NCBI GenBank assembly: GCA_021793275.1
Contig: JAJYTC010000027.1
Coordinates: 1-36,367 of the forward strand
Length of the DNA stretch: 36,367 nt
Direction of reading: 5' to 3'
Source of the DNA: Deltaproteobacteria bacterium
GTDB taxonomy: Bacteria > Desulfobacterota > Syntrophobacteria > Syntrophobacterales > Syntrophobacteraceae
The position numbers and the translations under genes are program-made. Shown here one piece after another: positions 1 to 36,367 of the stretch. The notes beneath the pieces were generated by a model, which did not search any database, was not told where the DNA came from, and saw nothing but the letters and a program-made list of their open reading frames with translations. Every line of letters begins with the position of its first letter. Within the stretch, counting starts at the first letter, position 1.

Positions 1-408
1 AGGGTGGGAAAAATATATAATTAATGGTTAGAATGTGCAAGGGTGCCGTTTATGTCGCAGCATAGAAACTCGAAGACATCCCGCCCGCTTCGCTTTTCCC
101 ATCGGCGGGAGGCATTCAAGATTACGACGTCGTGCGGATTAAAGCGGCTCACTACCAATGAATCGGCAGGCACCGTGATCAAACCGAGCTCTGAGATGCT
201 CGATGCCAAATGGCAGGTCGCATAATTTGTTCAACCTGCTGCAAGAGGTAACCGTTGCCAAACGTCTCAGTGAATTCTTTATATGGGGTAGACGAAATAC
301 CCAATACATCCCCCTCATTATCCCCCTGTACAAAAAATCAAATTGTGCCAATCTTTATCGAAGAAAGCAGCTTCCAAAGGCTTATTGCAGCACATGGAGG
401 AGGGAGAA
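1..408. other. No gene supported; leader of first small gene
   Basis: Only short overlapping frames lacking ribosome sites or recognisable domains are seen here on both strands. The last bases before 409 carry the Shine-Dalgarno of the next gene. It may hold the remains of an older gene, but nothing can be named. Confidence 0.4.
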
Positions 409-726
409 ATGGACGAATCGGCGAAACGTAAAGTCGACTACCAGGAGAAACTCGAGCTGGCCCTGAAAGTCAGAGATCAATTTTTAGAAAAGCACCCTGA
501 TCTTCAATCTTTTCAGGATGAGTTGGATCGAATCCTTGCGAAGACGGTTGGACCCGAAAATAGAATGAAGACGATCGCCTTTTTGATCGAGAAAAAACTT
601 TGCGAACTCAATGACTCAATGGCTGACCTTCAAACCTCTTTCAAAAAGCATTATAACAAAATCAAAGTGGTGAATTCCGCTTTAGTCCTTGATAATTCTC
701 AAAGTTCGACTGGTTATCTGCACTGA
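409..726 (+). CDS. Small helical hypothetical protein
   Basis: This 105-residue soluble protein is not recognised. The start at 409 is chosen over an earlier in-frame start at 343 because a GGAGGAGG Shine-Dalgarno lies at 396-403, 5 nt upstream. The sequence is charged and predicted helical, with the core PDLQSFQDELDRIL (about residues 34-47) followed by an ENRMKTIAFLIEKKL helix. The layout (Pro-Asp-x-x-x-Phe, then a helix rich in Arg/Lys) loosely recalls small uncharacterised DUF3135-like proteins, but this is only an impression. There is no signal peptide or membrane segment. It stands alone, with the hydrolase gene starting 124 nt downstream. Function unknown. Confidence 0.7.
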   Translation: MDESAKRKVDYQEKLELALKVRDQFLEKHPDLQSFQDELDRILAKTVGPENRMKTIAFLIEKKLCELNDSMADLQTSFKKHYNKIKVVNSALVLDNSQSSTGYLH

Positions 727-850
727 AGACAGACTTTTCAGGACTTTGCATTAGACAACCTTTGAGAGCCGATGTCCCGGGGATTTCGGTCTTTACACCG
801 CGCGACTCCGCCTGCACGTTTACCGGCTCTACGACCACCGGGGTATTCAT

Positions 851-1708
851 ATGATAGAACCAGTAATGAAACAGGTGATGGGCAGTGGTGTTGCAATCCA
901 ACTGGCCGGTTGGGGGGAACAAGGCAAACCCGTCTTGTGCGTACATGGACTTACTGCCAACTGTCGATGCTGGGACGGGATCGCAGAAGCACTCTCAGCG
1001 AAGCACCATATACTGGCAATGGACCTGAGGGGTCGCGGCCGTTCAGAGCGGCCCGTCTCGGGCTATGATATAGGCCATCACTGCCTGGATATAGAAGCGC
1101 TGCTCCACGACCTGGGGTTGCATTCAGCCGTCCTTATGGGCCATTCGCTGGGCGCCTTCATTACTTTGGCTTTTGCAGCGCACTATCCGCAGTCCGTTGA
1201 ACGCATCATTTTAGTCGATGGCGGCGGACAACTCTCCCCGGAGCAATTTGCCAAGGTCATCGGTGGGGTCAAGCCGGCCATCGAACGCCTGGGGAAGGTC
1301 TTTCCATCCCTGGAAGCCTATTGTGCGAACTTGAAACAAGCTCCTTTTCTACAACCCTGGTCGCCGGCCCTGGAAACCTACTTGCGCTATGAGGTGGAAG
1401 AAGTGCCGGCAGGAATTCGCTCGCGCGTTCAGCCGAGCGCGATCGAGGAAGAACTGCGGAACCTCCGGCAATTCAATGTGGCCGAACTCTATCCCCTGGT
1501 TCGCTGCCCGGTGCTGATCCTTCGGGCGGAAAACGGCACGCTTGCTGAAGATGATATCCTGCTTCCGGATGAGGTTCTGGAGCGAATGCTCCGGGAAATT
1601 CCCGATGCTCGATGCGTGAACGTGAAGGACACAAATCATTACACCATAATGTTTCAGCCGCATGCCGTGCGCGATCAGGCGATAATAGAGTTCCTCGAGG
1701 AAGGCTAA
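851..1708 (+). CDS. Alpha/beta-fold hydrolase
   Basis: A 285-residue cytosolic hydrolase of the alpha/beta superfamily (esterase, lactonase or C-C hydrolase type). Visible landmarks are the oxyanion-hole HG motif (VHGLTANCRCWD, residues 31-42), the DLRGRGRS segment (58-65), the nucleophile elbow GHSLG with Ser99, and the catalytic His263 in NHYTIM. The acid is probably an Asp/Glu near residues 225-240 (LRAENGTLAEDD), which I cannot fix. The length is normal for the family. The start at 851 has only a weak GGGG upstream; Met6 (866) is an alternative. It appears monocistronic and converges with the cupin gene downstream. Substrate cannot be read from sequence. Confidence 0.9.
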   Translation: MIEPVMKQVMGSGVAIQLAGWGEQGKPVLCVHGLTANCRCWDGIAEALSAKHHILAMDLRGRGRSERPVSGYDIGHHCLDIEALLHDLGLHSAVLMGHSLGAFITLAFAAHYPQSVERIILVDGGGQLSPEQFAKVIGGVKPAIERLGKVFPSLEAYCANLKQAPFLQPWSPALETYLRYEVEEVPAGIRSRVQPSAIEEELRNLRQFNVAELYPLVRCPVLILRAENGTLAEDDILLPDEVLERMLREIPDARCVNVKDTNHYTIMFQPHAVRDQAIIEFLEEG

Positions 1709-1765
1709 GCGCTCCAAACCTCGCATGCGCCATAAATTGAAACATAACTCCTTCCGATACCTTCA

Positions 1766-2224
1766 TTATAGAGTCATGTTCACTTTCACCACCATTTTCC
1801 GTACATGCAACTTTCCATGTAAATTACAATTAGGACGATGAGCTTCATTCGGGTAGATGACCGCAAAATACCCTCGTCTCATCACGAAGAACGCCGGGTC
1901 GGCGGGGGATTCAGGGATTACTTTGTCTGTCGTTTTATCGTAGTCAACCAGTTCTTTGAGCTCAGATGACAACGACACCTCTACCTTTTCCTCTCCTTCC
2001 AGGACAATCTGAACGTCGGCATACTTCCGGTGAATCTCGAAACTGTTCTGCGATGCGGGGGAAGTCTCGTACGAGGAAACCAGTGCAAATATATTTTCGG
2101 ATTCGATCTCGTATCTTCCGTCTGGTCTGGAGGGATCGAATTCGACCGCAAAGGAAAGCGCACGGAACAAGGGACTAGCAGGTTGAAAATACTTTCCGAA
2201 ATTTTCGAGTGTGTCGTAAATCAT
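1766..2224 (-). CDS. YhcH/YjgK/YiaL (TabA-like) cupin protein
   Basis: A 152-residue protein of the YhcH/YjgK/YiaL family (DUF386), which adopts a cupin-like beta sandwich binding a metal and is associated with sugar-acid metabolism or, for E. coli TabA, biofilm control. Family marks seen are FEIHRKYADVQIVLEGEEKV and, near the C-terminus, FAVIYPNEAHRP, supplying the His/Glu ligands. The ATG at 2224 is preferred over a longer reading to 2299 because GAGAGG precedes it by about 7 nt and family members begin with similar MIYDTLEN sequence. It is transcribed toward the hydrolase (convergent). The physiological substrate is unknown; there is no sugar catabolic gene alongside. Confidence 0.88.
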   Translation of the reverse strand: MIYDTLENFGKYFQPASPLFRALSFAVEFDPSRPDGRYEIESENIFALVSSYETSPASQNSFEIHRKYADVQIVLEGEEKVEVSLSSELKELVDYDKTTDKVIPESPADPAFFVMRRGYFAVIYPNEAHRPNCNLHGKLHVRKMVVKVNMTL

Positions 2225-2358
2225 ATTTTTGCCTCTCTTTTTCGTCAATGATCTGATCGATAAAGAACTTGAGGAAGGAGGGAAAAGTAGCTTTTGCACC
2301 GCTGCAGGAGTAGACCGTATACTAGAGATCCGGGCTTACAATTCCTGTATGAAAAGAG

Positions 2359-2412
2359 ATCCGAAAACCTCCTGCATACTGGCCGGATCGTCAGTTTGGA
2401 AGGTTTTCGGAT
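2359..2412 (-). terminator. Inverted repeat after the PNPOx-like gene
   Basis: A perfect 12-bp inverted repeat, ATCCGAAAACCT (2359-2370) and AGGTTTTCGGAT (2401-2412), begins 5 nt after the stop of the minus-strand gene at 2418. The 30-nt spacer has a smaller ACTG/CAGT pair inside. A short T-containing stretch follows, so it may serve as a transcription terminator, though the U-tract is weak. Confidence 0.45.
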
Positions 2413-2417
2413 ACATC

Positions 2418-2828
2418 CTACGCGATCTTCTTGCCTGCGTCAGGGCCGGGAGCAACAGAGTAGATATCTGTAATTTTAATGACGATTGCACCTTTCGATT
2501 TGAGAGGAAGACCCAATTTCTTACCTTCCTCTTCGGTCCAAGCCGCGGTCTCATCAAAGATTTTACCACTGGTCTCAATGGTTGCCGACCCTTTGACCTG
2601 ATAGCCGGCGAAGCCTTCCCAGAATGATATGGCGCAAACAGGATTCTCTTTAAGGTTCTGAAATGTCTTAGTCATGAAAACAGCAGATGCGAGGATGGTT
2701 TGGTCATCTATAATTTTTATGAAGTTGATCGGCACAACGTTTGGAACACCATTCTTATCGGCGGTAGCCACTTGTTTCAGTCCTGTCCTATTGAACATCT
2801 CCTGCATTTCCTGCGTCATTTTTGCCAT
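2418..2828 (-). CDS. Pyridoxamine 5'-phosphate oxidase-fold protein
   Basis: A 136-residue single-domain protein with the split-barrel flavin-binding fold of the pyridoxamine 5'-phosphate oxidase family. Typical features are the N-terminal helix, the strand pair LKQVATADKNGVPNVVPINF, then TKTFQNLKENPVCAISFW and GYQVKGSATIE, which pack the flavin or F420/heme pocket in relatives. The start at 2828 follows AGGGGA by about 8 nt; the frame is open to 2921 but without a better start. Members in anaerobes are usually annotated as flavin-binding proteins of unknown substrate. It is single, with an inverted repeat just after its stop. Confidence 0.88.
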   Translation of the reverse strand: MAKMTQEMQEMFNRTGLKQVATADKNGVPNVVPINFIKIIDDQTILASAVFMTKTFQNLKENPVCAISFWEGFAGYQVKGSATIETSGKIFDETAAWTEEEGKKLGLPLKSKGAIVIKITDIYSVAPGPDAGKKIA

Positions 2829-2859
2829 AATCTGTCCCCTTTTTTCCCATGGTTTTCTC

Positions 2860-2987
2860 TCGTTCAATTCAAGGACGGCCACCACTCTCGCCGTTTGGTA
2901 TGTTGATTTACGCCCGGGCATTGCCGGGCGCTGCCGTTACTCCCCTCGGCAGGCCCGGCGCCGTGGCTCGAATCAATTGGTGCACGC
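2860..2987 (-). pseudogene. Frameshifted remnant of a third FN3 repeat
   Basis: Immediately after the stop of the fibronectin-III gene, another frame of the minus strand reads LGVHQLIRATAPGLPRGV and TAAPGNARA before a TAA. This matches the repeat-1-to-2 linker and start of the upstream protein (TPATVPGPPTGVRATAGVGRA). Counting from the GTG of the repeat end to the PG of the linker gives the same length as the intact linker if one base was lost near 2993. After the TAA the frame continues INIPNGESGG, again repeat-like. So the ancestral gene had at least a third domain, now out of frame. Confidence 0.6.
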
Positions 2988-3620
2988 CTAATCGGCTGGA
3001 CCGGTCCCAACTTTGTTTCTCGCTCGTACGGCAAATGTGTAGGCCGTACCATTCGTCAGCCCTTTAACGGTTATCGGGCTGTGTCGCCCCGTGGCTGTTA
3101 TGCCGCCGGGGATGGATGTCACGATGTAGGAAGTAACCGGGCTACCGCCATCTGAAGCCGGCGGGTTGAAGCTGATGGTTGCCCTGCCTACGCCTGCCGT
3201 TGCCCTTACCCCTGTCGGCGGACCCGGTACCGTTGCCGGTGTTACGGCCCTGGAGGGTTTTGAAGCTCGCCCCGTCCCAACCGCATTGGTCGCCTTTACG
3301 GCGAACGTATAGCGAGTGCCGTTGGTCAAGCCTTTTACGATTATCGGACTCTGCGGCCCTGTAACTGTTACGCCGCCCGGACTTGAGGTCACGGTGCAAC
3401 TTGTTACCGGGACCGCACAGTGTTCGGGCAGTTTAAAAGTCACTGTTGCCTGACCGTTGCCCGGTATTGCCCTTACATCTCTTGGCGCTCCCGGTACTGA
3501 GCCGGGAATGACCGCATTGGAAGTACCCGCGGCCCGGGACACGGCCGCCATCGATACCACCACCATGCATGTAAATACTGCTAACGACAGGAACTTTGCT
3601 GCTTTCGCATTTTTTCTCAT
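2988..3620 (-). CDS. Secreted fibronectin type III repeat protein, truncated
   Basis: A 210-residue exported protein. Residues 1-31 form a signal peptide (basic MRKNAKAAKF, then a hydrophobic stretch ending near SRAA). Two fibronectin type III domains follow, about 42-128 and 132-210, each with the pattern VPGxPxxVRA, ATxxFxxP, PVTSYxVTSxPGG, SPIxVKGLTNGTxYTFAVxA. Such domains mediate extracellular protein or carbohydrate contacts. The first has Cys68 and Cys75, perhaps a disulfide. The ATG at 3620 is 9 nt from an AGGA; a TTG at 3629 is less likely. The protein stops right at the end of repeat two because of a frameshift, so it is probably a shortened version of a longer multi-repeat protein. 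Confidence 0.8.
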   Translation of the reverse strand: MRKNAKAAKFLSLAVFTCMVVVSMAAVSRAAGTSNAVIPGSVPGAPRDVRAIPGNGQATVTFKLPEHCAVPVTSCTVTSSPGGVTVTGPQSPIIVKGLTNGTRYTFAVKATNAVGTGRASKPSRAVTPATVPGPPTGVRATAGVGRATISFNPPASDGGSPVTSYIVTSIPGGITATGRHSPITVKGLTNGTAYTFAVRARNKVGTGPAD

Positions 3621-3740
3621 AGTTCTCAATCCTAAGGCCTGTAAAGTTCAATTTCTTCAAACCCGCAATAATACACCAACTTCAACGCCAAGCGCCCCGA
3701 CCTCGTTTTCGGGCCCGGTCCTTGCCCGAATAAACTTCAG

Positions 3741-3974
3741 TTGGGCCGCCTCAGGCGCGAAAATATACAATCTCCGGCGGCAATAGGCAAGTTATACGTC
3801 AATGGGACGGTTGCTGCCTGCGGCAAGCATATCCACATGGAAGGCTTAAGAGATGTACTTCCTATAACTTACGATGAATTTGAGAATGTAGCCGAGGATA
3901 GGGCAAAATTCCGCCCCGATCTGATCGCGGCGTCCGCTCACGGCCCCGCAAATGTTTGCGAGGCCTGCCGCTGA
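3741..3974 (+). CDS. Possible small Cys/His-containing protein (uncertain)
   Basis: This frame is open from about 3672 to the TGA at 3974 and has protein-like composition, with CGKH near the middle and CEAC at the C-terminus that could bind a metal. No convincing start or ribosome site was seen: TTG at 3741 and ATG at 3837 are the only candidates. It is not recognised and may be a gene fragment. It lies between the divergent start of the FN3 gene and the 3' end of the HesB selenoprotein gene. Treat as doubtful. Confidence 0.25.
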   Translation: MGRLRRENIQSPAAIGKLYVNGTVAACGKHIHMEGLRDVLPITYDEFENVAEDRAKFRPDLIAASAHGPANVCEACR

Positions 3975-3993
3975 TCGCACCTTGCCCACAACT

Positions 3994-4299
3994 TCACGAA
4001 CAGGAACAACCGCCGCCGTAAACCGGAGATTCGGATACCACCCGGAAGCCAAAACCCATCCCGTAAGAGACACAATCGACCGTTATATCCCTGGTTCTTT
4101 GGTGAAGGTCCTTGTCGACCAGCATGGTAAAGCCGTTTATTTTATAGACATCATCTGTTTCTTTTGGTTCATCCAGAACCATCGCCAGGGATGGCCCCGA
4201 TCAGCCGCCGGTCTGGAGAATAATCCGGACGGGGCTGATCTGCTTATCCTTGAAATAATCTTTCAAAAGGTCTTCTGCTTTTTCTGACAGGCGAACCAT
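3994..4299 (-). CDS. HesB/IscA-like selenoprotein (in-frame UGA)
   Basis: Reading the minus strand from the ATG at 4299 gives 101 residues if the TGA at 4201-4203 (codon 33) is read as selenocysteine: MVRLSEKAEDLL...ILQTGG-U-SGPSLAMVLDEPKE...YGMGFGF...GGGCSCS. The sequence is continuous across the TGA and matches the HesB/IscA iron-sulfur carrier fold. The TGA sits where relatives have the first conserved Cys (GGCSGP), and the C-terminal pair is Cys98/Cys100. A HesB-related selenoprotein family (TIGR01911) is established. AAAGGAG precedes the ATG at good spacing. A hairpin follows the UGA directly. Probable role: Fe-S or related cluster handling, exact partner unknown. A conventional gene caller would report only a 62-residue piece from 4182. 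Confidence 0.88.
4173..4203 (-). promoter_or_regulatory. Candidate bacterial SECIS hairpin at UGA codon
   Basis: On the minus strand the UGA (4203-4201) is followed at once by an 11-bp stem (4200-4190 with 4183-4173, four pairs being G-U) closed by the six-nucleotide loop CCUGGC. Bacterial SECIS elements are stem-loops just 3' of the UGA with G residues in the apical loop that bind SelB. The loop GG here lies about 14 nt after the UGA, slightly nearer than in E. coli fdhF (18 nt by my count). Inference from folding by eye. Confidence 0.6.
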
Positions 4300-4321
4300 T
4301 AAACCAATCTCCTTTCCTCTG

Positions 4322-4331
4322 TTAGCGCTAA
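4322..4331. promoter_or_regulatory. Palindrome upstream of HesB selenoprotein
   Basis: TTAGCGCTAA is a perfect 10-bp palindrome 22 nt upstream of the selenoprotein start at 4299. It could be an operator; no regulator is known. Confidence 0.25.
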
Positions 4332-4896
4332 ACTCATCATTTCATCAAAGGAATTCGAAAACATTGCCGACGTCTTTACATCTGCGACCATGGACAGGCA
4401 ATTTTAAGAAAAGTGAGCATCTGTTTGATAGATCAAGATTCATGCCGTAGGGCCGGAAACGCTTTCTCCATCGGCACGGGCAAACGATGGATAAGCCGGG
4501 GCGACAGCCAAAAGTAACGTTACCTATGCCGAACGGTGAGCTTTAGTAACGTTACCGGACCGATCCCATTCCAGTCGCTCTCGCCACGGAAAGTTGATTT
4601 TGACTAAGGAACGCTTTCTTCGCGATCTTGCGCTGCGGACGGCACGGGCGATCAGTTTTTCCCTGTTCGGGTCTTGGCGGAGATGAGCACTCGCATACCT
4701 TAGCCACCTTTTACAGGCAAGTGAGATATAGCCTAGCGAAGGGAGTCTACCCTTCAGGCCTCGAAAAGGGCTTGCAGGAGAAGCTGCACGCAAGTTGATA
4801 CATATTGTCCGTAGGACTTTACGGTTAAGGATTGAGATTTAACAGCAGATCGGCAAATTGGAATTTGAGCGAAGGCAAGCTCGAAAGGAGAAAGCC
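4332..4896. other. Gene-free stretch with paired palindromes
   Basis: No convincing gene is seen. An open minus-strand frame at 4524-4793 has no ribosome site or domain. The stretch contains the two GTAACGTTAC palindromes reported separately, and the Shine-Dalgarno of the downstream gene at its end. Confidence 0.5.
4514..4555. promoter_or_regulatory. Two identical GTAACGTTAC palindromes, 32 bp apart
   Basis: The 12-mer AGTAACGTTACC occurs at 4513-4524 and again at 4545-4556; each contains the perfect palindrome GTAACGTTAC. The 32-bp spacing is close to three helical turns, placing both sites on one face of the DNA. The sequence with a central CG resembles operators of LacI/GalR-family repressors. 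The regulated gene is not obvious (nearest starts at 4299 minus and 4897 plus). Confidence 0.45.
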
Positions 4897-5202
4897 ATGA
4901 AGAATGTACAGGACTACTGTGACAACGTGGCGACCGAGCTCAGTGTTTGGAAGGCCAAAGCCCATGATGTGGCGAGGGCCTTTGACAAGCTTTCCTCCGG
5001 CGATAAGCTCAGGCTGTTCGATCCGATCAATAATCTGCACATGTACATTGAAGAGCTTGACAACAGAATCGCACGACTGAGGACGGCATGCCCGAGCGAC
5101 TGGAAGGCGGACCAGATCGAAATGGAGACGCAATTCGGTCATCTGAAGGGAACCTTGAACGACCGCAACGCAAACGTATCCCCGGGCGACTACGGGGGCT
5201 AG
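4897..5202 (+). CDS. Small helical hypothetical protein
   Basis: A 101-residue soluble protein rich in Asp, Lys and Arg and predicted largely helical. The ATG at 4897 is supported by AAGGAG 6 nt upstream; an in-frame TTG at 4858 is less likely. Segments such as CDNVATELSVWKAKAHDVAR and LHMYIEELDNRIARLR look like amphipathic helices, and the order (helix, linker, heptad-like helix, DWKADQIEMETQFGHLKGTL) loosely resembles the sll1863-type small stress-response proteins. That resemblance is only by eye. There is no signal peptide. A strong hairpin 25 nt after the stop suggests a single-gene transcript. Function unknown. Confidence 0.75.
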   Translation: MKNVQDYCDNVATELSVWKAKAHDVARAFDKLSSGDKLRLFDPINNLHMYIEELDNRIARLRTACPSDWKADQIEMETQFGHLKGTLNDRNANVSPGDYGG

Positions 5203-5226
5203 GCGACAGGAGCCGCGATTCTACAG

Positions 5227-5257
5227 GCAGGGCAGGAAAGCGTGATTCCCGCCCTGC
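5227..5257 (+). terminator. Hairpin after the 4897-5202 gene
   Basis: GCAGGGC (5227-5233) pairs with GCCCTGC (5251-5257), and inside it GGAA pairs with TTCC, giving an 11-bp stem with one mismatch. It begins 25 nt after the stop codon. There is no T-run, so it may be a terminator of limited strength or an mRNA 3' end stabiliser. Confidence 0.45.
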
Positions 5258-5348
5258 TTGCTCCCGGGAAAATCATTGGAATAGCGCTCCTTTTCCTCGA
5301 AAACTGGACCAATAATGTTCGGACCCCAGCCGCAGTATTTTTTCTCTC

Positions 5349-5390
5349 TTGCTTTGCCGACCAATTCCAATCTAGAATAACCGTTGGTTA
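5349..5390 (+). promoter_or_regulatory. Promoter and overlapping operator of acyl-CoA operon
   Basis: TTGCTT (5349-5354) and TAGAAT (5373-5378) are separated by 18 nt and resemble a sigma-70 promoter. The inverted repeat TAACC-GTT-GGTTA (5378-5390) begins on the last base of the -10 box and runs into the expected start point, a usual place for repressor binding. The TetR regulator encoded as second gene of this operon is the natural candidate to bind it. Inference only. Confidence 0.5.
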
Positions 5391-5442
5391 CATTAGTTAC
5401 TCTCTATCAAAGCGAGTACTCTCCCATGACGGAGGATATGCC

Positions 5443-7020
5443 ATGTCACCCCCCAACCGAAACAACCCTTATAGCTTCGATCCCTATCTCGAGTGGAGAA
5501 ACGGCCTGGATTATTATCTCGACGACCCCTTTTTCCAAAAGGTGCTCAAACACTTTAGCGGCGACGACTGGGAAAAGGCAGACGAAGGCGCAAGGAAAAT
5601 AAGCGTCAAAACATCCTTTCGCTGGCGGGACTTTGCCGACGCCATTGCAGCCCACGAAAAACGCCCTTACGTTGCGCATTACGATGCGCACCATCACCGT
5701 GTGGACCGGATCATCAGGCCTTACGAAACCGAAACGATGGAAAAAGAGGTCTTCTCGGAGGCCATTTTCTCGAACAAGACACCCCCGTGGGAAAAGCTCG
5801 CCAAGATGTACCTGATCTATCAGAACGGCGAGGCATGCATCGCCTGTCCGCTTGTGTGCACCGAAGGCCTTATAGCCATCATCGAAAGATATCCCGATTC
5901 GTCAGAACTGGAGCGCATTCTACGCCACTGCAGGGAAGGCATTGACGGCGACTTCGGGATCGGCGCCCAGTATCTGTCCGAGATCCAGGGAGGGTCGGAT
6001 TTGCAGGCAAATGTTCTGGAGGCCGTTGAGGAGGACGGCGCCTGGAGGCTCTACGGCACGAAATTTTTCTGCTCGGCCACTCACGCCGATTACGCGGTGG
6101 TTACAGCCAAACCGGCAGGTTCCGAAAAACCGGCGCTTTTCGTGGTTCCATCCTGGCTTGAGGGAAACAGGGAAAAAGAGGTTCGAAACGGCTTCACCAT
6201 CGACCGAATCAAGTGGAAGATGGGCACGAGCGAACTGCCCACGGCCGAACTCACCTTCAATGGCGCAAAGGCCTACCCGGTTGGCCCGCTGGATGCGGGG
6301 GTGGCCAACGCGGTCGGGATCGTCCTGACCCTTTCGCGGCTTACCGTTGGTCTTTTTGCAGCCGCAAGTATGACCCGCGCCGCACGGGAAGCAAGAGCTT
6401 ACAGCGAGTTCCGGGAGGCTTTCGGCTCGCCGATAGGACAATTCCCCATGGTCGCCGGTCAGATAGGAAACCTCGAACGCCATGCTCGAAGGACTTCGGC
6501 CGGCGCCTTCAAGCTATACAGGGATTTTATCGAGCTTAAGAGCATGCGGGAGGCGGAATCGGTCTCCGCGAGGCAAAAAAAGTTCAACGTGAGAGAATCC
6601 ATCATGCTGCAGAAGATAACCGCGTCGTGGGATTCCGTCGACATGCTAAGACAAGCCATGTCGATATTCGGGGGGCACGGCGTTATGGAGGACTTCTCTT
6701 CGTTACCGCGCCTCTACAGGGATGCGGCCGTAAATGAACTCTGGGAGGGTCCGAGAAACGTGCTGTTGACGCAAATTTTCAGGGACATTCAGCGCGCCTC
6801 CGCGTGGTACCCTCCTTCATCTTTTGTTGAAAGCCTGCTTACCGGAGCGGATTCGCAAACAGTTCGCGAGCTTGCCGGAGAGATAACGGAAATCGTGTCG
6901 CGTCTTGATCTTCTTCGGATGGATGAGGAAACGACCCGCTTGTGCAGCCGGTGGGACGGTTTCTGCCACAGGCTTTTTCATTCCTGCCAGGACCTGGCCC
7001 TTGAAGAGGTTGAAAATTGA
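5443..7020 (+). CDS. Acyl-CoA dehydrogenase, long form
   Basis: A 525-residue FAD-dependent acyl-CoA dehydrogenase, longer than the usual 380-400 residues and closer in layout to the AidB/large-chain types with an extra N-terminal region (about 1-115) and C-terminal tail (about 450-525). Visible motifs are YLSEIQGGSD (178-186, flavin/substrate binding), the ACAD middle beta-domain, IFGGHGVMEDFS (408-419) and WEGPRNV with Glu435 in the common catalytic-base position. The ATG at 5443 has GGAGGA 7 nt upstream; the frame is open to 5242 but without a ribosome site. First gene of the operon, whose next start is one base after its stop. Likely substrate is a CoA ester activated by the ligase encoded two genes on. 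Confidence 0.9.
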   Translation: MSPPNRNNPYSFDPYLEWRNGLDYYLDDPFFQKVLKHFSGDDWEKADEGARKISVKTSFRWRDFADAIAAHEKRPYVAHYDAHHHRVDRIIRPYETETMEKEVFSEAIFSNKTPPWEKLAKMYLIYQNGEACIACPLVCTEGLIAIIERYPDSSELERILRHCREGIDGDFGIGAQYLSEIQGGSDLQANVLEAVEEDGAWRLYGTKFFCSATHADYAVVTAKPAGSEKPALFVVPSWLEGNREKEVRNGFTIDRIKWKMGTSELPTAELTFNGAKAYPVGPLDAGVANAVGIVLTLSRLTVGLFAAASMTRAAREARAYSEFREAFGSPIGQFPMVAGQIGNLERHARRTSAGAFKLYRDFIELKSMREAESVSARQKKFNVRESIMLQKITASWDSVDMLRQAMSIFGGHGVMEDFSSLPRLYRDAAVNELWEGPRNVLLTQIFRDIQRASAWYPPSSFVESLLTGADSQTVRELAGEITEIVSRLDLLRMDEETTRLCSRWDGFCHRLFHSCQDLALEEVEN

Positions 7021-7021
7021 G

Positions 7022-7663
7022 ATGGCTTCACCCAGGACATTTTCAGAGCTGAAAAACAGGGAAAGGGAAAACCGGCGAAACTTGATCATTGACGCGGCCG
7101 AAAGGGTTTTTGCCTCCAAGCCTTTCGACGAGGTAAACATGAGGGATATCGCTTCCGAGGCCGGCATCTCTCACGCGACCATCTATCGCTATTTCCCCGA
7201 TCAGCAAGCCCTTTTTGTGGAAGCTTTCCTGCGAGGAGTCCGGCAGGTTCTGCCCCTGATCGAAGAGGCCGTCGAAAGGAATCGGGATGCGCCGCTCGAT
7301 GCGGCGGCCGACGCATTTATCAGTTTCCTGTCCGAAAAGAGCCACTACTTCAAAATGATGACGCACTTCATGCTGGGCGGCGAACTCAATCCGGACCTCT
7401 TCGAAAAGCTAAATACGGTGGGCAGGCTACTTCTCGATCAGTTCGAAGGGCTTTTCAAGGGGCGCGGGAGTGTTAAGGAAAACCGCATCCTTGCGCACGC
7501 CTTTTTTGCCTCGTTAAATGGCGTCTTGATCACCTTCAGAGAATTTCCCGGCAGAAGCAGGGAGGATGTGCTGCGTCACATGAAAATGCTCGGCCGGGTC
7601 ATCGCCGGCCTGTTCGAGCATGGCATGGAACGAAGAGGCTCCGAGATTGAAGGGAGACGATGA
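7022..7663 (+). CDS. TetR/AcrR-family transcriptional regulator
   Basis: A 213-residue one-component repressor. The N-terminal DNA-binding domain has the family pattern IIDAAERVFASKPFDEVNMRDIASEAGISHATIYRYF (start of motif near residue 22, helix-turn-helix about 37-57). The C-terminal helical domain would bind a ligand, in this setting plausibly an acyl-CoA. The ATG at 7022 lies one base after the preceding stop, so translation is probably coupled; an upstream GAAGAGG is rather distant. Being inside the catabolic operon suggests autoregulation through the palindrome at 5378-5390. The regulator's stop is followed by the ligase ATG with one base between. Confidence 0.93.
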   Translation: MASPRTFSELKNRERENRRNLIIDAAERVFASKPFDEVNMRDIASEAGISHATIYRYFPDQQALFVEAFLRGVRQVLPLIEEAVERNRDAPLDAAADAFISFLSEKSHYFKMMTHFMLGGELNPDLFEKLNTVGRLLLDQFEGLFKGRGSVKENRILAHAFFASLNGVLITFREFPGRSREDVLRHMKMLGRVIAGLFEHGMERRGSEIEGRR

Positions 7664-7664
7664 G

Positions 7665-9197
7665 ATGAATCAGGTCAAGTATTTCAACGCAAACGTAGAA
7701 AAATTTGGCGGCAGGGACTTTATAAGGGTTAACGGCAAGGGCTACACCTATGCGGAAATCGGCAGGATGTCCGAGAACGCGGCAGGGCTATTTCAGCAGC
7801 GGGGCGTAAGAACGGGAGATCGCGTCTCCATCATGAGCCAGAATACGGTAAGCTTTGTGGTCGCCTATTTTGGCATACTCATGGCGGGAGGTGTTGTCGT
7901 TCCGGTCAATCACAAGCTCATGGCGCCCGAAGTGGATTATATTCTCGAAAATAGCGGATCGAAGATTTTTCTCTTTGACGGCTCGCTTTCCGAGGTCGCC
8001 GAAAAAACCGCATCGCGGACGGATACACTGTCGATGGATACTCCTGTTGCAGGCTTTGAGTCTTTCGATGAACTCCTTTTAGAAGGCGCTCCCTATTCGC
8101 CGGTTTCCATCGACGACGAGGCTATGGCCCAGATCCTTTACACTTCGGGCACAACCGGCAAGCCCAAAGGATGCATGACTACCCATAACGGTATTGTGCT
8201 AAACGGGATGTTCAGCGCACTTTTCATGAAAATGGACGAAGACTCCCGTCTTCTCATGGCCATGCCGATGTGGCACTCTTCTCCACTCAATAACTGGTTC
8301 GGAGGAATTCTCGTTGTCGGCGGCTCGGTCGTTCTTCTGCGTGAGTATCACCCGCTTCATTTCCTCGAGGCCATACAGAACGAAAAGTGCACGCTATTTT
8401 TCGGTCCCCCGATTTCCTACATCATGCCCCTGCAACTGCCAAACTTCGATTCCTTCGACCTGAGTTCCATGGATGCGTGGATTTATGGAGGCGGCCCGAT
8501 CGGCGGCGAGACGGCCAAAATGATCATGTCCCGATATAAAAGCGATAAATTCTACCAGGTCTACGGAATGACCGAGACCGGTCCGACGGGAATGATCCTC
8601 CCGCCGAAGGACCAATTGCGTAAACCGGGGTCTATCGGGCGAGTGGGAAACCCGGGAGTGAATATGAAGGTGATGAAAACGGAAAACGAGCAGGCCGGCC
8701 CCGGGGAGACGGGAGAAATCTGGTTCCAGTCCGAATGCACTATGAAGGGATATTACAACGATCCTGCCGCGACCGCACAAGTCTTTGCGGAAGGCGGCTG
8801 GTACAAGTCGGGCGACCTCGCGCGCATCGATGAGGACGGCTACCTCTATATCGTCGACCGGGTGAAGGATATGATCGTTACAGGCGGTGAAAATGTCTAT
8901 TCCAAGGAAGTGGAAGATGTGATCTGCGCCTGCCCCGGCGTGCAGGAAGCCGCCGTAATCGGCGTTCCTCATCCCGATTGGGGTGAAACGGTCACCGCGA
9001 TTGTCGTCGGAACAAAAGATTCCGGACTGGATGAAGGTAGAATCAAGGGATTTTTAAGCGACAAACTGGCCAAATATAAAATTCCGAAGATATTTCACTT
9101 TGTTGATGCCCTGCCCCATACGCCCAGCGGCAAGGTCATGAAGTACAGGTTGCGGGAAACGTTCAAGCGGGAATCGATCAACACAAGGGGGAAATGA
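7665..9197 (+). CDS. Acyl-CoA synthetase (AMP-forming ligase)
   Basis: A 510-residue ANL-superfamily ligase that activates a carboxylic acid to its CoA thioester through an acyl-adenylate. Core motifs are in order: YTSGTTGKPKG (159-169, phosphate loop), YGMTETGP (A5), YKSGDLAR (A7), DRVKDMIVTGGENVYSKEVE (hinge/A8) and the A10 lysine in TPSGKVMKYRLRE near the C-terminus. The length is typical for medium-chain or aryl-CoA ligases. The ATG at 7665 follows AGGGAG; the previous gene stops at 7663. Flanked by two acyl-CoA dehydrogenases, it probably starts catabolism of one acid, but the acid cannot be named from these motifs. Confidence 0.94.
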   Translation: MNQVKYFNANVEKFGGRDFIRVNGKGYTYAEIGRMSENAAGLFQQRGVRTGDRVSIMSQNTVSFVVAYFGILMAGGVVVPVNHKLMAPEVDYILENSGSKIFLFDGSLSEVAEKTASRTDTLSMDTPVAGFESFDELLLEGAPYSPVSIDDEAMAQILYTSGTTGKPKGCMTTHNGIVLNGMFSALFMKMDEDSRLLMAMPMWHSSPLNNWFGGILVVGGSVVLLREYHPLHFLEAIQNEKCTLFFGPPISYIMPLQLPNFDSFDLSSMDAWIYGGGPIGGETAKMIMSRYKSDKFYQVYGMTETGPTGMILPPKDQLRKPGSIGRVGNPGVNMKVMKTENEQAGPGETGEIWFQSECTMKGYYNDPAATAQVFAEGGWYKSGDLARIDEDGYLYIVDRVKDMIVTGGENVYSKEVEDVICACPGVQEAAVIGVPHPDWGETVTAIVVGTKDSGLDEGRIKGFLSDKLAKYKIPKIFHFVDALPHTPSGKVMKYRLRETFKRESINTRGK

Positions 9198-9198
9198 G

Positions 9199-10452
9199 AT
9201 GTCATTTGATTTTTTATTTACCAGGGAACAACTGAAGTTACGAGACGAAGTGCGTGATTTTGTCAAATGGGTGCCGCGGCAGATGATTTTGGACATGGAC
9301 TCGGACAAGATCAAATTCCCCAAGGAATTCCTGGCCGAAGCGGGCCGGCGAAATCTTCTCGGCTGCCGCCATCCTGAAAAATGGGGTGGCCGGGGAGTGG
9401 ATTGGGCCACACAGTGCATGATCTGCGAGGAGGTCGGCACCCTCGGGTACGAATTTGCATGCGTTTTCGGGGTTGGCGCCGATCTGGTCTGTGACGCCAT
9501 CATTCTTCACGGGACAGACGAACAAAAGGAAAAATATGTAATCCCCCTTCTGAAGGGAGAGAGCTTTGCTGCGGAATGTTTGACCGAGCCAAGGGGCGGA
9601 TCGGACTTTTTCGGTGCGACGACAACGGCCGTAGACAATGGGGACCATTTTTTGCTGACCGGGCAGAAGCGTTTCATCGTAGGCGGCGAGGGAGCGGACT
9701 ATTTTCTCGTCTATGCCCGTACGGATTTACGCCCGGAAGCAAAGCCCGAGCAGGCGCTTACCTGTTTTATCGTAGACCGCGGACCGGGGGTGGAAACCAA
9801 ATATCTCTATGGGCTCATGGGGTGCCGCGGGGGCGGTACGGCGCGGCTGGTTTTCAAAAACGCCGTCGTTCCGAAGGAAAACGTCCTCGGACAGGTGAAC
9901 GGTGCATATTCTGTCTTTACAACCATGATGATCCCCGAGAGGCTGGGGACGGCGGCCATGACCATCGGGGGCGCCCGCGTCGCTCTCGATGTCGCCACAA
10001 ATTACACGACCCGCCGCAAGGCTTTCGGCAAAACGATAAATCAATTCCAGGGCGTGAGCTTCCAGGTTGCCGAATCCGCCATGCTTTTGGATGCAGCCCG
10101 CTCGCTCGCCTATACGACATCCCGGGCGGTTGACACTCCAAGCGTAGGCAGGGGCACGGTTCGCAGAATGATTTCGGAGTCGAAGAAATTCATCACCGAA
10201 GCATGTCAAAAAGTCATTCACAATTCGATGCAGGTTGTGGGCGGCATCGGCTACACGAATATTTTGCCCATAGAGCGGTTGTATCGAGACGTAAGGCTTG
10301 CATCCATCTGGACAGGAACCAGTGAAGTAATGTCCATGATCATTGCCCATGAATGGTATCGCGAATTTCAGAAAAGAAAGGAACTTTCCATACGCAATTA
10401 CGAGGCCGACGCCGCCGAGGCTGACGCAATGGATGAGATTGTGTATGAATGA
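9199..10452 (+). CDS. Acyl-CoA dehydrogenase
   Basis: A 417-residue FAD acyl-CoA dehydrogenase of normal length. Motifs are CLTEPRGGSD (127-135), the FIVGGEGADYFLVYART strand, RKAFGKTINQFQ (273-284, FAD contacts) and VVGGIGYTNILPIERLYRDVR (346-366). The usual catalytic Glu position near the C-terminus reads WTGTSEV (371-377), with Thr instead of Glu. By contrast IPERLGTAA carries Glu247 where isovaleryl-CoA and long-chain dehydrogenases keep their base, so the enzyme is probably of that type and active. The ATG at 9199 has AAGGGGGA upstream, one base after the ligase stop. Last gene of the operon. Confidence 0.93.
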   Translation: MSFDFLFTREQLKLRDEVRDFVKWVPRQMILDMDSDKIKFPKEFLAEAGRRNLLGCRHPEKWGGRGVDWATQCMICEEVGTLGYEFACVFGVGADLVCDAIILHGTDEQKEKYVIPLLKGESFAAECLTEPRGGSDFFGATTTAVDNGDHFLLTGQKRFIVGGEGADYFLVYARTDLRPEAKPEQALTCFIVDRGPGVETKYLYGLMGCRGGGTARLVFKNAVVPKENVLGQVNGAYSVFTTMMIPERLGTAAMTIGGARVALDVATNYTTRRKAFGKTINQFQGVSFQVAESAMLLDAARSLAYTTSRAVDTPSVGRGTVRRMISESKKFITEACQKVIHNSMQVVGGIGYTNILPIERLYRDVRLASIWTGTSEVMSMIIAHEWYREFQKRKELSIRNYEADAAEADAMDEIVYE

Positions 10453-10578
10453 AGAGAGTTGGCAGCCGCCGTGGGGTCTGGGCCGTTTAAAAAGCTTGGG
10501 GCAAAAGCGCGGGGAGCTACTCACTTCCCCCGCCCCCACGGGAGGATGCTCTCAGTATACGGTCAGCACATATAGCGA

Positions 10579-10935
10579 TCAGGAAACCTGTCGAACTTTC
10601 CTGTCGGATCGGCTCGTTTTTCGACTGTCATCGGTCGAGAATTCCTTGATTGAGATAGATCCTTCCGGAAAGTGGGCCACGATCTCAAGGCTTCCCCCCA
10701 TCGCCTCTATCACACCCCGAAGGGTCGAGATATACAAATCCGTGCGCTTTTCCAGCCTGGCGACGGTGGGCTGCTTAATCTGCATGGTTTCTGCCAGCTT
10801 TATCTGGGATATTCCACGAGCTCGGCGCAGTTCCTGTAACGGCATCCCCGCAACCGTTTCCTTGTGCCGCTTCTCGATGCGGGCCTGTGCCTCCGGGGAC
10901 ATCTTGGCTATCAGGTCAGCAAACTTTTTTGCCAT
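10579..10935 (-). CDS. XRE-family antitoxin-like regulator (partner broken)
   Basis: A 118-residue DNA-binding protein with an XRE/Cro helix-turn-helix: LRRARGISQIKLAETMQIKQPTVARLEKR (about 37-65), followed by the LYISTLRGVIEAMGGSLEIVA segment typical of antitoxins paired with phage Gp49/HigB-like toxins. It would neutralise the toxin and repress its own promoter. The ATG at 10935 follows GAGAGG at a 9-nt spacing and lies 3 nt after the stop of a toxin frame. The toxin has lost its middle, so this is effectively an orphan antitoxin. Confidence 0.88.
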   Translation of the reverse strand: MAKKFADLIAKMSPEAQARIEKRHKETVAGMPLQELRRARGISQIKLAETMQIKQPTVARLEKRTDLYISTLRGVIEAMGGSLEIVAHFPEGSISIKEFSTDDSRKTSRSDRKVRQVS

Positions 10936-10938
10936 GAA

Positions 10939-11103
10939 CTAGATCCTCTCTTTCTTCTCTCTTTCCAGAGTCTGCGGATATCTAAGCGTTGGTCCGAAGT
11001 CGCCAATCAGCAAAACGCTATCAGCAACCGATTCCTGCTCAGCCTCGCTCGGGTCGTCCCACCAATCTTCAAATTCGTCAGTGTATTCGATATCCCATTC
11101 CAA
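10939..11103 (-). pseudogene. Internally deleted Gp49/HigB-like toxin
   Basis: The minus strand encodes 54 residues starting at TTG 11103: EWDIEYTDEFEDWWDDPSEA..., then LLIGDFGPTLRYP directly followed by QTLEREKKERI. The first part matches the N-terminus of phage-derived Gp49-like/HigB toxins (xWDIEYTDEFxxWWD...), and the last part matches their C-terminal helix (xHLExLxxEGLI). The intervening 55-65 residues, containing the nuclease strands, are missing, while the frame is preserved. It should be inactive. The TTG lies 6 nt from a well-formed -10 box. Confidence 0.7.
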
Positions 11104-11109
11104 ATATAG

Positions 11110-11138
11110 ATTATAGCTTAGATGCTATATGCCCTCAA
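11110..11138 (-). promoter_or_regulatory. Sigma-70 promoter of deleted toxin/antitoxin operon
   Basis: On the minus strand TTGAGG (11138-11133) and TATAAT (11115-11110) are 17 nt apart, an almost consensus promoter. The spacer has the inverted repeat ATAGC-N6-GCTAT, a plausible binding site for the XRE antitoxin. The expected start point falls at or within a base or two of the TTG at 11103. Confidence 0.65.
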
Positions 11139-11176
11139 GGCTATAATTGATACGGGGCCTCTTCACATCTTCCCTC

Positions 11177-11293
11177 TCATCTGTTGAGATATTCCCGAAT
11201 GGCCTCCCGCATAAGCCAGTGCGTCGATCGTCGTTTTAGCGCACCGAGGGATTTCAAGCGTGCACAGGTCTCATCATCAAGTTTGACTCCCAT
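11177..11293 (-). CDS. Minimal ribbon-helix-helix (CopG-like) protein
   Basis: A 38-residue frame from ATG 11293: MGVKLDDETCARLKSLGALK followed by RRSTHWLMREAIREYLNR. This is a complete ribbon-helix-helix DNA-binding unit of the CopG/RelB type (beta strand GVKLDDET, helix, turn, helix HWLMREAIREYL). Family members usually continue for another 30-60 residues that hold the toxin, absent here. There is no clear ribosome site, and the frame is closed upstream by a TGA. It is probably a truncated or orphan antitoxin, upstream of the deleted Gp49-like toxin on the same strand. Confidence 0.6.
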   Translation of the reverse strand: MGVKLDDETCARLKSLGALKRRSTHWLMREAIREYLNR

Positions 11294-11755
11294 TGTCGTC
11301 GCCGTAAAGCTACCTCATCAAGGTTATTAAAGGTGCAACTTGTATATATCTTGGGCAACCGAACGCTGTGATGTTAATTATTCTTTCGAACAGAGCAAAG
11401 CCCTTCGATCTTCCTTCGTGCTCTTCGCGGTCTTCGTGGTTTCAGCACCAGCTTTGAGGGTAGGACTATTTTCCACCACGAAGGGGGAAGGACCAGGAAG
11501 GCGAAGCGTGTGGATCGAGAATCAAGCGATGGCATCGGACGCCTTTTCTGTGTTACCTCGGGTTCTTCGCATCCTTTGTGGTGATAAAATCACGCTTGTG
11601 TGTGTGTCATTCCAGCCGAGACGCCGGCGCAGTTGGCGCCAAAATCTATTCTCCTGTGGGGAAGGAGGCGCCTACTTCATTGAACTTCACGATGTACAGT
11701 CCTTCGTCATTGAAGCAAACTTTCGCTTTGGGCGCCAACTTCCCGTCAGGTGGCA
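11294..11755. repeat. Intergenic stretch with dispersed repeat copy
   Basis: No gene is supported. About 11390-11440 and 11570-11615 share blocks such as CTTCCTTCGTGCTCTTCGCG and ATAAAATCACGC with the minus strand of 26585-26760, so this is a split or decayed copy of a dispersed repeat. The open plus-strand frame 11340-11798 is an artefact of the repeat and the antisense of the transporter gene. Confidence 0.5.
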
Positions 11756-14700
11756 TCAGACTTCCAGCCGGTCCCCGGAACGGGCCACAAGAGCATAAAG
11801 CACCGGCATGAGGAAGATGCTGATCAAAAGCCGCGAGAACATGCCGCCGACGATGACCAGTGCAAAGGGGCGCTGCGTGTCGGTGCCGACGCCCGTGGCC
11901 AGCGCAGCCGGCAACAGGCCCAGGGCCGCCACCAGTGCGGTCATCATGATAGGCCGCAGTCGCAGGATGGCGCCTTCGCGAACGGCCGTAGCGATCCCGA
12001 CGCCGCCCCGGCGCAATTCGTTGACATAGGAGATATAGACGACCGCCGTCTGCACCGAGACGCCGAAAAGGGCGAGGAAACCGATGCCGGAGGAGACCGA
12101 AAACGGCGTATCCGAAAGCCAGAGCGCCACGATACCGCCAACCGGTGACGATAGCAACACACCGAGCACAATGATAAACGGGAACCTGAAATTGCTGTAA
12201 AGCGCGAACAGCAAAAGAAAAATCAGAAACAGCGTCAGCGGCATAATGACATTAAGCTGCCGGCGTGAAGCCGTGTATTCTTTGTACTCGCCGCCCCAAT
12301 CCAAATGGTAGCCTTCCGGCAGGGAAACCTTTTTTTTGACCTGCTCTATGGCGTCTTTCACCGCGCCGGCAAGGTCGCGTCCCTGCACGGAGAATTGGAC
12401 GCCGATGTAGCGCGAGTCGTCCTGGCGGTAAATGAAGGAGGCGCCGTTTCTCACCCGAATGTCGGCGAATTCCTTGAGTGGAATCTGTTGGCCGCCGGGC
12501 GTTGTCACCAGGATGTTGCGAATGGCCCCTGCGTTATCCCGGTATTGACGGGCCAGCCGGATAACGAGAGGAAACTGTTTTTCCCCCTGCACCACCTCGG
12601 TCGCCACTTCGCCGCCGACAGCGGCCTTGACCAGGTCGTTGATGTCGGAGGCGTTCAAACCGTAACGGGCGATCCTGGCGCGAATGATTTTGATGGTCAG
12701 ACTCGGCTGCCCGAGCTCCTGCACCACGGTCACATCCCGGATGCCGCGCACATGCTCCAGGACTTTTTTGATGGCCGTTCCCTTTTGCTGAAGCGTTTTC
12801 AAATCGGGGCCGAAAACTTTGACTGCCAGGGCGCTCTTCAAGCCTGTTTCCGCCTCGTCCACGGCATCCTCGGCGGGCTGGGTGTAGTTGAAGATGATTC
12901 CGGGAAGCGTCTCGAGCTTGCGGTTGATGGCGGAGATCAATTCGGGCTTCGTGCGATAAGGACCGGTCCATTGCGAGTAAGGTTTTAGGCCGACGAAAAA
13001 CTCGACGTTGAAAAAGCCGGTCGAATCGGTGCCATCGTCGGGCCGGCCCAATTCTGAAGTGACCGTTGTGACCTGGGGAAATGAACGCAAGATCTGCCGG
13101 ATCCGGGGAGTGATTTTGGCGGCTTCATCGAACGAAATGGTGTAAGGCATCGTCGCGCGAACCCACAACGCGCCCTCGTCCAGATGCGGCATGAATTCGG
13201 CGCCGATGCGCGGAATGAGCAGCAAGGAGCCGGCCAGCAGGATCGCCGAGATGGCTGTTGTGCCCCAAGGATGGGCCAGGCAAAAATCAAGCCCTTTCGA
13301 GTAGGCGGATCTGCAGGCCTCGAACACGGCGTTACGCCGCTCGCGCACGCCCTTTCGCATAAACCAGGCGCACAGCACGGGCAGCAACGTCAGCGTGACA
13401 ATCAAGGCGCCGACAAGCGCAAACACCATGGTGTCGGCCATCGGTTTGAACAGCTTGCCCGAGGGACCGGACAAGACATAAATCGGCAAAAAACCGGCCA
13501 CGGTGACCGCAACCGAGTAGAAAAGGGGCCGGTCCATCTCCGCGGCGGCATCGACTACGATCTCGCGGATGCTTATCGGCCCTCCCCGCCGGTTGGCGAC
13601 CTGACGGAAAATGTTTTCCACCATCACCACCGCGCCGTCCACCAGGATGCCGAAGTCCACAGCGCCGATGGAAAGCATGTTGGCCGAGGCGTTCTGAAGG
13701 TGAAGACATACGAAGGCGAAGAGGAGCGACAGCGGAATGGCGGCGCCGACGATCAAGCCGGACCGAACGTCGTAGAGGAAAAAGATGAGGACCACCACGA
13801 CCAGCAACATGCCGCGCAAGAGGTTTCGCTCCACCACCTTTGTCGTCAGTGCCACCAGATTGCTGCGGTCGTAGAACGGCACAACCTTCACATCCTTGGG
13901 CAGGATGCTTCGATTGAGCTGCCTTGTCTTGGCCTCGACGCGTCTGAGGACGTTCTGTGTCTTCGCGCCGGTGCGCATCATTATGACGCCTTCCACGGCG
14001 TCGTTTTGATTCATGTAGCCGAACTCGCCCAGACGCGGCGCGATGCCGATAACCACGCGGCCCACATCCTTCACCAGCACCGGCGTGCCGTTATGCACGG
14101 CGAGCACGACGTTTCCGATGTCCTTTAGCGTCTTGAGCCGGCCCAGGCTGCGAACGTAGTAAAATTGGCCGCCCTGCGAATAAAATCCGCCGCCGGAGTT
14201 GCCGTTGTTGGCCGCCAGCGCCGCCACCACCTGCTGTACCGACAAGCCGACGGCGGCGATTTTGACCGGGTTCAGCAACACCTGGTATTGCATATCGCCC
14301 CCGCCGAACCCCGAATCGTCGGCCACGCCGCGAACGGATTTGTATTGCGGTTCGACGATCCAGTCCTCGATGGTCTTTAGTTCCATAGGCGAGCGGTCGG
14401 GGCTTTGCAAGACGTAGCGGTAGATGAGGCCCGAGGGTGAAGAGAGCGGCGAAATCGAGGGCGTCACGCCTGCCGGCAGATCGAGGCCGGCAAGGCGGTT
14501 AAACACCCTCTGGCGGGCGAAGTAGTTGTTCGTGCCGTTTCTAAAAGTGAGGATAACATCGGAGAGGCCGTAGAGCGAAATCGAGCGGCTGACGGCCAGC
14601 TTCGGAATGCCGTTCATCCCTATTTCGACGGGCACGGTGATAAGCCGCTCGACTTCCTCGGCGGCGTGGCCCGGCCATTGGCTGATGATCTCGACCATCG

Positions 14701-14881
14701 GCGGCGACAGATCGGGATAAGCGTCCACCGGAAGTTGGTACAGCGACCATGAGCCGGCGGCAATCAGCACGAGCGTCATGAGCACGACGAGAAAGCGCTG
14801 CCGCGTCGAGGACTCCACGATCCGGTTGAGGATCGAGGCCGTTCGCGGCGGGGGCACAGGGGAAGAAAACTGGTCGCCCAT
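11756..14881 (-). CDS. Heavy-metal RND efflux pump, inner-membrane subunit (CzcA/CusA family)
   Basis: A 1041-residue proton-driven RND transporter that exports metal ions from periplasm or cytoplasm through a tripartite complex. The usual architecture is present: first membrane segment near 30-50, a large porter domain, a cluster of helices, a second porter domain, and a final cluster of helices. The signature DFGILVDGAVVMVEN has Asp409, Asp415 and Glu422, the acidic triad of the CzcA-type (Zn/Co/Cd/Ni) rather than the CusA-type GAxxVDAAIVM sequence. The specific metal is inferred, not shown. The ATG at 14881 follows GAGGG; the longer TTG start is unlikely. It lies 7 nt downstream of the fusion-protein gene's stop, in an operon with it. 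Confidence 0.93.
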   Translation of the reverse strand: MGDQFSSPVPPPRTASILNRIVESSTRQRFLVVLMTLVLIAAGSWSLYQLPVDAYPDLSPPMVEIISQWPGHAAEEVERLITVPVEIGMNGIPKLAVSRSISLYGLSDVILTFRNGTNNYFARQRVFNRLAGLDLPAGVTPSISPLSSPSGLIYRYVLQSPDRSPMELKTIEDWIVEPQYKSVRGVADDSGFGGGDMQYQVLLNPVKIAAVGLSVQQVVAALAANNGNSGGGFYSQGGQFYYVRSLGRLKTLKDIGNVVLAVHNGTPVLVKDVGRVVIGIAPRLGEFGYMNQNDAVEGVIMMRTGAKTQNVLRRVEAKTRQLNRSILPKDVKVVPFYDRSNLVALTTKVVERNLLRGMLLVVVVLIFFLYDVRSGLIVGAAIPLSLLFAFVCLHLQNASANMLSIGAVDFGILVDGAVVMVENIFRQVANRRGGPISIREIVVDAAAEMDRPLFYSVAVTVAGFLPIYVLSGPSGKLFKPMADTMVFALVGALIVTLTLLPVLCAWFMRKGVRERRNAVFEACRSAYSKGLDFCLAHPWGTTAISAILLAGSLLLIPRIGAEFMPHLDEGALWVRATMPYTISFDEAAKITPRIRQILRSFPQVTTVTSELGRPDDGTDSTGFFNVEFFVGLKPYSQWTGPYRTKPELISAINRKLETLPGIIFNYTQPAEDAVDEAETGLKSALAVKVFGPDLKTLQQKGTAIKKVLEHVRGIRDVTVVQELGQPSLTIKIIRARIARYGLNASDINDLVKAAVGGEVATEVVQGEKQFPLVIRLARQYRDNAGAIRNILVTTPGGQQIPLKEFADIRVRNGASFIYRQDDSRYIGVQFSVQGRDLAGAVKDAIEQVKKKVSLPEGYHLDWGGEYKEYTASRRQLNVIMPLTLFLIFLLLFALYSNFRFPFIIVLGVLLSSPVGGIVALWLSDTPFSVSSGIGFLALFGVSVQTAVVYISYVNELRRGGVGIATAVREGAILRLRPIMMTALVAALGLLPAALATGVGTDTQRPFALVIVGGMFSRLLISIFLMPVLYALVARSGDRLEV

Positions 14882-14888
14882 TAGTCCC

Positions 14889-16034
14889 TCACTGGTTCTG
14901 GGTTTGGACAAATTGGACAAAGATACCGCCTTCGACTACGACATGCTCACCGGCCTTGAGGCCCTCGGTTATCTCATAGTCGTTTCCGGCGCGATAACCC
15001 AAACTCACGTGTTGCCGCGCGTAACTGCCGTCGGGCAGGGCGACATAGACAAACGGCAGGTTTTCCGAGTCTCGCAAAATCGCCGAAACCGGGACCAGCA
15101 GACCGGCGCTTTCGCGCCGGGCGCGAATCAACACGCGGACATACATCCGATTTTTGAGAACATCGCCGGGATTTTGTACGACCACACGCACAGCCACCGA
15201 CCGGGTGACGGGATCGACTTCCGCCGCGATGTTTTCCACCGTCCCGGGAAACTTTGTCCCGGAAATACCGGTTATCACTTCAGCCGGGTCTCCGACGCGG
15301 ACCGAAGCGATATCCGAGCCGAACAGGTGCGCCATGACCCAGACGCGCGAAAGGTTGGCAACGGTGAAGCAAGGCGTGCTGCCCGCCTGAAGCAGTTCGC
15401 CGGGTGTGATCAGCTTTTCCACCACGGTCCCCGCGATGGGCGAGCGAATCAGGCCGAGGATGTTCGGGACGGGCTTTCCTTCCTGAATGACCTTGATGGT
15501 CCGGGGATCAACCTTGAGCGAGAGGAGGGTTTGCAAAGCGGCATCGCGGTCGGCTTCGGCTCGTACGGCCACCGATTCCGCCTGTTCCGCCTCGCGCTCC
15601 GAGATGCTCTGGTGCTTGAGTAAAGCTTCATCGAGATCGGCGAGCCTGCGGGCTGTTCTTGCCGAGGCGAGCGCCTTGCGGTAGGCGCTTACGGCTGTGG
15701 CGAAGCCGGGTGAATTCACCACCGCCAGAGGCTCTCCCGCCCTGACATGTGCGCCAAGGGACACGAGCAATTTCGACACCGGGCCGCTAAACGGCGCCAG
15801 CACCGTGGTGGCCTGGTCCCGGTCAAAGTTCACCGTCCCCGTGGCTTCGACGGTTTTGCGGAACTTGCCCGGTTCGACGGTGAAAAGGTGAATGCTCCGC
15901 CGCTGGACCGCGGTAAGCGTTACGTTGCGGGCAGTCACAAATGACGCACTGGAACTGCCGGCGGTTTTAGACGAACAGCCGTTGAGCGTTGCGGCGACAA
16001 CCACCGCCATGACGGCAAAGAATTTATTTTTCAT
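14889..16034 (-). CDS. RND efflux periplasmic adaptor lipoprotein (CzcB/CusB family)
   Basis: A 381-residue membrane-fusion protein. Residues 1-20 are a lipoprotein signal peptide with the lipobox LNGC (Cys20). Then come the barrel-sandwich hybrid (VEATGTVNFDRDQATTVLAPFSGPVSKLLVSLGAHVRAGEPL), a long helical hairpin (about 125-175, rich in Ala/Glu/Arg), the second lipoyl half (IRSPIAGTVVEKLITPGELL), a beta-barrel domain and a membrane-proximal domain. It bridges the pump and the outer-membrane channel. The start overlaps the channel gene's stop by 11 nt, with AAGGAT in front. No heavy-metal-associated C-terminal domain is seen. Confidence 0.93.
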   Translation of the reverse strand: MKNKFFAVMAVVVAATLNGCSSKTAGSSSASFVTARNVTLTAVQRRSIHLFTVEPGKFRKTVEATGTVNFDRDQATTVLAPFSGPVSKLLVSLGAHVRAGEPLAVVNSPGFATAVSAYRKALASARTARRLADLDEALLKHQSISEREAEQAESVAVRAEADRDAALQTLLSLKVDPRTIKVIQEGKPVPNILGLIRSPIAGTVVEKLITPGELLQAGSTPCFTVANLSRVWVMAHLFGSDIASVRVGDPAEVITGISGTKFPGTVENIAAEVDPVTRSVAVRVVVQNPGDVLKNRMYVRVLIRARRESAGLLVPVSAILRDSENLPFVYVALPDGSYARQHVSLGYRAGNDYEITEGLKAGEHVVVEGGIFVQFVQTQNQ

Positions 16035-17532
16035 GTTTATCCTTGATCAAATCCGCGCTATGCCACCACCCCCCGCCGAGCGCCTCGAACAAAGCCGCCG
16101 TATCGGCGAAACGGTTGGCCTGCGCTTTAATCAGGTTGATGCTCGCCCGGTTATAGGCCTGTTCCGCATACAACAGCGCCAGTTCACAGGTGTAGCCGTC
16201 CTGCGTTTGTTCCCTCGCCAGATTCAAAGTCACCCTGGCGGCGGCGGCGGCATTGGAGGCAGCCTTCAGGGCGCTTGCATCCTGTTCGAGCGCGTTGAGG
16301 GTGTCGGCCACATTCTGAAACGCCGCCAGCACGGTGCTGCGATATTGTTCCGCAGCCTGGACGTATGCCGCCTTGGCGGCTCGTTCCTTGTGCAGCAACG
16401 TGCCGCCCTCAAAAATGGGCGTAGCGAGCGCCGCACCCAAACCCCAAAAGCCCGTGCCGGCTGCAAATACCTGGTCAAAGGCCAAGGCCATGCTGCCTAC
16501 GTCGGCGGTCAGCATGATATTCGGCAGCCGGTTTGCGATGGCGACGCCGATCTGAGCGCTTGCGGCGTGAAGATTTGCCTCGGCTTGGCGCACGTCCGGA
16601 CGCTGCTCAACGAGCTGCGATGGAAGGCTGACGGGCAACTCCTCAGGCAATCGCAGGCTTGAAAGCTCGAATTTTTCGACCGGCGCCCGGCCGGGAAATC
16701 TGCCGGCCAAAACCGCCAACAGGTCGCGTTGCCGGGCCAGTCGTTTGAGTAACGGCGGCAGCGTAGCAGCGACCTGCGCCAGTTGCGATTCTTGTGCGGC
16801 GAGGTCGAGCCGGCTGGCGTAGCCTTTGGCAAATCGGTAGCGCAGGATGTGAACCATGCCCGAGTCGATGGCGATGAGTCGGCGGGTCGCCTTAATCCGG
16901 GCCCGCAACGACGCTTCCTGAATCGCGGCAACCGCAACGTTGGCGCTCAAAGTGACATACGTCGCGATCAGTTGGAAACGCACCTCGTTTTCCTGCGCCT
17001 CCAGCGATTCGATTGTTCGCCGGTTCAGCCCGAAGACATCGGGCACATACGAAACGCTGACTTCCGGGGTGAACAAGTTGTATTGATATTCATAGGGAAC
17101 GATCGGATAATTGGGGACCGGCGCTAGCTGTTCCGATTGCAACTGGCGGCTGGCGGCGAACCCGCCTGTGACGCTCGGGAAAAAAGCGCCCCGTTGAGCC
17201 AGAACGTCCTCGCGCGCCACTTGCAACGCCGCTTGTGCGGCCTTGACATCCGGATTGTGGGTAAGCGAGCTTTCGATCAAACCGTTTAGCGGCCGGGAGT
17301 GAAACAGCGTCCACCACTCGCCCGGAATATTCAGTCCCTGCACAAAGCGTTGTGCCGAGCCGCCGGCGATGTTCGCAACGCCGGCGGTCGATCGGAGCGG
17401 CCCGGCAGTGTAACTGCTGACTGCCGGCGCAGCCGGCTTCTTGAAATTCGGCCCCACCACGCACCCGGCCGTGAGCAGCAGGCACAGGGCTGCGGCAAAG
17501 TGGGGAACCCGCCATTTATAAATCGGATTCAT
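16024..17532 (-). CDS. TolC-like outer-membrane efflux channel (NodT family)
   Basis: A 502-residue lipoprotein channel. The N-terminus MNPIYKWR plus a hydrophobic run ends in the lipobox LTAGC (Cys24), and the VVGPNFKKP motif right after it is diagnostic for the NodT/OprM subfamily. Two repeats of helical coiled-coil and beta segments follow, with the second-repeat signature EQRPDVRQAEANLHAASAQIGVA. The start is an ATG at 17532. The order channel, adaptor, pump on the minus strand and the 11-nt overlap show a single operon. The gap to the small upstream protein is 120 nt. Confidence 0.93.
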   Translation of the reverse strand: MNPIYKWRVPHFAAALCLLLTAGCVVGPNFKKPAAPAVSSYTAGPLRSTAGVANIAGGSAQRFVQGLNIPGEWWTLFHSRPLNGLIESSLTHNPDVKAAQAALQVAREDVLAQRGAFFPSVTGGFAASRQLQSEQLAPVPNYPIVPYEYQYNLFTPEVSVSYVPDVFGLNRRTIESLEAQENEVRFQLIATYVTLSANVAVAAIQEASLRARIKATRRLIAIDSGMVHILRYRFAKGYASRLDLAAQESQLAQVAATLPPLLKRLARQRDLLAVLAGRFPGRAPVEKFELSSLRLPEELPVSLPSQLVEQRPDVRQAEANLHAASAQIGVAIANRLPNIMLTADVGSMALAFDQVFAAGTGFWGLGAALATPIFEGGTLLHKERAAKAAYVQAAEQYRSTVLAAFQNVADTLNALEQDASALKAASNAAAAARVTLNLAREQTQDGYTCELALLYAEQAYNRASINLIKAQANRFADTAALFEALGGGWWHSADLIKDKHEK

Positions 17533-17652
17533 AGGCTCCGCGATCTTGTCCCTGCCATTCTTAAAGACAGTTCCGCGAATTAGTCGTGAACTCGCTCTTT
17601 GCGAATGCCAAGGCGTTACAAAATTAGATAAAAGTCGTGATTTTAGAGGGGA

Positions 17653-17925
17653 TCAGGCTGGAGGCGCCCTTGTGGGCGGGTGATAAAGAGTGGGCCCGTT
17701 ATAACAGGGAGGCGCATCAAATGGTTCGAGCATCGAGGCGACGATGAACACTGCGTATGTGAAGAAAGCAAAGCCGACAGATGCGCCGGCAATGGCAACG
17801 GCCGTCAAACAAATCGGGCAGTCATCGTGCAAACGGCCGTCATGGTGATGATGGAGTGTTACTGTGACAATGGTCAGCAGAAAAAGAAGCAGGCAGATAA
17901 AGGCTAACTTTTTTGAATTTCGCAT
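17653..17925 (-). CDS. Small His/Cys-rich membrane protein at head of efflux operon
   Basis: A 90-residue protein with a membrane anchor or signal (about 6-25, LAFICLLLFLLTIVTVTL), followed immediately by HHHHDGRLHDDCPIC, then a second hydrophobic segment (AVAIAGASVGFAFFTYAVFIVASML). The tandem His and the CxxC resemble a metal-binding loop on the periplasmic side. It is not a recognised family, though short HHHH...CPxC membrane proteins are seen near heavy-metal efflux genes (recollection, not checked). The ATG at 17925 has AGG about 6 nt upstream; an in-frame TTG at 17964 is possible. It likely belongs to the efflux operon, but 120 nt separate it from the next gene. Confidence 0.7.
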   Translation of the reverse strand: MRNSKKLAFICLLLFLLTIVTVTLHHHHDGRLHDDCPICLTAVAIAGASVGFAFFTYAVFIVASMLEPFDAPPCYNGPTLYHPPTRAPPA

Positions 17926-18231
17926 ACCGGCCTGCTTGTGAAGATTTGCTAATGCCCGGGGCAAAGATCAAAAACCCGAAGCGATGCCCCTTGAATACAA
18001 AATCCGGTCACCGTAATCCCTATGGGGTCTGATTAACATTTCCCGGTTCCGGATTTGCGACAAGATACGACATCCGGGGACTTTTTCAAACCGGCAAAAT
18101 CCGGGTTTTAAGCGCAAAAGAGTCTGACTGGATGAATTTCAGGAGCCTATTCTCACACGGAGTTGAACGCTTTGATTTTTTCGATCTTTTTTGCGTTCGT
18201 GTTTGCGGTCGTTCAGGAATAAGCCGGTCGT
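17926..18231. other. Intergenic stretch with AAATCCGG inverted repeat
   Basis: No gene is seen. AAATCCGG (18000-18007) and CCGGATTT (18049-18056) form an 8-bp inverted repeat 41 nt apart, with a further AATCCGGGTTT near 18105. The efflux operon promoter should lie here but no clear boxes were found. Confidence 0.35.
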
Positions 18232-18540
18232 TTACGAGCGGGGTTGATCCTGCGGCCTCTGCACGCGCTTGACCTGTATCGTGTCTTCTCGCTGTCTTGC
18301 CTGAGCAAGGTCATAATCGAGTTGCATCTTGAGCCAGGTTTCGGGGCTGCTGCCGAAGGCTTTAGAAAGCCTGATAGCCATTTCCGGCGAAATCCCGCTT
18401 TTTCCATTAACGAGATTGTTCAGCGCCTGACGCGTTACGCCAAGCACTTTGGCGCCTTGGGTTACAGTCAAGCCTAAAGGCTCAAGGCAGTCGTAGCGAA
18501 CTGTCTCCCCCGGGTGCGGGGGGTTTTTCATAGTCATCAT
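18232..18540 (-). CDS. HigA-family addiction-module antitoxin
   Basis: A 102-residue antitoxin of the HigA/VapI type: NPPHPGETVRYDCLEPLGLTV then the XRE helix-turn-helix TQGAKVLGVTRQALNNLVNGK (about 27-47), and the end EMAIRLSKAFGSSPETWLKMQLDYDLAQA typical for the family. It should bind and inhibit the toxin encoded just upstream and repress the operon. GGAGG is 8 nt before the first ATG at 18540; a second and third Met are adjacent. The intact toxin gene ends 14 nt before it. Confidence 0.93.
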   Translation of the reverse strand: MMTMKNPPHPGETVRYDCLEPLGLTVTQGAKVLGVTRQALNNLVNGKSGISPEMAIRLSKAFGSSPETWLKMQLDYDLAQARQREDTIQVKRVQRPQDQPRS

Positions 18541-18554
18541 GTCTTTATCCTCCG

Positions 18555-18833
18555 CTAGTGGTAGTCGATCAAGTCAACGTCGGTCGCGTCGCCCTCCTCG
18601 AACCTGAAAATAATCCGCCAATTCGCCCTTACTGTGACGCTCCAAAATCCATCCAAGTCCCATTTAAGGGGGTGGAGCTTAAAGCCGGGGAGGTCCATAT
18701 CTTCCGGTCGTGAGGCGCTTTTCAGTTGCGCCAAAATACGACGCACCTTTTCAACATGCTCGGCATTGATCCCCCTCCGGTCATCATCCCAATAAAGTCT
18801 TTCAAGGCCGCGATGTCGAAACCGTTTAATCAT
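18555..18833 (-). CDS. HigB/RelE-type toxin
   Basis: A 92-residue mRNA-interferase type toxin. Features are MIKRFRHRGLERLYW at the N-terminus, RGINAEHVEKVRRILAQLKSA, the LPGFKLHPLKWDLDGFWSVTVRANWRIIFRF segment with its RelE-fold beta strands, and a final Asp-rich strand ending DLIDYH. These match HigB toxins that cut ribosome-bound mRNA. The ATG at 18833 has no Shine-Dalgarno and lies 6 nt after a strong -10 box, so the transcript may be leaderless. The gene is followed by its antitoxin. The in-frame TTG at 18854 lies upstream of the expected transcription start, so it is unlikely. Confidence 0.92.
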   Translation of the reverse strand: MIKRFRHRGLERLYWDDDRRGINAEHVEKVRRILAQLKSASRPEDMDLPGFKLHPLKWDLDGFWSVTVRANWRIIFRFEEGDATDVDLIDYH

Positions 18834-18839
18834 GGGCCG

Positions 18840-18868
18840 ATTGTAAATAGACAATTATCGCTTGTCAA
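18840..18868 (-). promoter_or_regulatory. Promoter and operators of higBA-type operon
   Basis: On the minus strand a TTGACA (18868-18863) and a TACAAT (18845-18840) are 17 nt apart, a near-perfect sigma-70 promoter. The region carries two inverted repeats: GACAA-N7-TTGTC (18850-18866) and TTGT-N6-ACAA (18841-18854), the likely antitoxin sites. The start point predicted 7 nt downstream of the -10 coincides with the ATG at 18833. Confidence 0.7.
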
Positions 18869-18930
18869 GCGCCGGGGGACCAGACAACCAGTTGGCCGGG
18901 TCCGATGGACATGAGTGGCGGGCAGAGCGT

Positions 18931-18957
18931 CTCCTCTTGCGCTTGGCGCAGGAGGAG
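18931..18957. terminator. 12-bp hairpin between hisD and higBA
   Basis: CTCCTCTTGCGC (18931-18942), loop TTG, GCGCAGGAGGAG (18946-18957) can form a 12-bp stem with one G-U pair. It lies 31 nt beyond the hisD stop and may end that transcript, but no T-run follows on either strand. Confidence 0.35.
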
Positions 18958-18987
18958 GTGAGACCGAGAAAAGATTCGGGGCTTTTT

Positions 18988-20304
18988 TTACTTCCCGCTT
19001 TTATCCCCCAGCCGAATCCGCACCGACGCGGCGTGGGCCGTCAGACCTTCGAGTTCGGCCAGGCGGATGATCGAGCGGGCGTCTCTTTGGAAGGCGGCGC
19101 GCGAATAAGCGATTACGCTGGTTTTTTTAAGGAAATCGTCCACTCCGAGCGCAGAGGCGAATCGGGCCGCGCCCGCGGTCGGAAGCACGTGATTGGGACC
19201 GGCGAAATAATCCCCGACAGGCTCCGGGGTATAATCACCGATAAAGACCGCCCCGGCGTTTTCGACCTTTCCAAGCCAGAGGAACGGTTCTTCGAGGTGC
19301 AGTTCGAGGTGTTCGGGGGCAATGCGATTGGCGAGTTCAAAAGCCGCATCCATTTCGTGGACCACGAAAACGGCCCCGTAGCGATCTATCGAGGCCGCAG
19401 CCGTATCGGCCCTGGGAAGGGCGGCCAGCTGCCTCGAGAGTTGGGCGGAGATATCGCCGGCGAGGTTTTCTTCCGTGGTAATGCAGACTGCGCTTGCCAT
19501 GGCGTCGTGCTCGGCCTGGCTCAGCAGGTCGGCGGCAATATAGTCGGCCCTTGCGCTCGAATCCGCAAGGATAAGGATTTCGCTCGGACCGGCGATCATG
19601 TCTATACCCACCTCGCCGGACAGGAGCTTTTTAGCGAGCGCCACGTAAATATTGCCCGGACCGGCGATGACATCGACGGGCGGGATCGATTCGGTGCCGT
19701 ATGCAAGGGCTGCAACGCCCCATGCGCTGCCGGCCCTGTAAATCCGGCCGACTCCGACCTCGCGCGCGGCGGCGAGAAGAAAGGGATTTATGCTGCCGTC
19801 TTTTCTCGGAGGGGTTATCATCGCAATGTCCCGCACGCCGGCAAGCGTAGCGGGTATGACGTTCATCAACACCGAGGAGATAAGAGGCGTTTCCCCTCCC
19901 CGGCCGCCAGGCGCATACACTCCGGCGGCCCTTACGGGCCTTACCGCCTGGCCGATGAATGTGCCGTCGGGCGCGGTCATGAAATGAGAATAGCGCAGTT
20001 GCCGTTTGTGAAACTCTTCTATATTCCGGATAGCCGTCCGGATAATGGACATGAAATCCGAATCCACCTCGCGGCATGCGGCATCTATTTCCTCATCCGA
20101 AACTCTGAGCCGGCCTTCTTCCAGTCCGGGAGCGTCAAACCGGCGCGCGTACCGCAGTACTGCGGCGTCGCCTTCCGACTTTACCGCCCTGATTATCTCG
20201 ATCACCCTCGCTTCGAGTTCCGGGTCGGCCCCCGGCCTTCGCAGCGCGATCTCCGAAATTTTTCGTTCCGCCCTCTCGGACGGATATTTTATGATGTCGA
20301 TCAT
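18988..20304 (-). CDS. hisD: Histidinol dehydrogenase
   Basis: A 438-residue zinc, NAD-dependent enzyme that carries out the last two steps of histidine biosynthesis (L-histidinol to L-histidine). Expected residues are all present: the zinc ligands Gln263 and His266 (SQAEHD), Asp365 (GDYFAGPNH) and His424, and the catalytic pair Glu331-His332 (APEHLEL). GPGNIYVALAKK and AGPSEILILAD match the conserved substrate and cofactor segments. Length is standard. The ATG at 20304 is 2 nt after the stop of rlpA, so it is the last gene of the minus-strand run. Other his genes are not in the window. Confidence 0.97.
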   Translation of the reverse strand: MIDIIKYPSERAERKISEIALRRPGADPELEARVIEIIRAVKSEGDAAVLRYARRFDAPGLEEGRLRVSDEEIDAACREVDSDFMSIIRTAIRNIEEFHKRQLRYSHFMTAPDGTFIGQAVRPVRAAGVYAPGGRGGETPLISSVLMNVIPATLAGVRDIAMITPPRKDGSINPFLLAAAREVGVGRIYRAGSAWGVAALAYGTESIPPVDVIAGPGNIYVALAKKLLSGEVGIDMIAGPSEILILADSSARADYIAADLLSQAEHDAMASAVCITTEENLAGDISAQLSRQLAALPRADTAAASIDRYGAVFVVHEMDAAFELANRIAPEHLELHLEEPFLWLGKVENAGAVFIGDYTPEPVGDYFAGPNHVLPTAGAARFASALGVDDFLKKTSVIAYSRAAFQRDARSIIRLAELEGLTAHAASVRIRLGDKSGK

Positions 20305-20306
20305 TT

Positions 20307-21197
20307 CTATTGCCTGTCAACAGCTATGACAAATGCGCCCCGAAAGCCGTCAGCCCTGTATTTTTCGGCCTGTTCCTTCGCGACGTCAAGATCCCTGTAT
20401 GAACCAACCTGCACCATGTACCACAGACCCGGCTTATCCGGGACATAAGCGCTCATTACCCGGCAGTATTGCCCTTTCATCCTATCCTGCAGAAGGTAGG
20501 CATTGGTCTCATTGCGGAAGGCGCCTATCTGCACGGCGAATTTGCCGTATCGGAACGAGGGCACCGGGGCAGGCTTCCAGTAAGTGGAGTTGCCCACGAC
20601 CTGTTTGGTTGCGCCCTGGACCGCCTGAACTTTCACTTTTGCCAGGCCGTCCCTAAAGCACCCCAGGCACTGGGCGCACCGGGCCGAGAGATCGATGATT
20701 CTGCCCGGCACAAAAGGTCCCCGGTCCGTAATCCTTGCGATGACCGATTTGCCGTTTTCGAGGTTGGTCACTTTGACAAGGGTGCCGAGAGGAAGCGTCT
20801 TGTGCGCAGCCGTAAACGCCCACATATTATAAGGCTCCCCGCATGCGGTCGGCCTGCCGTTGAAACCGGGCCCGTACCAGCTTGCCAACCCCTCCTGAAC
20901 GAAGCCCCTGGCGCTGGGAAGGGGATAATACCACACGCCGTCTACTTCGTAAGGTCTCTGAGAACTCAGTCCGTGGTAAGGGAGCGGAGGAGGCGGCCCT
21001 TTGGGATGGGTTGCGCACGCCGCCAAAAGAAAAGACATGCAGCTAAGGCTCAGTAACGTTCGAATCTTGCGGCTGTTCCATTGAAAAAGCGGAAGGCAAG
21101 TGGCGCAAAGCCGGAAGGAAAACCGTTCAGTTCGGTTTTCCACCTGTTTTACCATCGCTTTAAAGGCGGAAGCGGCAAGAAAAAGCAACCGGTTCAT
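20307..21197 (-). CDS. rlpA: RlpA-like septal lipoprotein with SPOR domain
   Basis: A 296-residue lipoprotein of the RlpA family. In relatives the double-psi beta-barrel acts as a lytic transglycosylase on denuded peptidoglycan strands, and SPOR binds them at the septum. Seen here: a lipobox LLAAC near residue 61, the barrel core ASWYGPGFNGRPTACGE, TAAHKTLPLGTLVKVTNL and TDRGPFVPGRIIDLSARCA, then a SPOR domain (FAVQIGAFRNETNAYLLQ ... YMVQVGSYRDL). The ATG at 21197 is chosen with GAGG upstream but is uncertain; Met at 21155 would give a shorter leader. The long N-terminal part before the lipobox is unusual. Adjacent downstream to hisD. Confidence 0.9.
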   Translation of the reverse strand: MNRLLFLAASAFKAMVKQVENRTERFSFRLCATCLPLFQWNSRKIRTLLSLSCMSFLLAACATHPKGPPPPLPYHGLSSQRPYEVDGVWYYPLPSARGFVQEGLASWYGPGFNGRPTACGEPYNMWAFTAAHKTLPLGTLVKVTNLENGKSVIARITDRGPFVPGRIIDLSARCAQCLGCFRDGLAKVKVQAVQGATKQVVGNSTYWKPAPVPSFRYGKFAVQIGAFRNETNAYLLQDRMKGQYCRVMSAYVPDKPGLWYMVQVGSYRDLDVAKEQAEKYRADGFRGAFVIAVDRQ

Positions 21198-21333
21198 GCC
21201 TCTTCGCCCTCTCAATGCTCACCCGCCTCAGGCTGCCCGACCTGTCCTCCAAACGGACTCGCAGCGGTCCGCATCAGCTCCTCCCCCCTCATTGTTTCCG
21301 CTTACCGCTTCGGTCTTCTTCGCTGCTACCGCT

Positions 21334-23169
21334 TCACCCTTCCCGTTCGCTCTGCTTCTCCATTTTGGCAAGGTCTTCGAAGCGAATATCTATACCGAGA
21401 ATTCCCGCAATCTCGTCGTCGGCGCCTCTGATCGGCGCCGAAACCGTTATGCACAGCGCCCCCGTATAGCGCGAAGTGTAAAAATCAGTCACATGCACCT
21501 TCCCGTCTTTCATCGGCCCTATGAACCACGGACGATCGGAAAGGTCCTCTCCGACTACGGCGCCCTGATATTTGGACTTATCCACTATATGCGTAATGTT
21601 GTGGGTGATTTTGCGCCCCTGCCGGTCGGTCACGTAAATATACTGTATAAAGGGGTTGAGTTCCAGAAGAGTTTGGAGCAAAGGTTCCTGACGCTCGGGG
21701 TCGAAGCTTCTCATCATGTCGCTTTCAACCAACTCTTCCACAAGATGAGCGGCAAGAAGATATGCGCGCTGCTTGAGCCTGTCGAACTCGGAGATGAAAT
21801 ACTCCGGCAAATACCGCCTGGCCCAGCGCTCGAGTTCCTCGCTGGATATCGAAGTATTTCTTCCCTGTTCGTATTCGTTCATTACCCGTTTGTAAATCTT
21901 GAGCAGGCCGGGATGCCGCTTGTCCAGGCGGCGCTCGCCCTCCAGCCGCAGGCGGTGGTTGACCCAGTAGGCCACGCCCGCAATGCCCGATTTGTCGGTT
22001 ATGGTGATGCTGATCGGCCTTTTGAGCAATTTTTTGGTATCGAAGATGTTGTAGATTTCCTCGTTTTTTACGAGCCCGTCGGCATGAATGCCGGCGCTTG
22101 TAGCATTGAAGTCCTCACCGGCAAAGGGATAATTGGCCGGCACGGTATAGCCCAGCTCGGACTCAAAGTATTCGACGATGTCGGTTATCGCGGTAGTGTC
22201 CGCTCCGTCGGGCGAACCTTTGAGGCCGATGTATTCGAAAATGAGTCCTTCGATCGGCGCATTGCCTGTACGCTCGCCAAAGCCGAGCAAGGTCCCGTTT
22301 GCCCCGCCGCACCCGTAGAGCCAGGCCGTGGCGGCATTTACCAGCACCTTGTGGAAATCGTTGTGGCCGTGCCACTCGAGAAGCCGCCCGGGGACCCCGG
22401 CTTCGTCTATAAACGCCCTCACAAGGTTTGGAACGCTCCTTGGCAGGGCCGCTCCCGGGTAAGGCACACCGAAGCCGAGCGTATCGCAGAGGCGAATCTT
22501 AATATCTACGCCGCTCTGCTCTCTTAAGCGCATCAGTTCAATGGCGAAGGGGATGCAGAAGCCGTATATGTCGGCCCGAGTGATGTCTTCGAAATGGCAC
22601 CTCGGAGCAATGCCTTTTTCCAGGGCGGTCCGCACGATTTTCAGGTACTTTTCGAGCACCGCCTTCCGGTTACTCTGCAGTTTCAAAAAGATATGATAAT
22701 CGGAGGCCGAAGTCAGGATGCCGGTTTCCTTCAAACCAAGTTTTACCACCAGGTCGAGATCTTCCTCGACAGCCCGGATCCATCCGGTTATCTGCGGATA
22801 CTTGTATCCTTTGGCCAGACATGCATCCAGCGCCTCCCGGTCCTTATCGGAGTAGAGGAAAAACTCCGACTGGCGAATGATTCCGTTCGGTCCGGACAGG
22901 CGGTGCAGCATGTCGAATATCGTTTCGATCTGGGCGACGGTGTAAGGGGGCCGGGCCTGCTGGCCGTCGCGAAAGGTCGTATCGGTTATGAAAAATTCTT
23001 CGGCCGGATCGATAGCCCTCAGCTTGTGGTCGAAATCGATCCTGGGGACCTCTGAGTAGGGGAAAATATCCCGCATCAGGTTGGGTTCTTCCAGGTCTTC
23101 GACCCTGCGGCGCTGAAGCTCCGGATTTATATGGTCCAACACCCGCTTGCCGGGGTTCCAACGAGCCAT
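21334..23169 (-). CDS. Re-citrate/homocitrate synthase-like enzyme fused to a Cache domain
   Basis: A 611-residue protein. Residues about 55-455 form a DRE-TIM metallolyase barrel of the 2-isopropylmalate/homocitrate synthase group, with DTTFRDGQQARPP (63-75) supplying the metal Asp and catalytic Arg, EFFLYSDKD, CHFEDITRADIYGF (191-204), LCDTLGFG and WHGHND (266-271, His267/His269 metal ligands). This exact pattern recalls Re-citrate synthases of Clostridium kluyveri and Syntrophus. There is no LeuA regulatory domain. Instead residues about 495-605 read as a Cache/PDC sensor: IYVTDRQGRKI, DRPWFIGPMKDGKVHVTDFY, LCITVSAPIRG, AGILGIDI. No membrane segment is visible, so it should be cytosolic. 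The ATG at 23169 has AAGGAAGGA upstream; it follows aspS by 16 nt. Substrate and ligand are inferred. Confidence 0.85.
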   Translation of the reverse strand: MARWNPGKRVLDHINPELQRRRVEDLEEPNLMRDIFPYSEVPRIDFDHKLRAIDPAEEFFITDTTFRDGQQARPPYTVAQIETIFDMLHRLSGPNGIIRQSEFFLYSDKDREALDACLAKGYKYPQITGWIRAVEEDLDLVVKLGLKETGILTSASDYHIFLKLQSNRKAVLEKYLKIVRTALEKGIAPRCHFEDITRADIYGFCIPFAIELMRLREQSGVDIKIRLCDTLGFGVPYPGAALPRSVPNLVRAFIDEAGVPGRLLEWHGHNDFHKVLVNAATAWLYGCGGANGTLLGFGERTGNAPIEGLIFEYIGLKGSPDGADTTAITDIVEYFESELGYTVPANYPFAGEDFNATSAGIHADGLVKNEEIYNIFDTKKLLKRPISITITDKSGIAGVAYWVNHRLRLEGERRLDKRHPGLLKIYKRVMNEYEQGRNTSISSEELERWARRYLPEYFISEFDRLKQRAYLLAAHLVEELVESDMMRSFDPERQEPLLQTLLELNPFIQYIYVTDRQGRKITHNITHIVDKSKYQGAVVGEDLSDRPWFIGPMKDGKVHVTDFYTSRYTGALCITVSAPIRGADDEIAGILGIDIRFEDLAKMEKQSEREG

Positions 23170-23185
23170 GGGGGTCCTTCCTTTC

Positions 23186-25036
23186 CTATTTATTCCGGTC
23201 GCCTTCAACCTTTAAGCACAGTTCCAGAAGCTGATTGACGTCGGCTTCCGAGGGCGCATTGGTCATGAGGCAGGTCGCCTTCTGGGTTTTGGGGAATGCG
23301 ATCACATCGCGTATCGAACTGCATCCGCACAGGAGCATTACCAGCCGGTCGAGCCCGAAGGCTATGCCGCCGTGAGGAGGAGCGCCGAACTGGAGCGCTT
23401 CGAGCAGGAAACCGAATTTTTCCCTCGCCTCTTCGGCGGAAATCCCCAAGGCTTGAAAAACACGTCTCTGGATCTCCTGCTGGTGGATACGAATACTGCC
23501 CCCGCCGATCTCGATGCCGTTGAGCACCAGATCGTAGGCCCTGCTCCTGACTTTTTCCGGCTGTGTCTCAAGCAGGTCCATATCCGATTCGAACGGCGAG
23601 GTAAAGGGATGATGGACCGAAGTATACCGCTTTTCGTTGCTGTCCCATTCGAGCAGCGGAAAATCGGTGACCCATACGAAATTGAACGCGTCCGGGTCGA
23701 TCAATCCCAGTTGCCTGCCGAGCCGCCCACGGAGGTTTCCGAGGGAGTCGTTTACGATCTTGCGCTGGTCGGCCACGAAAAGTATTACATCTCCGGTTTC
23801 TATTCCGAGGCGGTCGATCAGCCCCTGCTGCACATCCGGCGAAAGGAACTTGGCTATCGGAGACTGCCAGCCGTCAGCCTGGATCTTTATCCAGGCCATA
23901 CCCTGTGCTCCAAAAATTTTAACGAATTCGATCAGATCATCCAGTTCTTTTCTCGACAGGTCCTTGCCGCCGGGAACGCGCAGCGCTTTGACTATCCCGC
24001 CCCGCTCGATCGCCTGCCGAAAGACCCGGAACTCGGATTGGGCGACGACGTCGGTTACTTCGGTCAGAAGGAGGCCAAAACGGGTATCGGGCCGGTCGGC
24101 GCCATAGCGGTCCATCGCTTCCCCGTATGTCATGCGGGGAAAGGGCGGGCGTGGGGAAACGCCCTTCAGCCCGGAAAATATCTTCACAATCCAGCCTTCG
24201 ATCATGCTGAAGATCTCTTCTTCGCTTATAAAAGACATTTCCAGGTCGAGCTGGGTGAATTCCGGCTGCCTGTCGGCCCGCAGATCTTCGTCACGGAAGC
24301 ACTTCACTATCTGGTAATAGCGTTCGAAGCCTGCGACCATGAGAATCTGTTTGAAAAGCTGGGGCGACTGGGGCAGAGCGAAGAATTTGCCGGTATTGAC
24401 CCGGCTCGGGACAAGATAGTCCCTGGCGCCTTCAGGCGTACTGCGCGTAAGGACCGGGGTTTCGACCTCGATAAAGCCCAGGTCGTTAAAGTAGGCGCGC
24501 GTCATCTGGGCGACTTTGTGCCTTGCAACCAGGTTGTTGAACAGTTTGGGGCGGCGCAGATCGATGTACCTGTACTTGAGGCGTATGTTCTCGCTGGCGT
24601 CTACATCGTCTTCGACCTGGAAGGGAGGCGTTTTGGAGCTGTTGAGAATCCGCAGCTCCGTTGCCGCCACTTCGATCTCGCCTGTAGGCAGCTTCGGATT
24701 GGTCATTCCCTCGGGGCGAAAACGCGTGTTTCCCTTGACCGCTATGACGTACTCGCTGCGGAGCGCCCCTGCGCGCTCATGCCCCTGCCTACCGATCCGC
24801 GGGTCGAAAACGACCTGGGTGATTCCCTCCCGGTCTCTTAGATCGACAAATATCAGGCCGCCGTGATCGCGCCGCCTCTGGACCCAGCCCATCAACACGA
24901 TTTCGCGGCCTACATCCTCCGGCCTCAGGCTGTTGCAGTTCACCGTCTTTTGCCAGTCGCCAAGCTTGTCGAGCGCGACCGGCCCTTCCTGGAGGTCTGA
25001 AAATTCATCGCCAAGCCGGGATTCAAAAAGGTTCAC
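23186..25036 (-). CDS. aspS: Aspartyl-tRNA synthetase
   Basis: A 616-residue class II synthetase that charges tRNA-Asp (and possibly tRNA-Asn). The N-terminal OB fold reads [25 protein letters not shown]. Class II motifs are seen in [39 protein letters not shown] (motif 2) and [13 protein letters not shown] (motif 3), with a bacterial GAD insert between them. The N-terminus is about 25 residues longer than usual. The start is a GTG at 25036 with GGAG 9 nt upstream, and a shorter start is hard to find. Located 88 nt after hisS on the same strand. Confidence 0.97.
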
Positions 25037-25124
25037 AATATTTTCTCCGTTTCACGGAATCGATTTTCCGTTCCATATAAAACGATTGATTTCGAATAGA
25101 ACCGATTTTGCCGCTGCGGTTGCA

Positions 25125-26390
25125 TTATTTTTCCGAATCGACCGCGAGCAGCGTTTCAAGAATATTTTCCAAAGGAACAATCCTTTGAGTCTTGGTAAGC
25201 ATATCACGCAACTGGATTTCACGCCTCGCAAGTTCGTCTTCGCCGAGGATAAGGACATACCTTGCCCCGGATTTATCGGCGCGGCGCATCTGGCTTTTGA
25301 GGCTTCGGCCCTCGTAGTCGATTTCCGTTTCGATGCCTTGCCCCCGGAACTGCTGGGCAAGAAGAAAAGCGCTCTGGCCGGCCTTCTCGCCCAAAGAGGC
25401 GAAAAAACAACGCGGCAAGCGAACCGGCCTTCCTTTCTCCTGTTCGAGCAGCAGGACAAGCCGTTCCATGCCCATCGCAAACCCTACCGCCGGAACATCG
25501 GGACCGCCCAGATCGCGCACAAGACCGTCATAGCGGCCCCCGCCGCCGATGGCATTCTGTGAACCCAGACGGTCGGTAATCACCTCGAAGGTTGTCCGCA
25601 TGTAATAATCGAGACCACGGACAATCCGGGGATTTACGGCGTAGCGCGTTCCGAGCTTCTCGAGGCCGTCTTTTACCGCATCGAAGTGCGCCCGGCAATC
25701 GTCGCAGATGTAATCGATCAGCCGGGGAGCGCTTTCGAGCAATTCGCCGCACCTTTGGACCTTGCAGTCGAAGACCCGAAGAGGGTTCGTCTCCCGGCGG
25801 CGCATACAGTCCCCGCAGAACCCGTCGCCTTTTTCCACCAGGAAACTCTTAAGGGCTTCCCTGTAGACCTGCCTGCACTTCGCGCATCCAAGCGAATTGA
25901 TATTCAAAGTGACGCCGGAAATCCCGATCCGCTCCAGGAGCACGTCCAGCATGTGCATCATCTCCGCATCGATCATCGGGCCATCCAACCCGAAGACTTC
26001 GGCGTCGATCTGATGAAATTGCCTGTAGCGGCCTTTCTGGGGACGTTCGTGGCGAAACATCGGGCCGATCTGATAAAACTTGCAGTGGCCCGAATCCGCA
26101 TGCAGCTTATGCTGAACATAGGACCTGACGATCGAGGCCGTGGCCTCGGGGCGCAGGGCCAGCCAGTCGCCGTTACGGTCCTGGAATGCGTACATTTCCT
26201 TTTCGACTATATCCGTGCTTTCTCCGATACCGCGAGCGAACAGTTCGAGCTTTTCGGCAACAGGCGTTCTCATCTCGCGATACCCGAAGTTTTCGAGCAC
26301 CTCCCGCGCAGCGCTCTCGATGCCCTGCCACCAGCCTACCTGCTCGGGCAATATATCATTCATGCCTCTAACGGCTTGAACAGCTTCCAT
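25125..26390 (-). CDS. hisS: Histidyl-tRNA synthetase
   Basis: A 421-residue class II synthetase. Motifs: QAVRGMNDILPEQ at the N-terminus, LRPEATASIVRSYVQH, MFRHERPQKGRYRQFHQID (motif 2), the histidine-A motif GLDYYMRTTFEV, and AVGFAMGMERLVLLLEQ (motif 3), then the anticodon-binding domain. Cys pairs in CAKCRQVY and FCGDCMRRRE, and CDDCRAHF, could form a zinc-like site seen in some HisRS. The ATG at 26390 is preferred over 26453 because GGGGA lies just upstream. First gene of the run hisS-aspS-Re-citrate synthase-like-rlpA-hisD. Confidence 0.97.
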   Translation of the reverse strand: MEAVQAVRGMNDILPEQVGWWQGIESAAREVLENFGYREMRTPVAEKLELFARGIGESTDIVEKEMYAFQDRNGDWLALRPEATASIVRSYVQHKLHADSGHCKFYQIGPMFRHERPQKGRYRQFHQIDAEVFGLDGPMIDAEMMHMLDVLLERIGISGVTLNINSLGCAKCRQVYREALKSFLVEKGDGFCGDCMRRRETNPLRVFDCKVQRCGELLESAPRLIDYICDDCRAHFDAVKDGLEKLGTRYAVNPRIVRGLDYYMRTTFEVITDRLGSQNAIGGGGRYDGLVRDLGGPDVPAVGFAMGMERLVLLLEQEKGRPVRLPRCFFASLGEKAGQSAFLLAQQFRGQGIETEIDYEGRSLKSQMRRADKSGARYVLILGEDELARREIQLRDMLTKTQRIVPLENILETLLAVDSEK

Positions 26391-27030
26391 CTTTTCCCCG
26401 ATAACCCCCGAAATTTGAGAACAATCGAGTATTTTTAAGGAAGCCGACAACAAAAGTCAAGAAAAACGCTGGGCCGTCGGCCGTCTTGCGGCCTGCGGCG
26501 CGGCGGGTCATGGGGCTGGGCTTTGTGGGGCCGCGGCGGCGTTTCCAGGTATTCTTCGTCTTGTTTTGTCGTGGGGGCAATATTTAAACCACGAAGCGCG
26601 CGAAGGATCTTGGAGCAGCGTAGCCGCAATCGAAGACCTGTGTCACCGGGCGATCCATCGCGCCCCGACGGGGATGACACACACGAGCGTGATTTTATTA
26701 CCACAGAGGCCGCGAAGAGCACGAAGGAAGAGCAAAAGGCCTTGCTCTTTCCCCATCTATGATACGTTCCAACGCTCACGCACTGCCAGGCCGTTACATG
26801 CTTTCAGGCCTTCGCGGCCTTCCACTCTTCATGGTGAGAACAGCCCTGCCCCGTAGTCGGGGAAAGCGAAAGTGCACAATATTCAGTGCCCCCTATGCTC
26901 TTCGTATTTCATCGTTACATTTGCTGGAATCTCGTTCAAGCTGTTAATCCTGTTAATACAGCGATTTTTTATTTTTCGATTCACATATAGGCTCGATTTA
27001 ACTCAGAATTCAGGATTATGAGGTTGAAAA

Positions 27031-27071
27031 TAACAGCCAATAACAGCATGCGATAACAGCAAGGTAACAGC
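27031..27071. repeat. Four TAACAGC direct repeats
   Basis: TAACAGC starts at 27031, 27041, 27054 and 27065 with spacings of 10, 13 and 11 bp, followed by three CAGTGA copies (27071-27095). Near-helical-turn spacing recalls iterons or a protein-binding array, but no initiator or regulator gene is nearby. Confidence 0.45.
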
Positions 27072-27194
27072 AGTGATAAGTGCAGTGAACAGTGATGAGT
27101 GAATATCGAGCCGGGAATCCGTATCGTTAGGGCTGTGGGCACGATGATACCCGCCCCGTCAAGAAGTTTCCGGCTCTTGTGAGACTTCAGAGGG

Positions 27195-27284
27195 CTTGTT
27201 GACGCCGTGGACCCCGGCTTAATCCCGCTAAGAGCGGGATTGCCGGGGTGACGAACTAAGCAGCTATAAGTTTCATTCTCGTTC
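27195..27284. repeat. GC-hairpin dispersed repeat, copy 1
   Basis: The sequence shares TTGACGCCGTGGACCCCGGC, ATTGCCGGGGTGACGAACT and GCTATAAGTTTCATTCTCGT with 33337-33421, same orientation. Copy 1 has an extra inner hairpin (AATCCCGCT-AAG-AGCGGGATT). CCCCGGC and GCCGGGG form the outer stem. Confidence 0.6.
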
Positions 27285-27670
27285 AAACCGCGTCCGAGGA
27301 CGTGGCGGCGGCGCTGGTTGTGGGAAGAGCGGGGCGATTCTATATCCATTTTCCAAAGAGCGGGGTTAGCGGGTGAGGCAGGCGATACGCCTGTCTTTCG
27401 GTTGCGCTTGAATCCACAGTGCCTATACCACGAAGGTGCTTTGAGCCTCAAAGCGGCAATGAGAAACGGAAACGGGAAGGGGCAATAGAAACGGCAACCA
27501 GAAAAGGAAAAAATTAAAAGGGAAAAGACAAGAGTAAAGAGGCAGGACGAAGCGGTCTGGAGGAGTGGTCATTTCATGTTAAAGTCAGTTGCATAATTAT
27601 TAACCAACAGTTAACATATGCTATCTATACGATTTAATTCACCAGACAGTCGATTAAAGCACTTCGGAAA

Positions 27671-27877
27671 ATGTCCGCTAATGAGGCGGCGCTCGTCCGT
27701 TCAAAAATTCAGGAACTTGCCATGAATCCGTTTGCCGTCCCCAATGTTAAGAGTCTTGCGGGAAGGCCGGGGTATAGGTTGAGGGTGGGTGATTGGCGTA
27801 TACTCTTTGAAGTCGCTCAAAATGAGCAAATTTTTTTCATTTTGAAGATCGCGCAACGCGGAGGTGCGTACCGGTGA
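27671..27877 (+). CDS. RelE/ParE-type toxin, N-terminus frameshifted or short
   Basis: A 68-residue toxin fragment read from ATG 27671: MSANEAALVRSKIQELAMNP, then LAGRPGYRLRVGDWRILFEV and IFFILKIAQRGGAYR, the core beta strands of RelE/ParE toxins. The usual N-terminal strand and start of helix one are missing from this start. Codons upstream in the same frame read FTRQSIKALRK, typical of the family, but are cut by TAA at 27635. ATG 27618 in another frame reads MLSIRF, typical of the family start, so one lost base near 27637 would restore a full toxin. The stop overlaps the antitoxin GTG by a GTGA. Activity is doubtful. Confidence 0.75.
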   Translation: MSANEAALVRSKIQELAMNPFAVPNVKSLAGRPGYRLRVGDWRILFEVAQNEQIFFILKIAQRGGAYR

Positions 27878-28245
27878 AAGTACAGGTCATTGAAAAAGAC
27901 GGGCGCCCGGAGTGGGCTGTCATTCCATACGGGGAATACGAGCGGCTCATGGAAGCAGCGGAAAGCTTGGAGGATGTTCGCGACTACGATGCGGTCAAGA
28001 AAGCTATCGAGAGCGGCAGGGAGGAGCTGGTACCGGCCGGTGTCGTCGATCGGCTCCTGAATGGAGAAAATCCTGTCAGGGTGTGGCGAAAGCACCGCGG
28101 CCTCAGCGTCTCAGGCCTGGCCGCCGCATGCGGGCTCACCCCGGCAGCCGTCTCGCAGATCGAAAGCGGTAAGAGAAGCCCTTCGATTGAGAAACTGAAA
28201 GCTATCGCAGCAGCACTGGACGTCGATGTTGATGACATTATTTAG
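27874..28245 (+). CDS. XRE-family antitoxin (partner of RelE-type toxin)
   Basis: A 123-residue antitoxin. Residues 1-60 (VIEKDGRPEWAVIPYGEYERLMEAAESLEDVRDYDAV) resemble the Phd/RelB type toxin-binding arm, followed by an XRE helix-turn-helix (VWRKHRGLSVSGLAAACGLTPAAVSQIESGKRSPSIEKLKAIAAAL, about 68-113). It should cap the adjoining toxin and repress the operon. The start is GTG 27874, overlapping the toxin stop by 4 nt. The gene ends just before a TCCATCCGGA element at 28251. Confidence 0.9.
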   Translation: MKVQVIEKDGRPEWAVIPYGEYERLMEAAESLEDVRDYDAVKKAIESGREELVPAGVVDRLLNGENPVRVWRKHRGLSVSGLAAACGLTPAAVSQIESGKRSPSIEKLKAIAAALDVDVDDII

Positions 28246-28250
28246 CACTG

Positions 28251-28260
28251 TCCATCCGGA
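28251..28260. repeat. TCCATCCGGA element copy
   Basis: TCCATCCGGA occurs here, at 33193-33202, inverted at 33267-33276, and at 34579-34588, each in intergenic DNA. Nearby text such as GGTGGGCACG recurs around copies. Confidence 0.5.
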
Positions 28261-28409
28261 AACTGCGCGGTGGGCACGATAATGCTGCCGCCCCTGCGTA
28301 AACTCGGACCTGCCCGCCGCATGCGGGCTTACCCCGGATTAGGCACTTCCGGGCCACCCGAGGATTCCTCAAACCCCGGGTGGGTTCAAATGTTTGAGCG
28401 GGCGGCCTA

Positions 28410-28604
28410 TTACCATGTACCCATCGGATTGGGCGTCACAGGGATTTTGACGTCAACAGGGCAGGGAACCTCGTGAACGCCGACGTAGTGAGTGTAAGCA
28501 GGCGTCGAAAAACACTTGGCGGCAGGACCGGTTCCGGCTGCGCAGATGGGAACCACAGCCAGGGCCATCACCAACACCAGTAAGATACCAATGACAGTTT
28601 TCAT
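28410..28604 (-). CDS. Small secreted hypothetical protein
   Basis: A 64-residue protein with a clear signal peptide (MKTVIGILLVLVMALAVVPICAAG) and a mature part of about 41 residues containing two Cys (KCFSTP and VPCPVD). Not a recognised family. The ATG at 28604 has AAAGGAG 6 nt upstream, a strong start. Alone, divergent from nothing obvious; it ends before an intergenic repeat region. Function unknown; it may form a single disulfide in the periplasm. Confidence 0.75.
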   Translation of the reverse strand: MKTVIGILLVLVMALAVVPICAAGTGPAAKCFSTPAYTHYVGVHEVPCPVDVKIPVTPNPMGTW

Positions 28605-28980
28605 TGCTTTCTCCTTTCCGGGGGTATTTCCCCCAACCAGAGAGCCAAACGAAGCTGCGCGATTCGACTCTCTTGAGCATGACTCTCTATTCCTCCGGGG
28701 CCTTGGAGCAGCCCTTTCTACCTGATTTGAAGCATCGGGCCTGCTTGTGAAAAAAGGCTCAAAACCTTTGATTTCACCGGCTGTTATTCCTTTGAAGTCT
28801 TTTTATCAAATGCCGGTTTCACAGTGGTTACATCAAAGCTGGACTTCAAAGGGCTGAAAGGCGCGTACTGATTATATTCGGGAGGGAAAACCGCTTGATT
28901 GCGGATTTCGGTATCAATTATACATTCCGGCCGGCAGTTCTTTTAAATCATCTCCTTTAAGCCGTCTTCGACAGGACTTT
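28605..28980. other. Intergenic stretch with inverted repeat
   Basis: No gene is seen. CCTTTGAAGTC (28789-28799) and GACTTCAAAGG (28842-28852) form an 11-bp inverted repeat with a 42-nt spacer. On the minus strand, AAAGG-TTTTGAG-CCTTTTTT near 28749-28769 looks like a weak terminator for the large regulator gene upstream. Confidence 0.4.
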
Positions 28981-31900
28981 TTACAGCTTCGCCAATGCGG
29001 CCTGCGTTTTGCTCAGCCAATAATCCATCCCCATTTCCCGGAACATGGCCTTCGCTTTTAGCAGGTGTTCCTTTGCCTCTGTGATCCGGCCCGAGGAACC
29101 TACCAGCTCTCCCAGATAAAACCAGCCATCGGCTACCAATGGTTTCAATTTGAGTTTATCGGCCGTGTCGATGCCGCGCAAAATATGGTGTCTTCCCTCA
29201 TCGAGCCTTGCGGGGTCCTCGGCGCCAACAATCTTTCCCAGCATCATCTCGGAGAGTGCCTCGTAGTACCATTCCTTGTTCGCGTGAGACAGATTCACTC
29301 CCTGTTTGGCGTGAACCATGGCTTTTTGCCGGTTTCCCAGACACAGGTGGGCCATCGCCAACGCTGCATGAATACTGCCCAACCATAAGGGCACTCCCAG
29401 ATCGAGCTGGAATCGAAGTCCCTCTTCCATGTGCCGGAGCGCCTTTTCCGGCTGTCTCAGCAAAAGGTATCCATAACCCGCCCAAGCCCGCGCAAAGCCG
29501 TACAAATAAATAATGCTCTTCCAGCATGATTCGGCAGCGGCATTCAAGTGCTCAACAGCTTTTTCGCCCTCACCCTTGTAGGAATAGAAGATGCCACAGT
29601 ACAACTCTATACTTGCCAGAGTATACGGGTTGCTGATCTTGTGAGTGCGAATCCACTCATGACAATCTCTTAGAATGCGCTCTCCCTCATCGAAATTCCC
29701 CATACCTCCCATTGCGAAACCATACTGCGCTTTCAATACCGGGTAAGGCTCGAAGGGTCTTCCAAAGGTCTCGGATTGTGTCCCGGTCTTCTCGATAAGC
29801 TCGAGGCACCTGGGCACAACCTCCCATATTTTCGGGCAGTCCCCGCTGACCGTACAGTAGAACCCAAAATCGTAAAACATTGGGCCGATAACGCTAATTT
29901 CGCCGATTAGCTCCGAAACGCCGAGGGCCTTTTCGATATAAGTTTTCCCGAGAGCGGGATCCCCTCCGGCAATCAGATAATACAGGCCGATTTGGCTGAA
30001 GAATTCCGCCAGCGCCTTCTCGTCTCCCAGATCTTTCGCCAAAGATTCTCCTTCAAGGAGTAACTCTATCGATCCCTCCGGATAGGCTATTGGTCTGAGG
30101 GTAACAAATATCGCGCGCAGGATGTCCAGGCGATCTCGTTTAATCTGTTTGGTCACGGGCATGCGGCCGAGTACTTCGAGCGCTTGCTTAAACAGGTGAA
30201 ACGCCTCCCGATAGGAATTCCTCCGAATTGCTTTTTGTCCGGAAAGCCTTAAATAACGGCAGGCCTTATCCAGATTGTCACTGTGTGAATAGTGCCAGGC
30301 AAGCATCTCGTAGAGCTCCCCCAGCCTGCTCGGGTACAACTGCTCGATGGCTTTGCCTATCCGTTCGTGAATCTCTTTTCTCCTGTGCAAGAGCAAGCTG
30401 TTATAAGCTACTTCCCGGGTGAGGGCATGCCGGAAAATGTATTCCAATTCCGGGAAAAGGCTCTTTTTGTAGATGAATTCCCATCTTTGCAGGTCAAGTA
30501 GTCCTGCCTTGAGTCCCTCCTTCATCTCGGAGATAGTCTCCAGGATACGGAAAGTGAACTCGCGCCCTATCACTGCGGCCACCTGGACGATGCGCTTGAG
30601 GCTTTCTTCCAAACGGTCCATGCGAGCGGCCAATACCCCTTGAATAGTATCGGGGACCTTCATACCGGACACATCCCCGGTGAGGATAAAGTTCTTACCA
30701 TTTCTCCGGATCGAGCCGTTCTCAAGCATAGCGTAGGTAAGCTCTTCTATAAAAAACGGGTTTCCCGCGGACCTGCCCAGGATGAGTTCTCTCAGTTCGG
30801 GCGCCGGATCAGCGCCCTCCAGGATCGCTGCAACGAGCTCCTCGCTCCTGCTCATGGAAAGCTGCCCGACTTTGATTTCGCTGTAACAGGGCTTACTCCC
30901 CCACTCATGGGTATATTCGCTTCTGTACAAAAGAATAAGGAGAATTCCGGCCTCCGAAACCCAACCGGTCATATGGTCCAGAAGCTCTTCGGTGGTCCTG
31001 TCGACCCAGTGCAGATCCTCAATGGCAAGGACTATGGGCCGGACCATGCTTGCTCGAACGAGTAAGTCTCGAATGGCTTCGAATGTTTTTTTCCTCTTCT
31101 GCTCAGGTTCGAGCTTCGCATATCCTTCATCCTCGACCTTAAGGGACAAAAGTTCCTGGAGCGGCGGGATGATGTTTCGAAGGTTTTTATCGAGCCTGGT
31201 TATCGCCTTCTCCAGCTTTTCCCTGATTATGCGTTCCTGCTCGCCTTTCTTTACTCCAATGAACGACCTCAGTATGTCCAGTATGGGGAAATAAGGCATC
31301 GACTCGCCGTAGTGAGAGCATCGGCCCTCAAGATAGCGGCACTCGCGTTTTGGCAGGGAGTTTTTGAACTCAAGGAGCAGCCTCGATTTGCCTACTCCGG
31401 CCTCGCCTGCGATCCCCACAACCCGGCCTTCTCCCGACCTGGCTTTATCGAACGCCTCATTCAAGGTTTTGATTTCGCGCCCGCGCCCCACGAACCTGGT
31501 AAGGCCCCTTGCAACCGAGGCGGCGAACCTCGTTTCAATTTCTGTGGGCTTTATGAGCCGGTAGGCTTTGGCGGCTTCTTCGCCGCCTTTGATTTCAACA
31601 GTGCCGATCGACTCGAATTCGAAGAACCCCCTGGCCAGTTTGTAAAGGTCCTCTGTGACCATTACCCGGCCGGGCTCCGCGGCGTTCTGCATTGCCTCGG
31701 CAAGGTTGACCGCACCGCCCTGGGCCGTGTAGTCCATGCGCAGGTCATTACCGATAGAGCCAACGACAACAGGACCGGAGTTGAGGCCTATGCGCATTTT
31801 GAAATCGATCCCATAGAGCTTCTTAAGGCTTTCGGCGTATGGCGCCAAACCGTTCTGGACGGCCAGAGCAGCGCGGCAGGCACGCTGCGCGTGGTCTTCA

Positions 31901-33024
31901 TGGGCAATAGGCGCACCGAAAAGAGCCATCACGCCACTGCCCAGGAACTGGTTTATTGTCCCTTCAAACCTGTGGACTTCATCCAATAGAAGGCGGAAAC
32001 ATCCGTCCATGATCTCGTGAATGACCTCGGGATCGAGCCCCTCGAAAATAGTGGTGGAATCGACCACACCTGCAAACATGACAGTGACGATTTTTCGCTC
32101 CCCCTCTATGGAACTGCGAGAGGTCAGGATCTTTTCGGCAAGATATTTGGGCGTGTAGGAGTGAGGCCGGTTGAAATCAAGAGGTTTGGTTCCTGCGGGC
32201 GGGCGGCCGCTTTCCACAATACGGTTGTATATTGAGGTCGTAAGCTCATCGGGATCAACACCAAGTTCTCTCTCAAGCACTCTTTTGCATTCATCATAGA
32301 CCCGTATGGCCTCGGCCCTCATTCCAATACGCGAATACAACGACATCAGCTTCCGGTAAGCTTCTTCCCAACCCGGATCAGCCTTTATCAGCACCTTATA
32401 GAGCTCGATAGATTTACGCGAATTGCCCTGACGTTCATAAAGCGAAGCCGTGCGCTGTAAGACATCGATATAAAGGGCGCGGGTTTCCTCTCTTTTCTGC
32501 ATGGTCCAGGGGGTATAGAGCTCGTCTTCAAGATAATCTCCTTTGTAGAGCTCAATCGCAGACTTTCCGGCATCGATGGAACTCTTGAGGTCCCCCGATT
32601 GCTCCGCATCTCTTGCGCGTCGGCAGAAGGCGAGAAATTCGTCGATATCCAGGCGAACCACGTTTCGATTGAGAGAAAGCGCATTCATCTCGAACAATAC
32701 ATAAATGGACAACGACCTTTCCGGATGTCCCAGTATTTTCCTGAGCCGGTGCAACACCACTTTAAAGTTTCGCTTTCCATCATCAGGTGAACTCTCAGGC
32801 CACAGGTCGTCTATAATCATATCTATCGGCACATTTTCAGCTCCCCTGGTGATAAGGGCCTTGAGGAGCATCTGTGGCTTTTTTGCTGCGCTCCATTCTT
32901 TTTCTGTTATCGGGGCATCGCCACGGATGAGCTTAAATTTTCCGAGCACATTGATCTGCATTCGGGAGACGTCGGGTTTGTTCCCGCCAATGGATGGGCC
33001 CGATTGGGACGGACGAGAACTCAT
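28981..33024 (-). CDS. SARP/BTAD regulator with degenerate cyclase, STAND ATPase and TPR
   Basis: A 1347-residue multidomain signalling protein. In order: an OmpR-like winged helix (about 20-110) and BTAD helical repeats (about 125-275); a class III nucleotidyl-cyclase domain (about 312-486); a P-loop ATPase with Walker A GEAGVGKS (540-547) and Walker B IVLAIEDLHWVD; then TPR-like repeats to the end. The cyclase domain lacks its two metal Asp: FADxxxST is FAGVVDST (317-324) and GDG is GSG (362-364), and the NxxxR Arg is absent (VNLAEAM). It is therefore probably non-catalytic. The ATG at 33024 has GAGG upstream. It would act as an ATP-dependent transcription activator; targets are unknown. 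Confidence 0.9.
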   Translation of the reverse strand: MSSRPSQSGPSIGGNKPDVSRMQINVLGKFKLIRGDAPITEKEWSAAKKPQMLLKALITRGAENVPIDMIIDDLWPESSPDDGKRNFKVVLHRLRKILGHPERSLSIYVLFEMNALSLNRNVVRLDIDEFLAFCRRARDAEQSGDLKSSIDAGKSAIELYKGDYLEDELYTPWTMQKREETRALYIDVLQRTASLYERQGNSRKSIELYKVLIKADPGWEEAYRKLMSLYSRIGMRAEAIRVYDECKRVLERELGVDPDELTTSIYNRIVESGRPPAGTKPLDFNRPHSYTPKYLAEKILTSRSSIEGERKIVTVMFAGVVDSTTIFEGLDPEVIHEIMDGCFRLLLDEVHRFEGTINQFLGSGVMALFGAPIAHEDHAQRACRAALAVQNGLAPYAESLKKLYGIDFKMRIGLNSGPVVVGSIGNDLRMDYTAQGGAVNLAEAMQNAAEPGRVMVTEDLYKLARGFFEFESIGTVEIKGGEEAAKAYRLIKPTEIETRFAASVARGLTRFVGRGREIKTLNEAFDKARSGEGRVVGIAGEAGVGKSRLLLEFKNSLPKRECRYLEGRCSHYGESMPYFPILDILRSFIGVKKGEQERIIREKLEKAITRLDKNLRNIIPPLQELLSLKVEDEGYAKLEPEQKRKKTFEAIRDLLVRASMVRPIVLAIEDLHWVDRTTEELLDHMTGWVSEAGILLILLYRSEYTHEWGSKPCYSEIKVGQLSMSRSEELVAAILEGADPAPELRELILGRSAGNPFFIEELTYAMLENGSIRRNGKNFILTGDVSGMKVPDTIQGVLAARMDRLEESLKRIVQVAAVIGREFTFRILETISEMKEGLKAGLLDLQRWEFIYKKSLFPELEYIFRHALTREVAYNSLLLHRRKEIHERIGKAIEQLYPSRLGELYEMLAWHYSHSDNLDKACRYLRLSGQKAIRRNSYREAFHLFKQALEVLGRMPVTKQIKRDRLDILRAIFVTLRPIAYPEGSIELLLEGESLAKDLGDEKALAEFFSQIGLYYLIAGGDPALGKTYIEKALGVSELIGEISVIGPMFYDFGFYCTVSGDCPKIWEVVPRCLELIEKTGTQSETFGRPFEPYPVLKAQYGFAMGGMGNFDEGERILRDCHEWIRTHKISNPYTLASIELYCGIFYSYKGEGEKAVEHLNAAAESCWKSIIYLYGFARAWAGYGYLLLRQPEKALRHMEEGLRFQLDLGVPLWLGSIHAALAMAHLCLGNRQKAMVHAKQGVNLSHANKEWYYEALSEMMLGKIVGAEDPARLDEGRHHILRGIDTADKLKLKPLVADGWFYLGELVGSSGRITEAKEHLLKAKAMFREMGMDYWLSKTQAALAKL

Positions 33025-33192
33025 GGGGGGCCTCAATGCATTAAAATATTGGATTATTTTGCGTCTTTCCCCGGCAAGAGTGCGGGTAACCCTGTTTCAG
33101 CATAAAGCCGCTGATCGAATAGCATTTCTATTTTTAAGATAACCCGACAGGCTCTGAAATCAAGTTGATGTGGCATTTCACAGGGGGTAGCG

Positions 33193-33276
33193 TCCATCCG
33201 GAGATCCGTGTCGCGAGGCCGGTGGGCATCGGATCGCCGTACCCGCTATTCCCTTAGACCGCGGTTTCCGGATGGA
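33193..33276. repeat. Inverted-repeat element (MITE-like)
   Basis: TCCATCCGGA (33193-33202) and its complement TCCGGATGGA (33267-33276) bound an 84-bp element. Solo copies of the end occur at 28251 and 34579. This resembles a small non-autonomous repeat; no transposase is encoded nearby and no target duplication was confirmed. Confidence 0.45.
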
Positions 33277-33301
33277 AGCTGGTGTTACGTTCCATAAATT
33301 A

Positions 33302-33315
33302 TTTGGTATACCAAA
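33302..33315. promoter_or_regulatory. Perfect palindrome TTTGGTATACCAAA
   Basis: A 14-bp perfect palindrome resembling GntR/FadR-type operators (TGGTATACCA). No GntR gene is in the window; the nearest minus-strand start is 278 nt away at 33024. Confidence 0.35.
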
Positions 33316-33336
33316 AACCCAATTCTTAAACTTCAA

Positions 33337-33421
33337 GAGCTTATTGACGCCGTGGACCCCGGCTAAGAGATTGCCGGGGTGACGAACTTGACCCTGAGCG
33401 GCTATAAGTTTCATTCTCGTT
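33337..33421. repeat. GC-hairpin dispersed repeat, copy 2
   Basis: Shares TTGACGCCGTGGACCCCGGC, ATTGCCGGGGTGACGAACT and GCTATAAGTTTCATTCTCGT with 27195-27284. It lacks the inner AATCCCGCT hairpin of copy 1 and carries a 9-nt insertion before GCTATAAG. Confidence 0.6.
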
Positions 33422-33444
33422 GACTTAAGCGAGGCAACACCGTA

Positions 33445-34416
33445 TCAATGGCGCCGAACCTTCAGCGCCGCTTCATTGACACAGTATTCGGGGAATTGGC
33501 GGGCCTTTATGCGCATGATGTTCTCTGAGACTATCTTTGCTATTTGCGTGTAGTTTTGCTTTGTGACTCCTCCAACATGAGGCGTTGCAACGACATTGGG
33601 CAGGGCTAACAGCGGGCTGCCCGGCGCAAGGGGTTCCTGCTCGTAGACGTCCAGCCCCGCACCCGCAATCTCGCCTGCCCGCAACACCTCTACCAGATCC
33701 GACTCTTTTACCACAGCTCCCCTCGAAACGTTGATCAGGTAGGCGGAAGGCTTCATCAGGCGGAAAACATTCCGGTCGACAATCCCTCTTGTCTCATCGG
33801 CCAGAGCGATGGTGGAAATAACGAAGTCGGCCGAGCCCACCATATTGTGGAATTGAGACATGTCGCCGGCCCCGATGAGACCGAGGGAGGCTTCGACTTC
33901 GGAATTTGCGGTACGCCGTACGGCCAGGACTTTCATCCCGAGGGCCGCCAGTTTTTTTGCCAGGGCCCTGCCGACTCTTCCCAGCCCGACAATCAAAGCG
34001 GTATTGCCCGCCAAAGCCTGCCCCAAGGGTTGTCCCCACAGCCCCTGATGGAAAGCGCTGAAGCATTCCCGGACGCACCTGGCAACGGCGAGCATCAGGA
34101 AAAGAGCGTGTTCGGCTGTCGAGTCGGCGTTTGAGGTAACGTCGCCGGGGACGTTACAAACCATTATGCCGCAACGGCTTGCAGCGGCAATATCGACGCC
34201 TTCGAGTCCAACTCCCCATTGCTGGATCAATCTTGCGGAAGTGCTTTCGATCAGTTCGGGCTCGAGCCTGTGCATCAAAGGGATAAGAACGTCAACCGCA
34301 ATGCCGCGCCTGCCCGCTTCCTCTTTTTCACAGACGGAAATATCTTCATCGGGCAGAAGCGATTTCAGGATTCTGGGAGCATCCGAGAATTCCTTACCGC
34401 AGAAGAGGATTTTCAT
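33445..34416 (-). CDS. D-isomer-specific 2-hydroxyacid dehydrogenase
   Basis: A 323-residue oxidoreductase that interconverts 2-oxoacids and D-2-hydroxyacids (phosphoglycerate, glyoxylate/hydroxypyruvate reductase type). The Rossmann motif GLGRVGRALAKKL (144-156) is followed at the second strand by VLAVRRT, where Arg in place of Asp suggests NADP. The catalytic Arg232 (SRGAVV), Glu259 or Glu261 (DVYEQEP) and His280 (TPHVGG) are present. The ATG at 34416 has a weak GAAAGG. Monocistronic by context, with repeat DNA on both sides. Substrate uncertain. Confidence 0.93.
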   Translation of the reverse strand: MKILFCGKEFSDAPRILKSLLPDEDISVCEKEEAGRRGIAVDVLIPLMHRLEPELIESTSARLIQQWGVGLEGVDIAAASRCGIMVCNVPGDVTSNADSTAEHALFLMLAVARCVRECFSAFHQGLWGQPLGQALAGNTALIVGLGRVGRALAKKLAALGMKVLAVRRTANSEVEASLGLIGAGDMSQFHNMVGSADFVISTIALADETRGIVDRNVFRLMKPSAYLINVSRGAVVKESDLVEVLRAGEIAGAGLDVYEQEPLAPGSPLLALPNVVATPHVGGVTKQNYTQIAKIVSENIMRIKARQFPEYCVNEAALKVRRH

Positions 34417-34908
34417 GCTCTGCTTTCGACCTTTCTATTTCCCTGATTTTTTATTGGCCGATGTGCGGACCAATAGCAGGCAAGAGACACCAGAGAGCAA
34501 GATACGTTCCGGGTGCGCCAAGACGATGGGTTCCACTGCGTTTCACCCATCCTAGTCCCCGTACCGGCGTAGTAAGTATCCATCCGGAAGCTTCTTGGCG
34601 GGCAAGATAAAGCTTTTGCCCACCCTACGCAAACTCAATTTTGAAGGCCGCCGGAATCACGCAGCCGTAAGGAGAATATGGCATGATAGACCTGCCCCCT
34701 CACTTATAATCGAAGCCCCGAGGGAACAGGGCCTTCCGGTTCCGCAGGCAAACCCGGACCCCAAGATCACCATAGAAAACGAAAAAAAGCGCGCCGTTGC
34801 TTGAGCTTTGAGGGAGCGTTTCGGGATCTTTGTGCAGAATTTGGTGTCAATTCGGTTAATTGACACCAAATTCAGATAAATGACCGGGACAAGCCGGGAA
34901 TTCGTCCG
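34417..34908. other. Intergenic stretch with long palindrome and repeat
   Basis: No gene is supported. It holds a TCCATCCGGA copy (34579-34588) and the 16-bp palindrome at 34837-34873, immediately downstream of the GNAT gene's stop. Confidence 0.5.
34837..34873. repeat. Perfect 16-bp inverted repeat
   Basis: GAATTTGGTGTCAATT (34837-34852), loop CGGTT, and AATTGACACCAAATTC (34858-34873) form a perfect 16-bp stem. It lies 36 nt beyond the stop of the minus-strand GNAT gene. There is no T-run, so it is a repeat (REP-like) or unusual terminator rather than a normal one. Confidence 0.6.
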
Positions 34909-35352
34909 TCAACCGACAGAGCGTTCCACGCACAGCTTGCGCGCAGGTATGAAACCGGATTTCTGGAAAAATCGCAACAGATCCCAATCATCCCAATCGA
35001 CGATGCTGTACACCTTTGTAATCTTGGCCTTTTCCATATTGCTGAAAAAAGTCTTCAACAGCACGGAGGCAACACCAAATCTCTGGTGCTGAGGCGCCAC
35101 ACCGATGGTATCAATGGTTGCCGAGCGTTCTTTCAGGCCGAACTCGCCGACAAATACCTCGCCCATGATGAAACCGACCACCTGGTTATCCTCCTCGGCC
35201 ACCAGGGAGGCCAGGATATTCTCACCGGCCAGCATTCGCGCCATTTTGGTCTGGTAGTAATCAGGCCGACGGACATCCATGACCGTGGCATCGATCTGCA
35301 CGATTTTTTCCAGATCTTCCATCTGCATGGGCCGGACGACAAATTGAGCCAT
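34909..35352 (-). CDS. GNAT-family N-acetyltransferase
   Basis: A 147-residue acetyltransferase of the GNAT superfamily. Seen are VVGFIMGEVF, then IDTIGVAPQHQRFGVASVLLK, whose QHQRFGVA is the acetyl-CoA pyrophosphate loop, and VYSIVDWDDWDLLRFFQKSGF near the end. RimI-like overall (whether it modifies a protein or a small molecule is unknown). The ATG at 35352 has AAGGAGGG upstream; the frame extends to 35559 but that overlaps bcrD. It follows bcrD by 49 nt on the same strand, probably in its operon. Confidence 0.88.
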   Translation of the reverse strand: MAQFVVRPMQMEDLEKIVQIDATVMDVRRPDYYQTKMARMLAGENILASLVAEEDNQVVGFIMGEVFVGEFGLKERSATIDTIGVAPQHQRFGVASVLLKTFFSNMEKAKITKVYSIVDWDDWDLLRFFQKSGFIPARKLCVERSVG

Positions 35353-35401
35353 AGCATTACCCTCCTTATCAACGATCCGATCGCCTAACCATACTGTACA
35401 T

Positions 35402-36226
35402 TCATGCCGCCTGTCGTTGCCGCTTTTCATAGCGAAAGGCGCCCCATAACGCCGCGCCGATGGCGCCGGCGAGAATGGAATCCGGGTGCACCAGGACATC
35501 CATGTCGGCTTTGTCCGCGGCCAGTTTCTCGCGTAAAGTCTCCACCAACCCCCGGTCAAGCGCCAAGCCGCCGGTGATGACCAGAGGCGGTTCCGGGTTC
35601 AGGGAACGCAGCAGTTTCACCAGCCGGTTGGAGATGGACTGATGAATTCCTTTGAGGATGTTCGAGGTCGAAATCCCCCGCGAGACCATATTGATAACGT
35701 CGGTTTCCGCCAGCACCGCGCAAATACCCGAGACGATCTCGGGCGTATCAGCCCGCATCGACAGTTCCCCCACCTCGCTCAAGGATACCCCGAGGTAGCG
35801 GGTAATATTTTCGAGAAACTGGCCGGAGCCGGAGGCGCACTGGCCGGTCATCTTATATTGCAACACCTTCGAGCGGTGGTCCATTTTAATCGTCCGGGCA
35901 TGAAGCGCCCCGGCGTCAATAACGCAGCGGGCCTGAGGAAACAAATATAACGCGCCTCGGGCATGGGTCGTCATTCCGTAGAAGTGGCCATCCTTGTCCT
36001 CAACCATCTCGCCCTCGCCGGTTGAGGCCAGGTAGTCGATATCCTGCCGATTAAGACCGGCCGAGGCAAACGCCTTGGCGAGCGCAATCCCGACCACCTT
36101 GCGGGGATCGCGTTTGCGAATCCGTTCCACGACCCGCGTCAGAATCTCTTCTTTGCCGGACTCAACTTTCATGAGAACGACCTTGATAGAGCTGCTGCCG
36201 ACATCAATACCGCCTGTAATCGCCAT
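35402..36226 (-). CDS. bcrD: Benzoyl-CoA reductase delta subunit-like ATPase
   Basis: A 274-residue ATPase of the BadF/BadG/BcrA/BcrD family. In class I (ATP-dependent) benzoyl-CoA reductase this subunit with the alpha subunit uses ATP to activate electrons for aromatic ring reduction. Features are GIDVGSSSIK (6-15, ATP site), IDAGALHARTIKMD (103-116) and CASGSGQFLENITRYLG (130-146) with Cys130, and ICAVLAETDVINMVSRGIS with Cys169, the two cysteines ligating the shared [4Fe-4S] cluster. The wording GALHARTI and GQFLENI is BcrD-like rather than the GGQDSK/GRFLE of 2-hydroxyacyl-CoA dehydratase activators. Its ATG overlaps the upstream stop by one base (TAATG). Confidence 0.88.
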   Translation of the reverse strand: MAITGGIDVGSSSIKVVLMKVESGKEEILTRVVERIRKRDPRKVVGIALAKAFASAGLNRQDIDYLASTGEGEMVEDKDGHFYGMTTHARGALYLFPQARCVIDAGALHARTIKMDHRSKVLQYKMTGQCASGSGQFLENITRYLGVSLSEVGELSMRADTPEIVSGICAVLAETDVINMVSRGISTSNILKGIHQSISNRLVKLLRSLNPEPPLVITGGLALDRGLVETLREKLAADKADMDVLVHPDSILAGAIGAALWGAFRYEKRQRQAA

Positions 36227-36367
36227 TAGGAGGTCTCCTTGATACGTTTGGCAAAGATCGCGCCCCCCACCGCCCCGGTATAAATGGAGTCCGGGTCGAT
36301 GTTCAGGGTGATATCCCTACCGTAGTTTGCGTACATCAATTCTTTTAAGAAATGCACCAAATCGGAA
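36226..36367 (-). CDS. bcrA: Benzoyl-CoA reductase alpha subunit-like, C-terminal part
   Basis: Partial gene: the last 46 codons (ending LKELMYANYGRDITLNIDPD and SIYTGAVGGAIFAKRIKETS) run in from beyond 36367. The end IDPDSIYTGAVGGAIFAKR is the C-terminus of BadF/BcrA-type ATPase subunits. The stop TAA overlaps the bcrD ATG by one base, the arrangement expected for adjacent alpha and delta subunits. The rest lies outside the window. Confidence 0.75.
   Translation of the reverse strand, partial: SDLVHFLKELMYANYGRDITLNIDPDSIYTGAVGGAIFAKRIKETS

Follow-up and report, generated by a model that had tools for sequence, protein, structure and literature searches.

The window analysed here, a contig of 36,367 nucleotides from a deltaproteobacterium of the family Syntrophobacteraceae, very probably carries a genuine IscA/HesB selenoprotein gene of the group described by the NCBIfam model NF038090, in which an in-frame UGA would be decoded as selenocysteine (Sec) through a bacterial SECIS element at positions 4181-4165. 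HesB-related selenoproteins are a known family, as a preliminary description of this DNA had pointed out (PMC1794560; PMC13188914), and the gene is a real and ordinary member of it; the place of the SECIS element and the existence of a paralogous copy are the additions made here. The features of the gene are collected in Table 1.

Table 1. Coordinates of the hesB-like selenoprotein gene and its features within the window.
Feature	Positions	Strand	Description	Basis
hesB-like selenoprotein CDS	3994..4299	-	101 amino acids and stop TGA at 3996-3994	frame and family match
In-frame TGA	4201..4203	-	codon 33, GGUSGP, putative Sec	translation and homolog alignment
Putative bacterial SECIS hairpin	4165..4181	-	6 bp, UGGUUC/GAACCA	conservation, recoding test
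Ribosome binding site	4309..4314	-	AAGGAG, 9 nt 5' of ATG	sequence
C-terminal CxC	4000..4008	-	Cys98 and Cys100, other putative metal ligands	translation, homologs
Truncated ORF	3994..4182	-	62 amino acids, possible ordinary gene call	ORF list

Translation of the minus strand from 4299 to 3994 meets TGA solely at codon 33 and at the final stop, confirming the frame and coordinates of the preliminary description, and the ribosome site that it had placed before the ATG was likewise found; many homologs also carry sites resembling AAGGAG ahead of their ATG. The C-terminal TGA, considered as a second Sec codon, was rejected because other homologs end in TAG or TAA at about the same place. The 62-residue ORF is the only one listed in the hesB frame, so that 39 of the 101 residues would be lost from annotation; furthermore, an antisense ORF of 111 residues (3952-4287, plus strand) is longer and could be called in place of hesB. 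The earlier statement that an ordinary gene call loses part of the gene therefore stands, and its extent, formerly given as the first third, is corrected to 39/101 residues or to a call on the wrong strand; in this sense, the case serves as a correction of annotation.

Family membership was assessed with several profile models. The protein scores 112.2 bits against NF038090 (IscA_HesB_Se; cut-off 85; the query included an additional C derived from the stop codon), and the genome DNA, read through the TGA, reaches 104.8 bits with the same model, also above the cut-off. TIGR01911 (HesB_rel_seleno), the family to which the protein had been referred in the preliminary description and under which the HesB-like family is filed in PMC13188914, aligns with residues 2-83 (E 1.4e-12) at 48.1 bits, below its cut-off of 66.35; the protein is related to TIGR01911 and is not a member as that model defines membership, the NCBIfam model passed being NF038090. 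The latter appears to describe the same group as the HesB-like family of the cited papers. As a protein query, the sequence also passes PF01521 (Fe-S_biosyn; 31.4 bits, gathering cut-off 26.3), a model that did not report the window gene in a six-frame search of the genome, and it lies far under the cut-offs of the equivalogs IscA (33.2 against 150.6 bits), ErpA (26.1 against 117) and SufA (22.9 against 136.2). The best solved relatives by sequence are the Aquifex protein 1nwb and E. coli IscA. An AlphaFold2 model, built from 25 aligned sequences with the window protein among them, has a mean pLDDT of 80.8, residues 95-101 falling below 50 and the tail not being placed; a PDB search with the predicted fold gives ten matches at E <= 0.001, with IscA (1x0g, 1r94, 1s98) at the top and SufA (2d2a), DsrR and HI1723 among the others. 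The predicted fold and the three-ligand pattern would be shared with IscA, ErpA and SufA, which have Cys at the first ligand where the window protein has the putative Sec.

HesB-like selenoproteins of the NF038090 group resemble the window protein in length, in UxGP at the first ligand and in a bacterial SECIS after the UGA, whereas the window gene stands apart as a second, probably derived copy with a shorter C-terminal Cys tail. PMC1794560 reports 11 bacterial HesB-like selenoproteins, 2 Sec-to-Cys conversions and a SECIS-like remnant in a Cys form of Desulfitobacterium, and it names Syntrophobacter, Syntrophus and further Deltaproteobacteria among the carriers of HesB-like selenoproteins. 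Methanococcus maripaludis also has a HesB-like selenoprotein (MMJJ_08070), identified via mutagenesis and 75Se labelling, with a function called not clear in the paper (PMC11097638), but it is archaeal; in archaea, SECIS elements are mostly located in the 3' UTR (PMC13188914). No report on the window gene or on a second HesB copy was found among the titles and abstract beginnings of the papers returned by literature searches.

Codon 33 corresponds to the first metal-ligand position of IscA/HesB proteins, and the preliminary description had set the TGA at exactly this first Cys (GGCSGP). Of 30 family-level loci that were located by alignment, independently of their residue at codon 33, 28 have TGA there and 2 have Cys, so that the placement is borne out by every one of them; homologs with neither Cys nor Sec at this position, named at the outset as grounds for abandoning the claim, were absent from this set. 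The wider homolog set was selected for U or C at codon 33 and is thus no test of that position. We regard the identity of UGA codon 33 as Sec as nearly certain.

The apical loop of the putative SECIS, UGGAU, lies at 4175-4171, with a UGA-to-loop spacing of 25 nt, and the stem pairs positions 23-28 with positions 34-39 after the UGA. Among 55 distinct Sec homologs, 96.7% of the cells of this stem are paired, versus 92.9% (sd 0.6) in shuffled alignments and at most 52.1% when the stem is slid, counts inflated by related sequences. Pair 26-36 is C-G in 34 of these homologs, U-A in 20 and unpaired in 1; one pair covaries and there are three further pair types, neither count being above shuffles, while three pairs never vary and are therefore uninformative, and the outermost pair fails in 10 of the 55. 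The 5-bp core together with the GG loop is present in 69/70 Sec versus 1/10 Cys homologs, or in 71/72 and 1/12 when four distinct added homologs are included; a stem pair is missing from a single Sec homolog, L033. Five loci missed by the motif filter were inspected separately: L076 and L081 are Sec forms with core and loop, L066 is a further one but represents the gene L118, which the counts already include, L082 is a Cys form with the stem and without the GG loop, and L083 is a Cys form with no stem.

The third base of the codon preceding the loop Leu, a base that pairs in the stem, is U in 70/70 distinct Sec sequences (GCU in 37, GUU in 33), versus a mean of about 19% in the flanking ORFs, and the loop Leu codon itself is CUG in all 70. 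Synonymous recoding of the window gene matched the observed hairpin energy in 0/300 trials; at a level of <=5%, the same test was passed by 44 of 57 Sec rows (13 miss), distinct over 60 nt and many of them closely related, and by 0/8 Cys rows. In the window gene itself, the stretch after the UGA folds with no exceptional stability (z -1.04), and what supports the putative SECIS is its conservation, not the fold stability of the window sequence. The case gives the family a conserved, partly covarying candidate SECIS.

Against the bacterial SECIS model quoted in PMC13188914 (MFE <= -7.5 kcal/mol), the upper hairpin has an MFE of -6.8 kcal/mol, and 51 nt including a second stem have -14.5; the stem of 6 bp falls within 4-16 bp and the distance of 25 nt within 16-37 nt from the UGA, with UGGAU as loop. 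A GG-loop hairpin had originally been described as starting right after the UGA; the conserved one, at 23-39, is situated about 20 nt further downstream. Stems immediately after the UGA were rejected as SECIS for their poor conservation, that at 9-14/21-26 being 58.5% paired (55 homologs) and that at 4-9/14-19 being 53.3% paired; the latter reaches 70.0% if slid by one column, and thus a weaker structure may exist beside the UGA. A scan of the window with Rfam gave no match at gathering scores.

The genome (4.65 Mb in 278 contigs, 97% complete, 4.5% contamination) was searched for selA, selB, selC and selD, as the preliminary description had recommended when proposing that this organism decodes Sec, a proposal that it would have withdrawn for lack of selA, selB or selC. 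The proposal holds: a tRNA-Sec with anticodon UCA (74 bits; SeC(tca) in ARAGORN), selA (618 bits) and selD (379 bits, one in-frame TGA) were found, together with a C-terminal winged-helix piece of selB. This piece, with the wing domains PF09107/PF09106, opens contig C90 (L017 1-489), whose edge truncates the gene; the remainder lies outside the assembly or is unrecognised. The GTPase domain of SelB was not found in the genome assembly, and the selB matches on contigs C166, C235 and C226 were discarded as EF-Tu fragments at contig ends. Sec decoding is not surprising here, since selA is present in 359/395 genomes of the phylum. From the frame, the family, the predicted fold, the SECIS and most of the machinery, we infer Sec insertion at codon 33. 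Besides hesB, PF02662 (FlpD-type) has 19 matches in this genome (G000), 8 with one in-frame TGA, counted regardless of its position relative to the Sec site, and one more with TAA; the selenoproteome of this genome is perhaps large, as PMC1794560 reports for Syntrophobacter.

Two other readings of the UGA have to be weighed. The TGA could be a sequencing or assembly error, or the true stop of a pseudogene, with TGC or TGT as the ancestral codon: it is one base away from both, and Cys homologs exist, including the extra copies of sister species (L100, L106). Such an origin is nonetheless highly improbable, as 72 distinct homologs among those examined have TGA at codon 33, 71 of them together with the hairpin, and the second copy of the genome has the same TGA. 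The open frame alone would suit a UGA read as an amino acid other than Sec, or as Trp as in code 4, yet the window gene and several homologs end in TGA, interchangeable with TAG/TAA, a tRNA-Sec is present in the genome, and both family-level homologs without UGA have Cys at this codon; we give this reading hardly any credence.

In the phylum, NF038090 has matches in 220/395 genomes, 168 above the cut-off, and in the family in 26/26 genomes, all above it; the homolog counts given here cover the loci examined from these 220 genomes and leave out the second copies G395:C4, G408:C314 and G412:C216. Among the matches listed, at least 31 have no stop and the others one TGA, as read by eye. G206, with no selA match, has a hesB without stop (Cys), as expected. 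Four genomes among the matches listed combine a TGA-bearing hesB with no selA match (G042, G170, G272 and G388, with completeness of 67, 94, 99 and 73%, respectively), which may reflect gaps, a divergent selA or a real exception to a strict link. As a separate observation, four genomes from a different family in this order (G187, G211, G316, G334) carry Sec-hesB and selA on a single contig, no more than about 1.6 kb apart. In L085 (2371-5595; G187), the one examined, an MFS-transporter-like ORF on the opposite strand intervenes between hesB and selA, and an operon was rejected on that account. In L031, L037, L038, L039, L046, L059, L063 and L064, a Sec form and a Cys form of hesB stand in tandem, separated by no more than about 700 bp.

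The window gene is the second Sec-HesB gene of its genome and probably a derived copy. The sister copy (C124:19302-19607) sits between an RNase E/G gene and lspA; within the genus, six further genomes have lspA next to hesB as well (L109, L112, L114, L115, L123, L125); three of these are apparently the MAGs of L024-L026, and RNase E/G is also beside hesB in L109, L112, L115 and L125. None of the window neighbours tested (acyl-CoA dehydrogenase, PPOX, fn3 and others) was found beside the other loci. The dN to L024-L026, three relatives with hesB at this site, is about 0.10 for the window copy versus about 0.02 for the sister copy, with similar dS, and relative-rate tests gave p<0.05 in all four comparisons with L027 and L029 each and in three of four with L030 and L068 each; with L028 as outgroup none was significant. 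The derived status is proposed because relatives have hesB at the same site as the sister copy and the window copy has the higher rate of change, its dN/dS remaining well below 1. The family tree, whose bootstrap had not settled, did not resolve the ortholog of the window copy among the extra copies. Those of sister species are Cys forms, G413 (L100) keeping the hairpin and G411 (L106) having lost it, and the genus thereby offers a natural contrast of two extra Cys copies versus one keeping Sec and SECIS; in G401, which belongs to a different genus in the family, two copies are Sec forms (L117 and L124). Contamination was also considered and is unlikely: the one full-length aspS match of the genome lies on the window contig, which is therefore very likely the genome's own.

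The faster change of the window copy could be decay, that is, a duplicate whose role was lost and which is drifting with UGA and SECIS still there. The long branch (0.26, with 0.01 on the sister branch), 12 residues that none of 11 close relatives share (among them Cys in place of Tyr/Phe76 and Phe in place of Ala/Ser83) and a C-terminal tail shorter than that of the sister copy fit this view; however, the gene retains an intact frame, start, ribosome site, CxC tail and SECIS, the 8 of the 11 pairwise window comparisons that yield a dN/dS value give 0.06-0.18, averaged over both lineages, and the hairpin is stronger than the sister's (-6.8 versus -4.5). We consider decay unlikely.

In the preferred reading, that of a genuine selenoprotein gene, SelA and SelD would charge tRNA-Sec(UCA), SelB would bind the mRNA hairpin at 4181-4165, and UGA codon 33 would be decoded as Sec to give a 101-residue A-type-carrier-like protein, in which Sec33 with Cys98 and Cys100 may bind iron or an Fe-S cluster, or else another soft metal or redox partner. 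A role as Fe-S carrier has about even chances. Searches with PF01521 and NF038090 detected no canonical IscA, ErpA or SufA in the genome: PF01521 gave no match at E<=0.001, though 9/14 control genomes match, and it also missed both Sec-HesB genes, while NF038090 matches 8/14 control genomes, including E. coli, and here only the two Sec-HesB genes. This is a hint that an ordinary A-type carrier is absent. With no canonical carrier detected, two Sec-HesB genes kept, a new Cys and a trimmed Cys tail, it may tentatively be suggested, with considerable doubt, that the A-type Fe-S carrier job is done solely by Sec proteins and that the window copy, relocated, is diverging toward a separate role; if there is indeed no ordinary carrier, the genome would make a connection between selenium and the supply of Fe-S clusters open to test.

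Some observations concern the neighbouring DNA. The 12-nt sequence AGTAACGTTACC occurs twice without change, at 4513-4524 and 4545-4556, in the gap separating hesB from the divergent acyl-CoA dehydrogenase gene; the copies are 32 bp apart, each holding a perfect 10-bp palindrome. No other pair of this palindrome spaced 16-30 nt was found in the genome, and the pair is perhaps a candidate operator of a regulator. On the other side, an open frame of the plus strand (3675-3974; a 77-residue ORF at 3741-3974, open back to 3675) converges on hesB; it has no Pfam or NCBIfam match, and its translation contains ...GTVAACGKHIHMEGL...VCEACR.
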